DNA of 64,000 nucleotides, from the NCBI GenBank assembly GCA_021820845.1, contig JAKADC010000001.1:310001-374000 (forward strand). Direction: 5' to 3'. The translations under genes and the position numbers were made by a program. This document shows, in pieces, positions 1 to 64,000 of the stretch. Numbering within the stretch: position 1 is the first letter of the stretch; each line of letters begins with the position of its first letter. The notes beneath the pieces are model-generated. The model had not been told where the DNA came from. It saw only the letters and a program-made list of their open reading frames with translations, and did not search any database. This stretch comes from Pseudomonadota bacterium. GTDB taxonomy: Bacteria; Pseudomonadota; Gammaproteobacteria; Burkholderiales; Thiobacillaceae.

Positions 1-2
1 CC

Positions 3-281
3 TTCGTGTCGGTGCTCACCGATCCGACGATGGGCGGCGTCTCCGCGAGCTTCGCCATGCTGGGCGACCTGATCGTCGCCGAGCCGAACGCGCTGATCGG
101 CTTCGCCGGTCCGCGCGTGATCGAGCAGACCGTGCGCGAAACGCTGCCGGAAGGCTTCCAGCGCGCCGAATTCCTGCAGGAGAAGGGCGCCATCGACCGC
201 ATCATCGACCGCCGCCGGATGCGCGGCGAACTGGCCGCGACGCTGGCGATGATGATGGGACGTCCCGCGCTTGCCGCCTAG
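3..281 (+). CDS. accD: Acetyl-CoA carboxylase carboxyltransferase subunit beta, C-terminal part
   Basis: This is the last 92 codons of AccD; the 5' part lies outside the window. AccD pairs with AccA to form the cytoplasmic carboxyltransferase that moves CO2 from carboxybiotin to acetyl-CoA, giving malonyl-CoA for fatty acid synthesis. The visible part has the crotonase-fold signatures [16 protein letters not shown] and [11 protein letters not shown], and ends in the usual short basic tail ([12 protein letters not shown]). The folC reading frame starts inside its last codons, and the folC-dedD-cvpA-purF order that follows is the classical one. Identity is secure; only the start is missing. Confidence 0.97.
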
Positions 282-1539
282 TTCGCTTGCCGACTGGCTC
301 GCGCGGCTCGAGCGGCTTCACCCGAACACCATCGAACTGGGGCTCGAGCGGGTGCGCCGGGTCAGGGACGCGCTCGGACTGGCCCCGGATTTCCCGATCC
401 TCGTCGTCGGCGGCACCAACGGCAAGGGCTCGACCTGCGCGTATCTCGAAGCCATCCTCGGCGCCGCCGGCTACCGGACCGGCCTCTACACCTCGCCGCA
501 CCTGCTGCGCTACAACGAACGCGTCCGGATCGCCGGCCGCGAGGCGGACGACGCCGAACTGGTCGCCGCATTCGAGCGGGTTGACGCAGCCCGCGACGAC
601 ACCTCGCTGACCTATTTCGAATTCGGCACCCTGGGCGCGATGGTCCAGTTCATCGCCGCCGGCGTCGACGTGGCCATCCTCGAAGTGGGCCTCGGCGGGC
701 GTCTGGACGCGGTGAACGTGTTCGATGCCGACGTCGCGATCGTCACCAGCGTCGACCTCGACCACACGGATTATCTGGGCGACACGCGCGAAAAGATCGG
801 CTACGAGAAGGCGGGCATCTACCGTGCGGGACGTCCCGCGATCTGCGCCGATCCCGCGCCGCCGGCCAGCCTGCTCGAGCACGCCCGCCGGATCGGTGCG
901 GAAATGCATTGCATCGAGCGGGATTTTGCAGCGCAGCGCGAGGGGAATCGCTGGGTTTACCGCGGCCTGCATGTGAATCGGGCGGATCTGCCGTTGCCCG
1001 CCATGGTCGGGCCCTGCCAGCTGCGCAACGCCGCGGCCGCGCTGGCGGCGCTGGAAGCCATGCACGCGCGCGTGCCGGTGAGCGATGCGGCGATACGCGA
1101 GGGACTCGCCGCGGCGCGCGTGCCCGGGCGCTTCCAGCGCATCGCCCAGGCGCCGGAGATCATCCTGGACGTGGCGCACAATGCCGAGGCTGCGCGGGCG
1201 CTTGCCGCTGCCTTGCGCGAACGGCCCGTAGGCGGCCGCACGCTGGCGGTGGTCGGCATGCTGGCGGACAAGGACGCGGCGGCGGTGTTCTCGGCGCTCG
1301 CCGGCGAGATCGACGCATGGTGGACCTGCACGCCCGCATCGCCCCGCGCGCAGGACGCGGCGACGCTCGCCGAGGTGCTGCGCGCGGGTGGCGGAGGGGC
1401 GCCGGTGACGGTACAGCCGGACGTGAATGCGGCGCTCGCGGCGGCGCGAAGTGCAGCGCATGAAAATGATAGAATCGTCGTCTTCGGTTCGTTCTATACC
1501 GTTGCCGCCGTGCTCGATCATGCCGCCACCCAGCAGTGA
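271..1539 (+). CDS. folC: Bifunctional folylpolyglutamate synthase / dihydrofolate synthase
   Basis: FolC adds glutamate to dihydropteroate and then to reduced folates, using ATP in the cytoplasm. The 422-residue product has the ATP loop GGTNGKGST at residues 47-55, the Mur-ligase-type segment [15 protein letters not shown] near 75-90, the central [12 protein letters not shown], and the C-terminal-domain motif DVAHN near 300. Length is normal for the family. The start is a TTG overlapping the accD stop by 11 bases; no in-frame ATG or GTG lies just upstream, and the protein opens [13 protein letters not shown] as expected. The dedD start lies inside its last seven codons, so translation is probably coupled. 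Confidence 0.95.
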
Positions 1540-2215
1540 AAATGACCTCAAACGCCTTGCCCGGCGCCGCCTGATCGGCGCGGTGGCGTTGACCCTGCTG
1601 GCGGTGATCGTGCTGCCGCTGCTGCTGGAGGACGAACCGCCGCCGACGAGCTCGCTGGCGATCCATATGCCGCCGCCGCCCGCGCCGGACGAGGCGGGCT
1701 CGAGCCAGGGGCTCGGCGCACGGACCGAAGTGCCGGCAGCCTCGGCGGCGCCCCAGGCACCGCTGCCATCCGCACCCGCGGAATCGGCACCCAGGCCCGA
1801 ATCCCCATCCTCGACCGAGGCTGCGGCCGGCCCGGGAACGAACCCTGAGCCCAAGCCCAAACCCGAATCCAAACCCAGAACCGGGCCGAAACCCGCGGCC
1901 GAACCAACCCGGCCCAAACCTGTCGAAGCACATTCCGCTCCGCCGCCCAAGGCCGAGCCGGACAAGCCCGTCGTCGCGCACGCGCCCGAGACTGGAAGCG
2001 GCGCGTTCGTGGTACAGCTGGCCGCCCTGTCCGACGGCGCAAAGGCGCGTGAGCTGAAGGCGCGGGCCGCGCTGGCCGGCCTGCCGGTCTACACCGATAC
2101 GGTCGGCAAGCTGACGCGCGTGCGGGTCGGGCCCTACACGACGCGCGAGGCCGCGGTGGCGGCCGCGGCGAGGCTGAGCGAGAACGGGATGCCGGGGAAG
2201 GTGCTCACGCGATGA
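1520..2215 (+). CDS. dedD: DedD-like SPOR-domain cell-division protein
   Basis: The 231-residue protein has a short cytoplasmic basic start (KRLARRR), one membrane helix at about 18-36, a long proline/lysine/glutamate-rich linker (about 40-155, with repeated PKP and PEP units) and a C-terminal SPOR domain at about 160-231 (FVVQLAALSDGAKARELK, then RVRVGPYTTREAA). SPOR domains bind denuded peptidoglycan at division sites, and E. coli DedD sits at the same place between folC and cvpA. The ATG at 1520 is chosen because it puts the membrane helix close to the N-terminus; longer in-frame extensions read only folC antiframe. It overlaps cvpA by ATGA. Function is by family and position. Confidence 0.88.
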   Translation: MPPPSSENDLKRLARRRLIGAVALTLLAVIVLPLLLEDEPPPTSSLAIHMPPPPAPDEAGSSQGLGARTEVPAASAAPQAPLPSAPAESAPRPESPSSTEAAAGPGTNPEPKPKPESKPRTGPKPAAEPTRPKPVEAHSAPPPKAEPDKPVVAHAPETGSGAFVVQLAALSDGAKARELKARAALAGLPVYTDTVGKLTRVRVGPYTTREAAVAAAARLSENGMPGKVLTR

Positions 2216-2703
2216 GCATGCTCGATGTCATCGTGGCGCTGGTGCTGGTGCTGACGGTGGTGCGCGGGTGGATGCGCGGCATGGTCGATACGCTTTTTTC
2301 GCTGGCGGCATGGATCCTGGCTTTCTTGCTCGGCAAATGGGGCGCGTTGCTCGTGGCCCCGCTGTTGCCGACCGGGATCGAGAGCCCGGGCATCCGCTAT
2401 TTTGCAGGTTTTGCGGTGGTGTTCCTGGTGGTGCTGATCGGCGTCCTGCTCCTGGGACATATCCTGTCTTCGCTGGTCAAGGCGGTGGGACTGGGCGGTG
2501 CGGACAGGGCGCTGGGCGGCGTGGTCGGATTCGCCAAGGGGCTGGCGATCCTGGCCGGCCTGACGCTCGCGGCCGGCCTGACCTCGCTGCCGCGGACCGA
2601 GTTCTGGAAGCAGGCCCGATTGTCGGGCAGCCTGCAGGCAATGGCGCAGCATGCGCTGCCTCTGGTGCCGGCCGACGTCGCGAAATACATTCGCTTTGAC
2701 TAA
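2212..2703 (+). CDS. cvpA: CvpA family inner-membrane protein
   Basis: A 163-residue polytopic protein with four predicted membrane helices, opening MLDVIVALVLVLTVVRGWMRG and containing the family's glycine-rich loops (GGADRALGGVVGFAKG). In E. coli, CvpA is needed for colicin V production and affects envelope homeostasis; the molecular role is not settled. The start overlaps the dedD stop as ATGA, and purF follows 21 bases after the stop, as in the classical cvpA-purF operon. The N-terminus and length agree with the family. Confidence 0.9.
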   Translation: MSMLDVIVALVLVLTVVRGWMRGMVDTLFSLAAWILAFLLGKWGALLVAPLLPTGIESPGIRYFAGFAVVFLVVLIGVLLLGHILSSLVKAVGLGGADRALGGVVGFAKGLAILAGLTLAAGLTSLPRTEFWKQARLSGSLQAMAQHALPLVPADVAKYIRFD

Positions 2704-2724
2704 CTTTATGGACGGGTGCACAGC

Positions 2725-4248
2725 ATGTGCGGGGTAATCGGAGTCGTTTCCAATTCGGCTGCCAATCAGCTTTTGTACGACGGGCTGATGGTGCTGCAGC
2801 ATCGCGGCCAGGACGCGGCCGGCATCGTGACGGCGGAGGAAAGCCGCTTCCACATGCACAAGGGACAGGGGTTGGCACGCGACGTGTTCCGCACCCGCGA
2901 CATGCGCAACCTGCTGGGCGACATGGGCGTGGCCCACGTGCGCTATCCCACCGCGGGCTGTGCGTCGTCGTCGGCCGAGTCGCAGCCGTTCTACGTCAAT
3001 TCGCCCTACGGTATCGTGCTGGGACACAACGGCAACCTGACCAATACCGGCGAACTGAAAGAGTCGCTGTTCCGCGCCGACCTGCGCCACGTCAACACCA
3101 ATTCGGATTCCGAGGTGCTGCTGAACGTGCTGGCGCACGAACTCCAGGTGCGCGCCGCCGGCCGCGAGCTCAACCTGGACACGATCTTCGGCGCGGTGTC
3201 CGGCGTGCACGCGCGCTGCAAGGGTGCCTACGCGGTGACCGCCTTCATCGCGGGTCACGGCCTGCTGGCCTTCCGCGACCCGCACGGCATCCGGCCGCTG
3301 GTGATCGGCGTCAACGAGCAGGCGACGCCGCACGAATACATCGTCGCGTCCGAAAGCGTGGCGATCGACACGCTGGGCTTCCGCCTGCTGCGCGACGTGG
3401 CGCCGGGCGAAGCGGTGTTCGTCGACTACGAGCGCAAGCTGCACAGCCGCCAATGCAGCGACCGCGCCGTGCTCAATCCCTGCATCTTCGAATACGTCTA
3501 TCTCGCACGCCCCGACTCGGTGATGGACGGCGTCTCGGTCTACAGCACCCGGCTCGCCATGGGCGTGTCGCTGGCGGAAAAAATCCGGCGCGAATTCTCC
3601 CACCTGAAGATCGACGTGGTGATCCCGATCCCGGACACCAGCCGGCCCTCGGCGCTGCAACTGGCGAACCACCTCGACGTTCCGTACCGCGAAGGCTTCA
3701 TCAAGAACCGCTACATCGGCCGCACCTTCATCATGCCCGGCCAGGCGCTGCGCAAGAAATCGGTCCGGCAGAAGCTCAACGCCATTGGCGAGGAATTCAA
3801 GGACAAGAACGTGCTGCTGGTCGACGACTCGATCGTGCGCGGCACCACCAGCCGCGAGATCGTGCAGATGGCACGCGACGCGGGCGCCGCGAAGGTGTAC
3901 TTCGCCTCGGCGTCGCCGCCGGTGCGCTTTTCCAACGTGTACGGCATCGACATGCCGACGCGCAACGAACTGATCGCCAACGGCCGCACCGACGAGGAGA
4001 TCGCGCGCGAGATCGGCTGCGATGCCCTGATCTACCAGGACCTCGATGCCATGGTCGAGGCGGTGAGAGCGGGCAACCCGGCGATTCCCGATTTCGACAC
4101 CTCGTGCTTCGACGGCCGCTACATCACGGGCGACGTCACGCCCGAGTACCTGAACTATGTCGAGGCGCTGCGCAACGGCGAGACCCCGCCGCCGTCGGCG
4201 CTTTCCACCCAGCAGCTCGACCTCAACCTGGCGACGAACAACGGTTGA
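2725..4248 (+). CDS. purF: Amidophosphoribosyltransferase
   Basis: PurF catalyses the first step of purine synthesis: PRPP plus glutamine gives 5-phosphoribosylamine. The ATG at 2725 is chosen over a GTG three codons earlier because the enzyme needs a cysteine right after the initiator Met: CGVIGVV exposes the Ntn nucleophile. The N-terminal glutaminase domain covers about 1-230 ([25 protein letters not shown]). The phosphoribosyltransferase domain has the PRPP loop [13 protein letters not shown] at about 363-375. Length is 507 residues, normal for the E. coli-type enzyme. It is the last gene of the accD-folC-dedD-cvpA operon; the -35 box of the metZ promoter overlaps its stop codon. Confidence 0.97.
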
Positions 4249-4273
4249 CCGTGTTCGGTGCCGGGCGTAAATT
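4245..4273 (+). promoter_or_regulatory. Putative sigma-70 promoter of metZ
   Basis: A TTGACC -35 box (4245-4250, overlapping the purF stop) is followed after exactly 17 bases by TAAATT (4268-4273), matching four of six -10 positions. A start about 6-8 bases downstream would fall at 4279-4281, where the SAM-II aptamer begins. That agreement is the main support; no start site has been measured. Confidence 0.6.
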
Positions 4274-4278
4274 GTCGC

Positions 4279-4330
4279 GTGCGCCGATTTGAACCTCAGC
4301 TTGCGGGCGCTTGATAAATCCGGCTAAAGC
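4279..4330 (+). promoter_or_regulatory. SAM-II riboswitch aptamer upstream of metZ
   Basis: The leader carries the SAM-II pseudoknot signature in order. GCGCC (4281-4285) pairs with GGCGC (4306-4310) as stem P1. The loop contains GATTTGAAC and the conserved TTGC (4301-4304). The 3' strand has TTGATAAAT (4311-4319) followed by GGCTAAA (4322-4328). ATTT at 4287-4290 can pair with AAAT at 4316-4319 to close the pseudoknot. SAM-II aptamers sense S-adenosylmethionine and sit before methionine-synthesis genes such as metX, metA and metZ. Here the next gene is metZ, and an intrinsic terminator follows after five bases. Confidence 0.88.
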
Positions 4331-4335
4331 GTCAA

Positions 4336-4366
4336 CCCCGAACGGGCGCTGCCGTTCGGGGTTTTT
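4336..4366 (+). terminator. Intrinsic terminator, likely expression platform of the SAM-II riboswitch
   Basis: A perfect 10-bp stem, CCCCGAACGG (4336-4345) against CCGTTCGGGG (4352-4361), has a six-base loop and five T. It lies only 15 bases before the metZ ATG and directly after the aptamer. Any metZ transcript starting upstream must pass through it, as expected for SAM-dependent attenuation. It would also stop read-through from purF. Confidence 0.9.
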
Positions 4367-4381
4367 CATTTGGATCAGGAC

Positions 4382-5557
4382 ATGAGCGAAGACAACGATT
4401 ACGACATCGAGACGCTGGCGGTACGCGCCGGCACCGTGCGCAGCCAGTTCAACGAACACTCGGAGGCGATGTTCCTCACCTCGAGCTTCATGTTCGGCAG
4501 CGCTGCGGAAGCGGCGGCGCGGTTCAAGGGCGAGCAGCCCGGGCCGATCTACGCGCGCTTCGCCAATCCTACCGTCAACATGATGGAAGCGCGGCTCGCC
4601 GCGCTCGAAGGCGCCGAGCGCTGCGTCGCATTCTCGTCCGGCATGGCGTCGATCCTGGCGACGGTGATGGGGCTGATGAAGGCGGGCGAGCACGTCGTCG
4701 CGTCGCGCTCGATCTTCGGTTCGACGGTGCAGCTCTTTTCCAACATCCTCGGCCGCTTCGGGGTCGAGACGACCTACGTGTCGCCGACCGATCCGGCCGA
4801 ATGGCGCGCGGCGGTGAAGCCGAACACGAAACTGTTCTTCGTCGAGTCGCCGTCCAATCCGCTCACCGAGGTCAGCGACATCCGCGCGCTCGCCGACATC
4901 GCGCACGCAGCCGGCGCCTGGCTCGCCGTCGACAACTGCTTCTGCTCGCCTGCGCTGCAGAAGCCGCTCGAATTCGGCGCCGACATCGTCATCCATTCGG
5001 CCACCAAATATCTCGACGGGCAGGGCAGGGTGCTCGGCGGCGCGGTGCTGGGCAGCAAGGACCTGATGGAAGGCGTATTCACCTTCCTGCGCACGGCCGG
5101 CCCGACGCTGTCGGCGTTCAACGCCTGGGTGATCCTCAAGGGCATGGAGACCCTCTCGCTGCGCATGGACGCGCATTCGCGGAACGCGCTTGCGCTGGCG
5201 CAATGGCTGGAAGCCCAGCCGCAGGTGGCGCGCGTGTGGTATCCCGGCCTGCCGTCGCACCCGCAGCACGAACTCGCGATGCGCCAGCAGAAAACCGGCG
5301 GCGGCATCGTCTCGTTCGAGCTCAAGGGCGGCAAGAACGCCGCGTGGAAGCTGATCGACGCGACGAAGCTGCTGTCGATCACCGCCAACCTCGGCGACAC
5401 CAAGTCCACGATCACGCACCCCGCGTCGACCACGCACAGCCGCATGACGGCGGAGCAGCGCGCGGCGGCGGGCATCGGCGACGGACTCGTTCGCATCGCC
5501 GTGGGCCTGGAATCGATGGCCGACATCCAGGCCGATCTCGCGCGCGGCCTGGCGTGA
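4382..5557 (+). CDS. metZ: O-succinylhomoserine sulfhydrylase
   Basis: A cytoplasmic PLP enzyme of the Cys/Met-metabolism family that makes homocysteine directly from O-succinylhomoserine and sulfide. The 391-residue product shows the family landmarks: ARFANPTVNMMEARLAALEG near 50-70, SSGMASILATV near 80-92, VESPSNPLTEV near 150, and SATKYLDGQGR with the PLP lysine at about 209. STITHPASTTHSRM and GLVRIAVGLES close the C-terminus. The ATG at 4382 follows AGGA and agrees with the family start; a TTG four codons earlier overlaps the terminator T-run and is less likely. It is preceded by a SAM-II riboswitch and overlaps the next gene by GTGA. metZ against metB/metC rests on the overall motif pattern and the riboswitch. 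Confidence 0.9.
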   Translation: MSEDNDYDIETLAVRAGTVRSQFNEHSEAMFLTSSFMFGSAAEAAARFKGEQPGPIYARFANPTVNMMEARLAALEGAERCVAFSSGMASILATVMGLMKAGEHVVASRSIFGSTVQLFSNILGRFGVETTYVSPTDPAEWRAAVKPNTKLFFVESPSNPLTEVSDIRALADIAHAAGAWLAVDNCFCSPALQKPLEFGADIVIHSATKYLDGQGRVLGGAVLGSKDLMEGVFTFLRTAGPTLSAFNAWVILKGMETLSLRMDAHSRNALALAQWLEAQPQVARVWYPGLPSHPQHELAMRQQKTGGGIVSFELKGGKNAAWKLIDATKLLSITANLGDTKSTITHPASTTHSRMTAEQRAAAGIGDGLVRIAVGLESMADIQADLARGLA

Positions 5558-6204
5558 AGCCGCTGCTCGCCCTGCTCGCACTGTGCGCGGGATGCGCGCA
5601 CGCGGCCGACATGGCGGTGCTGCGCTACACCGACCAGGATCCGGGCGGGCCGCCCTACGCGACGCGCATCCTGGTCACGCCGGCCTTCCTGCGCATGGAC
5701 GGCGGCGAGGACGAGGGCGATTTCACGCTGCTCGATCGCCGCCGCCGGCTGGTGATCAACGTGTCGCGCGACAACGGTCTCGCGATGGTGTTCGCCGCGG
5801 GCACGCTGCCCCCGGCGCCCGGCGGCTGGGACGCCCGCGTCGAAGCCGGCGAGGCGGCGCGCGGCGGCCGCCGTTTCAGGCTGACGGTCAAGGGCGTCGT
5901 GTGCAGCGAAGGCATCGCGATCCCGCATGCCATGGACGCGGCACGCGCGATGGCCGAGATGAAATCGGTTCTCGCCGCGACCCAGTACCGCGTGTGGAAA
6001 GCCTCCCCGCCCGACCTGCAGCATGACTGCGACCTGGCGAACCAGGTATGGAACGCGGGCGCTACGCTCGCGCTGGGCCTGCCGCTCGAGGAGCGCGAGT
6101 TCACCGGACGGACGCGGATCCTCGAGGGCGAAACCGTGCAGCCGGTGAATCCTGCGCTGTTCCGCGTGCCGGCAGGCATGAGGACGGTCGACGCGCCGTC
6201 ATAG
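5554..6204 (+). CDS. Exported protein of unknown function
   Basis: I do not recognise a well-studied family. The 216-residue product begins with a clear signal peptide (KPLLALLALCAGCAHA, cleavage probably before AD), so it is periplasmic; the CAGC at the end of the hydrophobic stretch is not a good lipobox. The body is mostly beta-rich with conserved-looking segments FLRMDGGEDEGDFTLLDRRR and VINVSRDNG, which loosely recall DUF4412-type outer-layer proteins. Two cysteines (VVCSE, HDCDL) could form a disulfide. The GTG start overlaps the metZ stop (GTGA), so the two are translationally coupled. It is convergent with lpxH, overlapping it by six bases. Confidence 0.75.
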   Translation: MKPLLALLALCAGCAHAADMAVLRYTDQDPGGPPYATRILVTPAFLRMDGGEDEGDFTLLDRRRRLVINVSRDNGLAMVFAAGTLPPAPGGWDARVEAGEAARGGRRFRLTVKGVVCSEGIAIPHAMDAARAMAEMKSVLAATQYRVWKASPPDLQHDCDLANQVWNAGATLALGLPLEEREFTGRTRILEGETVQPVNPALFRVPAGMRTVDAPS

Positions 6205-6948
6205 CGGCTCGACGCGGATCGCGCAGCCCGCGGCATCGCACGCGACATAGCCCCAGCGGTCGTACCAGTCCGGCACCACCCAGCGCACGCATTCCCGCCC
6301 GTCGACCGCGTGGACGTGCCGGCCGGGGCGGTGGGTGTGCCCGTGGATCAGGCGGCAGGCCCCGTGTTCACGCAACACGCGCACCACCTCGTGTGCGTTC
6401 ACGTCCATGATCTCGGCGGTCTTGCGCGCCTTGGCCGCGTCGCTTCCGGCGCGCGCCTGGCGCGCCATGCGGATGCGCAGGCTGCGGGGCAGATGGCGCA
6501 GCAGCGCGCGCGTCAGCGGGTGGCGGACGCGTCGCCGAAAATTCTGATAGGCCGTGTCGTCGATGCACAGGGTGTCGCCGTGCATCAGCAGCGTCGGCAC
6601 GCCGTACAGGTCGATGCGAGCGGGGTCGGCGATCAGGCACATGCCGGACTCGGCCGCGTAGCGCTCGGCCAGCAAAAAGTCGCGATTGCCGTGCATGAAA
6701 TACACCGGCGTGCCCGCCGCGGCGAGGGCTGCGAGGCGCCGCGCCGTTTCGTCCGCGACCGCTTCGTGATGATCGTCGCCGATCCACGCTTCGAACAGGT
6801 CACCGAGGATGTAGAGCGCGTCGGCGCCCGCCGCCTCGTCCTCCAGGAAACGAAAAAAACGCCCGGTTGCGGCCGGGCGTTCGTCGGTCAGGTGCAGGTC
6901 GGCAACGAAAAAAGTGCGGCCCGCGCCCGGTCGTGAAATCGGGTTCAC
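6199..6948 (-). CDS. lpxH: UDP-2,3-diacylglucosamine diphosphatase
   Basis: LpxH hydrolyses UDP-2,3-diacylglucosamine to lipid X at the inner face of the inner membrane, the fourth step of lipid A synthesis. The 249-residue protein has all metallophosphatase blocks: VADLHLTDERP near 15-25, GDLFEAWIGDD near 48-58, MHGNRDF near 84, LMHGD near 120 and the C-terminal HGHTHRPG near 200. The start is GTG, nine bases after the ppiB stop. It is the last gene of the TPR-ppiB-lpxH set, a common grouping in betaproteobacteria. Its 3' end overlaps the convergent gene. Confidence 0.93.
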   Translation of the reverse strand: MNPISRPGAGRTFFVADLHLTDERPAATGRFFRFLEDEAAGADALYILGDLFEAWIGDDHHEAVADETARRLAALAAAGTPVYFMHGNRDFLLAERYAAESGMCLIADPARIDLYGVPTLLMHGDTLCIDDTAYQNFRRRVRHPLTRALLRHLPRSLRIRMARQARAGSDAAKARKTAEIMDVNAHEVVRVLREHGACRLIHGHTHRPGRHVHAVDGRECVRWVVPDWYDRWGYVACDAAGCAIRVEPL

Positions 6949-6956
6949 CGGATCGG

Positions 6957-7448
6957 TCAGGCGATTTCCGCTTTCGTGATCACAACGTCCTCCAGCGGCA
7001 CGTCCTGGTGGCCGGCGCGGTTTCCGGTTTTCACTTTCCTGATCGCATCGACCACGTCCATGCCCTCGACCACCTTGCCGAACACGGCGTAGCCGTAACC
7101 CTGCGGGGTGGGCGCGGTGAAGTTGAGGAAGCTGTTGTTGGCGACGTTGATGAAGAACTGCGCGGTCGCCGAATTGGGATTGGGCGTGCGCGCCATGGCG
7201 ATGGTGTAGACGTCGTTCTTGAGGCCGTTGGCCGCTTCGTTTTCGATCGCCTCGCGGGTCGGCTTCTGTGTCATGCCGGGCTCGAAGCCGCCGCCCTGGA
7301 TCATGAAGCCGTCGATCACGCGGTGGAAGATCGTGCCGTCGAAGAAGCCGTCGCGCACGTATTGCAGGAAGTTGTCCACCGTCTTCGGCGCCTTTTCGGC
7401 GTCGAGTTCGAGGGTGATGGTGCCGTGGTTCGTGTGCAGCTTGACCAT
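6957..7448 (-). CDS. ppiB: Peptidyl-prolyl cis-trans isomerase, cyclophilin type, cytoplasmic
   Basis: A 163-residue single-domain cyclophilin without a signal peptide, starting [16 protein letters not shown], so of the cytoplasmic PpiB class. Catalytic segments are present: [14 protein letters not shown] (with the catalytic Arg) near 41-54, [18 protein letters not shown] near 85-101, and [16 protein letters not shown] near 117. It catalyses proline isomerisation during folding. It lies between the TPR protein gene and lpxH, all on the minus strand. Confidence 0.95.
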
Positions 7449-7495
7449 GTGGAATCCTAAACAGGTTTATGGGGAAGGGTGGGCGAAAGCGATGC

Positions 7496-8083
7496 TCACG
7501 GCGCGCCCGGCTTGGGACTGGCTTCGCCGGCCGGCGCGGCGGGTGCCGACGCTGGCTTGGCCGCCGGCTGGGTCGTCTGCCCTCCGAGCATCGTCTGGAG
7601 CAGTTTCAACCGCGTCTGCGCCGTCGCGTTTTTCGCGTCCAGCGAAAGCGCCTTGTCATACTCGATCGCCGCCATCTTGGCATAGATGTCGCCAAGATTT
7701 TCGTGGGCGGTGGCGTAGTCGGGGTGGGCGCGGATCGCCATTTCCAGCGCGTCGCGCGCCGCCTCGTAGCGCCCCTGCGACGCATAGAGCACGGCGAGGT
7801 TGTTGTAAGGCTCGCGCAATTCCGGGTAGTCCCCGGTCAGCCCCTTGAGCACCTCGATCGCATCGTCGGTCTTGCCCAGGTCGCCGAGGATCAGGCCTTT
7901 CAGGAAGCGGGCCCGGGCGTCTTTCGGGTTCTTGGCGAGATAACGGTTGGCGTGGTCGAGCGCCGCGGGGAGATCGCCGTTGCGGAACTGCAGGTTGATG
8001 TCCTGGATTTCATCGGCCCGCGCGGGGGGGCCGGCGAGCATGGCGCCGGCAGCGACCGCGACGAGAAAGCGTGACAAGGCCAT
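7496..8083 (-). CDS. Exported tetratricopeptide-repeat protein
   Basis: A 195-residue protein with an N-terminal signal peptide ([18 protein letters not shown], then PPARA before the mature DEI). About four TPR units fill residues 28-165 ([55 protein letters not shown]), followed by an alanine/proline-rich tail. TPR proteins of this size serve as periplasmic scaffolds; no partner can be named. The ATG at 8083 is chosen because it starts the signal peptide; in-frame ATGs further upstream add an unlikely basic extension. First gene of the ppiB-lpxH transcription unit, divergent from cysS. Confidence 0.85.
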
Positions 8084-8199
8084 GTGATATGCTCGGATCA
8101 TCCTGGGAAGCCGGCATTCTATCAACATCGATCCTGCCAAGACAGTCACCGCGCCGCTTCGGACCGCCTCCTGACCTTTCGCACAGCCCGCTTAGCACC

Positions 8200-9567
8200 A
8201 TGCTGCACATCACCAATTCCCTCACCCGCGCCAAGGAAGAATTCGTCCCGCTCGTACCGGGCCGGGTCCGCATGTACGTGTGCGGCATGACCGTGTACGA
8301 CCTCTGCCATCTGGGTCACGCGCGGGTGTTCGTGGTGTTCGACATGGCGGTGCGCTGGCTGCGCGCCAGCGGCTATCGCGTCGACTACGTCAGGAACATC
8401 ACCGACATCGACGACAAGATCATCAGGCGCGCGCACGAGAACGGCGAGACGCCGGCCGCGCTGACCGAGCGTTTCATCGCCGCGATGCACGAGGACGAGC
8501 GCGCGCTCGGCGTGCTGCCGCCCGACCACGAGCCGCGCGCGACCCGCTACGTCGCGCAGATGCTCGCGATGATCGGGCAGCTCGTGGCCAACGGGCTGGC
8601 CTACCCGGCATCCAACGGCGACGTGTATTACAGCGTCCGAGGCTTCCCCACCTACGGCCGGCTGTCGGGCAAGAGCCTCGACGAATTGCGCGCCGGCGAG
8701 CGCGTCGACGTCGACCCCAACAAGCGCGACCCGATGGATTTCGTGCTCTGGAAGGCCGCGAAGCCCGGCGAGCCCGCGTGGGATTCGCCGTGGGGACCCG
8801 GCCGTCCCGGCTGGCACATCGAATGCTCGGCGATGAGCGCGGAACTGCTCGGCGACCATTTCGACATCCACGGCGGCGGGCAGGATCTGCAGTTCCCCCA
8901 TCACGAAAACGAAATCGCCCAGTCCGAAGGCGCCCACGGCTGCACCTTCGTGAACTACTGGATGCACAACGGCTTCGTGCGCGTGGACAACGAGAAGATG
9001 TCGAAGTCGCTCGGCAATTTCTTCACCATCCGAGAAGTGCTGGCGAAATACGACGCCGAAGTCGTGCGCTTCTTCATCCTGCGCGCACACTACCGCAGCC
9101 CGCTGAACTACTCCGACGCCCACCTCGACGACGCGAAAGGCGCGCTGACCCGGCTTTACACGGCGCTGAAAAGCACGCCGGCGACGACGGACGCGCCCGA
9201 CTGGAGCGCGCCTGCCGCGCAGCGCTTCCGCGCGGCGATGGACGACGACTTCAACACGCCGGAAGCCCTCGCGGTGCTCTTCGATCTGGCGGGCGAAGCC
9301 AATCGGGGCGATGCGGCCGCGGCGCGCACGCTGCGCAGCCTGGGCGGCGTGCTCGGCCTGCTGCAGCGCGAGGCGGCGGATTTCCTGCGGGCGGGCGCGG
9401 CGGCCGGCGGCCTGTCCGAAGCCGACATCGAGGCGCAGATCGCGGCGCGTCAGGCGGCGCGCCGCGCGAAGAACTTTGCCGAGTCCGACCGCATCCGCGA
9501 CGAGCTGCTGGCTGCCGGTGTCGTGCTCGAGGACGGCGCGTCCGGGACGACCTGGCGCCGCTCGTGA
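8200..9567 (+). CDS. cysS: Cysteinyl-tRNA synthetase
   Basis: A class I aminoacyl-tRNA synthetase of 455 residues that charges tRNA-Cys. [18 protein letters not shown] holds the first zinc cysteine and the HIGH-type motif [13 protein letters not shown] and [11 protein letters not shown] give the other zinc ligands, and KMSKSLGN lies at about 266-273. The ATG at 8200 begins the usual MLHITNSLT. It is divergent from the TPR protein gene; the 116 bases between them must hold both promoters. A small GTG-started gene follows. Confidence 0.97.
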
Positions 9568-9610
9568 ACGGCTTCCCGGCGTGGCTGCATCCAAAGGGGG
9601 CGATGCCGGC

Positions 9611-10066
9611 GTGACGTCGGGCCTGCTCGTTCTGGTCGGCGCAGTGGGCTGGCGGCACGCGCACTGGCGCGGCGGCTTCTATCCCGCGGAACTCCCGGAC
9701 GACTGGCTGTTGTCCTATTACAACACCCAGTTCCAGGCGGTCTATCTGCCGGCGGCGGTCTGGCAAGCCGCCTCCGCCGCCGACTGGTCGCGCTGGCTCG
9801 AGGATACCCAGGAGAGATTCCGTTTCGTGCTGGAATCCAACGGGGCCGCGGCCGTCCCGCCCGCTCACCCCCGCGTCCTGCTTGCAACGCCGGCGTGGTC
9901 GTCGGAGCACGTCTGGTGGCTCGACGAGGCACCCGACATGCGTGCCCTGGCGCGCCGCATCTCCCAGCGGGCAGCGAGCGGCGAACCGCTCTTCGTGTTC
10001 AGCCGCGGCGGCGACCTCGCACGCCTCGAGGCGGCGAACACGCTCAGGCAGGTCATGGGCTACTGA
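9611..10066 (+). CDS. Conserved hypothetical protein, DUF72-like N-terminus
   Basis: A 151-residue protein with no signal peptide. Its start (GLLVLVGAVGWRHAHWRGGFYPAELPDD) resembles the opening strand and HWxGxFYP motif of DUF72 (YecE-type TIM-barrel) proteins, but the usual family length is 240-290 residues, so this is either a shortened relative or a separate family. The end (PLFVFSRGGDLARLEAANTLRQVMGY) looks intact. The GTG at 9611 is the only good start in frame after the cysS stop. It follows cysS by 43 bases on the same strand and is probably co-transcribed. No function can be assigned. Confidence 0.65.
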   Translation: MTSGLLVLVGAVGWRHAHWRGGFYPAELPDDWLLSYYNTQFQAVYLPAAVWQAASAADWSRWLEDTQERFRFVLESNGAAAVPPAHPRVLLATPAWSSEHVWWLDEAPDMRALARRISQRAASGEPLFVFSRGGDLARLEAANTLRQVMGY

Positions 10067-10168
10067 ATTCGGGACGGCAAGGCCGCGTTCATCGCGGCGC
10101 GCCTTGCGTGCGCCCTTCCGGGCGAATAGACTACCCGGTCTACCTGGGCGGGTGGCGAGGCGCTTCGG

Positions 10169-10174
10169 TAGAAT
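10169..10174 (+). promoter_or_regulatory. Possible -10 element before mlaF
   Basis: TAGAAT at 10169-10174 matches five of six -10 positions and sits about 30 bases before the mlaF start. The -35 region at the right distance (GGGCGG) is poor, so the call is weak. The gap 10067-10204 holds no gene. Confidence 0.35.
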
Positions 10175-10204
10175 GCTGCCCTCAACGAAAAAAGGCTCGC
10201 TTTC

Positions 10205-11017
10205 TTGCAAAACGACACTCTGGTCGAAATCGAAGATGCCGTGTTCGGCTATGGCGAACGTCCCGTTCTGAAAGGCATCAACCTGACCGCCAAACGCGGC
10301 CAGGTCGTCGCCATCATGGGCAGCAGCGGTTGCGGCAAAACCACGCTCCTGCGCCTGATCGGCGGGCAGGTCAAGGCCGGGCAAGGCACCGTGCGCGTGG
10401 CGGGAGAATCGCTGGGCGAACTCGACCGGGCGGGGCTGTACCGGCTGCGCCGCAAGATGGGCATGCTGTTCCAGTTCGGCGCGCTGTTCACCGACATGTC
10501 GGTATTCGACAACGTCGCCTTCCAGCTGCGCGAGCACACCGACCTGCCGGAAGACGCCATCCGCGATCTGGTCCTGATGAAACTGCATGCCGTGGGCCTG
10601 CGCGGTGCCGCGGACCTGATGCCGTCCGAGCTCTCCGGCGGGATGGCGCGGCGGGTCGCGCTGGCCCGCGCAATCGCGCTGGACCCCGCGCTGGTGATGT
10701 ACGACGAGCCGTTCGCCGGGCTCGATCCGATCTCGCTCGGCGTGACCGGCAACCTGATCCGCCGCCTGACCGACACCCTGGGCCTGACCTCGCTGGTGGT
10801 GACGCACGACGTGCAGGAGTCGCTGAAGATCGTCGACTACGTGTATTTCGTGTCGGAAGGCGTGATCGTCGCGGAAGGATCGGCCGAAGAAATCCGTGCC
10901 TCGGACCTGCCTTACGTGCACCAGTTCGTGCACGGCGAAGCCGACGGTCCGGTGCCTTTTCATTATCCGGCGCCATCCTATGCCGACGATCTGCAGCTGG
11001 GAGGGCAGGGTGCTTAG
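10205..11017 (+). CDS. mlaF: Phospholipid ABC transporter ATP-binding protein MlaF
   Basis: ATPase of the MlaFEDB complex, which moves phospholipid between the inner membrane and the periplasmic carrier MlaC to keep the outer membrane asymmetric. The 270-residue protein has Walker [10 protein letters not shown] at about 39-47, a Q-loop in [17 protein letters not shown], signature [10 protein letters not shown] near 142 and Walker [14 protein letters not shown] near 162, all typical of MlaF. The start is a TTG ([11 protein letters not shown]) preceded by AAAAAAGG. It overlaps mlaE by eight bases. Confidence 0.94.
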
Positions 11018-11798
11018 ACAAGCGATCGAAAGACTGGGGAACCGCACCATCCAGGGCGTCTGGCGCATCGGCTACGCGAGCCGTTTCTTCGTCGCGATGC
11101 TGCTGCACTCTGGCACCGCGTTCCGCCGCTTCGGGCTGACGATCCGCGAGATGTACTTCAGCGGCGTGCTCTCGCTCATCATCATCCTGGTGTCGGGGCT
11201 GTTCGTCGGCATGGTGCTGGGTCTGCAGGGCTACGAAACCCTGCAGCGCTACGGCTCCGAATCGGCGCTGGGAACGCTGGTCGCGCTGTCGCTGGTGCGG
11301 GAGCTCGGGCCGGTCCTGGCCGGCCTCCTTTTCGCCAGCCGCGCCGGCTCCGCCATCACCGCGGAGATCGGCCTGATGAAGGCGACCGAGCAGTTGTCGG
11401 CGATGGAAATGATGGCGGTCGATCCGATCGCGCGCGTCGTCGCGCCGCGCTTCTGGGCGGGCGTGATTTCGATGCCGCTGCTGGCCGCGCTGTTCTCGGC
11501 CATGGGCATCTTCGGCGGCTATCTGGTCGGCGTGAGGCTGATCGGCGTCGACGAAGGCTCGTTCTGGTCGCAGATGCAGGGCGCCGTCGATTTCGAGCAG
11601 GACATCCTGAACGGCGTCATCAAGAGCGCGGTCTTCGGCGTCGCCGTCACCACCATCGCGCTGTTCGAAGGCTATGATGCGCCGCCCACCGCCGAAGGCG
11701 TGTCGCGCGCCACCACGCGCACCGTCGTGACGTCGAGCCTCGCGGTGCTGGCGCTGGATTTCATCTTGACTGCATTCATGTTCCGGGGACTCAACTAA
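11010..11798 (+). CDS. mlaE: Phospholipid ABC transporter permease MlaE
   Basis: Inner-membrane permease of the Mla system, 262 residues, of the MlaE/YrbE family with about five membrane segments. Family blocks are [39 protein letters not shown] near 70-110 and [14 protein letters not shown] near 125. A GTG at 11010 inside the mlaF end is chosen: it has a strong GGAGGG before it and gives the standard short amphipathic start ([17 protein letters not shown]). mlaD begins at the base after its stop. Confidence 0.94.
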
Positions 11799-12281
11799 AT
11801 GAACAGGACCGTACTCGATCTCTGGGTGGGATCATTCGTCATCGCCGGCATCGGCGCGCTGCTGTTCCTGGCACTCAAGGTCGGCAGCATGACCACCGTC
11901 AACGCGACCGACAGCTACGAGGTCGTCGCCGATTTCCAGAACATCGGCGGACTCAAGCCGCGCGCGCCGGTCAAAAGCGCGGGGGTGGTCGTCGGCAGGG
12001 TGGCGGACATCCGGTTCGACAATCAAAAATACGAAGCCGTCGTCACGCTTCGTCTGGACAAACGCTATGCTTTTCCTAAGGATACCTCTGCATCCATCAT
12101 GACCTCGGGCCTGCTGGGCGAACAGTACGTCGGGCTGGAGGCAGGCGGCGACAGCATGAACCTGAAAAACGGCGACCGGATTCTGATCACGCAGGACGCC
12201 GTGGTGCTGGAAAATCTGATCGGCCAGTTTTTGTACGGCAAGGCCCAAGAGGGCAAAGCTCAGGAAGGAGCGCCAAAATGA
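11799..12281 (+). CDS. mlaD: MCE-domain phospholipid-binding protein MlaD
   Basis: A 160-residue inner-membrane-anchored protein with one N-terminal helix (WVGSFVIAGIGALLFLALKV, about 9-28) and one MCE domain at about 38-118 (VVADFQNIGGLKPRAPVKSAGVVVGRV, then TSGLLGEQYVGLEAGG). MlaD forms a hexameric ring on MlaE that handles lipids. The tail repeats GKAQEGKAQEG. The start directly abuts the mlaE stop, and ATGA overlaps the next gene. Confidence 0.94.
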   Translation: MNRTVLDLWVGSFVIAGIGALLFLALKVGSMTTVNATDSYEVVADFQNIGGLKPRAPVKSAGVVVGRVADIRFDNQKYEAVVTLRLDKRYAFPKDTSASIMTSGLLGEQYVGLEAGGDSMNLKNGDRILITQDAVVLENLIGQFLYGKAQEGKAQEGAPK

Positions 12282-13651
12282 CACCGAAAGCACTGACCCG
12301 CATACTCCTGGCAGCCGGCGTGCTGCTGACCGCCTTGCCGAGCGTGGCGGACACGATCAACCTCCAGCAGGCCGTGGAAATGAGCCTCGCCGCCGATCCC
12401 CGCATCAAGGAGCGCGAGCAGGTGGTCGAGGCCGCCCGTGCGATGGTGAAGGAAGTAGAGGGCAACGCGGGCTGGCGGCTGAGCGCCAATGCCTTCGTCG
12501 GCCTGGCGCCCAAGGTCGACGGCGGGTTCTACCAGAACGGCGCCGAGTCGTGCACCGCGTTTCCGTGCACGCCGCGCAGCGACGGTGACCGGATCGACGG
12601 CATCTCGGACTGGACCCACCTGGACTTCGCGCTGATCAAGCCGCTCTTTACCTTCGGCAAGATCGAACATTACGGCGACGCCGCGCAGGGCAACGTCGAT
12701 CTCAAGCAGGGCGAGCTCGCGCAGACGCGCGGCAATACCGTATACGACACGAAGCGCGCGTATTACGGCTATCTGACCGCGCGCGACACCCGGGTTTTCC
12801 TGGAGGACATGCAGGATCGCCTGAACCGGGCCATCGGCTCGGTCGAGCGCAACCTCAAGGACGAAAACGGCGAGTCCAAGCAGTCAGACCTGTACGCGCT
12901 GCAAACCGCGAAAGGCCTCTTGGGCAAGTACGTCAGCCAGGCGCGCGCGATCGAAAAAATCAGCCTGGACGGTCTGAAGGTCCTGACCGGCGTCGGCCTG
13001 AAGGAGAATCTGACGGTCGCGGACGACCGCATCGCGCCGGTGCCCTTCCCGCAGCTCGATCTGGCGGAATACCAGGCGCGCGCGCTGCAGGATCGCCCGG
13101 AAATGCGCGAGCTCGAAGCCGGGCTGCGCGCCCGTCGCGCGCTGGTCGCGGCCAAGAAGGCCGACCGCATGCCGGACGTCTACGCCGGCGTGATCGGACA
13201 GGCCAACTACGCGTCGCGGCGTGACCGCCTCGACAACCCCTACGTCTACGATCCGTTCAACAACGGCGGCCTCACCCCGGTCGTCGGCGTGAAGTGGGAC
13301 ACCGTCTTCGGCGCCGCCAGCGCGCGCGTCGACCAGGCGCAGGCCGAGCTGGAAGCGCTCAACCACAAGAAGGCGTTTGCCGTGGCGGGCATTCCTTTCG
13401 AGGTCGGCGAGGCCTACGTCAACGCCCAGGCCAACTTCAAGGCGCAGCAGGATCTCGCCGATGGCGCAGCCGCGGCGCGGCGCTGGATGGTGGCGTCGCT
13501 GGCCGATCTATCCGCCGGGATGGAAAGCGCCGACAAGGTCGCCGACGCGATCAAGAATTACGTGCTGGTGCAGACGGAATACCTGCGCACGGTCAACGAC
13601 TACAACATGAACGTGGCGCAGCTGGCGCGCCTGACCGGTGAACTCCGCTGA
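12278..13651 (+). CDS. TolC-family outer-membrane protein inside the mla operon
   Basis: A 457-residue exported protein (signal peptide RILLAAGVLLTALPSVAD) with TolC-family architecture. It has paired coiled-coil halves starting NLQQAVEMSLAADPRIKEREQ and SARVDQAQAELEALNHKKA, and the strand region WTHLDFALIKPLFTFGKI typical of the beta-barrel entry. The family normally forms trimeric outer-membrane channels. It overlaps mlaD by ATGA and is followed by mlaC, so it is inside the mla operon where mlaA (vacJ) is often found; no mlaA-like gene is seen. Role in lipid transport is inferred only from position. Confidence 0.85.
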   Translation: MTPKALTRILLAAGVLLTALPSVADTINLQQAVEMSLAADPRIKEREQVVEAARAMVKEVEGNAGWRLSANAFVGLAPKVDGGFYQNGAESCTAFPCTPRSDGDRIDGISDWTHLDFALIKPLFTFGKIEHYGDAAQGNVDLKQGELAQTRGNTVYDTKRAYYGYLTARDTRVFLEDMQDRLNRAIGSVERNLKDENGESKQSDLYALQTAKGLLGKYVSQARAIEKISLDGLKVLTGVGLKENLTVADDRIAPVPFPQLDLAEYQARALQDRPEMRELEAGLRARRALVAAKKADRMPDVYAGVIGQANYASRRDRLDNPYVYDPFNNGGLTPVVGVKWDTVFGAASARVDQAQAELEALNHKKAFAVAGIPFEVGEAYVNAQANFKAQQDLADGAAAARRWMVASLADLSAGMESADKVADAIKNYVLVQTEYLRTVNDYNMNVAQLARLTGELR

Positions 13652-13717
13652 CGCGATTCCGTCTATTTCCATAGCCGATTCAAACGGATGCTTTTTTTCG
13701 AATAAGGACCATAAGTT

Positions 13718-14353
13718 ATGTTGCGCACGTTTTTCCTGTTTCTGGCACTGGTGCTGGGATTCAACGCGGGCCCGGCGCGGGCCGCGGACACGCCCCCCGA
13801 CGTGCTGGCACGGACCACCACCCAGGAAGTGCTCGCCATCCTGAAGCAGGACAAGGAAATCCGCAGCGGCGACCTGTCCAAGGCCTATCAGCTGGTCGAA
13901 GCCAAGATCCTGCCCAATTTCGACTTCAACCGGATGACGCAGCTGGCGGTCGGCAAGAACTGGCCGCGCGCGACCGCCCAGCAAAAGCAGGCGCTGGTGA
14001 CGCAGTTCCGCAACCTGCTGGTGCGGACCTATTCCACCTCGCTGACCGCGTTCACCAACCAGACGGTCGAGTTCAAGCCGCTGACGATGAGGCCGGACGA
14101 CACGGACGTGACGGTGCGCTCCGAAATCCGGCAACCCGGCGGGCAGCCCATTCCGATCGACTACAGCATGTACAAGACGAGCTTCGGCTGGAAGGTCTAC
14201 GACGTGACGATCGACGGCGTCAGCCTGGTCACCAACTACCGCGCCTCCTTCGCCAGCACCGTTCGGCAGAAGGGGATCGACGGCCTGATCAAGACGCTGG
14301 CCGATCAGTCGGCACGCGGCGGCGCGCAGCCCATCCCGCGTTCCGGATCGTGA
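13718..14353 (+). CDS. mlaC: Periplasmic phospholipid-binding protein MlaC
   Basis: A 211-residue exported protein (signal peptide LRTFFLFLALVLGFNAGPARA) of the MlaC/Ttg2D family, the soluble carrier shuttling phospholipid between MlaD and the outer membrane. Family motifs include LVEAKILPNFDFNRMTQLAVGKNW near 62-85 and GWKVYDVTIDGVSLVTNYRASF near 155-178. It follows the TolC-family gene by 66 bases; its stop overlaps the mlaB GTG. Confidence 0.94.
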   Translation: MLRTFFLFLALVLGFNAGPARAADTPPDVLARTTTQEVLAILKQDKEIRSGDLSKAYQLVEAKILPNFDFNRMTQLAVGKNWPRATAQQKQALVTQFRNLLVRTYSTSLTAFTNQTVEFKPLTMRPDDTDVTVRSEIRQPGGQPIPIDYSMYKTSFGWKVYDVTIDGVSLVTNYRASFASTVRQKGIDGLIKTLADQSARGGAQPIPRSGS

Positions 14354-14628
14354 TCGATTGCGACGATGCCGGCTGCCGCATCGCCGGTGCAGTGACGGTC
14401 GACAGCGTCGGCGGCCTGCTGCGCGAATTGCAGCCCTGGCTCGCCAAGGGACTTGAAACGCTCGATTTCAGCGGCGTGGAAGCCGCCGATTCGGCCGCGC
14501 TCGCGCTCGTCTTCAGCGCCATGCGGCAGGCCCGGCAGGCGGGCCATGCGCTGACCTGCACGGGCCTGCCACCGAGCTTTGCCACCCTGGCCGAACTCTA
14601 CGGCGTATCCGACCTGCTGCCGGCATGA
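14350..14628 (+). CDS. mlaB: STAS-domain protein MlaB
   Basis: A 92-residue single STAS domain without membrane helix or signal. The core GLETLDFSGVEAADSAALALVFSAMRQA carries the D-S-x-A turn typical of this fold. MlaB sits on MlaF in the cytoplasm and is needed for transporter assembly and activity. The GTG at 14350 overlaps the mlaC stop (GTGA) and the stop overlaps the next start (ATGA), so both junctions look coupled. Confidence 0.9.
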   Translation: MIDCDDAGCRIAGAVTVDSVGGLLRELQPWLAKGLETLDFSGVEAADSAALALVFSAMRQARQAGHALTCTGLPPSFATLAELYGVSDLLPA

Positions 14629-15536
14629 ATCGGGCGACGGCGCCTGCCATCCATCTCGGCAATCTGCGCAAACGCTTCCGCACCACCCAGGCGCTCGACG
14701 GCGTCTCGCTCGACATCCAGCCAGGCGAATTTTTCGGCCTGCTGGGCCCCAACGGGGCCGGCAAGACGACGCTCATCTCGATTCTCGCCGGGCTCGCGCG
14801 CGCCGATACCGGCGAAGCGGCGATCATGGGCTACGACGTGGTGCGCGACTACCGCCATGCGCGCCGGGCGCTCGGCGTGGTGCCGCAGGAACTCGTCTAC
14901 GACCCCTTCTTCAACGTGCGCGAAACGCTGCGCATCCAGTCGGGCTATTTCGGGCTGAAGCACAACGACGGCTGGATCGACGAGATCATGCATCATCTCG
15001 ATCTCACGCCGCACGCCGACAAGAACACGCAGAACCTGTCGGGCGGCATGAAGCGCCGCCTGCTGGTGGCGCAGGCGCTGGTGCACAAGCCGCCGGTCAT
15101 CGTGCTCGACGAGCCGACCGCGGGCGTTGACGTCGACCTGCGCCGTTCGCTGTGGGAGTTCATCAGCCGCCTCAACCGCGAGGGGCATACCGTTCTCCTG
15201 ACCACGCATTACCTGGAAGAGGCCGAGGCGCTGTGCGGCCGCATCGCCATGCTGAAGAGCGGGCGCGTCGTGGCCCTCGACGCCACCCGCAACCTGCTGC
15301 AGCTGACCAACGAACATTGCGCGCAATTGCGGCTGGATACCGAGACCGTGCCTCTCGAATGGCAGGGCCGCCTGCTTCGCGACGCGGAGGGCTGCTGGCG
15401 CGTCAACTTCAGCGACTATGAAGAACTGGAAACGCTGTTGGCGGGCCTGCGCGCGGCCGGCGCCCGCGTGCTCGAATTGCATCTGCGCGAACCCGATCTG
15501 GAGGATGTCTTCACCGACATCATGAAGCGCACGTGA
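14625..15536 (+). CDS. ABC transporter ATP-binding protein, YadG-like
   Basis: A 303-residue ABC-2 type ATPase: Walker A GPNGAGKTT at about 41-49, signature NLSGGMKRRLLVAQAL near 138, Walker B VIVLDEPTAGVDVDLR near 160 and a C-terminal regulatory stretch ending LREPDLEDVFTDIMKRT. With the next gene it forms an exporter of the YadGH type, whose substrate is unknown. It is embedded in the mla operon with four-base overlaps on both sides, suggesting an envelope role; this is inference. Confidence 0.88.
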   Translation: MNRATAPAIHLGNLRKRFRTTQALDGVSLDIQPGEFFGLLGPNGAGKTTLISILAGLARADTGEAAIMGYDVVRDYRHARRALGVVPQELVYDPFFNVRETLRIQSGYFGLKHNDGWIDEIMHHLDLTPHADKNTQNLSGGMKRRLLVAQALVHKPPVIVLDEPTAGVDVDLRRSLWEFISRLNREGHTVLLTTHYLEEAEALCGRIAMLKSGRVVALDATRNLLQLTNEHCAQLRLDTETVPLEWQGRLLRDAEGCWRVNFSDYEELETLLAGLRAAGARVLELHLREPDLEDVFTDIMKRT

Positions 15537-16372
15537 ACCTTCCCCCCTCGACTCCGCATCGCGACGCTTCCCCCTCGACCGGCGAGCAACGCCTGGGACA
15601 GCCCGGCGCGACGCTCGCAAGAGGCGTCTCGGCCCTGTTCTACAAGGAACTTCTGCGCTTCTGGAAAGTGGTGGTGCAGACCGTGGTCGCGCCGGTCGTG
15701 ACCGCGCTGCTTTACCTGCTGATCTTCTCGCACGTGCTCGAAGCGCACGTCCAGGTCTATCCGGGCGTTTCCTACACGAGCTTCCTGGTGCCGGGGCTGG
15801 TGATGATGAGCATGCTGCAGAACGCGTTCTCCAACAGCTCGTCCAGCCTCATCCAGTCGAAAATGCAGGGCAACATCGTGTTCGTGCTGCTGCCGCCGCT
15901 GTCGTATCTGGAGTTCTTCCTCGCCTACCTCGGTGCCGCCGTGATCCGCGGCCTCATCGTGGGGCTGGGCGTGTGGGCGGTGACGCTGTGGTACGTTCCG
16001 TTCCAGCTGCCGCATCCGCTGTGGATGCTGGCGTATGCGCTGCTCGCCTGCGCCATCATGGGCGCGATCGGCATCGTCGCGGGTATCTGGGCGGAAAAAT
16101 ACGACCAGCTGGCGGCGTTCCAGAACTTCCTCATCCTGCCGCTCACCTTCCTCTCGGGCGTGTTCTACTCGATCCACTCGCTGCCGCCCTTCTGGCAGGC
16201 GGTGTCGCGCGGCAACCCGGTGTTCTACCTGATCGACGGCTTCCGCTACGCCTTCGTCGGCCAGTCCGACACCGATCCCGGGCTCGGCCTGCTGGTCGCC
16301 GGGGCCTGCTTTGTGGCAATATCCGCCCTCACTCTGGTGCTGCTGAAAAGCGGCTACAAACTCAGGCACTGA
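15533..16372 (+). CDS. ABC-2 type transporter permease, YadH-like
   Basis: A 279-residue membrane protein with about six helices and the ABC-2 permease pattern: an N-terminal amphipathic stretch (ALFYKELLRFWKVVVQTVVAP), PGLVMMSMLQNAFSNSSSSL near 84-103 and the C-terminal LTFLSGVFYSIHSLPPFWQ near 203. Partner of the preceding ATPase, with which it overlaps by four bases (GTGA). The first 30 residues are proline/serine-rich and weakly conserved-looking; a start further in is possible but no better ribosome site is seen. Confidence 0.88.
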   Translation: MNLPPSTPHRDASPSTGEQRLGQPGATLARGVSALFYKELLRFWKVVVQTVVAPVVTALLYLLIFSHVLEAHVQVYPGVSYTSFLVPGLVMMSMLQNAFSNSSSSLIQSKMQGNIVFVLLPPLSYLEFFLAYLGAAVIRGLIVGLGVWAVTLWYVPFQLPHPLWMLAYALLACAIMGAIGIVAGIWAEKYDQLAAFQNFLILPLTFLSGVFYSIHSLPPFWQAVSRGNPVFYLIDGFRYAFVGQSDTDPGLGLLVAGACFVAISALTLVLLKSGYKLRH

Positions 16373-16421
16373 GCGTTCCCGCTTGAAGGGGCGCCCGGCT
16401 GCAACAAGCGAGGCAAAAAGC

Positions 16422-16658
16422 ATGGTCACCCCCGACGACATCAAAGGCTGGATCACCGAGAAACTGCCGTGCGACTACATCGCGCTGGACGGCGACGGCC
16501 AGCATTTCCAGGCGGTCATCGTCAGCCCGTCCTTCGCCGGCAAGAACACGATCCAGCAGCACCGCCTGGTGTACGACGCGCTGGGCAGCCGCATGCATGC
16601 GGAGATCCACGCGCTGTCGATGAAGACCTACACGCCGGAAGACTGGGCCGCGCGCTGA
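16422..16658 (+). CDS. ibaG: BolA/IbaG family protein
   Basis: A 78-residue single-domain BolA-fold protein (VTPDDIKGWITEKLPCDYI, SPSFAGKNTIQQHRLVYDAL, IHALSMKTYTPEDW). IbaG-type proteins bind Fe-S clusters with monothiol glutaredoxins, and in many proteobacteria lie between mlaB and murA as here. ATG 16422 is preceded by an AGGCAAAAAG stretch; in-frame codons upstream add an unconserved extension. murA begins at the base after its stop. Confidence 0.9.
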   Translation: MVTPDDIKGWITEKLPCDYIALDGDGQHFQAVIVSPSFAGKNTIQQHRLVYDALGSRMHAEIHALSMKTYTPEDWAAR

Positions 16659-17912
<1,254 letters not shown>

Positions 17913-17920
17913 GGACGGAC

Positions 17921-18583
17921 ATGACACATTCCGGCATCACGCTCGCCCTGTCCAAGGGACGCATCTTCGAGGAAACCCTGCCGCTGCTGGCCGCGGCAGG
18001 CATCACGCCGACCGAGAACCCCGAGTCCTCGCGCAAGCTCATCATCGGCACCAACCGTGCGGACGTGCGGCTCATCATCGTCCGCGCCAGCGACGTGCCG
18101 ACCTACGTGCAGTACGGCGCCGCCGACCTCGGCATCGCCGGCAAGGACGTGCTGAACGAGCATGGCGGCAACGGCCTCTACCAGCCGCTCGACCTCCGGA
18201 TCGCGCGCTGCCGCATGATGGTCGCGGTGCGCGAAGGCTACGACTACGCGGGGACGGTGAAGCAGGGCGCCCGCATCCGCGTCGCCACCAAGTACGTCAA
18301 TGCCGCGCGCGACCACTTCGCCTCCAAGGGCGTGCACATCGACCTCATCAAGCTCTACGGCTCGATGGAACTGGCGCCGCTGGTCGGGCTGTCCGACGTC
18401 ATCGTCGACCTCGTCTCCACCGGCGGCACGCTCAAGGCCAACGGCCTCGTTGCCGTCGAGCACATCAGCGACATCAGCTCGCGCCTGGTGGTGAACCAGG
18501 CTGCGTTGAAGCTCAAGCGCGGCCTGATCCAGCCGGTGATCGATGCGTTCGCTTCGGCCGTTGCCGCCGGCGGCTCGCGCTGA
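17921..18583 (+). CDS. hisG: ATP phosphoribosyltransferase catalytic subunit, short form
   Basis: HisG condenses ATP and PRPP in the first step of histidine synthesis. At 220 residues this is the short form, which lacks the C-terminal regulatory domain and needs HisZ (not in the window). Motifs: [16 protein letters not shown] near 7-22, [16 protein letters not shown] near 65, and the PRPP-binding [18 protein letters not shown] near 160-177. ATG 17921 with GAGG before it is chosen over a TTG four codons upstream. The usual hisD/hisC neighbours do not follow; an asnB-like gene does. Confidence 0.95.
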
Positions 18584-18636
18584 GGCATTCCGCCGCGTCG
18601 TGACGGACGAACCCCGGCGCGCGGCGGGAACCTAGC

Positions 18637-20448
18637 ATGTGCGGGATTGCGGGCGTCGTCTCATCCGGTCCGGTCGAAGCGGCCCTGCTCGACGACATGG
18701 CCCGGCGGCTGGCCCACCGCGGCCCGGACGGGCAGGGCCGGCACGTCGCGGGCAACGTGGCCCTGCTGCACACGCGGCTCGCCATCATCGACCTCGAGGG
18801 CGGCGCGCAGCCGCTCTACAACGAGGACCGCAGCCTCGCGCTCGTCGCCAACGGCGAAATCTACAACTACCGTGAACTGCGCGCCGAACTGGAAACGCTC
18901 GGCCACCGCTTTGCCACGCATTCCGACAGCGAAGCCATTCTGCACGGCTACGAGGCGTGGGGGATCGCCTGCCTCGACCGGCTGCAGGGCATGTTCGCGT
19001 TCGCGCTCCACGACGCGCGGCGCGGCGAGCTGATCCTCGCGCGCGACCGGCTCGGCATCAAGCCGCTTTACTACTGCCACGACGCGCGCGGGCTGGCGTT
19101 TGGATCCGAGATCAAGGCCCTGCTGCCCTGGCTGGGCAAGCCCGAGGTCAGTGCCGACGGTCTTGCGCAGTTCCTGCAATCCAACTTCACGTGCGCGCCG
19201 GAGACGCTGCTGCAAGGGGTGAAGAAACTGCCCCCAGGCCACCTGGCGCGCATCGACACTTGCACGCGGCAACTTGCCCTGCACGCCTACTGGTCGCCGC
19301 TGCACGTCACGCCACTCGACGTCGGGCTCGACGAGGCGCTGGAACGCTTCGACGCCCTGATGCGGGACGTCATGGACATCCACATGCGGGCCGACGTGCC
19401 GCTGGGGCTGTTCCTGTCCGGCGGAGTCGACTCGTCGCTGCTCGCCGCGCTCCTGGCGCAGCGGGTCGACGAGCCGCTGCGCACCTTCTCGGTGGGCTTC
19501 CCGGGCACCTCGGTTCACAACGAGCTCGACGCCGCACGCCGCGTCGCCGACCAATTCCACACGCGCCACAACGTGTTCGAGGTCAGCGCCGACGACATGC
19601 TGAACTGCCTGCCGCGCAGCGTGTGGGCGGCCGACGACCTCACCGCGGACTATGCCAACCTGCCGGTTTCGATGCTGGCCGAACACGCAGCTGCTGAACT
19701 GAAAGTGGTGTTTTCGGGCGAGGGCGGCGACGAGGTCTTCGCCGGCTACGGCCGCTACCGCGCGCCATGGATCCGGCATGTCATGGCGGCGCTGCGCGCG
19801 CCGGGCAGCGGCGGTTTTCGCACCAAGGGCATCTTCGACGGCGCTCGCCCCCGATTGTTCGGGCCGCAACTGGCCGCAGCCATGAACGCGTGGCGGCAGC
19901 CGTTCCGGCAGGCGTGGCAGCGCACGCCGCACAACTGGACGCGGCTGCAGCGCATGCAGTACGTCGATATCGAGACCTGGTTGCCGGACGACCTGCTGGT
20001 CAAGGCCGACCGCATGCTGATGGCCTGGGGCATCGAAGGCCGCGTGCCTTTCCTCGACCACCGCGTCGTCGAATTCGGACTGGCGCTGCCGGATGCCTGC
20101 AAGATCGAGGGCCGAACCGGCAAGCGCTTCCTGCGCCTGTGGGGCGAGCGCCATCTGCCGCGCGATCACCTGTGGGCGCGCAAGAAGGGCTTCACCGTCC
20201 CGGTCGACGACTGGCTGCGCGGCGAACGCCTGCAGACGCTAATCAAGGTGCTGCCGGAAGCGGCGGGCATCCGTGCCTGGTGCGATCCCGGCGCGGTGCG
20301 CGCGTTGCTCCTGGAACAGCAGCGCGGCGCGAAGCACAGCACGGCCTTGTGGGCGCTGCTCAACTTCGCCGTCTGGCACCGCATCTTTGTCGAAGGCGGC
20401 GGCAGCAAGCCGGCCGACCGGGCGGACCCGCTGGCATTCATCGCGTAA
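18637..20448 (+). CDS. asnB: Asparagine synthase (glutamine-hydrolysing) family protein
   Basis: A 603-residue class II glutamine amidotransferase fused to an ATP-pyrophosphatase domain. Cys2 (MCGIAGVV) is the glutaminase nucleophile; RGPDGQG, NGEIYNYRELR and DSEAILHGYE complete that domain. The synthetase domain has SGGVDSS at about 261-267 and SGEGGDEVFAGYGRYR near 353. Housekeeping asparagine synthesis is possible, but AsnB paralogues beside glycosyltransferases often amidate uronic acids in surface polysaccharides. Position at the head of the polysaccharide region favours the second reading, without proof. Confidence 0.85.
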   Translation: MCGIAGVVSSGPVEAALLDDMARRLAHRGPDGQGRHVAGNVALLHTRLAIIDLEGGAQPLYNEDRSLALVANGEIYNYRELRAELETLGHRFATHSDSEAILHGYEAWGIACLDRLQGMFAFALHDARRGELILARDRLGIKPLYYCHDARGLAFGSEIKALLPWLGKPEVSADGLAQFLQSNFTCAPETLLQGVKKLPPGHLARIDTCTRQLALHAYWSPLHVTPLDVGLDEALERFDALMRDVMDIHMRADVPLGLFLSGGVDSSLLAALLAQRVDEPLRTFSVGFPGTSVHNELDAARRVADQFHTRHNVFEVSADDMLNCLPRSVWAADDLTADYANLPVSMLAEHAAAELKVVFSGEGGDEVFAGYGRYRAPWIRHVMAALRAPGSGGFRTKGIFDGARPRLFGPQLAAAMNAWRQPFRQAWQRTPHNWTRLQRMQYVDIETWLPDDLLVKADRMLMAWGIEGRVPFLDHRVVEFGLALPDACKIEGRTGKRFLRLWGERHLPRDHLWARKKGFTVPVDDWLRGERLQTLIKVLPEAAGIRAWCDPGAVRALLLEQQRGAKHSTALWALLNFAVWHRIFVEGGGSKPADRADPLAFIA

Positions 20449-20465
20449 CGCGAAGGCGGGGGACG

Positions 20466-21443
20466 TCAGGCATCGAGCCCGAAGTCCCGCAGGATCGATT
20501 GCGCGCGATGCGCGCAGGTGTGCTCGGCCTCTACGCGCGCAAGCGCGGCGGCACCGACGCGGCGGGCGAGGGCCGGGTCGCGGCGGACGCGTTCGCAGGT
20601 GTCCTGCAATTCCCGCGCGTCGCGGAAGACCAGCACTTCCTTGCCGGGATCGAAGCAGCGCGCGAGGTCAGCCAGATTGTCGTGGATCACCGCCGTGCCG
20701 CACGCGGCCGGTTCGAAACTGCGCTGGTTCAGCCCCTCGAACACATTGAGCTCGTTGCGGACATTGAGCACGGCGAGGCTTTCCTGGTAGAGGCGCGGGA
20801 CACGCCTGCGCGCCAGCCAGCGGTCATGCACCTCGTGAGGTGTTTTGCCCAATGCATTCCAGCGGCGGCCGTACACCGCGATCGGCGTATCCAGTTGCCG
20901 CAGGAGTTCCAGCCGATGCGCGGTCGGCACCGCGACGAACGCGATCCGGGCGGTGCGGGGCGCAGCGCCCGGAAAAAACCGGCGCGTGTTGGCGGCATGC
21001 GGAAGATAGCTGCCGTTGTCGGGAAACCCGTATTTCCCCGCTTCGGTCAGGAATCCGCTGTCGGTGTAGTACACGCGGTTGAGCCGGCGGGCCTGATCGC
21101 CGGCCTGCGATTCGAACCGGTCGCCGACCCAGCCGGCCGCGGGGATGCCGCGGGCCTTGACCGCGTCGATCAATGCGACAGGCGCCCAATAGGCCTGGAC
21201 GAACACGACCAGATCCGGCTTGCGGGCATTGATCACGGCGTCGAGCCGCGCGGCGAGATGCGCTTCGAGGGCCGCGGGTCCGCGCAGCTTGGCGAGGCGC
21301 ACGCGCATGGCCGCGGGCGGCGTGCTGCCGTTCAGGGCAAAGACCTCGGCGCGCGCGCCCGCGCCCTCGAATCCGTCGCGGGCGTCTTCCAGCCATTGCA
21401 CGATGCTTCCCGACTTGCCTATGAGCAGCACGCGCGGCTTCAC
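20466..21443 (-). CDS. CgeB-type glycosyltransferase
   Basis: A 325-residue soluble GT-B-like protein on the minus strand, convergent with asnB. It opens RVLLIGKSGSIVQWLEDARDGF, has a central VFVQAYWAPVALIDAVK, and a C-terminal nucleotide-sugar block NELNVFEGLNQRSFEPAACGTAVIHD, the pattern of the CgeB/glycosyltransferase_92-like maturation family. Donor and acceptor are unknown. The isolated minus-strand position next to the ligase gene suggests its own promoter in the 163 bases shared with the divergent ligase. Confidence 0.75.
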   Translation of the reverse strand: MKPRVLLIGKSGSIVQWLEDARDGFEGAGARAEVFALNGSTPPAAMRVRLAKLRGPAALEAHLAARLDAVINARKPDLVVFVQAYWAPVALIDAVKARGIPAAGWVGDRFESQAGDQARRLNRVYYTDSGFLTEAGKYGFPDNGSYLPHAANTRRFFPGAAPRTARIAFVAVPTAHRLELLRQLDTPIAVYGRRWNALGKTPHEVHDRWLARRRVPRLYQESLAVLNVRNELNVFEGLNQRSFEPAACGTAVIHDNLADLARCFDPGKEVLVFRDARELQDTCERVRRDPALARRVGAAALARVEAEHTCAHRAQSILRDFGLDA

Positions 21444-21606
21444 TGTCCTGTTTCCTGATTGAGCGCGCCCATGGAGGCAAGCCTGTTTTCCTGGAATGAA
21501 GCGCGATTCTAGGGGAAATCACGGCCGGCCGGCCGCATCCGGGCGCGGGTGCGGTACTATCCACCCTGCCCGATGCAGGGGCATCCGAAAAAGTCGACGC
21601 CTGCTC

Positions 21607-22836
21607 ATGAAATCCTTGTTCCTTCCCGCAACGTGGGCGCCTCCCGTCCTCGCCTGGTCTTTTCTGCTGCTGCTGCCCTTCGGCCGCTCGTCAGAACTGC
21701 CGATGTTCATCATGGCCATCCTTGGCGGCATCCTGGTCTGGAGGCACGGCAAGGCCGTCGTGTGGGAAGGCGGCGCCAGGACCTTTACCCTGCTGTCCCT
21801 GTGCATCTGGATTCCCATCGTGCTCTCCGTGCCGGATTCGCTGTGGTTCAAGAAATCGCTCAGCACCGCACTCACGCATCCGCGCATCTATCTGGCCGGC
21901 ATCTACCTGATCTGGATGCTGCGCGAAGAGCTTGCGCGCGAACGCCTGCTCAAGCTGTCCGCCTGGCTGATGATCTTCTGGGTAATCGATGCACTGATCC
22001 AGGCCGTCGTGGGCTACGACCTGCTCGGCTATGCCTACCCTGAGCGCCTGAACGGCCTGTTCGGCGAAGGCAACTGGAAGCTCGGCCTCACGCTCGCGAT
22101 GCTGTCGCCCATCGTATGGGAATACTTCTCCCGACACGGCGCGAAATGGCACCTGGCGCTGGCCTGGATCGGCACTGCGGCGGTCGTCCTGCTCGCAAGC
22201 AACCGCGAAAGCTGGATCGTCTTCGCCATCGCCACCCTGATGTGGACCTGGATCTACGCGCGGCGGCTCGGCTTCAGCCCGCTCAGATTGCTGGTTCCCA
22301 TCGTGCTGATCGGCGCGGTCGCCGGGACGGTCGCCTACGAGGCCAATCCGAAGTTTGCGCAGCGCGTGAACCTGTCGGCGGCCGCACTGGATTTCAGCTA
22401 CGCCGGCCTCGAAAAAGCGAGCTCCGAGCGGATGCATCTGTGGAGCAACGCCCTGATGGTCGCGGAAAGCCATCCGATCAATGGCGCCGGGGCGCGGGCA
22501 TTCCGCTATGCCTATCCGCAGTTCGCCAGGCCGGGGGACATCTTCATCAGCCCGGATGGGACTGGGGCGATCTACGCGCACCAGCTTTTGCTGGAAGTGG
22601 GGTCGGAGACCGGCCTCATCGGGCTGGCCGGCTTGCTGGCGTTTTTCGTGATCTTTATTCGGGCGGGGAAGGGACTGTCCCTGCACCCGCTGGCGTGGGC
22701 GGCGTGGGTGGGATTGTTTGGCTGGTTGTTTCCGCTCAACACCCACACGGCACTTTATTCTGCCTACTGGTCGTTGCTGACTGGCTGGATGATCGCGATT
22801 TCTTCTGCTCGTCCGCTGAAAGAACGAGGCGATTGA
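21607..22836 (+). CDS. O-antigen ligase family membrane protein
   Basis: A 409-residue polytopic protein with about ten membrane helices and a long periplasmic loop, matching the O-antigen ligase/polymerase (Wzy_C) pattern. The signature region reads SERMHLWSNALMVAESHPINGAGARAF at about 275-301, including the family's conserved arginine and the HPxxGxG motif, followed by YAHQLLLEVGSETG. WaaL-type ligases join undecaprenyl-linked polysaccharide to lipid A-core in the periplasm. The start at ATG 21607 places the first helix near the N-terminus. Ligase versus polymerase cannot be settled from sequence, but the ABC-dependent export genes nearby make a ligase more likely. Confidence 0.85.
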   Translation: MKSLFLPATWAPPVLAWSFLLLLPFGRSSELPMFIMAILGGILVWRHGKAVVWEGGARTFTLLSLCIWIPIVLSVPDSLWFKKSLSTALTHPRIYLAGIYLIWMLREELARERLLKLSAWLMIFWVIDALIQAVVGYDLLGYAYPERLNGLFGEGNWKLGLTLAMLSPIVWEYFSRHGAKWHLALAWIGTAAVVLLASNRESWIVFAIATLMWTWIYARRLGFSPLRLLVPIVLIGAVAGTVAYEANPKFAQRVNLSAAALDFSYAGLEKASSERMHLWSNALMVAESHPINGAGARAFRYAYPQFARPGDIFISPDGTGAIYAHQLLLEVGSETGLIGLAGLLAFFVIFIRAGKGLSLHPLAWAAWVGLFGWLFPLNTHTALYSAYWSLLTGWMIAISSARPLKERGD

Positions 22837-23036
22837 GAGCTCCGGGCAATTGTTGTTTGGGTGCTCACCGTCGCCGGTCTAAATAGTAGGTTAAGACGTG
22901 TGTTAACCTCAGCAAGCATTGAGCACTCCCCAACTTGGCAAATTTTTGGTGCGCTGGACCTTCGTGAAGGCGTGGAGTGTCTCAAAGGCAGTACGAATAA
23001 CGATTTAGATGCATTGAATTCGGATTAGAGGATGTC
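22837..23036 (+). other. AT-rich spacer at the left edge of the low-GC block
   Basis: Two hundred bases without a credible gene between the ligase and the aldolase gene. Base composition drops sharply from the GC-rich ligase gene, and all genes to about 37.07 kb keep the lower GC. The spacer probably holds the promoter of the following unit; no clear -35/-10 pair was found. No insertion sequence end or long direct repeat is visible. Confidence 0.5.
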
Positions 23037-23879
23037 ATGAATCAGTACGAAAGAAAAATGTTGGACCTACTCAAGCGAGGTAGGGAGGAGCTGGGATATA
23101 TCGGCGTAAAAGCTGAATTCGAGGCTGAAGGGACGCGTACGGACGAATTATTGAGACTTATCGAGTTGGCACGCAAAGCGGGCCTCAACGTCGGTCTCAA
23201 AATTGGGGGCTGCGAGGCGATGCGTGATTTGATGGAGAGCAAGCAATACGGCGTCGAGTACATTATTGCCCCAATGATCGAGAGTGGCTATGCCTTGTCC
23301 AAATTCATCGATGCAAAAAACAAGGTTTACAGCAAAGACGAACAACGCGACACGCGGTTTCTCTTCAACATGGAGACGAAGAGCGCATTGGGTTGTATGG
23401 ACGAATTGGTGCAAATGGCTGCTCAGCCTGACGGGGCGGATGGCATGGTCTTTGGCCGTGTCGACTTTTCCTTGTCGATGGGACTCACGCGTGACGACAT
23501 CAATGATCCGAAAGTGACATCCTATTGCCTTGAAGCCTCGGAGGCATGCAAGAAAAGCAGCCTCGATTTTGTAGTGGGGGGCGGCGTGTCGATGGATGCA
23601 CTTCCGATCATGAAGGAGCTGAATTCACGCCATCTCTCCCGATTTGAGACCAGGAAAATCATTTTTGATGCGGCGGCGATGGAGAAAGCAGATATCCATA
23701 CTGGCCTGCTGCAAGCCGTTCATTTCGAATTGCTCTGGTTGCTGAACAAGCGTGAGTACTACAGTTGCATTCTGAAAGAAGATGCCAAGCGCATAGAAAT
23801 GCTCGAAAGGCGATGGCAGGTGCTCTCGGCTGATGAGAAGACCCACATCTCGATATGCGTGAACCCACCGAACATTTGA
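23037..23879 (+). CDS. HpcH/HpaI-type aldolase (citrate lyase family)
   Basis: A 280-residue cytoplasmic protein of the HpcH/HpaI aldolase/citrate-lyase-beta superfamily. It has the TIM-barrel landmarks [12 protein letters not shown] near 55 and [17 protein letters not shown] near 75-91, the metal-binding Glu in [14 protein letters not shown] (E113) and the metal-binding Asp in [15 protein letters not shown] (D143). Family members cleave or form 4-hydroxy-2-oxo acids from pyruvate and an aldehyde using a divalent metal. In this setting it may make a 2-keto-3-deoxy acid for the dehydroquinate-synthase-like enzyme two genes on. ATG 23037 follows GAGGATGTC. Substrate unknown. Confidence 0.8.
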
Positions 23880-23887
23880 CTTTGGCC

Positions 23888-24604
23888 ATGGAAGAGTCGC
23901 GTAAAACGATCTTGCTGTTTGGTGCTAGTGGCGCCATCGGATCCACCATTGCGGACACGTTCTTGTCTCGCAACTGGCACGTGGTTGGTGTGACCCGCAG
24001 GGAGGATTCCCTCCAAGCCAATGGAATGACGTGGCTGGCTGCTGATCCGTTGTCCAGTGACGTGGCGGCGGACGTTTATGATCAACATGCGCCGTACCAT
24101 GCCGTGTGCTGGGCCCAGGGAGGAAATGTCAACGACAGCGTCTATGACGTTGATATGGGCGCGCATTTGCAGCTCTATCAGGCCAACTGCGTATACATCC
24201 TGTCTTCGTTGAAGCTGCTTTTGCAAAGGAACTTGCTCGCGAAGCCGGCGAGGTTGTGCGTCATCAGCTCGATCTGGCAGGAGATTGCGAGGCAAAACAA
24301 GCTGTCCTACGGCATGACGAAATCGGCACTGCGGGGGCTGGTTTTGTCGGCGGCGGCGGACCTCGCGGCTGACGGACATCTTGTCAATGCCATACTGCCG
24401 GGGGCGTTGGACACGCCAATGACTCGCAAGAATCTAACCGCCGAGCAGATAGGTGAACTGGCCGGCGCAACGCAATTCAATCGTCTGCCGCAGTTGGAAG
24501 ATGTTTCTCGGCTCGCTATGTTTCTTTGCTCGGAAGAGAATACGGGCATTACTGGCCAGTTCATAGCTGCTGACTTGGGATTTAGCCGTGTCCGTATCCT
24601 TTGA
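23888..24604 (+). CDS. Short-chain dehydrogenase/reductase
   Basis: A 238-residue SDR with the NAD(P) glycine motif LLFGASGAIGSTIAD near 9-22, a WAQGG segment, the catalytic Ser in VISSIW and the YxxxK pair at about Y141-K145 (SYGMTKSA), then PGALDTPMTRK. It should reduce or oxidise a hydroxyl or keto group on a cytoplasmic intermediate. An alternative ATG at 23855 would overlap the aldolase gene by 25 bases; 23888 gives the usual short lead before the Rossmann fold. Its end overlaps the next gene by 17 bases, so the genes act together. Confidence 0.82.
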   Translation: MEESRKTILLFGASGAIGSTIADTFLSRNWHVVGVTRREDSLQANGMTWLAADPLSSDVAADVYDQHAPYHAVCWAQGGNVNDSVYDVDMGAHLQLYQANCVYILSSLKLLLQRNLLAKPARLCVISSIWQEIARQNKLSYGMTKSALRGLVLSAAADLAADGHLVNAILPGALDTPMTRKNLTAEQIGELAGATQFNRLPQLEDVSRLAMFLCSEENTGITGQFIAADLGFSRVRIL

Positions 24605-25679
24605 TATCCATTCCGAAATCAAGCCCTATCAAGTCAAGATTGGAAAAGATCTGCTCGAGACGACATTCAAGGATGCGGACGACAGCATCTTCCTGTGTGA
24701 CAGTTTTTTCGCGGGCCGGCTGGCGCCTTCCGGACGCCCTGTCATCGCCGTTGATGCGACCGAGTACGCGAAAAGCCTCGATCGAATGTCCGAGGTGATC
24801 ATTCGCTTGAGAGAGAGCGGGGCCACGCGCAATACGAACCTGGTCGCGGTCGGGGGGGGGGTCATCCAGGATGTCGCTACGTTTTGCGCTTCGATCTACA
24901 TGCGGGGGATTTCCTGGAAATATTTGCCGACAACCTTGCTCGGCATGGTCGATTCCTGCATTGGCGGAAAATCCGCTGTCAATGTTGGCCCATACAAGAA
25001 CATCGTCGGCAACTTCTATCCGCCGGACGAAATCCTGGTTGATCCTGATTTATGCGGAACGCTCGCCATCGAGCAGAAGGTGGCTGGTCTGTGCGAGGCC
25101 GCCAAGATATGTTACGCACGCGGTGAAGATGCATTCGCGCGTTACCTGGCGCTGCATCCATCGGCCGACCTGGAAAACGTGGACCTGTCACAGTTGATCG
25201 AATTGAGCTTGCGCTCAAAGAAATGGTTCATCGAGGTCGATGAATTCGACCGCAATGAGCGGCTTTTGCTCAATTTTGGCCATACGTTCGGACATGCAAT
25301 CGAGGGTGCGGCCAAGTTCGCCGTCAGCCACGGCGTGGCAGTGGGTGTCGGCATGCTGGCCGCGATGCACTATGCCCGGCTCGCTACGGGAAACCGGGTG
25401 CTTTCGCAGCCGGCGAACACGCTGGCTGCCCATATCCGGGGTTTGCTCGCACATATCGATGGATTGGACGCAGTGCTTGCAGCCACGACCGAGCAGGACT
25501 TGTTCGACCGGTTTGCGGCGGACAAGAAACACAGCGCCACCGCATACACGATTGTCGGCATCGACCAGACCGGCCGTCTGCAAAGGCTGGCTTTGCCGCG
25601 TTCGCCAGAATCGGAAAGCATCATCAAGGAAACGTTCAGAGCCATACGGCATCGCGGTTTCTTGTCGGCCGCTGAATAA
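24588..25679 (+). CDS. 3-dehydroquinate synthase-like sugar phosphate cyclase
   Basis: A 363-residue member of the sugar-phosphate-cyclase superfamily, related to AroB. It has VGGGVIQDVATF near 87-98, YLPTTLLGMVDSCIGGKSAVN near 117-137, KNIVGNFYPPDEILVDP, the metal Glu in AGLCEAAK, and metal His residues in NFGHTFGHA and SHGVAVGVG. The last block replaces the usual HGEAV glutamate with valine, and sequence elsewhere departs from housekeeping AroB. With an aldolase and an SDR beside it in a polysaccharide cluster, it probably cyclises a sugar acid phosphate to a carbocycle, not shikimate-pathway dehydroquinate; that is inference. The GTG start lies inside the SDR end. A run of ten G encodes glycines 89-91. 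Confidence 0.82.
   Translation: MSVSFDIHSEIKPYQVKIGKDLLETTFKDADDSIFLCDSFFAGRLAPSGRPVIAVDATEYAKSLDRMSEVIIRLRESGATRNTNLVAVGGGVIQDVATFCASIYMRGISWKYLPTTLLGMVDSCIGGKSAVNVGPYKNIVGNFYPPDEILVDPDLCGTLAIEQKVAGLCEAAKICYARGEDAFARYLALHPSADLENVDLSQLIELSLRSKKWFIEVDEFDRNERLLLNFGHTFGHAIEGAAKFAVSHGVAVGVGMLAAMHYARLATGNRVLSQPANTLAAHIRGLLAHIDGLDAVLAATTEQDLFDRFAADKKHSATAYTIVGIDQTGRLQRLALPRSPESESIIKETFRAIRHRGFLSAAE
24852..24861 (+). repeat. Homopolymeric tract of ten G inside the cyclase-like gene
   Basis: Ten consecutive G encode Gly-Gly-Gly-Val in the nucleotide-binding loop of the dehydroquinate-synthase-like gene. Loss or gain of one base would shift the frame about a quarter of the way into the gene. It is the longest G run I noticed in the window; others reach seven. 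It is a candidate contingency tract. Confidence 0.6.
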
Positions 25680-25694
25680 CCGGCGGGTGAAGTG

Positions 25695-26675
25695 ATGGCT
25701 CTTGAATTTACCCCTGCGGTTTCGTCGGCGCTGAACAATGATCCTCGTGCGTTCCTGATCACCGGCGCAACCGGATGGCTGGGGCGGGCCCTCGCGGAGA
25801 TGCTTCGCCGCGCCTTGGGGGAGGAATTCGCCGAACGGGTGATTCTCTGTGGGTCACGAGAACAATCAATGGCGCTTGGGGATGGAACGGTTGTCGCCAT
25901 CCACGAATTGTCCAGGGCCTCGCGCCTGCTGGACGGGCGTCCTGCCTTGCTTTTTCATTTTGCGTTTCTTACCAAGGACCGCGTCGGCTCGCTTTCCGAT
26001 CAGGAATATGTCGAGCGCAACCGGGAGATCTCGGATATGGTCGCGTCCATTGTCGAGGAGGGAAATGTCTCGGGCGTCATGCTTGCCTCGTCAGGTGCTG
26101 TCTATGATCACCTTCATGGCGGGAAGCGGGACGCTGCGGCCAGCCTTTATGGCAGGCTCAAGGCAGAGGATGATTCGCGATTCGAGAAGGTGTGCGGCGC
26201 ACGCAACGTGAGACTGGTCGCGCCGCGCATCTTCAACCTGAGCGGCCCCTGCATGAACAAGTTTGATGCCTATGCCTTGTCGGCCATCATCGTTGACGTC
26301 TTGAAGGGTGGTCCGATACGGCTGAGGGCCGACAAACGGGTTTTGCGGTCGTATTTTTACATCGGCGACCTGTTCGAGCTTTGCATGCGCTGCCTCACCG
26401 ATGAGTCCATGCAGGGAGCGGCAGTCAGGTTTGACACGGTCGGGAACGAAGCCATCGAAGTCGGCGAGTTGGCGGCGCGGGTTCGCGTCGTGCTCAATCA
26501 GCCCTCGATGCCTATCGAGCGCCCTGCGCTCAAGACCGGTTCGGAGGACAGGTATATCGGTGATCCGTCTGGCCTGAATGCCCTGCTCGCGCGCTATGAA
26601 ATCGCGCCATTGGCGCTCGACGCCCAGATTGCGGAGACCGCAAACTATCTTCGTGATGCTTTGGGGGGCTGCTGA
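25695..26675 (+). CDS. NAD-dependent epimerase/dehydratase family protein
   Basis: A 326-residue extended SDR with the Rossmann motif FLITGATGWLGRALAEM near 19-35, the Ser-containing MLASSGAVYDH near 128, YGRLKAEDDSRFEK (YxxxK) near 150, and a C-terminal sugar-binding region with YFYIGDLFELCMRC near 220. These enzymes epimerise, reduce or dehydrate nucleotide sugars in the cytoplasm. ATG 25695 is used; the GTG just before it is in frame but adds one residue only. Which sugar it works on cannot be told. A role as the final reductase of either the cyclitol-like or the CDP-sugar branch is possible. Confidence 0.82.
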   Translation: MALEFTPAVSSALNNDPRAFLITGATGWLGRALAEMLRRALGEEFAERVILCGSREQSMALGDGTVVAIHELSRASRLLDGRPALLFHFAFLTKDRVGSLSDQEYVERNREISDMVASIVEEGNVSGVMLASSGAVYDHLHGGKRDAAASLYGRLKAEDDSRFEKVCGARNVRLVAPRIFNLSGPCMNKFDAYALSAIIVDVLKGGPIRLRADKRVLRSYFYIGDLFELCMRCLTDESMQGAAVRFDTVGNEAIEVGELAARVRVVLNQPSMPIERPALKTGSEDRYIGDPSGLNALLARYEIAPLALDAQIAETANYLRDALGGC

Positions 26676-27793
26676 TGGACACTGCCATGTTTCAGAATTC
26701 GAACTCCGCGTGCGGCGAGCATGCAGGCGTCGACTGGCTGCTGCCGCAGCGCCGTCACCCGTATTACATCGTCACGCCCCGCTATGTAAGAACGTCTGCC
26801 GGGATCAAGGTGCTACATCTGCTCTGCCATGCGCTCAATCGGGCAGGCGAGCGCGCCTATCTCATCACGCACCCATACTGTTTGCCACAGTACGCCACGC
26901 ATCCCGAGTTGATCACGCCGCTCCTCACCAAGGCGACCGTCGAGCATGATTTCGCGACGGGTCTGGCGCCCATCGTTGTCTATCCCGAGATCGTGCGTGG
27001 CAATCCTTTCAAGGCGCCCTTCGTGGTGCGTTACGTCCTCAATTTTCCTGGCCTGCTGGGCGGCGACAGCCAATATGGAACGGATGAGTTCTGCATTGCC
27101 TATTCGGAGAATCTCGCCCGCTCGATCCCTTCCTCCCGGCTCACGCTGTTCGTGCCCGCGTCCGACCCGCGCACATTCAGCCCCGTTCCGGAGCAGGAGC
27201 GCCGTGGCACCTGCTTCTACGCGGGAAAATACAAATATCACCATGGCGGCGAATTGTTCGATATCACGCGGGACAGCACCGAGATCACGCGAGACTTTCC
27301 CGATTCGCCTACGCAGCCCCAAATCGCCGATCTCTTTCGCAGGTCCGAACTCTTTTATTGTTATGAGAACAGCGCGCTCGCCATCGAGGCGCTGCTGTGC
27401 GGCTGCCCGGTGGTCTTCCTGCCCAACCCGTATTTCGACCGTGTGATCGCGGCGGAGGAGCATGGGTGGGATGGGATTGCGTGGGGCACCGACCCCGACG
27501 AGATTGCCCGCGCCAAACGTACTGTCCACCTGGCGCGGGATAATTTTCTGCATTATTTTGACGCTTTCCACGAAGCGCTCGGAGAATTCATCACGCGGAC
27601 GCAGTCAGAAGCTGACGGACGCAAGTACGAGACCCCCATCACCCTGCCTTATCTGAGCGACGTGAACGCCATCCTCAAGATCGGCAGCGTTCTTGAGATC
27701 GTCCGCTCCTTCTACCGGGACAAGGGTGCCATCAAGACAGTTGGCCAACTGCTTAAGCGGACCTGGCAGCGTGGACTCAGTTTTTTTGCCTGA
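26675..27793 (+). CDS. Putative GT-B glycosyltransferase
   Basis: A 372-residue soluble protein. The N-terminal half reads YYIVTPRYVRTSAGIKVLHLLCHALNRAGERAYLITH, the usual acceptor-domain opening of GT-B enzymes. The C-terminal half has TCFYAGKYKYH and RRSELFYCYENSALAIEALLCGCPVVFLP, a good match to the donor-binding E-x7-E-like region of GT4-type enzymes. Donor and linkage are unknown. It starts in TGATG overlap with the epimerase, and the dual GT2 gene follows seven bases after its stop, indicating one operon. Confidence 0.72.
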   Translation: MDTAMFQNSNSACGEHAGVDWLLPQRRHPYYIVTPRYVRTSAGIKVLHLLCHALNRAGERAYLITHPYCLPQYATHPELITPLLTKATVEHDFATGLAPIVVYPEIVRGNPFKAPFVVRYVLNFPGLLGGDSQYGTDEFCIAYSENLARSIPSSRLTLFVPASDPRTFSPVPEQERRGTCFYAGKYKYHHGGELFDITRDSTEITRDFPDSPTQPQIADLFRRSELFYCYENSALAIEALLCGCPVVFLPNPYFDRVIAAEEHGWDGIAWGTDPDEIARAKRTVHLARDNFLHYFDAFHEALGEFITRTQSEADGRKYETPITLPYLSDVNAILKIGSVLEIVRSFYRDKGAIKTVGQLLKRTWQRGLSFFA

Positions 27794-27800
27794 TTTGGCC

Positions 27801-30401
27801 ATGAGCAAGATTGAAACAATGTCCGGAGACCATCTTCTTACGATTCTGATTCCCACCCGCAATCGGGCGGCCAAGCTCGGCGATGCCTTGGGCTCACTGG
27901 TGCGCGCGATCGAACATGCTGACTGCGCAGGGAAAGTTGTCGTGACCTGCGTGGACAATTATTCCACCGACGCTACCCGAAGCGTGGTGGAGCAGTTCGC
28001 GGCAACCCGGGCGTTCGTCGAATACCGTCACCAGGACCGCGAGTGCAGGACCGCCGAGGAAAGCCTGCAAAACGCCCTGCAATACGCGCGTGGGGATTAT
28101 GTATGGTCGTTCGGCGACGACGATCAGGTGATTGAGGCGGCCTTGATGCGCCTGCTGCCGGTGCTTGAGGGGCAGAACCCGGATTTCATCCTGCTGAACC
28201 TGGTTGCGCTGGTGGACGGGGCGACGCACGGGTATTTCGAGGCGCCGTATCCGGCCATCCGCTACGCGCGAGGGCTCGACCTGTTTCGGGATCTCGGTCT
28301 CGTCTCGGCCACGACCACGATCTCGTGCCTATGCTTCCGGCGCGCGGCGCTGTCGGTCGCGGAATGGCAGCGCTTGTCCGGTATCTCTCCGATATACAGT
28401 CACTCGGTGGCGATGATGCTTGCCTTCCACGACCGGCCTGCGGTGGTGATCCCGAATCCGATCGTGGTGTACACAGCCAACACGCTGTCCGAAGAGTACG
28501 GCCGCATCACGCGCGTGGCCACCGAGCGTCGGCAACTGACACGCTATTCGTTCACGATCGGGCTGATCCGTCTGCTGACGGAGGCCTCTTCCAGGCTTGG
28601 ACTGCCGCTCGAAACGTTCCACACCTTCGAGGAAATCGAGCTGTCGGAAAGCAACTGGCTGGCCAAGAACAGCCTGCTTGGTTTCTTCGTTGCCCGTATG
28701 GTTCTGGAGCAGATCCAGCTAGGCCGGAAGAGCGGCCGGACGGAAGAGCGGTTCACCGACGAGCAGCGGCAAACGATCCTGGGCTTCTTCGAGCGGTCTC
28801 CGCACCCCATGCTGGCGAACACCATGCAGGTTGCCTTCGGTCTCGATCGCGGGCGGCAGGGTGTCTCGGAGGCCCGTGCGCTAAGGCTGCTTCGTGACCT
28901 CAGCGGCAGTCTTGAAGCGGCCGAGAACACCTGGTTCATAGCCGGCCGGTCAACGCCAGACGCGGCAAGACGCGCTGCAATCCTTTTCCCGAAAGGGCGT
29001 CCCTTCAAATTTGCGCGCGGCACGCCAGGCGGTTCGGATGGCGAACCGATGAGAATGGAACCGGGGGCGCTCGCGCTCACCATCCTGATCCCGACCTATA
29101 ACCGGGGTCGGAATTTGGCTCGCCAACTGCGCGGCTTGGCCGAGTCGGCGCTGGGACATGAGCATGACGTCGAGGTGCTGGTTGCGGTGAATGCCTGCAC
29201 CGATCGTACAGCCGCTGTCCTGCGCGCCGCGAAGCACATGCTGCCCAACTTGCGGGCGCTCGAATACCAGGAATTCGTCGATTCGGCAGAGGAAAACGTC
29301 AACCGGGCCATTCCGCAAGCGTGGGGGCGCTATGTCTGGCTGCTGGGTGACGATGACGAAATCGTCGTCCCCACACTTCAACTGCTGCTTAACATGGTGC
29401 GTTCCGGCACGGGGGCGGATGCCTATGTGTTCAATCAGTTGAACGCCAAGGAGTATGAGGCCGGCGTGAACCTCCATCGGCACAATCTCATCCATGACTT
29501 CGAGTTGCCCGGCGCCATGCGCGAAGAGAGTGCATTGGTGGAGTGCGATTATCGCGACCTGGTTCGGCGCCATGGCCTGACGACGGCCATGGCCCTCCTG
29601 TCACGCCATGTCGTGCGCAAGGCCGCGTTCATTGACAGCGCGGACTATATCGCGGTTTCCAAGATCTATTCGCACGTCTTCGGCTTCATGCGCGCGCTTG
29701 CGGGGAAGCGCACCGTGTTCGTCAATTATCCTTTGGTGGCGCGTAAAACGTCCGAGGTCACCGAACGATTCCGCAGACTGACACGCAAGGCGAGTCAGCC
29801 CATTTACTGGCCCTGGACGACTGGCCTGATCCGGCTCGCCCGCCATGCGGAGAAGGCCGGTGTGGTCGATCCGGGTTTTCTTGTGGGGGTCGTGGAAACC
29901 CATCCGGACGGCAGTCACTTTCAACTGGTTGACGAAATGTTTATCCAGATGCTGCGGCAGATGATGCATTACGTCGAAACTGGCGAACCCATGCAGTTGC
30001 CAAGCGCGGACGACATGCGCGAATTTCTCGAGTATTTCCAGGAACTGGCACCGAAAGTAGACCTTCCTGTCATGACGATGGCAACCCTGCACGCCCGTCT
30101 GGAAGGGGGGCGCCACATGCAGATCGCCAGGCGACTATCCAGCGCGGCCCTTCTGCCGAGGCTGGCGCCTTTTATGCATGAACTCAAGGACGTCAAGCGG
30201 TACATGCTGAAAGGAGCCACCATTCAGCCTGATGTTGGCGCGATGGACCGGCTGATTTTTTTCCTGGCCCAGAAGGCTCGTCGGAATCCTTGGCTGTATA
30301 GTGTCGGCCGGACGCTGCTGGCGGCCAAGGCATTTGGTCTTGGTGCCCGGATGCAAAAGTCGATCGCTAGCGTGTCTGAGGAGAGGGGGCCGTGGCCTTG
30401 A
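27801..30401 (+). CDS. Two-domain GT2 glycosyltransferase
   Basis: An 866-residue protein with two GT2 (GT-A) domains in tandem. The first opens LLTILIPTRNRAAKLGDAL near 12-30 and has the DxD-like FGDDDQ near 110; the second opens LTILIPTYNRGRNLARQL near 425 and has LLGDDDE near 517. Both read as intact, so both may be active, giving a bifunctional transferase that could build a disaccharide repeat. The C-terminal 150 residues are helical without clear relatives. ATG 27801 is chosen because it starts just before the first domain. A 113-base gap follows before rfbF. Confidence 0.82.
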   Translation: MSKIETMSGDHLLTILIPTRNRAAKLGDALGSLVRAIEHADCAGKVVVTCVDNYSTDATRSVVEQFAATRAFVEYRHQDRECRTAEESLQNALQYARGDYVWSFGDDDQVIEAALMRLLPVLEGQNPDFILLNLVALVDGATHGYFEAPYPAIRYARGLDLFRDLGLVSATTTISCLCFRRAALSVAEWQRLSGISPIYSHSVAMMLAFHDRPAVVIPNPIVVYTANTLSEEYGRITRVATERRQLTRYSFTIGLIRLLTEASSRLGLPLETFHTFEEIELSESNWLAKNSLLGFFVARMVLEQIQLGRKSGRTEERFTDEQRQTILGFFERSPHPMLANTMQVAFGLDRGRQGVSEARALRLLRDLSGSLEAAENTWFIAGRSTPDAARRAAILFPKGRPFKFARGTPGGSDGEPMRMEPGALALTILIPTYNRGRNLARQLRGLAESALGHEHDVEVLVAVNACTDRTAAVLRAAKHMLPNLRALEYQEFVDSAEENVNRAIPQAWGRYVWLLGDDDEIVVPTLQLLLNMVRSGTGADAYVFNQLNAKEYEAGVNLHRHNLIHDFELPGAMREESALVECDYRDLVRRHGLTTAMALLSRHVVRKAAFIDSADYIAVSKIYSHVFGFMRALAGKRTVFVNYPLVARKTSEVTERFRRLTRKASQPIYWPWTTGLIRLARHAEKAGVVDPGFLVGVVETHPDGSHFQLVDEMFIQMLRQMMHYVETGEPMQLPSADDMREFLEYFQELAPKVDLPVMTMATLHARLEGGRHMQIARRLSSAALLPRLAPFMHELKDVKRYMLKGATIQPDVGAMDRLIFFLAQKARRNPWLYSVGRTLLAAKAFGLGARMQKSIASVSEERGPWP

Positions 30402-30514
30402 AGGCGCAAGGCATCGGTTTACCATATTTCGTTATCTATCGATGAGAGTACATTTCAGGCCGGCGTGCTTTCAGCCTGATCCCCGTAAATGTTGATTTAC
30501 AAGATGAGGTTGAA

Positions 30515-31282
30515 GTGAAAGCAGTGATACTGGCAGGCGGGCTGGGAACCCGGTTGAGCGAAGAGACCGGGGTGCGCCCCAAGCCCATGGTCGAGGTCGG
30601 CGGCAAACCGATTCTGTGGCACATCATGAAGCTCTACTCGCACTATGGGATCGACGAGTTCATCGTCTGTCTCGGCTACAAGGGCTACATGATCAAGGAG
30701 TATTTCGCGAACTACTTTCTCCACATGTCCGACATCACGTTCGACATGTCCCGGAACGAGATGCAGGTGCATCAGAACAACGCGGAGCCTTGGCGGGTAA
30801 CCCTGGTGGACACGGGGGACGTTACCCAAACGGGGGGGCGGCTCAGGCGTGTCCGGGAATATCTGGGGGACGACGATTTCTGCATGACTTACGGCGATGG
30901 CGTGGGCAATGTGGAGATCGACAAGCTGATGGCGTTCCATCGGGCTCACGGCTGCCTGGCCACCGTGACGGCCACCCAGCCTCCGGGGCGGTTCGGAGCG
31001 CTTGATCTGGACGGCAGCAGCGTAATGAGTTTTTGCGAGAAGCCGCATGGCGACGGCGGGTGGATCAACGGCGGCTTTTTCGTCCTGTCACCGAAGGTGA
31101 TCGATTACATAAATGACGATTCAACCCTCTGGGAACGGGAACCGCTCGAAAGGCTCGCGAGCGAAAGGCAGCTCCAGGCATATTTCCATCATGGTTTCTG
31201 GCAGCCAATGGACACCTTGCGCGACAAGCAGCATCTGGAATCGCTCTGGCAGGAGGGCAAGGCGCCGTGGAAGAAATGGTGA
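30515..31282 (+). CDS. rfbF: Glucose-1-phosphate cytidylyltransferase
   Basis: A 255-residue nucleotidyltransferase that makes CDP-glucose from CTP and glucose 1-phosphate, the entry to CDP-3,6-dideoxyhexoses. Motifs: [24 protein letters not shown] at 2-25, [23 protein letters not shown] near 127-137 and the end [18 protein letters not shown], all specific to RfbF/DdhA. The GTG start has GAGG ten bases before it. It overlaps rfbG by 16 bases. A seven-G run lies at 30832-30838. Confidence 0.94.
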
Positions 31283-32343
31283 CCAGCCCGGACTTTTGGC
31301 GGGGCAAGCGGGTTTTTGTAACGGGCCATACGGGCTTCAAGGGAAGCTGGCTCTGCCTTTGGCTGCAAAAGTTGGGGGCGGAGGTCACCGGCTATGCGCT
31401 TCCCCCGCCGACCAACCCCAGTCTGTTTGAGGCGGCCGGGGTTGCCGAGGGCATGCACTCGCATTTGGGCGACATCCGGCAAGGAGAGGAACTGGCACGG
31501 GTGCTGACCGAGGCGCGGCCCGATTTCGTTTTTCATTTGGCGGCCCAGCCCTTGGTTCGCCACAGCTATACTCATCCCGTCGAGACGTATTCCACCAATG
31601 TGATGGGCACGGTCCATTTGCTCGAGGCCGTGCGGCAAACCCCGTCGGTGCGGTCGGTGATTGTCGTCACGAGCGACAAATGTTACGAGAATCGCGAGTG
31701 GCCTTGGGGGTATCGCGAGATAGACCCGATGGGCGGCTACGATCCCTACAGCAACAGCAAGGGATGCGCGGAGCTTGTGGTCTCCGCCTACCGCAGTTCC
31801 TATTTCAACCCCTCAAACTACCAGGAGCATCGTGTCGGCCTGGCATCGGCGCGCGCGGGCAACGTGATCGGCGGCGGCGACTGGGCTGCCGATCGATTGG
31901 TGCCCGACGTTGTTCGCGCGGTCAGCGCTGGTCAGGCGGTGCGGATACGCAATCCGCATGCCATTCGCCCGTGGCAGCACGTGCTGGAACCGCTCTCCGG
32001 GTATCTGCTGCTCGCGCAGCGCTTATACGAGCAAGGGCCTGCGTTTGCGCAAGGCTGGAATTTTGGTCCTGCCGATGACGATGCGCAGCCGGTTTCCTGG
32101 ATCGTCGACCGAGTAACCGCTCTTTGGGGGGACGGGGCCCGCTGGGAGCTGGAAGGCGGAGAACATGCGCATGAGGCGAATTACCTCCGGCTCGACTGCT
32201 CGAAGGCGCGAGCCGAGTTGCACTGGCAACCAAAATGGAGGCTCGGCCAAGCCCTGGAAAGGACGGTCGAATGGTACCGGGCAGCTGGGTCTGGCGCCGA
32301 TATGCGGCCGTTCACGCTGGACCAGATCGAAGCCTACCTCTGA
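31267..32343 (+). CDS. rfbG: CDP-glucose 4,6-dehydratase
   Basis: A 358-residue extended SDR that turns CDP-glucose into CDP-4-keto-6-deoxyglucose. The Rossmann motif is [19 protein letters not shown] near 16-34, the HTGFKGSW form being typical of RfbG. The catalytic region has [19 protein letters not shown], and [12 protein letters not shown] holds the YxxxK pair. The GTG at 31267 is chosen since AGGAGG lies ten bases before it; an ATG three codons on is possible. Middle gene of rfbF-rfbG-rfbH. Confidence 0.94.
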
Positions 32344-32367
32344 TAGAACCTATAGAAAGATCACGAA

Positions 32368-33690
32368 ATGGAATCATCTTCCGCAATGTTGAAGGAACAA
32401 ATCCTTTCTCTCGTAAACCAGTACGCCAACGAGACGATGTCTTCAAAGCCGTTCACGGCGGGCCAATCCGTCATTCCGCCTTCCGGCAAGGTGATCGGCG
32501 CGTTGGAACTCCAATACATGACGGAGGCTGCCCTGGACGGCTGGCTGACGACTGGCCGGTTCAACGAGGCATTCGAGCAGGAGCTTGCGAAGTTTCTAGG
32601 CGTCAATCACGTCCTTACGACCAACTCCGGCTCGTCGGCCAATCTGCTGGCGCTGGCTGCGCTGACGTCGCCCAAGCTGGGGGACCGGGCATTGCAGCCC
32701 GGGGACGAGGTCATTACGGTGGCCGCGGGATTTCCGACTACCGTCAACCCGAGCATCCTGTTTGGCCTGATACCGGTGTTTGTGGACGTGCACATCCCAA
32801 CCTACAACATCGATCCCGCCAAGATCGAAGCAGCTATCAGCCCGAAAACCCGGGCCATCATGATCGCTCACACCCTGGGCAATCCCTTCGACATCGAAGC
32901 CGTTACCCGACTGGCCAAGCAGCATAACCTCTGGCTGATCGAGGATTGTTGCGATGCACTGGGTTCTACCTATGACGGACGCAAGGTCGGCACCTTCGGC
33001 GACATCGGCACCCTGAGTTTCTACCCCGCCCATCACATCACCATGGGCGAAGGCGGCGCAGTATTTACCAACGATGGACAACTCAAGACCATTATTGAGT
33101 CATTCCGCGACTGGGGCAGGGACTGCTACTGCGCGCCCGGCAAGGACAATACCTGTGGCAAGCGTTTTGGCTGGAAGTTGGGCACGCTTCCTTTTGGCTA
33201 CGACCACAAATACACCTACTCGCACCTCGGCTTCAATTTGAAGATCACCGACATGCAGGCCGCATGCGGGCTCGCTCAACTGCAGCAGGTGGATCGTTTC
33301 ATTGAAACGAGAAAGCGAAACTTCGACTACCTCCGGGCACGCCTGAAAAAATCCTGCGAGGAATTCCTGATCCTGCCGGAAGCGACCCCCAAATCGGATC
33401 CATCGTGGTTTGGTTTTCCGATCACGCTGCGAGACGACGTCGAGTTCGATCGTGTTGCGCTTCTGAAGTATTTGGACGAACGGAAGATCGGCACGCGACT
33501 GCTTTTTGCCGGAAACCTTACTCGCCAGCCCTACATGACCGGGCGGAATTGTCGGCTCGCGGGCAGCTTGGATAATACGGATATTGTGATGAACAACACC
33601 TTCTGGGTGGGCATATATCCGGGCTTGACCGAAGAAATGCTGGAGTACATGGCGGTCCAGATCGAGCTGTTTCTGGGAATCGGGTTCTAG
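32368..33690 (+). CDS. rfbH: CDP-4-dehydro-6-deoxyglucose 3-dehydrase (E1)
   Basis: A 440-residue aspartate-aminotransferase-fold enzyme that uses PMP and a [2Fe-2S] cluster to remove the C3 hydroxyl of CDP-4-keto-6-deoxyglucose. The PLP lysine is replaced by histidine (H222 in [14 protein letters not shown]), as in AscC/RfbH. The cluster ligands fit the C-X57-C-X1-C-X7-C spacing exactly: C195, C253, C255, C263. It needs an NADH-dependent flavin/iron-sulfur reductase (E3, AscD/DdhD type), and no such gene is in the window. It follows rfbG by 24 bases. Confidence 0.95.
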
Positions 33691-33717
33691 ATAGCGGTAC
33701 AGGATCTTCTTCGAGAA

Positions 33718-34533
33718 ATGGCAGACTATTCCAGTATCAGTTTCAGCAGGCGTTTGCGTGATGCCATCTCGGATATGGCCAACAGCCTGGCAGCAGTGTA
33801 TTTCTGGGGATTTCTGGGGTGGCACGATATCCGGCAACGGTATAGGCGCTCGACCCTTGGACCAATGTGGATCACGGCCAGTACGGGCGTGATGGTCGCT
33901 GCGATCGGCCTCCTCTACTCGCAGATTCTCCATACCGATCTCGATCAATACCTGCCCTACCTGGCCATCGGCCTCATCACATGGGGGCTGATCTCCACTA
34001 TCATCAACGAAAGCTGCACGGTATTCATTGGTGCCGAGGCCGGGATAAAAGGCAATTCGATCCCGCTGACAGCGCATGTGCTTCGTCTTGTCTGGCGTAA
34101 TGTGATCGTATTTGGCCACAACCTGGTGATCGTGGCAGTGGTCCTCGCGCTTTTCCCGATCAGAATAGGCTGGGAGGTCTTCCTGCTGCTGCCAGCCATC
34201 CTGCTGGTTGCGCTGAACGGAGTCTGGATGGGGCTGTTTCTCGGGGTCTTGTGCACCCGTTTCCGGGATGTTGCGCAAATAGTCATCAATGTCATGCAGA
34301 TTGCGTTCTACGTAACACCAGTGATCTGGCATGCGGATGTGTTGAAAGGGCGCCATTGGGCCGTTGAGTTGAATCCCTTCTACTATCTGCTTGAAACAAT
34401 GAGAGCACCCATTCTCGGTGGTGGGCAACTCGCCCACGTATTTGGCATGACTGCGCTGATGACATTGGCCGGATTCTCGATCACCCTTCTGTTCTTCGCA
34501 CGTTTTCGTTCCCGCGTTGCTTATTGGCTCTAA
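33718..34533 (+). CDS. wzm: O-antigen/polysaccharide ABC exporter permease
   Basis: A 271-residue ABC-2 permease with six membrane helices: GWHDIRQRYRRSTLGPMWITAS near 38-59 is the family's N-terminal signature, and VTPVIWHADVLKGRHWAVELNPFYYLLETMR near 200-230 closes the transport domain. Together with Wzt it exports completed undecaprenyl-linked chains across the inner membrane. It follows rfbH by 27 bases and is followed two bases on by wzt. Confidence 0.9.
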   Translation: MADYSSISFSRRLRDAISDMANSLAAVYFWGFLGWHDIRQRYRRSTLGPMWITASTGVMVAAIGLLYSQILHTDLDQYLPYLAIGLITWGLISTIINESCTVFIGAEAGIKGNSIPLTAHVLRLVWRNVIVFGHNLVIVAVVLALFPIRIGWEVFLLLPAILLVALNGVWMGLFLGVLCTRFRDVAQIVINVMQIAFYVTPVIWHADVLKGRHWAVELNPFYYLLETMRAPILGGGQLAHVFGMTALMTLAGFSITLLFFARFRSRVAYWL

Positions 34534-34535
34534 CC

Positions 34536-35264
34536 GTGTCTCATATTCGCGCTACCGATCTCGTTGTAGATTTTCCCATCTACGATGCGTCCCAACGTTC
34601 CTTGCGAAAGGCCTTTCTCAGCGCTGCCACGGGTGGCGCGATCAAGCATGAGGGCCAGCACCGAGTTATTATCCGACCGCTTGACCGCATAAGTTTTGAT
34701 TTCCGCGAGGGTGACCGTGTCGGAGTGGTTGGCCACAACGGCGCGGGTAAGACCACGCTGCTGCGCGTGTTGAACGGCGTCTACGAGCCAGTGGGCGGCA
34801 GCCTGGATATATCCGGCCGGCTCGCATCGCTGCTTGACATCACGAACGGGTTTGACCCTGACGCCACGGGGTACGAGAACATCGTCCTGCGTGGCCTGAT
34901 GATGGGGGTCAAGCCGCGCGAAATTCGGCCAAAGATGGCCGAAATTGCAGAGTTCTCAGGCCTCGGAGAATATCTCGACCTTCCCTTGAGGACATACTCT
35001 TCCGGAATGGTCTTGCGCCTGGCGTTCGCTGTGTCCACCTCTGTGGATGCGGACATCCTGCTTATGGACGAGTGGCTGAGCGTGGGGGATGCGGAATTCA
35101 ATGAGAAGGCCTCGCAGCGGCTCAATGAACTGATCAGCAAGACCGCCATCATCGTCATCGCTTCGCACGACATGGCCATGCTGAGCCGTGTCTGTAACCG
35201 GATCATTCGCTTGGAGCACGGCAGGATTTCCGAGGACGGGCAGACGCCGCATCCCTCGCAATAG
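34536..35264 (+). CDS. wzt: O-antigen/polysaccharide ABC exporter ATP-binding protein
   Basis: A 242-residue ATPase with Walker A GHNGAGKTT at about 66-74, signature RTYSSGMVLRLAFA near 152-165 and Walker B ADILLMDEWLSVGD near 172-185, as in KpsT/Wzt. It lacks the C-terminal carbohydrate-binding domain seen in chain-cap-recognising Wzt proteins, so chain-length control is probably not by terminal-sugar recognition. The GTG at 34536, just after the wzm stop, is preferred over a TTG four codons upstream inside wzm. Confidence 0.9.
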   Translation: MSHIRATDLVVDFPIYDASQRSLRKAFLSAATGGAIKHEGQHRVIIRPLDRISFDFREGDRVGVVGHNGAGKTTLLRVLNGVYEPVGGSLDISGRLASLLDITNGFDPDATGYENIVLRGLMMGVKPREIRPKMAEIAEFSGLGEYLDLPLRTYSSGMVLRLAFAVSTSVDADILLMDEWLSVGDAEFNEKASQRLNELISKTAIIVIASHDMAMLSRVCNRIIRLEHGRISEDGQTPHPSQ

Positions 35265-35307
35265 CGCTGACAGGGACCGCGTTAAGTTTTGATGACTGGA
35301 GATATGC

Positions 35308-37071
35308 ATGCGCTATAGCGATGTAATGGCCGACTGGCTGAAAGACATGGGTTTTACACACTGCTTCTTCGTGGCGGGAGGCAACATCATGCATATGGTG
35401 GCGAGTGCCAGTAAGCGCTTCAAATGCATCCCCGTTGTGCATGAAGTCGCAGCAGGTATCGCAGCGGAGTATTTCAATGAAAGCAACCGCACTGAGCGCG
35501 CCTTCGCTCTTGTTACTGCTGGGCCTGGGCTTACCAACATCGTTACGGCGATCGGTGGGGCGTGGCTCGAGAGTCGCGAGTTGTTGGTCATTGGCGGGCA
35601 GGTCAAGACCGACGACCTGAGCCGGAACACCCTGCGCCAGAAGGGCATACAGGAGATCGCGGGCGTGGATATCGTCCGGCCGATCACGCGCCACTCAATC
35701 TTGCTGGATGAGGTTGCGGACCGCCAATCGTTCACGCGTTACGTGCAGGACGGGGCCGAAGGCCGGAAAGGCCCCGTATTCATCGAAATTCCATTGGATA
35801 TTCAAGGGCGCGACGTTGATCCCGAAAAGCTGAGTGAAGTTGAACCGACAATCACCGAAGCGGCGCCGCCTTCTTTGGATGATTCGGCTTTGCTACGCAT
35901 TGTCGAGGCCATCCGTGCAGCCAAACGTCCCATGCTGTTGCTGGGTGGGGGCGTGCATCGATCAACCACCGAAACGCTCTACGACAGCCTTGCGGACATG
36001 GGCGTACCGATCACCACGACATGGAATGGTGCGGATCGCATCGGTGTAGACCATCCGATGTACTTCGGCCGCCCTAATACATGGGGGCAGCGATACAGCA
36101 ACTTGTTGCTGCAGCAGTCCGATCTGATCGTCGCCTTGGGCAGCCGCTTGGGACTGCAACAGACCGGATTTAACTGGCAGCAATTCGCGCCGAAAGGCCG
36201 CGTCGTACAGGTTGACTGTGATGCCGCGGAATTGGAAAAAGGTCATCCAAAGGTTGATATCGCGTGGCGCGCTGATGCAAACATCGTACTGACCTCCCTG
36301 TCGGGCCATGAGCTCGGCGACCATTCGGGCTGGGTCGAATACTGCCGCCTGGTGCGCGACAAGTTGCCCATTGTGGAGCAAGGCAATAAAACAGGGGAAG
36401 GCTATATCTCGCCGTATGTCTTTGTACAGCAGCTGTCGCATATGAGTAGTGCGCGCGACGTCGTGATTCCGTGCAGCAGCGGTGGCGCTTTTACGGTAAT
36501 GATGCAGGCTTTCGATCAGAAACGCGGACAGGTCATCATTAGCGACAAGGGACTGGCCTCGATGGGCTACGGTCTCAGCGGGGCCATCGGAGCGGCCTTT
36601 GCACACCCCGACAGACGCGTGACTCTCGTAGAGGGCGATGGAGGATTTGCCCAGAATTTGCAGGAGTTGGGCACGGCAGCGATTAACAAGCTGAACTTGA
36701 AGATATTCATTTTCGAGGATGGCGGGTATGCCTCCATCCGTATGACTCAGCGGAATTATTTCGGAGGACATTACGTTGGTTGTGACCGTATGACGGGACT
36801 GGGACTGCCTAATTGGGAGGCCCTTTTTGCGGCCTACGGGATACCCTGCATGCGTGTTGGCCCTGGTTTCGAGAAAGACGGCGATTTCTCGCACTTGTTT
36901 AACGCATCCGGCGTGGCGGGATTCTTGGTGGCGATCGACCCCGAGCAGACTTATTTCCCAAAAATTACCAGCCGCGTGACCGAGACCGGAAGCATGGAAT
37001 CAAATCCACTTCATCGAATGACGCCGGATCTCGATGAAGAGCTCTACAACACGGTAGGTCGCTACCTTTGA
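35308..37071 (+). CDS. Thiamine-diphosphate enzyme, acetolactate-synthase-like (possible YerE-type)
   Basis: A 587-residue three-domain ThDP enzyme. The Pyr domain holds the catalytic Glu in VHEVAAGIAAEYF (E46). A central domain carries LLLGGGVHRS. The PP domain has EGDGGFAQNLQELGTA at about 442-457 and the metal-site segment IFEDGGYASIR, where Asp471 stands at the usual Asn position. In a cluster with rfbFGH this type fits YerE, which adds a two-carbon unit from pyruvate to C4 of CDP-4-keto-3,6-dideoxyglucose to make yersiniose. The family also contains acetolactate synthases and other carboligases, so the substrate is inference. Last intact gene of the low-GC block. Confidence 0.8.
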   Translation: MRYSDVMADWLKDMGFTHCFFVAGGNIMHMVASASKRFKCIPVVHEVAAGIAAEYFNESNRTERAFALVTAGPGLTNIVTAIGGAWLESRELLVIGGQVKTDDLSRNTLRQKGIQEIAGVDIVRPITRHSILLDEVADRQSFTRYVQDGAEGRKGPVFIEIPLDIQGRDVDPEKLSEVEPTITEAAPPSLDDSALLRIVEAIRAAKRPMLLLGGGVHRSTTETLYDSLADMGVPITTTWNGADRIGVDHPMYFGRPNTWGQRYSNLLLQQSDLIVALGSRLGLQQTGFNWQQFAPKGRVVQVDCDAAELEKGHPKVDIAWRADANIVLTSLSGHELGDHSGWVEYCRLVRDKLPIVEQGNKTGEGYISPYVFVQQLSHMSSARDVVIPCSSGGAFTVMMQAFDQKRGQVIISDKGLASMGYGLSGAIGAAFAHPDRRVTLVEGDGGFAQNLQELGTAAINKLNLKIFIFEDGGYASIRMTQRNYFGGHYVGCDRMTGLGLPNWEALFAAYGIPCMRVGPGFEKDGDFSHLFNASGVAGFLVAIDPEQTYFPKITSRVTETGSMESNPLHRMTPDLDEELYNTVGRYL

Positions 37072-37082
37072 GTCTACGCGCG

Positions 37083-37244
37083 ATGTCGAACTCGGCGGTA
37101 GGCGAAGGAGAGCGTTTCGACGCAATCGTTGCCGCCGATGTGCTTGAATACCTTGTGCGCCCGGTGGAATTGAGTAAGCGGGCTTTGCCCGACCCGCTCT
37201 ATCTCGCGTGTCGGCGCTTTTACGGCACGGTCGCCAAGAAATGA
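37083..37244 (+). pseudogene. Remnant of a SAM-dependent methyltransferase gene
   Basis: A 53-codon open frame whose only recognisable part, GERFDAIVAADVLEYLVRPVEL, matches the motif II/III region of class I methyltransferases (FDxIxxxDVLEHLxxP). The SAM-binding glycine loop that should precede it and most of the domain after it are missing; the end ALPDPLYLACRRFYGTVAKK looks like a joined C-terminal scrap. The frame ends in ATGA overlapping the next gene. It sits where base composition rises back to that of the host, so it probably marks a recombination junction. A real 53-residue protein is unlikely. Confidence 0.6.
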
Positions 37245-37966
37245 TTTCCGTATGCGTCGCCACGTACAACGGCGCCCGCCACGTCCTGGCGCAGTTGCGG
37301 AGCGTTCTGCCTCAGTTGGCGGCGGACGACGAAGTGATCGTGTCCGACGATGGTTCGACTGACGCTACACGCGAAGTGGTGCAACGCATCAGCGATCCAC
37401 GCATTCTCCTGAGCGATGGGCCGCGCGCAGGCGTGGTCCGCAATTTCGAACACGCTTTGCGGCGTGCGCGCGGGGACGTGATTTTTCTGTGCGACCAGGA
37501 CGACATCTGGCTGCCCGATAAGGTGCAACGGGTCATGCGGGCATTGCGCGAGGCCGACCTCGTGGTGACCGACTGCCGCGTCGTCGACGATACGCTCAAG
37601 GAATTGCACCCGTCCTTCTTTCGCCTCAATGGGTCGCGCGCCGGCTTGCTGAGGAATCTCGCCAAGAACGGCTACCTAGGATGCTGCATGGCAATGAGGC
37701 GCAGGGTGCTGGAGGATGCGCTACCCTTTCCGGAAGGCATCGCAATGCATGACTGGTGGATCGGCCTCGTGGCAGAGCGCACGGGACGGGTGTGTTTTCT
37801 CGACGAAACACTGTCACTGTACCGCCGGCATGGCGGCAACGTCAGCCCAGCGGCCACGCGCTCCACGGTGCCATTTGCTACGCGGCTGCGCTGGCGTATG
37901 GACATGGTCCGGCATCTGCTCGCACGGCGCTCTCGGTCCCCTAGGACTGAACCAACAACCTCATGA
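37241..37966 (+). CDS. GT2 glycosyltransferase
   Basis: A 241-residue GT-A enzyme opening MISVCVATYNGARHVLAQL, with VSDDGSTDATREVV near 34-47, CDQDDIWLPDKV near 85-96 (DxD-type metal site) and HDWWIGLVAERTGRV near 168. This pattern is typical of rhamnosyl- and related transferases of O-antigen clusters. The start overlaps the stop of the methyltransferase remnant. The codon use is again GC-rich. Its own stop overlaps the following GT2 start. Confidence 0.85.
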   Translation: MISVCVATYNGARHVLAQLRSVLPQLAADDEVIVSDDGSTDATREVVQRISDPRILLSDGPRAGVVRNFEHALRRARGDVIFLCDQDDIWLPDKVQRVMRALREADLVVTDCRVVDDTLKELHPSFFRLNGSRAGLLRNLAKNGYLGCCMAMRRRVLEDALPFPEGIAMHDWWIGLVAERTGRVCFLDETLSLYRRHGGNVSPAATRSTVPFATRLRWRMDMVRHLLARRSRSPRTEPTTS

Positions 37967-38712
37967 AGATCAGCGTCATCACGGTGGCATTCAATGCCGC
38001 CCGAACGATCGCCCACACGCTGGAATCGGTCGCGGCGCAGACGCATCCGGACATCGAGCACATCGTTGTGGATGGTGCCTCGACAGATGGCACGCTGGAC
38101 GTCATCCGACGTCACGGGGCGCACGCGGCCCAAGTGATATCAGAACCTGACGAGGGCATTTATGATGCCATGAACAAGGGGTTGCGTCTGGCCACGGGCG
38201 AGGTCATTGGTTTTCTCAACGCCGACGATGTGTATGCCGATGCAGGGGTGCTACGGCGGGTGTCTGTGATCATGGAGGCGGAAAGCCTCGACGCCCTGTT
38301 CGGCGACGCGGAGTTTGTCAGTCCTGCCCGGCCGGACCGCCCGTTGCGCCGTTACCGCTCGCGGCGTTTCCGTCCCGAGCGCATTGCGTGGGGATGGATG
38401 CCTGCACATCCGACGCTTTTCCTGCGGCGCCAGGTATATGAACGCTTCGGACACTTCCGGACCGATTACCGGATCGCGGGTGACTTCGAACTGGTGGCGC
38501 GCATGTTTCATGCCGGTTCGCTGAACTACCGCCATGTGCCGGAGGTGCTGGTGCGGATGCGGACCGGGGGGGTCAGCACCGGCGGGTGGCGCAACACTGT
38601 CCTGCTCAATTGGGAGGTGTTAAGAGCCTGCCGGGAGAACGGTATCCCGACCAGCCTGCCAAAAATACTGTCGAAATATCCGGCCAAGCTGCTGGAATTC
38701 ATCCATCGATGA
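37963..38712 (+). CDS. GT2 glycosyltransferase, WcaA/WcaE-like
   Basis: A 249-residue GT-A enzyme: ISVITVAFNAARTIAHTLES at 3-22, HIVVDGASTDGTLDVI near 33-48, SEPDEGIYDAMNKGLRLATGE near 60-80, and GFLNADDVYAD with the metal-binding pair. The EPDxGIYDAMNKG block is typical of colanic-acid-type transferases. Overlaps the previous gene by four bases and the wbpV-like gene by four, so it belongs to the right-hand polysaccharide operon. Donor unknown. Confidence 0.85.
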   Translation: MKISVITVAFNAARTIAHTLESVAAQTHPDIEHIVVDGASTDGTLDVIRRHGAHAAQVISEPDEGIYDAMNKGLRLATGEVIGFLNADDVYADAGVLRRVSVIMEAESLDALFGDAEFVSPARPDRPLRRYRSRRFRPERIAWGWMPAHPTLFLRRQVYERFGHFRTDYRIAGDFELVARMFHAGSLNYRHVPEVLVRMRTGGVSTGGWRNTVLLNWEVLRACRENGIPTSLPKILSKYPAKLLEFIHR

Positions 38713-39632
38713 GGGTTCTGATTACCGGCGCCAATGGTTTTGTCGGGCGCGCGCTATTTGGTCTTCTTGTCGGCGGTGGTCATGTCGTGGTGCCCGTCGT
38801 GCGGCGTGCCTGCGGTCTTGCCGGTGAGGTAATTGTCGGCGATATGGGCAGCAAGACAACCTGGGAGGATGCACTGGCCAACTGCAACGCCGTTGTCCAC
38901 CTCGCCGCGCGCGTCCACGTGATGCACGACACCGCAGCCGATACGCTGACGCTCTACCGTACCACCAACACGGCAGCCACGCTCAACCTCGCCCGCCAGG
39001 CGGCGCAGGCAGGGGTGAAGCGCTTCGTCTTCGTCAGCAGCGTCAAGGTCAACGGCGAGGGGCGCGACGCCCGCTATCGGGAAACGGATCCGCCGGCGCC
39101 CGAGGATGATTACGCGATTTCCAAGTGGGAGGCCGAACAGGGGCTGCAGCAGATCGCCCGCGAGACCGGACTCGAGATCGTCGTCCTGCGGCCGCCGCTG
39201 GTGTACGGGCCGGGCGTGAAGGCGAACTTCCGGCGGCTGCTCGACACCGTGGCGCGCGGCTGGCCGCTGCCGTTGGGCGCGATCCGCAACCGCCGCAGCC
39301 TGCTCTACCTTGGCAACTTCGTCGACGCGATCCGGGCCTGCCTTGAACATCCGGCGGCGGCAGGGCAGACCTTTCTGCTCGACGATGGGCGGCCGGTTTC
39401 GACGCCGGAATTGGTCCGCGCGATTGCCCATGCCATGGGGCGGCCTGCGCACCTGCTCCCGGTGCCGGTCGGCGTGCTCACGTTCGCCGGCGCGTTGCTG
39501 GGCAAGCGGGCAGCGGTTGCGCGCCTGACCGGCTCGCTTCAGGTCGACAGTTCGGCCATTCGCGAGCGTCTCGGCTGGACGCCTCCCTATTCGATGGAAG
39601 CCGGACTCGCGGCGACGGTGGCGGCACGATGA
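38709..39632 (+). CDS. wbpV: NAD-dependent nucleotide-sugar reductase/epimerase, WbpV-like
   Basis: A 307-residue extended SDR: VLITGANGFVGRALFGLL at 3-20, HLAARVHVMHDTAADTL near 62, FVSSVKVNGEG, YAISKWEAEQGL (YxxxK) near 135 and LRPPLVYGPGVKANFRRLL near 159. The HVMHD and KVNGE forms are typical of the WbpV/WreQ group, which reduces UDP-4-keto-QuiNAc to UDP-QuiNAc. With WbpL- and WbpM-like genes directly after, this makes a first-sugar module. UDP-glucose/GlcNAc 4-epimerase activity is the alternative. Confidence 0.8.
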   Translation: MRVLITGANGFVGRALFGLLVGGGHVVVPVVRRACGLAGEVIVGDMGSKTTWEDALANCNAVVHLAARVHVMHDTAADTLTLYRTTNTAATLNLARQAAQAGVKRFVFVSSVKVNGEGRDARYRETDPPAPEDDYAISKWEAEQGLQQIARETGLEIVVLRPPLVYGPGVKANFRRLLDTVARGWPLPLGAIRNRRSLLYLGNFVDAIRACLEHPAAAGQTFLLDDGRPVSTPELVRAIAHAMGRPAHLLPVPVGVLTFAGALLGKRAAVARLTGSLQVDSSAIRERLGWTPPYSMEAGLAATVAAR

Positions 39633-40588
39633 GCGCGCTTGCGGTGGTCGCCGCCTTCCTGGTCTGCTGGCTGACCCTTTCCTGGCTGGTGCGGCGCAGC
39701 CATGTCCTGCCCATGGACCACCCCAACGAACGTTCCTTGCACGCCGCCCCGACGCCGCGCATCGGCGGGCTGGGTATCATGGCGGGGCTTGCCGTGGCGA
39801 GTCTGTTTCTGGTCGACGCCGCGCTGCTGCCGGTGGTGCTGGGCACGTTCGCGCTGGCTGCCTTGTCGCTCCTCGACGACGTGCGCGGACTGTCGGTTCG
39901 GGTGCGCTTCCTGGCGCACTTCGTTGCCGCAGCGGGTTGTTTGTTCGCGCTGGGACTCACCGGCTGGCTGCTTCTCGCCGGAACGCTGGTGGTAGTGTGG
40001 ATGACCAATCTCTACAACTTCATGGACGGCTCGGACGGGCTGGCAGGCGGCATGACGGCGATTGGCTTCGGCGCGCTTGCACTGGCGGCGTGGCTGGGCG
40101 GCGCACTGGGGCTGGCGGCATTCTGCGCGTCAATTTCGGCTGCGGCGCTGGCCTTTCTGCGCTTCAATTTTCCGCCGGCACGCGTGTTCATGGGCGACGC
40201 CGGCTCGATCCCCCTGGGTTTCCTGGCCGCGGCGCTCGGCATCGACGGGGCCATGCAAGGGATATGGCCATGGCTGTTCCCGCTGCTGGTGTTTTCGCCC
40301 TTCATTCTGGATGCCAGCGTGACGCTCGCCCGGCGCGCGCTGCGCGGAGAGAAAGTCTGGCAGGCGCATCGTTCGCATTATTATCAGCGCGTGGTATTGC
40401 TGGGTGCGACGCATCGCCGGCTCGCCGTGGCGGCCTATGCTTTGATGCTGGTGGCGGCGGCGCTCGCATTCGCGCTGCTGTTCCTGCCGCGGCAGGCCGC
40501 GTGGTTGCTTATACTGTCGGCCGCAATTTACCTGCTGATTTTCCTCGCCATCGACTTGCGATGGCACCGGCCCCGCAATGAAAATTAA
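39629..40588 (+). CDS. wbpL: Undecaprenyl-phosphate glycosyl-1-phosphate transferase, WbpL/WecA family
   Basis: A 319-residue polyprenol-phosphate N-acetylhexosamine-phosphate transferase with about ten membrane helices. Catalytic blocks: DHPNERSLHAAPTPRIGG near 30-47, LSLLDDVRGLSVRVRF near 79-94, NLYNFMDGSDGLAGG near 127-141, RVFMGDAGS near 184 and the cytoplasmic HRSHYYQR near 248. It loads the first sugar of the O-chain onto undecaprenyl phosphate. Overlaps both neighbours (ATGA at its start, 11 bases at its end). Confidence 0.9.
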   Translation: MSALAVVAAFLVCWLTLSWLVRRSHVLPMDHPNERSLHAAPTPRIGGLGIMAGLAVASLFLVDAALLPVVLGTFALAALSLLDDVRGLSVRVRFLAHFVAAAGCLFALGLTGWLLLAGTLVVVWMTNLYNFMDGSDGLAGGMTAIGFGALALAAWLGGALGLAAFCASISAAALAFLRFNFPPARVFMGDAGSIPLGFLAAALGIDGAMQGIWPWLFPLLVFSPFILDASVTLARRALRGEKVWQAHRSHYYQRVVLLGATHRRLAVAAYALMLVAAALAFALLFLPRQAAWLLILSAAIYLLIFLAIDLRWHRPRNEN

Positions 40589-42413
40589 TCCGCGTACCGC
40601 GCTCATCGTTCTGTACGACATCCTGGTGGCGGCCATCGCCTGGCTGGCCGCGTACTGGCTGCGCTTCAACCTCGAAGTGCCGCCTGCGTTCCGGACGGCG
40701 GCTGTCTCGACGCTGGCCTGGGTGGTGCCGCTGCAGGCGGCGGTGTTCTGGCGCTTCGGCCTTTACCGCGGCATCTGGCGCTTCGCCAGCCTGCCCGACC
40801 TCAAGCGCATCGTGCTGGCCGTGGGGCTCGCGGCCCTGCTGATTCCGCTCGTGCTGGTGCTGTTCCGGATTCACTCGGTGGTGCCGCGCTCGGTGCTGAT
40901 CCTCGACCCGCTGCTGCTGGTGACGGTGATGGGCGGCAGCCGCCTGGCCTACCGCGCGTGGAAGGAGCATCGGCTGGCGAGCGTGCTGCACCCCGACAGC
41001 AAGCCGGTACTGGTCGCCGGCGCGGGTTCGGCGGCGGACTTCCTGCTGCGCGAACTGGCGCGCAATCCGTCGGGCTTCCGCGTCGTCGGCCTGCTGGACG
41101 ACAGCCGTGACAAGCAGGGGCGGCTGGTGCAAGGGATTCCGGTTCTGGGCCCGCTCGACGAGGTCACGATCTGGGCCGCGAAAATGGGCGTCGACGACGT
41201 CGTGCTGGCACTGCCGTCGGCCGCGCACGCGGTGCGCAGGCGCATCACCCAGGCCTGCGCGGATGCCGGCCTGAACGTGATGACGATCCCGTCGCTCGAG
41301 GATCTGGTGGCGGGAAACGTGTCGGTATCCAGCCTGCGCCGCATCGAGCTCGACGACCTCCTGGGGCGCGACCCGGTGCAGCTCGACGACAGCGGCCTGC
41401 ATCGGCTGCTGACCGGCAGGGTGGTGATGGTGACCGGGGCGGGCGGCTCGATCGGCTCGGAGCTGTGCCGCCAGATCGCGCGGTTCGAACCGGCGAAGCT
41501 GGTGCTGTTCGAGCAGTCCGAACTGGCGCTGTATGCGATGGAGCAGGAGCTGCCGCAACATTTCCCGGATCTCGCCATCGTGCCGGCGATCGGCGACGTC
41601 AAGAACGCCGCCCGGGTGAGCGCCGTGATGGCCGAGCATCATCCCGCTGTCGTGTTCCACGCTGCCGCCTACAAGCACGTGCCGCTGATGGAGAACGGCA
41701 ACGCCTGGGAGGCGGTGCGCAACAACGTGCTCGGCACGCAGGTGGTAGCCGCCGCCGCGCAGGCGCACGGCGTGGAGAAATTCGTGATGATCTCCACCGA
41801 CAAGGCGGTCAACCCGACCAACGTGATGGGCGCGACCAAGCGGCTCGCCGAGATGGCCTGCCAGGCGATGCAGCGGCCGGAGGGCACGCGCTTCGTCTCG
41901 GTGCGCTTCGGAAACGTGCTGGGATCCTCGGGCAGCGTGATTCCCAAGTTCCAGAAGCAGATCGAGGCGGGCGGCCCGGTGACGGTGACGCATCCCGACA
42001 TCACGCGCTTCTTCATGTCGATTCCCGAGGCCGCGCAGCTCGTCTTGCAGGCGGGCCTGATGGGCGAGGGCGGCGAGATATTCGTGCTCGACATGGGCGA
42101 ACCGGTCAGGATCGCCGAGCTCGCCCGGCTGATGATCCGGCTGTCGGGCGCCGACGAGGATCGCATCCGCATCGAATACACCGGTCTGCGTCCCGGCGAG
42201 AAGCTGTACGAGGAACTGCTCGCGGATGACGAGTCCACGCTGCCGACGCCGCATCCCAAGCTGCGCGTGGCGAAGGCGCGTGCGGCCGACGCCGGCTGGC
42301 ATCGCGAATGCATGGAGTGGCTGGCGCGCGCGGACAGCTGCGACGAAGCCGGCGTCAAAGCCAGGCTGAAGAACTGGGTGCCGGAATACCAGCCCGAGAG
42401 CCTCGCCGCATGA
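40578..42413 (+). CDS. wbpM: UDP-GlcNAc 4,6-dehydratase, WbpM family
   Basis: A 611-residue membrane-anchored dehydratase. Four N-terminal helices (about 8-110), a first Rossmann-like domain (VLVAGAGSAADFLLREL near 142), then the catalytic extended-SDR domain from about 270: VMVTGAGGSIGSELCRQI, AAAYKHVPLMENG, MISTDKAVNPTNVMGATKR (with the Met-for-Tyr substitution and K of this large-dehydratase class) and EYTGLRPGEKLYEELL. It makes UDP-4-keto-6-deoxy-GlcNAc, feeding WbpV. Ends in ATGA overlap with the GT9 gene. Confidence 0.93.
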   Translation: MKINPRTALIVLYDILVAAIAWLAAYWLRFNLEVPPAFRTAAVSTLAWVVPLQAAVFWRFGLYRGIWRFASLPDLKRIVLAVGLAALLIPLVLVLFRIHSVVPRSVLILDPLLLVTVMGGSRLAYRAWKEHRLASVLHPDSKPVLVAGAGSAADFLLRELARNPSGFRVVGLLDDSRDKQGRLVQGIPVLGPLDEVTIWAAKMGVDDVVLALPSAAHAVRRRITQACADAGLNVMTIPSLEDLVAGNVSVSSLRRIELDDLLGRDPVQLDDSGLHRLLTGRVVMVTGAGGSIGSELCRQIARFEPAKLVLFEQSELALYAMEQELPQHFPDLAIVPAIGDVKNAARVSAVMAEHHPAVVFHAAAYKHVPLMENGNAWEAVRNNVLGTQVVAAAAQAHGVEKFVMISTDKAVNPTNVMGATKRLAEMACQAMQRPEGTRFVSVRFGNVLGSSGSVIPKFQKQIEAGGPVTVTHPDITRFFMSIPEAAQLVLQAGLMGEGGEIFVLDMGEPVRIAELARLMIRLSGADEDRIRIEYTGLRPGEKLYEELLADDESTLPTPHPKLRVAKARAADAGWHRECMEWLARADSCDEAGVKARLKNWVPEYQPESLAA

Positions 42414-43501
42414 AAGCGGTCCGGCTCGAACGGATTCGCCGCGTCCTCGTCATCAAATGGAGCGCGCTGGGCGACGTGGTGATCGCAAGCGCGCTGATGG
42501 AGGACATCGCGCGCGCGCTTCCCCACGCGGAAATCCATCTCAACACGCAGCCGAATTGCGTGGGCCTGTTCGCGCACGATCCGCGCTTCGCCGAGGTGTG
42601 GGCGATCGACGTGCGCAGCAAGACGCATCGCTGGGCCAACAGCCTCGCGTGGCTGAAGAAAGTGCGCGCGGGGCGCTACGACCTCGTGATCGACCTGCAG
42701 CGCTCGGACCATTCGCGCTTTTTGCTCGCGCTCCTGTGGCTCACGGGCGGCGCGCCGCGCATCCGCGTCGGCAATCGCGGCGGCTTTCCCTACACCCATC
42801 AGCCCCGGGTTCGAGATCCGGAGGCGCATGCTTTTCCGATGATGCAATCCGTGCTGCAGGCGATCGGCATTCCCACGCCGACCGCGCATCCGGTGCTGCA
42901 TCCGGCGCCCGAGCGGCTGGCCGCCGTCGCCGCGATGCGCGCGAAGCATGGACTGGAAGAGGGGCGCTACGTCGTGTTGCTGCCGGGGGCGGCCGCCGCC
43001 CACCCGCTCAAGCGCTGGGGCGCGGCGCGCTTCGCCGAGCTCGCGCTGCGGCTGCACGAAGAGGGCGTGCAGAAGATCGCCGTCGTCGGCGGGCCCGACG
43101 AGGTCGAGGATTGCGCCGCGATCGCCCGGGCGGGCGATTATGTGGTGAACCTCAACGGCCAGTTGCAGTTGCTCGATATCGCCCCGCTGTGCGCGGGTGC
43201 GTCGGCGATCATCGGCAACGACACCGGCACCGCGCATTTCGCTTCGGCCGCCGGGCGTCCGCTGCTGGTGCTGTGCGGCCCGACCGACCCGCGCCGCGTG
43301 AAGCCGATCGGCCGCAGTGTGATCGCCGTGCAGGCGCAGCTGCCATGCCGCAACTGCTACGCGAAGACCTGTTCCAATCCCGATCGCCAGGCCTGCATGA
43401 AGGCGATCACGCCGGAGTGGGTGGCCGCGCGCCTGCCCGAACTCGTGGCCGGCGACCTGACGCCCGGGCAGGAGTGGCCCGGCGGATTGCGCACTTTCTG
43501 A
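42410..43501 (+). CDS. GT9 (heptosyltransferase) family protein
   Basis: A 363-residue GT-B enzyme of the ADP-heptose:LPS heptosyltransferase family: RRVLVIKWSALGDVVIASALMEDI near 10-33, YDLVIDLQRSDHSRFLLAL near 86, LLPGAAAAHPLKRWGAARFAELA near 183, and the donor site IGNDTGTAHFASAAGRPLLVLCGPTDP near 264-290. The cysteine-rich PCRNCYAKTCSNPDRQACM near 309 is common in this family. It probably adds heptose or a related sugar to the LPS core. Its presence here rather than in a waa cluster is a mild oddity. Confidence 0.88.
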   Translation: MKAVRLERIRRVLVIKWSALGDVVIASALMEDIARALPHAEIHLNTQPNCVGLFAHDPRFAEVWAIDVRSKTHRWANSLAWLKKVRAGRYDLVIDLQRSDHSRFLLALLWLTGGAPRIRVGNRGGFPYTHQPRVRDPEAHAFPMMQSVLQAIGIPTPTAHPVLHPAPERLAAVAAMRAKHGLEEGRYVVLLPGAAAAHPLKRWGAARFAELALRLHEEGVQKIAVVGGPDEVEDCAAIARAGDYVVNLNGQLQLLDIAPLCAGASAIIGNDTGTAHFASAAGRPLLVLCGPTDPRRVKPIGRSVIAVQAQLPCRNCYAKTCSNPDRQACMKAITPEWVAARLPELVAGDLTPGQEWPGGLRTF

Positions 43502-43509
43502 GGATGCCG

Positions 43510-44565
43510 ATGCCCGACACCCGCCTGCGCGTCAAAATGCTGAGCAGCCTGCCGACTGCCGTCTGGATGCACCAGTTCCCGCACAACGAGCCGGTCTGGG
43601 GCGATTGCGAGTTCACGTTCGAGCGCGATGCGCGCGACTACGACTGGCTGCTGGTGTGCGACGACCTGCCCGAACGCCCCGGCGAAGCGAAGAAGACCAC
43701 CCGCGAGGAACTGGCCTGCCCGCGCGCGCATACGCTGCTCGTGACGAGCGAGCCGTCGTCCGTGAAGATCTACGGCGACAGCTACACCCGCCAGTTCGGC
43801 GCCGTGCTGACCAGCCAGCCAGACTGGGCGCTGCCGCATCCCCAGCGCCTCTTCTCGCAGCCGGCCCTGCATTGGTTCTACGGCATGGGCCGCGAGATCC
43901 TGCCGTTCGACCGCATGGTCGAGGCGCCGCCGCTCGAAAAAAGCCGCGACGTGTCGATGGTGTATTCGCCGAAGGCGATGCGGCACACGCTGCACCACCA
44001 TCGCGAGCGCTTCATGCGCTGGCTGGTCGAGCACATGCCGGAGCTGCACACCTTCGGGCGCCAGACGCCGCGGCCGCTGGACGACAAGGCCGACTGCCTG
44101 CGCGATTACCGCTATCACGTCGCGATCGAGAACTACATCGGCGAGCATCACTGGACCGAGAAGCTCGCCGATCCCTTCCTGGGGCTGTCGCTGCCGTTCT
44201 ATTACGGATGCCCCAACGCGGAAGACTATTTCCCGGCCGACAGCTTCATCCGCATCGACATCCACGACCCCGAAGCCGCGCTCGCGACCATCCGCGCCGC
44301 GATTGCCGGAAACGAATACGAGAAGCGCCTGCCCGCGCTGATCGAAGCGCGGCGCCGCGTGATGTACGAGTACAACCTGTTCGCGGTGGCGTCGCGCGAC
44401 ATCGCGCGGCTGCATCGCGACGACGCGCGAGTCGAGCCGGGCGCCGCGATCCTGTCGCGCCGCGCGCTGCGGCGGTCGAGTCCCGTCGTGGCGCTGCGCG
44501 ATTTCTACGGCAAGCTGCGCGGCCGGCTGCTGCACCTGCCGGCGGCGCTCAAGGGCCGGTCGTAG
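43510..44565 (+). CDS. GT10 (alpha-1,3/4-fucosyltransferase) family protein
   Basis: A 351-residue protein whose C-terminal half carries the GT10 motif: YHVAIENYIGEHHWTEKLAD near 200-219, then LSLPFYYGCPNAEDYFPADSFIRIDI near 225-250. These match the FxxxFENxxxxDYxTEKL and PxVxG...PxxSFI blocks of alpha-1,3-fucosyltransferases. The donor would normally be GDP-fucose, but no GDP-fucose genes are in the window. ATG 43510 has GAGG six bases before it; an ATG two codons earlier has none. Convergent with the minus-strand GT4 gene nine bases away. Confidence 0.83.
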   Translation: MPDTRLRVKMLSSLPTAVWMHQFPHNEPVWGDCEFTFERDARDYDWLLVCDDLPERPGEAKKTTREELACPRAHTLLVTSEPSSVKIYGDSYTRQFGAVLTSQPDWALPHPQRLFSQPALHWFYGMGREILPFDRMVEAPPLEKSRDVSMVYSPKAMRHTLHHHRERFMRWLVEHMPELHTFGRQTPRPLDDKADCLRDYRYHVAIENYIGEHHWTEKLADPFLGLSLPFYYGCPNAEDYFPADSFIRIDIHDPEAALATIRAAIAGNEYEKRLPALIEARRRVMYEYNLFAVASRDIARLHRDDARVEPGAAILSRRALRRSSPVVALRDFYGKLRGRLLHLPAALKGRS

Positions 44566-44574
44566 GGCATTGCA

Positions 44575-45714
44575 TCAGCGGCGCGGCGCGCGCGCCAGCT
44601 GCTCGTACAGGTCGAGCGTCTGGTCGAGCATGGCCCGCAGCGGGAAGAAGTCGGCGGCGGGCACGGGCTCCGGATCCTGCAGCAGGTGGGCGATGCGCTG
44701 GCAGGTCTCGTCGATGCGGCCGAGCGGCAAAAGGCCGGCGGGGTAGATCGTGCGCAGGATTTCGCCGACGCCGCCGTGGTCGTAACCGGCCGTCGGCACG
44801 CCCAGCCGCAAGGCCTCCAGCGTGGTCCGCCCGAACGATTCGGGCTGGCTGGAAAGCGAGAGCGCCAGGTTGGAGATCGCCAGGATGTTCTTCAGGTCGT
44901 CGCGCTGTCCGGTGAAACTGATGTCGTTTGCCAGCCCCATGCTCTGCACGCGGTAGTGCAGCTTGTGCCAATAGCGCTCCTTCGAGGCCGACGCGCCGCC
45001 GACGATCAGTCCGTGCACCGGGAGGCCGCGCCGCTTCATTCGTGCGACGAGTTCGATGAAATCCTCGTGTCCCTTGAGCCGGGTGATGCGGCCGGGCAGG
45101 GTGAGCAGCAGCTTGCCGGCAGCCTGCGGGAACTGTTCGAAAAACGTCCGCTGCCACGTCGGATCGGGCTTCCAGCCGTGCGGATAGGCGCTGCCGTCGA
45201 CGCCGCGATGGATCACCTGGATGCGCCAGGGCAGGGTGTCGGGATATTCGCGCAGGATGTAGTCGCGCACGGTGTTCGACACCGCGATGATCCGCTCGCC
45301 CCGCGTCATGATGCGGCTGTAGCGGTTGACGCTGTACAGCCCGTGCACCGTGGTGACGAAGCGGGGCCGCGTGGCCGGGTCCATGCCGCGCCAGGCGAGG
45401 AAGGCGATCCACGCGGGCACGCGCGAGCGCGCGTGGACGATGTCCACCTTCTGATCCACCAGAAAGCGCCGCAGCTTGCCGACGAGCAGCAGCGACTTGA
45501 GCGATTTCTCGCCGACCGGCCAGGCGAAATGCTCGGCGCCGCATTCGGTCAGCGGTCCGACCTGCCGCCCGCCTGCCGACATCACGAGCGCGCGATGCCC
45601 GCGTTCGACCAGCGCATGGGCGATCTCGACGGTGCCGCGTTCGACGCCGCCGGACTCGAGCGCCGGGAGCATTTGCAGGATGGTCAGCGAAGTTTTTTCT
45701 TGTTCTTTTGCCAT
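44575..45714 (-). CDS. GT4 glycosyltransferase
   Basis: A 379-residue GT-B enzyme: ILQMLPALESGGVERGTVEIAHALVERGH near 12-40, VDIVHARSRVPAWIAFLAW near 89, LTLPGRITRLKGHEDFIELVARM near 205 and the donor-binding ALSLSSQPESFGRTTLEALRLGVPTAGYDHGGVGE near 290-325. It is typical of LPS-core or capsule transferases. It stands alone on the minus strand between GT10 and thiO, and so probably has its own promoter. Substrate unknown. Confidence 0.88.
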   Translation of the reverse strand: MAKEQEKTSLTILQMLPALESGGVERGTVEIAHALVERGHRALVMSAGGRQVGPLTECGAEHFAWPVGEKSLKSLLLVGKLRRFLVDQKVDIVHARSRVPAWIAFLAWRGMDPATRPRFVTTVHGLYSVNRYSRIMTRGERIIAVSNTVRDYILREYPDTLPWRIQVIHRGVDGSAYPHGWKPDPTWQRTFFEQFPQAAGKLLLTLPGRITRLKGHEDFIELVARMKRRGLPVHGLIVGGASASKERYWHKLHYRVQSMGLANDISFTGQRDDLKNILAISNLALSLSSQPESFGRTTLEALRLGVPTAGYDHGGVGEILRTIYPAGLLPLGRIDETCQRIAHLLQDPEPVPAADFFPLRAMLDQTLDLYEQLARAPRR

Positions 45715-45775
45715 GTGGCGCGAAGTGTAAACGATCTTGTCATCGCCGCCGCGCCGCGCGCGCCGGTGCAGGGGA

Positions 45776-46882
45776 CTAGAGCGCGCCGCCCCAGTGGCGG
45801 GCGAGCGCGGCCTCCCAGCGGTAGGGCGCGGGGTCGAGCGCGCTCGTGTTGCCTTCCATCAGGTCGACAAGCAGCGCCGCCGAGGCGGGCGCCATCGTCA
45901 CGCCGTAGCGGTAATGCCCGGCATTGACGAACACGTTGTCGAAATCGGGATGCCGGTCGATGACCGGGACGTTGCCGGGCGAGCCGGGCCGCAGTCCGGC
46001 CCAGTGCCGCACCGGCTCGAGGCCCGCCAGCGCGGGCAGCAATTCGGCGGCCTCGCCGTGCAGGCGCTGGCGCGTCGCGTCGTCGGTCGTCTTGTCGAAA
46101 CCGGCGTCTTCCAGCGTGCTGCCGACCAGAATGTGCCCGTCGCGGCGGGGAATCAGGTACAGGCCGTTGCGGTACAGGATCGTATCGAGCACACCGGCCG
46201 CCGGTTTGAACAGCAGCATCTGGCCGCGGATCGGGCGAATGTTCGGCACCGGCACAATGCCGGTCAGGCTGAGGCCGCCCCACGCCCCGGCGGCCAGGAT
46301 CACGTTGTCGGCGGGAAAATCGCCGGCGTCGGTTCGCACTTCCGTCACCCGCGCCTGTCGCGTCTGCACGCCGGTGGCGAGGCAATGCTCGTGCACTTCG
46401 CCACCGAGGCGCAGCACGGCTGCGCGCAGTGATGCCACCAGGCGCGGATTGCGGACCTGCGCGATGTCGGGCAGCCAGAGCTGGTTTTCCTTGTATGCGT
46501 CGAGCGGCGCGGGCAGTCGGAGCGGGCAGCTTCGCATCGCCGCCATGCCGTGTTCGGCGCACCAGGCCAGCGCCTGGTCCGGGACGGCCACTTCGGATGC
46601 CAGCATGCCGCAGCGCCAGAACTCCGCATCGACTCCCGACAGCGCTTCGATTTCCGCCACCCAGTCGGCGTACATGGCCATCGAGTGGAGAGCGAGCGAG
46701 GCAACCGGTTCGGGGTAATCCCACGGCAGCAGGGGAGAGAGGATGCCGCCCCCCGCCCACGACGACTCCCCCCCGGTTTCGCCGCGTTCCAGCACCGTCA
46801 CCCGTTCGCCCCGCCGGAGCAGTGCCAGCGCCACGCTCAAGCCGGACACGCCGGCGCCCACCACCACTGCGCGTTCGGTCAA
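45776..46882 (-). CDS. thiO: Glycine oxidase ThiO (FAD-dependent amino-acid oxidase)
   Basis: A 368-residue DAO-family flavoenzyme that oxidises glycine to the imine used to build the thiazole of thiamine. The FAD motif is RAVVVGAGVSGLSVALALLRRG at 4-25; SSWAGGGILSPLLPWDYPE near 40-58 and PIRGQMLLFK near 220 are characteristic of ThiO, and the C-terminal HYRYGVTMAPASAALLVDLM closes the FAD site. The start is TTG 46882 with AAGGGG nine bases before it; no ATG alternative suits. Other thi genes are not adjacent in the window. Confidence 0.87.
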   Translation of the reverse strand: MTERAVVVGAGVSGLSVALALLRRGERVTVLERGETGGESSWAGGGILSPLLPWDYPEPVASLALHSMAMYADWVAEIEALSGVDAEFWRCGMLASEVAVPDQALAWCAEHGMAAMRSCPLRLPAPLDAYKENQLWLPDIAQVRNPRLVASLRAAVLRLGGEVHEHCLATGVQTRQARVTEVRTDAGDFPADNVILAAGAWGGLSLTGIVPVPNIRPIRGQMLLFKPAAGVLDTILYRNGLYLIPRRDGHILVGSTLEDAGFDKTTDDATRQRLHGEAAELLPALAGLEPVRHWAGLRPGSPGNVPVIDRHPDFDNVFVNAGHYRYGVTMAPASAALLVDLMEGNTSALDPAPYRWEAALARHWGGAL

Positions 46883-47152
46883 GCCGCTACCCCTTCGGGT
46901 CCAAGGGAATAAGGATTTCGTGACATGGCGTCCATTCTAGGGGCGATCGCGCTGACGTGCCACGCCCGTACCGGCGCCGTCTACAGATTTCGCTGCACAT
47001 GCCGTAATAGGCGGATGCGCGGCTTCGTCGGGCGCGCCAGGGCTTTCGACCACGGTTATCCGTCCGTTCCGGCAAAAGCGCCAGCCATCGGCCGGTCGTG
47101 GCGCCTCGCGTACGTGACGATTAGCATCCGCGGCATAACAAAGGGAAGAGAC
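46883..47152. other. Intergenic region between divergent thiO and pilin genes
   Basis: The 270 bases must contain promoters for thiO (minus) and the pilin operon (plus). I found no convincing sigma-54 -24/-12 or sigma-70 element for the pilin operon. An open frame runs through it in phase with the pilin gene but lacks prepilin features, so it is not a gene. AAGGGAAGAG just before 47153 is the pilin ribosome site. Confidence 0.5.
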
Positions 47153-47548
47153 ATGACGTCAGGCAGACAAACCGGCTTCACGCTGATCGAGCTGATGATC
47201 ACCGTCGCGATCGTGGCGATCCTGGCGGCGATCGCGATGCCCGCGTATCAGGAATACGTGAAGCGCGGCAACCGCGCCGCCGCCGAGTCCGAGATGATGG
47301 ATATCGCCAGCCGCGAGCAGCAGTATTTGCTTGCTAACCGTTGCTATACGAATAATTTGACGACGCTGGGCTATACGCTTCCCACCGAACTCAACGGAAA
47401 ATATACTCCGGCGGTTGCTGCGGACTGCACGGGCATGCCCAGCTTCACCATCACCTTCACGGCAAGCGGCGTTCAGGCGACCGACGGCGACCTGAAACTG
47501 ACCAGCGAGGGCGTGAAGACCCGGGCCGGAGACGCCACCAAATGGTAA
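47153..47548 (+). CDS. pilE: Type IV pilin, PilE-like
   Basis: A 131-residue type IVa prepilin. The leader MTSGRQTG is cleaved before the N-methylated Phe in GFTLIELMITVAIVAILAAIA, with Glu5 in place. The globular part has the PilE-type start YQEYVKRGNRAAAESEMMDIASREQQYLLANRCY and two cysteines for a C-terminal disulfide. It is the first gene of a minor-pilin operon, so PilE (minor pilin) is more likely than the major pilin PilA. The in-frame region upstream is not coding. Overlaps pilV by seven bases. Confidence 0.9.
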   Translation: MTSGRQTGFTLIELMITVAIVAILAAIAMPAYQEYVKRGNRAAAESEMMDIASREQQYLLANRCYTNNLTTLGYTLPTELNGKYTPAVAADCTGMPSFTITFTASGVQATDGDLKLTSEGVKTRAGDATKW

Positions 47549-48123
47549 GCGTTTCCGCGCGTCGTCAGCGCGGCACCTCGCTGATCGAGGTGCTGGTCAC
47601 CATCGTCATTCTTGCCATTGGCCTTCTGGGCCTCGCCGGCCTGCAGTCGCGGCTGCAGGCGTCGGAGATGGAATCCTACCAGCGCGCCCAGGCCCTGGTC
47701 TTGTTGAACGACATGGCCAGTCGCATCGAGGCCAATCGGGCCCAGGCGGCAAACTATGCTGCCGCCGCTCCGGTTTCCACCCCTCTCGGGGCGGGCATGA
47801 CCTGCCCTGCCGCGGGCACGAGCCAGTTGAGTCAGGATGTCGCCGAGTGGTGCGAGGCGCTGCAAGGCGCCGCGGAAACGTCGGGCGGCAGCGCGGTGGG
47901 TGCCATGATCGGTGGGCGCGGCTGCGTCGAGACGACCGCCACCCCCGGCGAATACCTCGTCACGGTTGCCTGGCAGGGCCTGACCCCCATCGCCAATCCG
48001 ACCGGCTCGCCGACCTGTGGGGCGGGCAAGTACAACGGCGCGATCGGCTCGAGCTGCACCGGCGACAGCTGCCGCCGCTTCGTCACCACGATCGTTCGCA
48101 TCGCGAACCTGTCGTCACTATGA
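47542..48123 (+). CDS. pilV: Type IV pilus minor pilin PilV
   Basis: A 193-residue prepilin-like protein: leader VSVSARRQRG, then TSLIEVLVTIVILAIGLLGLAGLQSRLQ, the GxxLIEVLV-AIGLLG pattern specific to PilV. A serine replaces the usual aromatic residue at +2. The C-terminal part is cysteine-rich (several CxxC-like pairs, SSCTGDSCRR). PilV joins PilW, PilX and PilY1 in the priming complex at the pilus tip. Overlaps pilE and pilW. Confidence 0.9.
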   Translation: MVSVSARRQRGTSLIEVLVTIVILAIGLLGLAGLQSRLQASEMESYQRAQALVLLNDMASRIEANRAQAANYAAAAPVSTPLGAGMTCPAAGTSQLSQDVAEWCEALQGAAETSGGSAVGAMIGGRGCVETTATPGEYLVTVAWQGLTPIANPTGSPTCGAGKYNGAIGSSCTGDSCRRFVTTIVRIANLSSL

Positions 48124-49517
48124 GCCGCACAATGAACGCTCCCGCGCGCATCGTCCGCAGCCGCGGTCTCTCGCTGATCGAATTGATGATCGCCATCACC
48201 CTCGGCATGCTCATCGTGGCGGCGCTGGTGGCCTTGTATATCAACGTCACCCGTACCGACAGCGAAATGGCGAAGGCGAACCGCCAGATCGAGAACGGCC
48301 GATTCGCCATCCAGCTGCTGCAGGATGATGTCGAGCATGCAGGTTTTTGGGGCGCGTACGTTCCTCAGTTCGACGACCTGACTACCGTGACGGCGCCGCT
48401 CGATGCGCCGAAGGCCTTGCCCGATCCCTGTCTCGCCTATAGCTCGGCCAACTGGGATGGCAACTATCTGTCCGACATAATCGGCATCCCCGTGCAGGGC
48501 GATGCTGGTACCTGTGCGGGAGCGGGGGGCGTCATTGCCAACCAACAGGCCAACACCGACGTGCTGGTTGTTCGCCACGCGATGAACTGTGTAGCCGGCG
48601 TCGGCAATTGCGAAGCCGACACAAAGGATAAATTGTATTTCCAGTCCTCGCTGTGCGAGACCGAAATAGGGGGGCTGGCACAGGGGGGCACCGACGACAC
48701 TATTACCCTGGATGCCGGCGCGTCGTCCACCGACGATTACTACAAGGGCGTGCAGATACGCATTATCTACGGTACCGGGGTGGGGCAGTCGGCGACGATC
48801 ACGGCATACAACGGTACGACGAAGGTTGCGTCGATTGCCCCCGCGACATGGGGCATTAAGCCCATAAACGACTCGGTCTATGCAATCGGCCTCGGCTACG
48901 TGCTCGGCATAAGCGACGGTACGCCCGATGGTCCGCCTTTCATCTTCCATCAGCGCGGCAACAACTGTGCATTGCCTGCCGTCAAGCGCAAGTTCGTCTC
49001 CAATCTCTATTACATCCGCGATTACGCCGTCACCGCGGGCGACGGCATTCCGACGCTGATGCAATCGACTTTCGATCTATCTGGTACCACTCTGGCTCAG
49101 CAGCCGGCGCAGGCCCTGATCGAAGGCATCGAAGGCTTCAGGGTGATGTACGGCATCGACAGCCTCAGCAAGGGCGGCACGGCCGAGGACTACACCAAGG
49201 CGGTCGCGTGGACGGACCCCTACAACAAGGTGACGCCCACCAATCGCGGTGACGGCGTCGCGGAGGGTGCGTATCTCAAGGCGTCAGGCGTCACCTGCAC
49301 GGGGGCGAATACCTGCCCCGCGGCCAACGTCGTCGCTGTCCGGATCTATGTGCTCGCGCGTAACTTGGAACCAACGGCGGGATACACCGATAAAAAAACG
49401 TACGTCTTGGGCGATCCGTCATACACGATGGGGCCGTTCAACGACCACTTCAAGCGCCACGTCTATTCGACGACGGTCCGCCTCGTCAATCCGTCCAGCC
49501 GGAGGGACACGCCATGA
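48120..49517 (+). CDS. pilW: Type IV pilus minor pilin PilW
   Basis: A 465-residue prepilin-like protein: leader ending VRSRG, then LSLIELMIAITLGMLIVAALVALYIN, followed by the PilW-type stalk ENGRFAIQLLQDDVEHAGFWGAY. The large C-terminal globular region is longer than in many PilW proteins (usually 270-350 residues), with an insertion rich in Gly/Thr/Asp around 150-250. Base composition in that part is slightly lower than in neighbours, suggesting a variable region. It starts in ATGA overlap with pilV and overlaps pilX. Confidence 0.88.
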   Translation: MSRTMNAPARIVRSRGLSLIELMIAITLGMLIVAALVALYINVTRTDSEMAKANRQIENGRFAIQLLQDDVEHAGFWGAYVPQFDDLTTVTAPLDAPKALPDPCLAYSSANWDGNYLSDIIGIPVQGDAGTCAGAGGVIANQQANTDVLVVRHAMNCVAGVGNCEADTKDKLYFQSSLCETEIGGLAQGGTDDTITLDAGASSTDDYYKGVQIRIIYGTGVGQSATITAYNGTTKVASIAPATWGIKPINDSVYAIGLGYVLGISDGTPDGPPFIFHQRGNNCALPAVKRKFVSNLYYIRDYAVTAGDGIPTLMQSTFDLSGTTLAQQPAQALIEGIEGFRVMYGIDSLSKGGTAEDYTKAVAWTDPYNKVTPTNRGDGVAEGAYLKASGVTCTGANTCPAANVVAVRIYVLARNLEPTAGYTDKKTYVLGDPSYTMGPFNDHFKRHVYSTTVRLVNPSSRRDTP

Positions 49518-50017
49518 TCACGCCGGTCACCCTCCACGCGCAACGCGGCGCAACGCTCGTCGTCGGCCTGATCATGCTCGTCCTGATCACGCTGGTCGTC
49601 ACTGCCGCGTTCATGCTGAGCACCGGCAACCTCAGGGCGGTCGGCAACATGCAGTTCCGCAACGAGGCGATCGCCGCGGCCGATTCGGCGACGGAAGAAG
49701 CGCTCAACTCGCTCCTCATCGGCGGCTCGACCGTGGCGCCCCCGGCGCAGGATATCGGGGTGGACATCAACCACGACGGCAGCATCGACTACAACGTCCA
49801 TATTTCCCAGCCCACCTGCATACGCGCATCGGTCGCCGCCCCGGGTTATTCCAGCAGCCTCTCCCTGGGGCAGATCATGACGACGCAGGCCTTCTGGAAC
49901 ACCGTATGGGACATGAAGGCCGACGTCAACGACGTCCAGACGGGCGCGAACGTCACAATCCGGAAAGGCGTGCGCGTGTTGCTGACGGAAAGCCAGAAGA
50001 AAGCCGTGTGCCCGTGA
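49514..50017 (+). CDS. pilX: Type IV pilus assembly protein PilX
   Basis: A 167-residue protein with the PilX N-terminal domain: HAQRGATLVVGLIMLVLITLVVTAAFMLSTGNLRAVGNMQFRNEAIAAADSA, the QRGxxLVVxLxxLxxxT and NxxxRxxAxxAAE-type blocks. It is a pseudopilin-like component of the minor pilin complex. A Ca-binding-looking loop DINHDGSIDYN occurs near 82-92. It lies 23 bases before the PilY1 start. Confidence 0.87.
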   Translation: MITPVTLHAQRGATLVVGLIMLVLITLVVTAAFMLSTGNLRAVGNMQFRNEAIAAADSATEEALNSLLIGGSTVAPPAQDIGVDINHDGSIDYNVHISQPTCIRASVAAPGYSSSLSLGQIMTTQAFWNTVWDMKADVNDVQTGANVTIRKGVRVLLTESQKKAVCP

Positions 50018-50040
50018 AAAAAACTGCAGCAGGAGTCCAT

Positions 50041-53000
50041 ATGACAATCCGCATCCGAAAATTTCTGCTGGCAGCCTGCCTGCTGGCTTTCCACCTGCCC
50101 GGCATGGCCGACGACACCGATCTGTTCATGGGGGTCCCGCCAAGCCCCACGGACCTGCCCAACGTGATGCTCGTGATCGACAACGCGGCCAACTTTTCAT
50201 CCAGCACCACCGACCCGAGTGCGACGTGCACCATTGGCGGCGCGACCAATACGCTGCACGGGACGGTGGGCGGTATCGAGCAGTGTGCGTTGTACACCGT
50301 CATCTCCGCAGTTCCGACCGATACGCCGGTGATGAACGTCGGAATCATGTTCTACAACGGCAGCAGCGGCATCGTCGACATCAACGGCGCCACCTGCACC
50401 GGCAGCACCGGGGGATGTCTCGCGGCGCCCCTGAAGAAGCTCGATGGAACGCAACAGTCCGCGCTGCTGGAGTATATCGCGCGCTGGACCACCAACAACG
50501 GTATCCCGGGTTCCTGGATCAAGGCGAACAAGCAAAAAACCGGCGCCGTCCAGCAGGAGACCTGGGCCTATTTTTACGGGCACACCGGGCTGTCGGGGCG
50601 CTCGTATGCCAGCATCAAGCCGACCCTGGGCTGCCATACCTACCTCGTCTTCATCGGCAACTCCTACGGGTCTGCCGGTTCGCCCGGCGATTCGACCGGC
50701 GATGCAGGTCCGGCGAATGCGCTGCTGGGTCTCAACTCCAACCCCGACATGAACGCGACGCCTCTGGCGACCACGGACCAGAAGGCGCAGATCCTCAGCA
50801 CCATACAAACCGACATGTGCGGTACCTACACGTTCCCGAGCGCGAACCATGAGACCGGGGGATTCTATGCGGACGAATGGTCGCGCTACCTGGCCGCGCA
50901 GACCGACAAGACCTACACGATCGGCTTGCTCGGCGATAAGTGCCAGGCCTCGTACGCCGCCTTGCTCACCAGCATGGCGGACGTGGGCAAGGGCAAGTAT
51001 TACCCGACGACGGACCGCGCCAGCCTCGTGTCTGCGCTGCAGAACATCCTGAGCGAAGTCCAGTCAAACAACAGCGCCTTCGCGGCGGTGAGCCTGCCAG
51101 TGAGCGTCAACACCCAGGGCGCCTATCTCAACCAGGTTTTCATCGGGATGTTCCGTCCGGACGAGAATGCCCTGCCGCGCTGGTACGGCAACCTCAAGCA
51201 GTACAAGCTGGGTTACCTGAATGGGACCCTGCAACTACTCGACGCCGACGGTGGCAGTGCCATCAGCGGGTCCGGCACGGGCTTCATTTCCGAATGCGCG
51301 CGCAGCTTCTGGACACCTCCGACGTCGAACCCGGACAAATACTGGTTCTTCGAACCCGAGCAAAACTGCATGACGGTTGCCAACTCCGGGTCGTCGAACA
51401 CGCCTGACGGCAACATCGTGCAGAAGGGCGCGCAGGGCTACCTGCTGCGCGGCGGCGCGAACTTCCTCTCCGCTTCATACAAGAGCCGCACTGTCTATAC
51501 CTGCGACTGGACGAATATCACGTCGTGCACCGGCCTGGCGGCCTTCGACACGAGCATCACGCCGGACGCATTCGGCTTGTCGTCAGGCGACACGACCGGG
51601 CGCGATCTCCTGGTGAAATGGGAAAAGGGCCAGAACAACACGACGGACACGAACGATCTCGACTGGCAGACGTCCGCCACGCGCAGCAGCAACTCGAATC
51701 CGTACTACGACATCCGGCCGTCCGTGCATGGGGACGTGGTTCACTCGCGGCCGGTCGCGATCGATTACGGGACCGCGGGATCGCCGCAGGTGGTCGTGTT
51801 CTACGGCGGCAACGACGGAATGCTCCGCGCCGTCAACGGCAACCGCGACGGCGGCGGCAGCATCAACGGGCCGAATGGCACCGCCGTGCCGCCAGGTGGC
51901 GAACTGTGGTCGTTCGTCCCGCCCGAGTTCTATCCGAACATCAAGCGCATTCGCGACAACAGCGTGCCGGTCAGCTACCCCGGCAACCTCTATCTGACCA
52001 CGCCCAAGCCCAAGCCCTACGGTCTCGACGGTGCGGTCACGGCCTACAACGCCGGAAGCACGAAATGGATCTACGCGACCATGCGCCGCGGTGGAAGCGC
52101 GGTCTACGCTTTCGACGTGAGCACCCCGGGGAATCCGGTGCTGAAGTGGAAGCGGGGCTGCGACAGCACCGGGTGCGCGAGCGGAAGCTCGACCTACAGC
52201 ATCGGCAACATCGGCCAGACCTGGTCGTCGCCCAAGGTGCTGAAGGCGCCGGGCCAGACCTCGGGCGGCGTCATGACGCCCATGCTGATCATGGGTGGCG
52301 GCTATGACACCTGCGAGGACAGCGACACGACGGCCTGCACCACGCCCACGAAGGGAAGCGACATCTATGTCTTCGACGCGGACACCGGCACACTCCTGAA
52401 GGATCTGCCTCTGCCCGGTGGACGCGGCGTGGTGTCGGACGTCTTCGTCGTGCCTGATCCGCTCAACCCGGGGCAGGCGATCTACGCGTACGTGGGCGAT
52501 ATGGGCGGCAATATCTGGCGTGTCAACATCGGCACTGCGGCCCCGGCGGACTGGACGGTGACGCAGATCGCCTCGCTCGGCTGCGATACGGTGACGAACT
52601 GCTTCCCCAACCGCAAGTTCGAGTTCATGCCCGACGTGGTGTACGACAACGGCAAATACGACCTGCTGATCGGTTCCGGTGATCGCGAAAAGCCGCTGGC
52701 GACCTATACGGGCGCCTATGGGGTGAACAATTACTTCTTCATGGTGCAGGACGATCCGTCCGACTCGACCTGGCTCAGCTCCGAGTCGAACAACTGCGGC
52801 GGCAATTCGGTGATCTGCCTGAACTCTCTGGTCGAGATCCCCCTCAACGGCACGAGCCCGACGCCCGCAACCGTCGCGCTGCATAAAGGCTGGTACCTTC
52901 AGCTGAATCCGCACGAACAGGTGGTGACCAGCGCGATCACGATCTTCGGCACGGTGACCTTCAGTACCCACATCCCGGTCGTCTACGAAGAGGGCCAGTG

Positions 53001-53271
53001 CACGCCTACGCTCGGAACCGCCAACGTCTACAACATTTCGTATGTCAACGGCGGCGGCGTTTATGGTGACACCGAACGTTTCTCGAACATCGCCGGCGGC
53101 GGCCTTGCGCCCTCGCCCGTCGCAGGCATGGTCACGCTCGACGGCAGCACGACCGCGGTTCCGTTCTGCATCGGCTGCAATCCCCAGTCGGCGCTGCAGG
53201 GCGGATCGCCGCCGCCGCCGCCGCCCTTGAATCAGCCCAAGAGCCGGGTCTACTGGCAGATCGAGCGATGA
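50041..53271 (+). CDS. pilY1: Type IV pilus tip protein PilY1
   Basis: A 1076-residue exported protein (signal peptide FLLAACLLAFHLPGMA). The N-terminal part (about 30-340) looks like a von Willebrand A-like domain, but the metal-site motif is degenerate (VIDNAANFSSS instead of DxSxS). The C-terminal half (about 550-1050) is a beta-propeller with Asp-rich repeats (FDADTGTLLKDLPL, YVGDMGGNIWRVNIG) typical of PilY1. It ends in a polyproline stretch and SRVYWQIER. PilY1 caps the pilus and supports adhesion and surface sensing. ATG 50041 has AGGAG six bases before it. Overlaps the next gene by ATGA. Confidence 0.92.
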   Translation: MTIRIRKFLLAACLLAFHLPGMADDTDLFMGVPPSPTDLPNVMLVIDNAANFSSSTTDPSATCTIGGATNTLHGTVGGIEQCALYTVISAVPTDTPVMNVGIMFYNGSSGIVDINGATCTGSTGGCLAAPLKKLDGTQQSALLEYIARWTTNNGIPGSWIKANKQKTGAVQQETWAYFYGHTGLSGRSYASIKPTLGCHTYLVFIGNSYGSAGSPGDSTGDAGPANALLGLNSNPDMNATPLATTDQKAQILSTIQTDMCGTYTFPSANHETGGFYADEWSRYLAAQTDKTYTIGLLGDKCQASYAALLTSMADVGKGKYYPTTDRASLVSALQNILSEVQSNNSAFAAVSLPVSVNTQGAYLNQVFIGMFRPDENALPRWYGNLKQYKLGYLNGTLQLLDADGGSAISGSGTGFISECARSFWTPPTSNPDKYWFFEPEQNCMTVANSGSSNTPDGNIVQKGAQGYLLRGGANFLSASYKSRTVYTCDWTNITSCTGLAAFDTSITPDAFGLSSGDTTGRDLLVKWEKGQNNTTDTNDLDWQTSATRSSNSNPYYDIRPSVHGDVVHSRPVAIDYGTAGSPQVVVFYGGNDGMLRAVNGNRDGGGSINGPNGTAVPPGGELWSFVPPEFYPNIKRIRDNSVPVSYPGNLYLTTPKPKPYGLDGAVTAYNAGSTKWIYATMRRGGSAVYAFDVSTPGNPVLKWKRGCDSTGCASGSSTYSIGNIGQTWSSPKVLKAPGQTSGGVMTPMLIMGGGYDTCEDSDTTACTTPTKGSDIYVFDADTGTLLKDLPLPGGRGVVSDVFVVPDPLNPGQAIYAYVGDMGGNIWRVNIGTAAPADWTVTQIASLGCDTVTNCFPNRKFEFMPDVVYDNGKYDLLIGSGDREKPLATYTGAYGVNNYFFMVQDDPSDSTWLSSESNNCGGNSVICLNSLVEIPLNGTSPTPATVALHKGWYLQLNPHEQVVTSAITIFGTVTFSTHIPVVYEEGQCTPTLGTANVYNISYVNGGGVYGDTERFSNIAGGGLAPSPVAGMVTLDGSTTAVPFCIGCNPQSALQGGSPPPPPPLNQPKSRVYWQIER

Positions 53272-53822
53272 GGCGGGGCGCGATAACCGGTCGGACGCCG
53301 CACGTGCTGTCGCTCGTCGCACGGCGGGCCGCACAGGCGGGGTTTACCCTCATCGAGCTGCTGGTCACCATCTCCATCGTCGCGATCCTGGCAGCGATCG
53401 CGGTGCCTTCGTTCAACGAGATCGCGCTCAGCAGCAAGCTGACCTCGCTTTCCAACAGTTTCATGGCGAGCGCCCAGCTCGCACGCAGCGAAGCGATCAA
53501 GCGCAATCGATCCGTGATACTGTGTGCCTCGTCCAATGGCAGCACCTGCACGGGCACATGGAGCGGCGGCTGGGTCGTCGTGCTGACCGACGGCACCGGC
53601 ACGGTGGTCAACAGCCAGCCGGCGCTCCCCAACGGCTTTCTGATGTCCGAGGCGAACGGCCTCACCAGCATCGTGTTCCAGCCGACCGGCGTGGGCGCGA
53701 CGTTCAGCACCCTGACCTTGTGCCGCGCCACGCCGACGCCAGGCGACCAGAAAAGAACGATCCAGATCGACGCGACCGGGCGGTCCGACGTCACGAGAGA
53801 TCCGGCAACGACTTGTCCCTGA
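53268..53822 (+). CDS. fimT: Type IV pilus pseudopilin, GspH/FimT family (first copy)
   Basis: A 184-residue GspH/FimT-type prepilin: QAGFTLIELLVTISIVAILAAIAVPSF, then the GspH-domain opening SLSNSFMASAQLARSEAIKRN and the WSGGWVVVLTD motif. The leader is long (about 25 residues, MRRGAITGRTPHVLSLVARR...), which is unusual but still ends in AG before Phe. Start overlaps the pilY1 stop. Role in pilus priming is by family. Confidence 0.87.
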   Translation: MRRGAITGRTPHVLSLVARRAAQAGFTLIELLVTISIVAILAAIAVPSFNEIALSSKLTSLSNSFMASAQLARSEAIKRNRSVILCASSNGSTCTGTWSGGWVVVLTDGTGTVVNSQPALPNGFLMSEANGLTSIVFQPTGVGATFSTLTLCRATPTPGDQKRTIQIDATGRSDVTRDPATTCP

Positions 53823-53915
53823 CGGTTCGCCAACCATCAACCGTTGCGCTGGCCTCCCAGGCGGGTCGGAAAATCACGTTACGAATCATCGCCCTGCTCC
53901 CGTTTCCCCGCCCAC

Positions 53916-53931
53916 TACGACTAAAGTTGTA
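53916..53931. promoter_or_regulatory. Imperfect palindrome, possible operator before the second fimT gene
   Basis: TACGACT (53916-53922), AA, AGTTGTA (53925-53931): seven-base inverted arms with a single mismatch. Half-sites of this kind are typical of dimeric regulators such as LuxR/NarL-type response regulators. It lies in the 171-base gap between the two fimT-like genes, about 63 bases before the second start. No T-run follows, so it is not a terminator. Confidence 0.45.
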
Positions 53932-53993
53932 TAGCCGGTCCTGATCCATGATGGCACCCTCCCGAATCGATAACGAAATCGGGGGGAGGGACG

Positions 53994-54536
53994 ATGAATC
54001 AATCGGGCGCGACGCTGCTGGAGCTGATGCTGGTCCTGGCGATCTCCGCCATCCTGCTGACGATCGGCATCCCGTCCTTTGTTTCCGCCAGTGCCAACAG
54101 CAACGTGACGAGCGCGACCAACGCCATGGTCGCCTCGCTGCATCTGGCGCGCAGCGAGGCGATCAAGCGCGGTTCGCGGACGGTGGTGTGCCCGTCTCCG
54201 GGCGGCGCCGCCTGCGCGGTGAGCGGCGGCTGGGAGCAGGGCTGGATCGTGTTCAACGATGCGAACAACAATGCCGCCCTGGATAGCGGGGAGGCGGTGA
54301 TTCTGACGCAGGGAAGCATGTTGCCGGGGTATCGGATGACGGGCCAGTTGTCCGCGTCGAGCTACATTTCCTATACGCCGAGCGGCGCGGCGAAAAAGAC
54401 GAGCGGCGCGTTCCAGGCCGGCCACCTCACCGTTTGCGAGGCACTGGATTCGACGGTGTCGGCCAGGCAGATCATCATCAGCAAGACCGGCAGGCCGCGT
54501 ACTGCCCGGGTCACGCTCGCCGCCTGTCCTTCCTGA
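53994..54536 (+). CDS. fimT: Type IV pilus pseudopilin, GspH/FimT family (second copy)
   Basis: A 180-residue GspH-domain prepilin with a very short leader (MNQSG) before ATLLELMLVLAISAILLTIGIPSF, so +1 is Ala instead of Phe. Then SNVTSATNAMVASLHLARSEAIKRGSRTVVC and GWEQGWIVFNDANNNAALDSGE give the FimT/FimU signature. Preceded by a strong GGGAGGG ribosome site and a gap of 171 bases, so it may be transcribed separately from the pilE-fimT unit. Convergent with ispH. Confidence 0.88.
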   Translation: MNQSGATLLELMLVLAISAILLTIGIPSFVSASANSNVTSATNAMVASLHLARSEAIKRGSRTVVCPSPGGAACAVSGGWEQGWIVFNDANNNAALDSGEAVILTQGSMLPGYRMTGQLSASSYISYTPSGAAKKTSGAFQAGHLTVCEALDSTVSARQIIISKTGRPRTARVTLAACPS

Positions 54537-54554
54537 GCGAGCGGGGGGCGTTCG

Positions 54555-55487
54555 TCAGGCCAGGTCTTTGGGCAGGGCGAAGGCCACCTTTTCCTGCGTG
54601 CCATCGAGGTCGGTCACCGAACCGATGCCCAGTTCGCCGAGCCGTTCGATCACCGCGCGCACCAGGACTTCCGGCGCGGACGCGCCGGCCGTGAGACCGG
54701 CGCGCGCCTTGCCCGCCAGCCAATCCGGATCGATTTCCGACGCGTTGTCCACCATGTAGGCGGGCACGCCGAGGTTCTGCGCGACCTCGCGCAGCCGATT
54801 CGAGTTCGAACTGGTCGGCGATCCCACCACGATCACCACGTCGCATTGCGGCGCTAGCGCCTTGACCGCGTCCTGGCGGTTTTGCGTGGCGTAGCAGATG
54901 TCGTCCTTTTTCGGACCGGTGATGGCGGGAAATCGCGCGCGCAGCGCGTCGACCACGCGTGCGGCGTCATCCACCGACAGCGTCGTCTGCGTGACGTAGG
55001 CGAGTTTCTCGGGGTCGCTTACCCTGAGCGTCTCGACGTCTTCCGGCGTTTCGACCAGATACATGCCGCCTGTCGACTGGCCCAGCGTGCCCTCGACCTC
55101 GGGATGGCCCTTGTGGCCGATCATCACGATCTCGTAGCCCTTGTCGCGCATCTTGCTGACCTCGACGTGCACCTTGGTGACGAGCGGGCAGGTCGCGTCG
55201 AATACGGTGAGGCCGCGCGCCGCGGCCTCGGCGCGCACCGCCTGCGAGACGCCATGCGCGCTGAAGATCACGGTGGCGCCGGCGGGAACCTCGTCCAGCT
55301 CCTCGACGAAGATCGCGCCCTTGGCCTTGAGGTCGTTGACGACGAAGGTGTTGTGGACGACCTCGTGACGCACGTAGATCGGCGCGCCGAATTTTTCCAG
55401 TGCGCGCTCGACGATGGCGATGGCGCGGTCGACCCCGGCGCAGAAGCCGCGGGGGTTGGCGAGAAGGATGGTCGGCGTCATGGGCAT
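54555..55487 (-). CDS. ispH: 4-hydroxy-3-methylbut-2-enyl diphosphate reductase
   Basis: IspH (LytB) makes IPP and DMAPP in the last step of the MEP isoprenoid pathway, using a [4Fe-4S] cluster. The 310-residue protein has the three cluster cysteines at about C16 ([12 protein letters not shown]), C100 ([12 protein letters not shown]) and C198 ([11 protein letters not shown]), plus HEVVHN, SAHGVS and [14 protein letters not shown] 55487 sits in TGATG overlap with the fkpB stop; an ATG two codons on is also possible. Last gene of the murJ-ribF-ileS-lspA-fkpB-ispH unit. Confidence 0.96.
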
Positions 55488-55939
55488 CACTGGGTCACGG
55501 GAAGTATCCGCTCGATTTCCACCTCGAACTCGATCGACAGGTCGGCGAGCGGATGATTGAAGTCGACCTTCACCGCCTCGTCTCCGATTTCGAGGATGCG
55601 GCCGGCGAGCGTCTGGCCGTTGGGCATGGAAAATTCGACGAGTTCATCGACCGCCAATTTCATGTCTTCCGGCAGGTCGCTCTTTCGCAGCGTCTGGATC
55701 AGCTCGGGTTGGCCGAGTCCGAACGCCTGCCACGGCTCGAGCAGGAAGACGTGGCGCTCGCCCGGCGCCAGGTCGACCAGCCATTCCTCCAGCGTCGGGG
55801 CCAAGGTCCCATCGCCGAGGGTTACGGTTTCCGGCGTGGCATCGTCGAAATTGGAGACGATGTCGTCGTCGCCGCCGCGCACGCGCAGCGCGTAGCGCAG
55901 TTCGAGCGTGTCGCCGGGGGAGACCGTGCGCGTCGTCAT
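55487..55939 (-). CDS. fkpB: FKBP-type peptidyl-prolyl isomerase FkpB (SlpA-like)
   Basis: A 150-residue SlyD/SlpA-type [22 protein letters not shown], then [37 protein letters not shown] with the FKBP core and inserted chaperone flap, and [17 protein letters not shown] near the end. It lacks SlyD's His-rich tail. It overlaps lspA by four bases and ispH by one, the usual lspA-fkpB-ispH order. Confidence 0.92.
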
Positions 55940-56433
55940 TGCGCGCTCGAGGCACCCGACCTGCCGCGCAGGCTGTCCCAGACGAGCAGCACGGCGCCGA
56001 CGGTGATGGCGGAATCGGCGACGTTGAACGCCGGCCAGGCAAAGCTTCGGTAGTGGAAATACAGGAAGTCCACTACGTGGCCGAGCGCGATGCGGTCAAG
56101 CACGTTGCCGAGCGCGCCGCCCAGCACCAGCGCCAGGGCGAATGCCATGCGCGGGTGATGCGCGTGGCGTTTCAGCAGCCGCACGATGATCACCGTGGCG
56201 GCGATGCCCACGGCGATGAAGAACCAGCGCTGCCAGCCGCCGGCGTCGGCGAGGAAGCTGAACGCGGCGCCGGTGTTGTGCACGCGGACCAGCGAAAAGA
56301 ACGGCAGCACCGGGATGGACTCCTGGTAGGCGAGCGTGGACGATATCCACCACTTGGTCAGGTGGTCCGCGACGATGACGATGAACGCGAGGACCAGCCA
56401 TTTGCGTATCGCCCGACTCATAAGATCACGCAT
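55936..56433 (-). CDS. lspA: Lipoprotein signal peptidase
   Basis: LspA cleaves signal peptides of diacylglyceryl prolipoproteins in the inner membrane. The 165-residue protein has four membrane helices, the motif [10 protein letters not shown] near 21, [12 protein letters not shown] near 49, and the catalytic aspartates in [16 protein letters not shown] near 108 and [11 protein letters not shown] near 135. ATG 56433 is preferred, with GAGGTG eight bases before it; a second ATG four codons later is possible. Overlaps the ileS stop. Confidence 0.95.
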
Positions 56434-59209
56434 GGATGCGCACCTCGCCTGCGCCGTAGAGATTGCTCACGCAGCGTCCGCACAATCCGGGATGCTCCGC
56501 GTGCGCATCGACATCGTCGCGATAGTGCCAGCAGCGATCGCACTTCTTTGCCGTACTCGGCACGACCTCGACCCGGTCCCCGTCGGCGGCCTCGACATGT
56601 GCCTGCGACGTGATCAATACGAAGCGCAGGTCGTCGCCCAGCGGCGCCAGCAGCGCCTGGGTGGCGGGGGTGGCATGCAGGGTGACTTCGGCCTGCAGCG
56701 ACGAGCCGATGCCGCCTGCGACCCGCACGGCTTCGAGTTCCTTCTGCACCTCGGCGCGCACGGCGCGGATGCGGGACCAGCGGTCGAGCAGGTCGGCCTC
56801 GTCGCCCTGCGCCGGCAGGGCGTGCCAAGTGTGCAGGAACACAGAATCGTCCTCGCCCGCCAGTTGCGCCCACACCTCCTCGCCGGTGAACGACAGGATC
56901 GGCGCCATCCAGCGGGTCAGCGCCTGTGTCAGGTGATAAAGCGCATTCTGCGCCGCGCGCCGCGGCCGGCTGGCGGCGCCGCCGGTGTAGAGGCGATCCT
57001 TGAGGATATCGAGGTAGAAGCCGCCGAGGTCTTCGGAACAGAAGTTCTGCAGCTTCTGCACAATGAAATGGAACTCGTAGGCGCCGTAGTGCGCCTCGAT
57101 CTCGGCCTGCAGCCGACGCGTCATCGCCAGCGCGTAGCGGTCGATCTCCAGCCATTCCTCGACCGGCAGCGCGTGCGCTTCGGGGTCGAAGTCCGACAGG
57201 TTGGCGAGCAGGAATTTCAGCGTGTTGCGGATGCGGCGGTAGCTTTCCACCACGCGCTTGAGGATCTCGTCGGAGATCGTGAGCTCGCCGGAATAGTCGG
57301 TGGTCGCGACCCACAGCCGCAGGATGTCGGCGCCGTACTGGTCCATCACCTTCTGCGGCGAGACGACGTTGCCCTTCGACTTGCTCATCTTGTGGCCTTT
57401 GCCGTCGACGACGAAGCCATGGGTCAGCAGCGCGTCGTACGGCGCGCGGCCATCGGTCGCACAGCCGGTGAGCAAGGAAGACTGGAACCAGCCGCGATGC
57501 TGGTCGGAGCCTTCGAGGTAGAGGTCGGCGCTGGCTTGACCAGGCGCGGCGCGCGCGAACTCGGGACGGCGCTTCAGCACGCAGGCGTGGGTAACGCCGG
57601 AGTCGAACCAGACGTCGAGCGTGTGGCCGGTCTTGTCGTAGTGCGCTGCGTCGTCGCCGAGCAGTTCGGCGGGGTCGAGCGCGAACCAGGCCTCGATCCC
57701 TTGCTGCTCGACGCGTTTCGCAACGTCTTCCAGCAGCTCCGCCGTCCGCGGGTGCAGCGCGCCGGTTTCCTTGTGGGTGAAGAAGGGCATCGGCACGCCC
57801 CAGTTGCGCTGGCGCGAAACGCACCAGTCGGGGCGGTTTTTGATCATCGCCTCGAGACGCGCGCGCCCCCAGGACGGGAAGAACTGCGTCGCATCGACCG
57901 CGGCCATCGCCTTTTCGCGCAGCGTGCCCTCATTCCCGGCTTCCATGCCGATGAACCACTGCCGCGTCGCGCGGAAGATGATCGGCGTCTTGTGGCGCCA
58001 GCAGTGCGGATAGCTGTGCAGCAGCTTCTCGTGCGCGAGCAGCGCGCCGCGGGCTTCGAGCGTTTCGAGAATCACGGGGTTGGCCTGCCAGATGCTCATG
58101 CCGCCGACCAGCGGCACCCCGGCGTAGAAGCGGCCGTCGTCGCCGACCGGATTGTCGACCTTGAGGCCGTAGCGGCTGCCGACCACGTAGTCGTCGAGGC
58201 CGTGGCCCGGCGCGGTGTGGACCGCGCCGGTGCCGGCGTCCGCGGTGACGTGCTCGCCGACGATCACCGGCACCTGGCGTTCCTGGAAGGGATGCCACAG
58301 CAGCACGCCTTCGAGCATCTGGCCGGTCGTGTGGGCGAGGGTTTCCGCACCCTCGGCGAGCCCGTAACGCGCGAGCGCGGCTTCGCGCAGGCTCTCGGCG
58401 AGGATCAGCAGGCCCTTGGCGGTGCGCACCAGCGCGTACTGGAAATCCGGATGGAGCGCCACCGCCTGGTTGGCCGGCAACGTCCAAGGCGTGGTGGTCC
58501 AGATGACGACCTGGACCGGTTCGGCGATCGACGCGACGTCGAAGCGGCGCGCGAGGTCGGCGTGGTCGGCCACGGCGAAGCCGACGTCGATCGCCGGCGA
58601 GGACTTGTCCTCGTATTCGACCTCGGCTTCGGCCAGCGCCGAGCCGCAATCGACGCACCAGTGCACCGGCTTGGCGCCCTGGTAGAGGTAGCCGGCCTGC
58701 TGGATTCTCCCCAGCACGCGCAACTGATCGGCCTCGAACTGGAAATCCATGGTGCGGTAGGGATGGTCCCAGTCGCCGAGCACGCCCAGGCGGACGAAAT
58801 CGGCCTTCTGCCGCTCGATCTGTTCGCTGGCATAGGCGCGGCACAGCTCGCGGAATTTCGCGGGCGGGATGTTCTTGCCGTGGGTTTTCTCCACCTGCAG
58901 TTCGATCGGCAGGCCGTGGCAGTCCCAGCCGGGCACGTAGGGGGCGTCGAAGCCGGACAGCGTCTTCGCCTTGACGATGATGTCCTTGAGGATCTTGTTG
59001 ACTGCGTGGCCGATGTGGATGTCGCCGTTGGCGTAAGGCGGCCCGTCGTGCAGGATGAACTTCGGTCGCCCCGCCGCCGCCTTGCGGATCGCCTCGTAGC
59101 GTTTCTTCTCCTGCCAGCTCTTCACCCAGCCCGGCTCGCGCTTGGCGAGGTCGCCGCGCATCGGGAAGGGCGTGTCGGGCAGGTTGAGCGTGCTTTTGTA
59201 GTCAGGCAT
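56426..59209 (-). CDS. ileS: Isoleucyl-tRNA synthetase
   Basis: A 927-residue class I synthetase charging tRNA-Ile. HIGH motif in [12 protein letters not shown] near 57-68, the editing domain with [16 protein letters not shown] near 240, KMSKS at about 607-611 ([11 protein letters not shown]), and the C-terminal zinc finger with cysteines in [12 protein letters not shown] and [11 protein letters not shown]. Length is normal for the bacterial type 1 enzyme. Overlaps ribF and lspA by eight bases each. Confidence 0.97.
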
Positions 59210-60134
59210 GGCGCAGCTTGAGGTAATGTTTGGCGTTGTCGACGTCGCGGCGGATCTGCGCGATGAGGCTGTCGAGGTCGGGATATTTTTCTTCGTCGCG
59301 CAGCTTGTGCAGGAAATCCACGCGCACGCGGCGGCCGTAGATGTCGGCGTCGAAGTCGAACAGGTGGACTTCGAGCACGGGAACCGCGTCGGCGCCCTTG
59401 ACCGTGGGGCGTTTCCCCAGGCTCGCGACGCCGGGCAGCGGCGCGCCGTCGAGACCGCAGAGTTCGACCGCGAATATGCCCATCAGCGGCGGCCGGTTGT
59501 GCTTCAGCTGGACGTTGGCGGTCGGGAAGCCGATGTCGCGCCCCAGCTTGTCGCCATGCACCACGCGCCCCGAGATGCTGTACGGGCGGCCCAGCAGGCG
59601 GGCGGCGTGTTCGAGTTCGCCTGCCGCCAGCGCGTCGCGCACGGCCGTCGAGGAAACGCGTTCGCCCGCGACTTCGACCGTCGGCAGCGACTCGGCGTCG
59701 AAGCCGAGCGATGCGCCCGCCTTTTTCAGCAGGGCGAAGTCGCCCGCGCGTTTGGCGCCGTAGCGGAAATCGTCGCCCACCAGCACGTAGCGCGCCTGCA
59801 GCGTGCGCCCCAGGACCTGTTCGATGAAGGCTTCCGGCGACAGGGCGGAGAAAGCGCGGTCGAAACGGAACACGTGGAAGCGGTCGATTCCGAGGTGACG
59901 CAGGCATTCGGCCTTTTCGCGCAGGCTGGACAGGCGCGCGGGCGCCTGTGTCGGCGTGAAAACCTCCCGCGGATGCGGCTCGAAGCTCAGCACGCAGCTC
60001 GCTTCGCCGCGCGCCCGCGCCACGTCCCGCAGGCGCGCGAGCATGGCCTGGTGCCCGAGATGCAGGCCGTCGAAATTGCCGATCGTGACTGCGTGAGGCG
60101 TGCCGAGTGGACGGAAACCGTGGGTGATGCGCAT
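59202..60134 (-). CDS. ribF: Bifunctional riboflavin kinase / FAD synthetase
   Basis: RibF makes FMN and FAD from riboflavin in the cytoplasm. The 310-residue protein has the N-terminal nucleotidyltransferase motif [17 protein letters not shown] near 16-32, [10 protein letters not shown] near 49, [14 protein letters not shown] near 119, and the C-terminal kinase block [12 protein letters not shown] near 200 and [13 protein letters not shown] near 233. Placed between murJ and ileS as in many proteobacteria. Confidence 0.95.
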
Positions 60135-60180
60135 TGCGGGCGAGACGCCGAAAAGGACCTATTCTAGCCGATCCGGACCC

Positions 60181-61719
60181 TTATTCGGCGGCGCGGCGGA
60201 CGAACTGGCGCGGGCGGAAGCCCATCAGGCCGAGTGCGCCGAAATACGCGGCCGCGCCTCCGCCGACGAGCAGCGCCAACCGCGCAAGCCGCTCGTACGA
60301 GCGGGCGGCGAGCCACCATTCGGCGCTTCCCATGGTGAAGTAGAGCAACGCCGCCATCAGGGCCACCGCAAGCAGCACGCGCGCGAGGTAGCCAGCCCAT
60401 CCCGGCTGCGGCTGGTAGATGCGGTGCTTTCTCAGCAGATGCAGCAGCAGCGCGGCATTGAGGCAGGCGCCCAGCCCGATCGCCAGCGCAAGCCCGGCGT
60501 GCCCGAGCGGGAAGATGAAGGCGAGGTTCATCAACTGGGTGGCGAACAGCGTGAGGATGGCGACCTTGACCGGCGTACGGATGTTCTGCCGCGCATAGAA
60601 GCCGGGGGCCAGCACCTTGACGAGTATCAATCCGACCAGCCCGAGGCTGTAGGCGACCAGCGCATGCTGGGTCATGCTGACGTCGTGCGCGTCGAACGCG
60701 CCGTAGCGGAACAGCGTGGTGATGAGCGGCACGGCGAGCACGGCGAGCGCGGCCGCCGACGGCAGCGCCAGCAGCAGGGTGAGCCGCAGACCCCAGTCGA
60801 GCAGCCGGGAATATTCGACCGGCGAGTCGTCGGCGTAATGCTTGGCGAGGCTCGGCAGCAGGATCGTGCCGAGCGCCACGCCGAGCATGCCGGTCGGAAA
60901 TTCCATCAGGCGGTCCGCGTAATACAGCCACGAGACGCTGCCCGTTGCGAGGAAGGACGCGAAGATCGTGTTGATCAGCAGACTGATCTGGGCCACCGAG
61001 ACCCCGAGTGTCGCGGGCGCCATCAGCCGCAGGACGCGCTTGACGCCTGGATCGTTGAAATGCCGTGTCGGGCGCGGCAGGATGTCGATCTTCGCCAGGT
61101 GCGGCAGCATCCAGGCCAGTTGCAGCACGCCGCCGAGCGCGACGCCCCAGCCAAGCGCCAGCACCGGCGGGTCGAAGTAGGGGGCGAGCCCAAGCGCGGC
61201 GCCGATCATCGCGACGTTCAGCAGGACCGGGGCGAACGCGGGCACCGAGAACTTGCTGTAGGTATTCAGGATGCCCGCCGCCAGCGCCACGAGCGAAATG
61301 AAGATGATGTAGGGAAAGGTGATGCGCAGCAGCGTCACGGTCAGCGCGAATTTCTCCGGATCGGCGCGGAAGCCCGGCGCGCTCACGTAGGCGACCCACG
61401 GCGCGCCGATGATCCCGAGCAGGGCGACCGCGACGAGCGCCAGCGTCAGCACCGAGCCGACCTGGCTGACCAGAACCTGGGTGGCGTCGTGCCCCTGGCG
61501 ATTCTTGTATTCGGCCAGGATCGGGACGAAGGCCTGCGAGAATGCCCCCTCGGCGAACAGGCGCCGCAGCAGGTTGGGGATCTTGAAGGCGACGAAGAAG
61601 GCGTCGGTCGCGAGGCCGGCGCCGAAGATGCGGGCGACGATCGTGTCGCGCGCGAATCCCATGATGCGGGAGAGCAGGGTCATGCTGCTGACCGCAGCGA
61701 GGGCTTTGAGTAGGTTCAT
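60181..61719 (-). CDS. murJ: Lipid II flippase MurJ
   Basis: A 512-residue inner-membrane protein of the MVF family with about 14 helices that flips lipid II during peptidoglycan synthesis. It opens [34 protein letters not shown], with the conserved Arg residues of the central cavity, and has [26 protein letters not shown] near 38-63. ATG 61719 is chosen because it gives this standard start; the upstream in-frame region lies in the rpsT promoter zone. First gene of the minus-strand operon ending in ispH. Confidence 0.95.
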
Positions 61720-61787
61720 CGGCAGGCGGGGTTTTGCGCGCATTGTGCGGGCGGGGCGGCTGCGCTGCAACTCCGCGTGCGGCGCGC

Positions 61788-61817
61788 TTGATTTTTCGGC
61801 GGCTTCTCCCGTACAAT
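61788..61817 (+). promoter_or_regulatory. Sigma-70-type promoter of rpsT
   Basis: TTGATT (61788-61793) and TACAAT (61812-61817) are separated by 18 bases; both match consensus well. A start near 61824 gives a leader of about 120 bases before rpsT, carrying two hairpins. Confidence 0.65.
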
Positions 61818-61873
61818 CGCGGGCTTTGGTGAAATCAGCCCCGTTCCGAACCGGGCGCACACTCGATTGATTG

Positions 61874-61929
61874 CCCTGCGCCAGGCGCAGGGTCCCTAGA
61901 TTAATTTGCCTCGCCCGTTGTTGCGAGGC
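61874..61929 (+). promoter_or_regulatory. Two tandem hairpins in the rpsT leader
   Basis: Hairpin 1 pairs CCCTGCG (61874-61880) with CGCAGGG (61886-61892) across a five-base loop. Hairpin 2 pairs GCCTCGC (61908-61914) with GCGAGGC (61923-61929) across eight bases and ends six bases before the AGGAG ribosome site. E. coli S20 represses its own translation through its leader; a similar role here is inferred. Confidence 0.5.
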
Positions 61930-61946
61930 TTACAGGAGCAGAATAT

Positions 61947-62210
61947 ATGGCGAACTCCGCCCAGGCGCGCAAGCGCGCACGTCAAGCCAGCGCCCAGCGC
62001 GACAGCAACATGAGCCAGCGTTCCGAGTTCCGCACGGCGGTCAAGAAGGTGCGCAAGGCGATCGAGGCCGGCGACAAGGCCGCCGCCCAGCAGGTGTTCC
62101 AGGCTTCGATGAGCGTGATCGACAGCATCGCGGACAAGAAGATCGTCCACAAGAACAAGGCCGCGCGCCACAAGAGCCGTCTGTCGCAGGCCGTGAAGAG
62201 CATGGCCTGA
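61947..62210 (+). CDS. rpsT: 30S ribosomal protein S20
   Basis: An 87-residue, lysine/arginine-rich small-subunit protein with the S20 opening [20 protein letters not shown] and closing [21 protein letters not shown]. It binds 16S rRNA early in assembly. ATG 61947 is preceded by CAGGAGCAG. Divergent from murJ, as in many proteobacteria, and ended by a strong bidirectional terminator. Confidence 0.97.
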
Positions 62211-62255
62211 GCGCCGGAGCGCCGGAGCGCTTCGGGCGAAACTGCCCGCGCCAAG

Positions 62256-62281
62256 AAAAACGCCGCATCGCGGCGTTTTTT
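62256..62281. terminator. Bidirectional intrinsic terminator between rpsT and the DUF3579-type gene
   Basis: AAAAACGCCGC (62256-62266), loop ATC, GCGGCGTTTTT (62270-62280) with one more T. A-run on one side and T-run on the other let it stop rpsT transcription on plus and the convergent gene on minus. Confidence 0.9.
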
Positions 62282-62302
62282 CATTTCAGGGCCGGCGGCC
62301 GC

Positions 62303-62584
62303 TCAGTCCCCGTTTTCGGTGACCAGCTCGTTGCTCGCGGCAAACGCCTGAAGGAAGCGGTAGGCATCGGGGTCGGCCGCCTTGAGCTTCTTGTCCACCA
62401 CGACGCAGGGAACGCCCTCCAGGGCCGTGGGCTGCACGTAAGGCGAATAGTTGGTGCGGTTGTTCGGGTCGATGACCGCGAAAACGCCTGCCAGCCGCTC
62501 CGCCCAGTCGCTCGGCCGGAACCGCGAGCCCTTGGTGGTGAGGCCGCGAATGATGAAGGGAGCGTTGGCGGGGACGTCGTCCAT
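62303..62584 (-). CDS. DUF3579 domain protein
   Basis: A 93-residue soluble protein resembling the DUF3579 family of betaproteobacteria: FIIRGLTTKGSRFRPSDWAERLAGVFA at about 10-36, and PYVQPTALEGVPCVVVDKKLKAADPDAYRFLQAFAASNEL near 48-87. The function of the family is unknown. ATG 62584 begins MDDVPANAP. Convergent with rpsT across a shared terminator. Confidence 0.75.
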   Translation of the reverse strand: MDDVPANAPFIIRGLTTKGSRFRPSDWAERLAGVFAVIDPNNRTNYSPYVQPTALEGVPCVVVDKKLKAADPDAYRFLQAFAASNELVTENGD

Positions 62585-62704
62585 GGGGCGGGCAGAAGGC
62601 AGGCGGCTTAAGAGATTCGGAGGATTTTAGCATGCGGACAAAGCGGCACAGGGACGACGCCTTGCGCGAGCGTGTGGTTTTGAAGATACTTGCGCCGGTT
62701 TACC

Positions 62705-62719
62705 TGACCAAATCGGTCA
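62705..62719. promoter_or_regulatory. Inverted repeat before the 31-residue membrane peptide gene
   Basis: TGACC (62705-62709), five bases, GGTCA (62715-62719): a perfect five-base dyad about 25 bases before the ATG and just ahead of the AAAGGAGG ribosome site. It could be an operator or a weak hairpin; no known site is claimed. Confidence 0.35.
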
Positions 62720-62744
62720 ACAATTCAAAGGAGGAGAGAGAGCC

Positions 62745-62840
62745 ATGAAGAACCCGCTGGATTCGCTGTGGGGCACCGTCATCGCCGGCGTCGTGCTGAC
62801 CGCGGTGCTGTACGTTTTCGCCAGAAACTTTCTGAGCTGA
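62745..62840 (+). CDS. 31-residue single-span membrane peptide
   Basis: A small open frame, too short for usual gene callers: MKNPLDSLWGTVIAGVVLTA is followed by VLYVFARNFLS. It has one membrane helix (about 9-26), a charged start and a positive residue near the end, so it would insert with the N-terminus probably outside. A near-perfect ribosome site, AAAGGAGGAGAG, sits eight bases before the ATG, and the PuuD-like membrane gene starts 11 bases after the stop, so the two are likely co-translated partners. No family recognised. Confidence 0.65.
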   Translation: MKNPLDSLWGTVIAGVVLTAVLYVFARNFLS

Positions 62841-62851
62841 GGGGGCAAGCA

Positions 62852-63352
62852 ATGGAGAACATCGATATCGTTGCCGCGCTCGCCCGCTGGATTCACTTCA
62901 TGGCAGGCGTGATGTGGATCGGCCTGCTGTATTACTTCAACTTCGTGCAGGTCGCGGCGCTGAAACATGCCACCGCCGACGGCACGGCGGCCGGCATCAG
63001 CAAACATGTCGCGCCGCGCGCCCTGCTGTTCTTCCGCTGGGCGGCGGTCGTGACCTGGCTCGCCGGCGCTGCCTTGCTCGGGCCGCTGTTCGTCGATGCC
63101 TTCCTGCTGCGCAACGGCATGGGCGGAATCGGCATCGGCGCGTGGCTGGGCACCATCATGCTGTTCAACGTCTGGGGGCTCATCTGGCCGAACCAGAAGA
63201 AGGTCCTCGGCATGGTTCCCGCGTCGGACGACGAGAAGAATACGGCGCGCCGGGTGGCCTTCCTCGCGTCCCGAACCAACACCATGCTGTCGATCCCGAT
63301 GCTGTTCTTCATGGCGGGCGGGTGGTCTCACCGGATGCTTTTCGGCCTATAA
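62852..63352 (+). CDS. PuuD/urate-oxidase-N-like membrane protein
   Basis: A 166-residue integral membrane protein with four helices. ALARWIHFMAGVMWIGLLYYFNFVQ near 9-33 and the His/Arg pattern around HVAPRALLFFRWAAVVTWLAG near 50-71 match the membrane domain of PuuD (Urate_ox_N) proteins. Full PuuD enzymes carry a C-terminal cytochrome c domain that is absent here. Conserved histidines could bind haem. ATG 62852 is chosen, with GGGGGCAAGC before it; an in-frame start upstream would overlap the peptide gene. Ended by an intrinsic terminator. Confidence 0.75.
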   Translation: MENIDIVAALARWIHFMAGVMWIGLLYYFNFVQVAALKHATADGTAAGISKHVAPRALLFFRWAAVVTWLAGAALLGPLFVDAFLLRNGMGGIGIGAWLGTIMLFNVWGLIWPNQKKVLGMVPASDDEKNTARRVAFLASRTNTMLSIPMLFFMAGGWSHRMLFGL

Positions 63353-63373
63353 TCAAGACGCTGCATGACAAGC

Positions 63374-63397
63374 ACGGCGGCTTAGGCCGCCGTTTTC
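63374..63397 (+). terminator. Intrinsic terminator after the PuuD-like gene
   Basis: ACGGCGGC (63374-63381), loop TTAG, GCCGCCGT (63386-63393) followed by TTTC: an eight-base GC-rich stem with a short T-run, 21 bases after the stop. Confidence 0.8.
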
Positions 63398-63443
63398 TAT
63401 TTCAGCTACAACTATTTTCAGGACCGCCTGGTTGGGGACTGCC

Positions 63444-64000
63444 ATGACAACGCATTTGATGAACACCTATAACCGTCAGCCCGTCGCCTTCGTGCGCGGC
63501 GAGGGCGCCTACCTGTGGGACGAAGCCGGCAAGCGCTATCTCGACGCGGTCGCAGGCGTGGCGGTGAACGGCCTGGGACATGCGCATCCCGGCCTGGTCA
63601 AGGCGATTGCCGACCAGGCCGCGATGCTGATCCATTCGTCCAACCTCTATCGCATTCCACGGCAGGAAGAACTGGCCGATCGCCTGTGCGCGCTGTCGGG
63701 CATGGACAAGGCATTCTTCTGCAACTCGGGCTGCGAGGCCAACGAGGCGGCGATCAAGCTGGCGCGCCTGTATGGCCACAACAAGGGTATCGAGGTGCCG
63801 ACCATCATCGTGATGGAGAAGGCTTTCCACGGCCGCACCATGGCGACGCTGACCGCGACCGGAAGCCGCAAGATCCAGGCCGGGTTCGAGCCGCTGTTGT
63901 CGGGTTTCGCGCGGGTGCCGTTCAATGATCTGGACGCGATTCGCCACGTCGCCGAACACAACAAGAGCGTGGTGGCGGTGCTGGTGGAGGTCGTGCAGGG
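63444..64000 (+). CDS. argD: Acetylornithine/N-succinyldiaminopimelate aminotransferase, N-terminal part
   Basis: The first 185 codons of a class III PLP aminotransferase; the rest lies beyond the window. It opens TTHLMNTYNRQPVAFVRGEGAYLWDEAGKRYLD, then GVAVNGLGHAHPGLVKAI, HSSNLYRIPRQEELADRL and FFCNSGCEANEAAIKLARLYG, the phosphate-binding SGxEANE block of ArgD. It converts N-acetylglutamate semialdehyde to acetylornithine in arginine synthesis. ATG 63444 follows a weak TGGGGA site. The PLP lysine is not reached. Confidence 0.92.
   Translation, partial: MTTHLMNTYNRQPVAFVRGEGAYLWDEAGKRYLDAVAGVAVNGLGHAHPGLVKAIADQAAMLIHSSNLYRIPRQEELADRLCALSGMDKAFFCNSGCEANEAAIKLARLYGHNKGIEVPTIIVMEKAFHGRTMATLTATGSRKIQAGFEPLLSGFARVPFNDLDAIRHVAEHNKSVVAVLVEVVQ

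Follow-up and report, generated by a model that had tools for sequence, protein, structure and literature searches.

A glycan locus of a Thiobacillaceae bacterium with a candidate gene set for the branch of a caryophyllose-type sugar

Caryophyllose, of which Trinickia caryophylli is a known maker, is a 3,6-dideoxyhexose that carries a six-carbon hydroxylated branch at C4, i.e. an open chain that ends in CH3 and contains no ring. The branch is a 1,3,4,5-tetrahydroxyhexyl chain, and both the sugar and its ThDP enzyme are already described (PMC12247030, excerpt). In Mycobacterium marinum, deletion of MMAR_2331, MMAR_2332 (the ThDP enzyme) or MMAR_2333 leaves the precursor without caryophyllose, according to the excerpt of PMC5706390, and gene-order mapping in the present analysis suggests that MMAR_2331 is the aldolase. 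Closely related are YerE and ErwE of the yersiniose and erwiniose pathways, ThDP enzymes that branch C4 of CDP-3,6-dideoxy-4-keto-glucose (PMC12247030, excerpt). The same acceptor, and a ThDP enzyme branching it at C4, are proposed below for the window, by which we mean the whole stretch of 64,000 nucleotides that was analysed. YerE differs in that it uses pyruvate. Hydroxylated keto acids are preferred by ErwE and MMAR_2332, and the excerpt of PMC12247030 mentions no AroB-like plus SDR pair for YerE or ErwE. A 4-C-branched O-antigen sugar has also been reported for R. palustris CGA009 (PMC9912281, excerpt).

The bradyrhizose cluster of photosynthetic Bradyrhizobium resembles the present locus in that it serves a surface sugar and includes a sugar dehydratase gene (PMC4743980, excerpt), but the regions of it read in 6 genomes are without relatives of the aldolase, SDR, cyclase and ThDP enzyme. 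The published gdh primer site was sought in 265 Bradyrhizobium genomes, 13 of which match with at most 3 mismatches (1 exactly), and the gdh locus was read in 7 regions from 6 of these 13 genomes. At E<=1e-4 these regions contain no aldolase, SDR, cyclase or ThDP match to the window proteins; bradyrhizose was rejected for the gdh cluster, as the cassette genes of the window are absent from the regions read.

Gene content and conservation of the locus

The four ORFs of the cassette were confirmed at their place and strand (window 23037-26675), where neighbouring ORFs overlap or have 12 bases between them. The earlier note had described them as a linked aldolase, SDR, cyclase and epimerase, and the ORFs and Pfam matches bear out positions, strand and families alike. 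The limits it had drawn are too narrow, as they miss rfbF-rfbG-rfbH and the ThDP carboligase gene, which we count as part of the pathway and which lie downstream within 10 kb (Table 1). Relatives of the putative glycosyltransferase that directly follows the cassette are present in 12 gene-called loci.

Table 1. Features of the locus in window coordinates
Feature	Position	Strand	Evidence and remarks
HpcH/HpaI-type aldolase	23037..23879	+	HpcH_HpaI 26.1 bits vs cut-off 25, marginal (Pfam)
SDR	23855..24604	+	adh_short_C2 (Pfam); possible start 23888
AroB-like cyclase homologue	24588..25679	+	GTG start; DHQ_synthase and DHQS_C (Pfam)
Extended SDR (epimerase family)	25692..26675	+	Epimerase 67.3 bits (Pfam)
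Putative glycosyltransferase (guess)	26675..27793	+	no Pfam or NCBIfam match
Tandem GT2 glycosyltransferase	27801..30401	+	two Glycos_transf_2 stretches (Pfam)
RfbF, glucose-1-phosphate cytidylyltransferase	30515..31282	+	TIGR02623 474.6 bits vs cut-off 300.25
RfbG, CDP-glucose 4,6-dehydratase	31267..32343	+	TIGR02622 529.3 bits vs cut-off 278.45
RfbH, 3-dehydratase of CDP-4-keto-6-deoxyglucose	32368..33690	+	NF011936 752.8 bits vs cut-off 423
ABC exporter membrane subunit (Wzm-like)	33718..34533	+	ABC2_membrane 66.2 bits
ABC exporter ATPase (Wzt-like)	34524..35264	+	ABC_tran; NF050108 272 bits, below cut-off 400
Putative YerE-like ThDP carboligase	35308..37071	+	three TPP_enzyme domains (Pfam)

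A genome scan, whose patterns do not fit the mycobacterial type, gave 271 confirmed cyclase relatives, and the best 80 of these were used. Methylomonas sp. LW13 and Terriglobus roseus are among the carriers of the cassette. The SDR adjoins the cyclase in 79 of the best 80 loci, a linkage that is far beyond chance. In this set 46 loci have flanks of 8 kb in each direction; all 46 have the adjacent SDR, a ThDP gene is found in 44, an aldolase or NeuB-type synthase in 44, an epimerase-family or another extended SDR in 44, and rfbF or rfbG in 40. By this gene-neighbourhood count, which the earlier note had called for, the set is conserved as a unit and is larger than four genes. Among the fully flanked loci the ThDP gene is missing from L064 and L067, and both aldolase and NeuB are missing from L064 and L084; since these loci miss partner genes, the AroB-like plus SDR pair can serve elsewhere. 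When 391 genomes of the family to which genome G100 belongs were searched with a cassette cyclase from Bradyrhizobium, G100 alone gave a match at E<=1e-60. A plasmid collection gave no match to the window cyclase at E<=1e-40, and two Paracoccus matches (36%) to the M. marinum AroB-like protein.

The residues that the earlier note had singled out in the first two enzymes are in place. The aldolase has its metal ligands E113 and D143, and the motif patterns around them recur in 65/65 relatives; the SDR has Y141 and K145, in a numbering that fits the internal ATG start at 23888, and the YxxxK pattern recurs in 73/73 relatives (simple patterns, applied to relatives from the genome scan, best 80 of 271). 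At 5 of the best 80 loci a NeuB stands in place of the aldolase, immediately before the SDR in four and after the ThDP gene in the fifth, L088, and the two never occur together. As NeuB swaps for the aldolase and never co-occurs with it, the step concerned would be the formation of a 2-keto-3-deoxy acid; the aldolase probably builds such an acid, as the earlier note had thought. The ThDP gene of the window clusters with the genes for a CDP-4-keto-6-deoxy sugar, rfbF, rfbG and rfbH, all of which score above their cut-offs. The best solved match of its product is 8rph, presumably JanthE, with 286.5 bits, above the acetolactate synthases.

The same gene set is found in M. marinum. Genome G897 was identified as this species by six published mmpL12 primers, which match it with 0-1 mismatch, and by the 100% identity of its AroB-like protein with a named protein of M. 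marinum. The lipooligosaccharide locus of this genome, i.e. the caryophyllose locus, carries in one place the genes for the ThDP enzyme, aldolase, SDR, AroB-like protein, RfbF, RfbH and RfbG. Identity to the window is 57% over 264 aa for the aldolase (the M. marinum enzyme is 63% identical to that of cassette locus L090), 52% over 592 aa for the ThDP enzyme and 38% over 278 aa for the AroB-like protein, which sits on a long branch in the tree; the SDRs share 34% over only 111 aa, a weak kinship. The M. marinum locus differs from the window in gene order and strand, in its glycosyltransferases and in its export genes, and its cyclase and SDR are distant. Among mycobacteria, 59 genomes scored above the rfbF cut-off and 53 were read around rfbF; 34 gave rfb matches only, and the remaining 19 clusters have either both the SDR and the AroB-like gene (7) or neither (12), SDR absence in these 12 being judged within 16-60 kb per genome.

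The AroB-like protein

The window cyclase scores 229.7 bits against the AroB model TIGR01357, below the curated cut-off of 305. Its nearest NCBIfam model is TIGR04425 (AroB-related putative sugar phosphate phospholyase, cyclizing), which all 33 chosen cyclase relatives match and which the window protein reaches with 269.5 bits, under the 400-bit cut-off. To our knowledge TIGR04425 is a hypothetical family with no tested function. Against solved chains the scores are 131.6 bits for AroB, 109.9 for DOI synthase and 86.5 for the 'Cyclase' 4p53, i.e. by this measure the protein is not closer to 2-deoxy-scyllo-inosose or valiolone-type cyclases than to AroB.

The cassette cyclases form a group apart from housekeeping AroB. 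The support for this is 100/99 in a first tree, made of 11 AroBs and 12 of 16 fetched regions (a motif filter missed 4), and the SH-aLRT is 95 in a second tree, to which the four missed regions were added (two of them only AroB-like) and from which rows L084, L088 and L101 were dropped; alignments A1 and A2 held 30 and 33 chosen sequences, respectively. A further, stronger DHQ-synthase gene is present in the window's genome and in 20/20 other genomes checked.

K128, N132, K137, N138, E170, K173, K211, R225, N229, H232, H236, H248 and K314, to which we assign the catalytic and zinc-binding roles of DHQ synthase, are conserved in the cassette clade and in AroB, and the structure model (pLDDT 92.1) has the DHQS fold. 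The differences, besides the other neighbour genes, lie in D38, Q94, W110 and C124, where AroB has N, G, F and S. Since the cassette clade retains the catalytic and zinc positions, the sequence offers no explanation for a reaction that would stop short of the ring, which is a point against a non-cyclising enzyme.

The earlier note had drawn attention to the change of the HGEAV motif to HGVAV. The change is real, as none of 89 cassette relatives has E at this position and all 18 AroBs sampled do. The same E is, however, also missing from solved DHQ synthases in the alignments (Thermus HGMAV, M. tuberculosis HGAAV), and the AroB of M. marinum likewise reads HGAAV. Since true DHQ synthases vary at this position, HGVAV is not diagnostic and was rejected as a mark of new function.

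A proposed route and its alternatives

We put at roughly 60% the probability that this gene set builds the branch in a pathway to a caryophyllose-type sugar, so that the window's organism would make caryophyllose or a close relative. From the gene set we infer the following substrates and order of steps. Firstly, RfbF, RfbG and RfbH would lead to CDP-4-keto-3,6-dideoxyglucose. Secondly, the aldolase would condense pyruvate with an aldose phosphate, for which erythrose 4-phosphate is the simplest candidate, to give a 3-deoxy-heptulosonate 7-phosphate. The AroB homologue might then carry out the first part of DHQ-synthase chemistry, i.e. transient oxidation, phosphate loss and ring opening, and would end by protonation of C7 with no attack on C2, giving a 3,7-dideoxy-2,6-diulosonate whose 6-ketone the SDR would reduce. 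Decarboxylation of the keto acid by the ThDP enzyme would yield an acyl unit, which the same enzyme would attach to C4 of the CDP-sugar. The extended SDR would reduce the ketone that the ThDP enzyme leaves, and the glycosyltransferases and the ABC exporter would assemble the surface glycan. A 1,3,4,5-tetrahydroxyhexyl branch is the product expected from a 3,7-dideoxy-heptulosonate after CO2 loss. The strongest argument for this route is the M. marinum caryophyllose locus with its matching gene set; the conservation of the set as a unit, the deletion phenotypes, the preference of ErwE and MMAR_2332 for hydroxylated keto acids, and the joint presence or absence of the SDR and AroB-like gene in mycobacteria also speak for it.

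For the cassette clade as a whole we lean, if only slightly, towards a new activity of the DHQ-synthase fold, namely that of a phospholyase acting on 3-deoxy-heptulosonate 7-phosphate without C-C bond formation. In at least 5 bacterial phyla, this enzyme and the SDR together would deoxygenate the chain end, and ThDP enzymes would use the resulting 3,7-dideoxy keto acids to make C12 branched sugars.

The earlier note had proposed a carbocyclic or shikimate-like residue. The AroB homologue would then close the ring, and either the branch of the ThDP-made sugar or a separate residue would be carbocyclic, as the full set of DHQ-synthase catalytic positions, the fold and the word 'cyclizing' in the name of the nearest, hypothetical NCBIfam family would suggest. 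We consider such a product unlikely because the same gene set stands at the M. marinum locus known for caryophyllose, the branch of which is open-chain; in addition, ring closure through attack on C2 would consume the 2-keto group on which the ThDP enzyme depends, and the regions read of the bradyrhizose cluster are without these genes. The carbocycle is thus disfavoured; the earlier note's broader idea of an unusual surface-sugar pathway is supported. It is similarly doubtful that the AroB-like plus SDR pair takes part in the same route at a different step, for instance by deoxygenating a tetrose phosphate ahead of the aldolase, or the branch once the ThDP enzyme has acted. Such a role would be consistent with the same co-occurrence and the same M. 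marinum link, and the order of steps is not fixed by gene order, but the kept residues that presumably handle the keto-acid substrate in AroB favour a ulosonate with its carboxylate, and a tetrose phosphate seems to us too short for such chemistry. The name '3-dehydroquinate synthase' in public records notwithstanding, a spare housekeeping AroB that makes dehydroquinate and lies in a glycan locus by chance is highly improbable and was rejected, as the earlier note had anticipated, on the score below the AroB cut-off, the separate clade, the further, stronger DHQ-synthase gene and the nearly invariable neighbouring SDR.

Novelty and implications

That no pathway with this gene set had been described, as the earlier note put it, holds for one part of the route only. 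Caryophyllose and its ThDP enzyme are on record (PMC12247030, excerpt); for the AroB-like and SDR step we found no describing text, and a 2024 survey of YerE-like clusters may mention such genes, so the novelty is uncertain.

If the caryophyllose-type route is correct, it would provide a complete, testable path from genes to sugar for the caryophyllose branch, and the 'AroB' annotations in many surface-glycan loci would be wrong. A relative of DHQ synthase that halts before ring closure would also raise the question of what in the protein, as opposed to the substrate, drives cyclisation. We further suggest that the branch might be predicted from genomes, depending on whether the ThDP gene occurs alone, with an aldolase, with NeuB, or with an aldolase, an SDR and an AroB homologue.

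The cassette in the window and its conservation

The four tightly packed open reading frames of the earlier note are present in the window, and Pfam gives them the same names. Downstream lie a protein of unknown family, a tandem GT2, rfbF, rfbG and rfbH, the two genes of an ABC exporter, and a ThDP enzyme; RfbF (474.6 bits), RfbG (529.3) and RfbH (752.8) are all far above the curated cut-offs. The host genome is 2.85 Mb in size. The closest named relatives of the cyclase are 93% (a Hydrogenophilales MAG) and 86% (a Thiobacillus MAG) identical to it. Among 55 other genomes of the same genus, 2 (G011, G047) have the block that starts with the aldolase and ends with the 372-aa protein following the epimerase; this protein may be the glycosyltransferase that handles the branched sugar.

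Coordinates of cassette genes and related features
Feature	Location	Remark
Aldolase	window 23037-23879 (+)	
SDR	window 23855-24604 (+)	start possibly 23888
Cyclase	window 24588-25679 (+)	
Epimerase	window 25692-26675 (+)	
372-aa protein	window 26675-27793	without Pfam or NCBIfam match; beside cassette in 12 gene-called loci
ThDP enzyme	window 35308-37071	
NeuB-family synthase	L039:7580-8668	example of NeuB locus
Third DHQ-synthase-like gene, M. marinum (L217)	G897:C1:632977-633810	more distant
Third DHQ-synthase-like gene, Bradyrhizobium sp. CCGUVB4N (L228)	G100:C1:2162629-2162958	more distant

When one genome per species was scanned, 271 relatives of the cyclase were confirmed. The co-occurrence that the earlier note proposed to check is widespread: the SDR adjoins the cyclase in 79 of the best 80 of these 271 relatives, and the aldolase is present in 42 of the 46 loci that are fully flanked, i.e. 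have at least 8 kb on each side. The same 46 loci contain the SDR (46), NeuB (2), the ThDP enzyme (44), rfbF or rfbG (40), rfbH (32) and one of two extended SDRs (44); two have no ThDP enzyme (L064, L067) and two have neither aldolase nor NeuB (L064, L084). For comparison, 17 AroB loci, which make a weak control since their flanks span about 1.5 kb, contained no aldolase, SDR or ThDP enzyme. By their record labels the carriers, many of them MAGs, belong to Pseudomonadota, Acidobacteriota, Actinomycetota, Cyanobacteriota and Bdellovibrionota.

In 5 of the 80 loci (L039, L074, L077, L088, L096) the aldolase is replaced by a NeuB-family synthase, directly upstream of the SDR in four of them, and the two enzymes occur together in none of the 80. 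NeuB-type synthases and HpcH/HpaI-type aldolases both make 2-keto-3-deoxy acids, and we therefore assign this step to the formation of such an acid. In L052 and L064 the AroB-like gene and SDR lie without ThDP enzyme or aldolase in different surroundings, judged by eye to include a zinc alcohol dehydrogenase and an oxidoreductase of flavin type; AroB-like gene and SDR may thus also serve another purpose.

The cyclase and housekeeping AroB

Another DHQ-synthase gene of the window genome scores higher than the cassette cyclase, and at least two DHQ-synthase matches were found in each of the 20 other cassette genomes that were checked. The window cyclase reaches 229.7 bits with the AroB profile (cut-off 305) and 269.5 bits with TIGR04425, a hypothetical family named 'sugar phosphate phospholyase (cyclizing)' with a cut-off of 400; both scores are under the cut-offs. 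The earlier note had suggested a cyclase phylogeny, and as regards AroB the cassette clade stands apart in both trees: 81 cassette-type and 23 AroB sequences form two groups (support 100/99), and the split is kept (SH-aLRT 95) in a second tree that adds the M. marinum AroB and three more rows and omits three long ones. The third DHQ-synthase-like genes of M. marinum and Bradyrhizobium fall outside both clades.

Residues D38, Q94, W110 and C124 are invariant across 89 cassette sequences (some near-duplicates), whereas 18 AroBs have N (17/18), G (18/18), F (16/18) and S (18/18), respectively. The positions that we take to be catalytic and zinc-binding are kept in both groups. The structure model of the cyclase (pLDDT 92.1) has a predicted DHQS fold; DHQ synthases are its best matches among solved structures, with DOI synthase at rank 6. 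Judged from sequence, the cassette cyclase is not AroB.

The caryophyllose locus of Mycobacterium marinum

A search for rfbF in 346 Mycobacterium genomes gave 59 above the cut-off, of which 53 were examined around rfbF; 34 had rfb matches alone and the other 19 were tabulated. One of these genomes, G897, belongs to M. marinum or to the species nearest to it, as six mmpL12 primers (PMC12507525) match it and it encodes a protein 100% identical to one recorded under the name M. marinum. Its locus has, in this order, the AroB-like gene, SDR, aldolase, ThDP enzyme, GT2 and rfbF on one strand, followed by rfbH and rfbG on the opposite strand. The identity to the window is 57% for the aldolase (over 264 aa), 52% for the ThDP enzyme (over 592), 58% for RfbH, 53% for RfbF and 48% for RfbG. 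More remote is the AroB-like protein (38% over 278), which has a long branch in the tree, and the SDR is only weakly akin (34% over only 111). Anchoring on the ThDP enzyme as MMAR_2332 and the glycosyltransferase as MMAR_2333 (listed as such in PMC4403928), our numbering by gene order gives MMAR_2331 for the aldolase, 2330 for the SDR and 2329 for the AroB-like gene.

A review on ThDP enzymes that accept ketones (PMC12247030) describes YerE as adding a pyruvate-derived unit onto CDP-3,6-dideoxy-4-keto-glucose, ErwE as preferring 4-hydroxy-2-oxo acids as donors, and MMAR_2332 as serving caryophyllose. Excerpts of PMC5706390 define this sugar, a C12 sugar according to part of PMC7821131, as 3,6-dideoxy-4-C-(D-altro-1,3,4,5-tetrahydroxyhexyl)-D-xylo-hexopyranose and report that deletions of 2331, 2332 and 2333 cause a caryophyllose-less precursor to build up. 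Sections of PMC12395582 count mmar_2329, 2330 and 2331 among the LOS-locus genes affected by sRNA B11. They also state that the LOS locus exists only in M. marinum; in contrast, 7 of the 19 tabulated mycobacterial clusters contain genes of the caryophyllose type (the M. marinum locus is L203).

The carbocyclic or shikimate-like product proposed in the earlier note is disfavoured, as the same gene set is found in the M. marinum locus of caryophyllose, whose branch is an open chain. The proposed bradyrhizose cluster (L116-L117, G346) gives only distant rfbF- and rfbG-like matches, so that route looks unlike the cassette. The best-supported reading is that the window set encodes a pathway to a branched sugar of the caryophyllose type, and that this pathway includes, unexpectedly, a DHQ synthase relative that probably does not cyclise. 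Within the portions of the open-licence literature covered, we recognised no paper tying AroB-like genes to caryophyllose.

A putative pathway and its variants

In the reaction of DHQ synthase, C5 is first oxidised, phosphate is then lost from C7, C5 is reduced again and the ring opens, after which C7 attacks C2. Protonation of C7 in place of this attack would yield a 2,6-diketo acid ending in a methyl group, and a single ketoreduction would give the donor acid. We deduce that the caryophyllose branch corresponds to the remainder of a 3,7-dideoxy-heptulosonate minus CO2. The residues that in AroB handle the keto-acid substrate are kept in the cassette cyclases, which suggests that the putative phospholyase step precedes the ThDP step. 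As we read the name, the D-altro configuration would fit erythrose 4-phosphate for C4' and C5', and C3' would have the configuration inverse to DAHP. That a dedicated aldolase is needed could follow from this, and perhaps also a failure of ring closure. The cassette cyclase sequence itself contains no feature signalling that ring closure is lost.

Among the 19 mycobacterial clusters, whole-genome searches found the AroB-like gene in 7 genomes (identity to the M. marinum protein 83-100%). All 7 have the SDR (80-100%) beside it, and also the aldolase (89-100%) and the ThDP enzyme; in two of them the AroB-like and SDR pair and the aldolase are about 18 kb (G871) or about 12 kb (G949) apart. Such an AroB-like gene was not found in the other 12 genomes, nor such an SDR within the 16-60 kb examined; two of the 12 have an SDR of about 30% identity, treated as unrelated. 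Two of these pair-less genomes have a ThDP enzyme together with an aldolase that is just 80-81% like the M. marinum one, seven have ThDP enzyme and NeuB, two a distant ThDP enzyme alone and one none. With the pair in 7 of 19 clusters and not found in the other 12, it is an optional addition to a core that consists of the ThDP enzyme and either aldolase or NeuB; what the caryophyllose branch needs beyond this core is terminal deoxygenation.

A second cluster type without rfbH (e.g. L062, L075, L080) differs in its ThDP enzyme, which is more remote (about 33%), and in its extended SDR, and it also has a GtrA-like protein, a DPMS-like GT2 and, in many cases, a methyltransferase. Of the 46 fully flanked loci, 14 lack rfbH and 9 of these have a methyltransferase, as against 1 of the 32 loci in which rfbH is present (p = 1.6e-5), a bias that fits methylation of the C3 hydroxyl wherever it is not removed. 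A 3-O-methylated 4-C-branched sugar from R. palustris is reported in a review (PMC9912281). The cluster type without rfbH probably makes the sugar in a 3-hydroxy or 3-O-methyl form.
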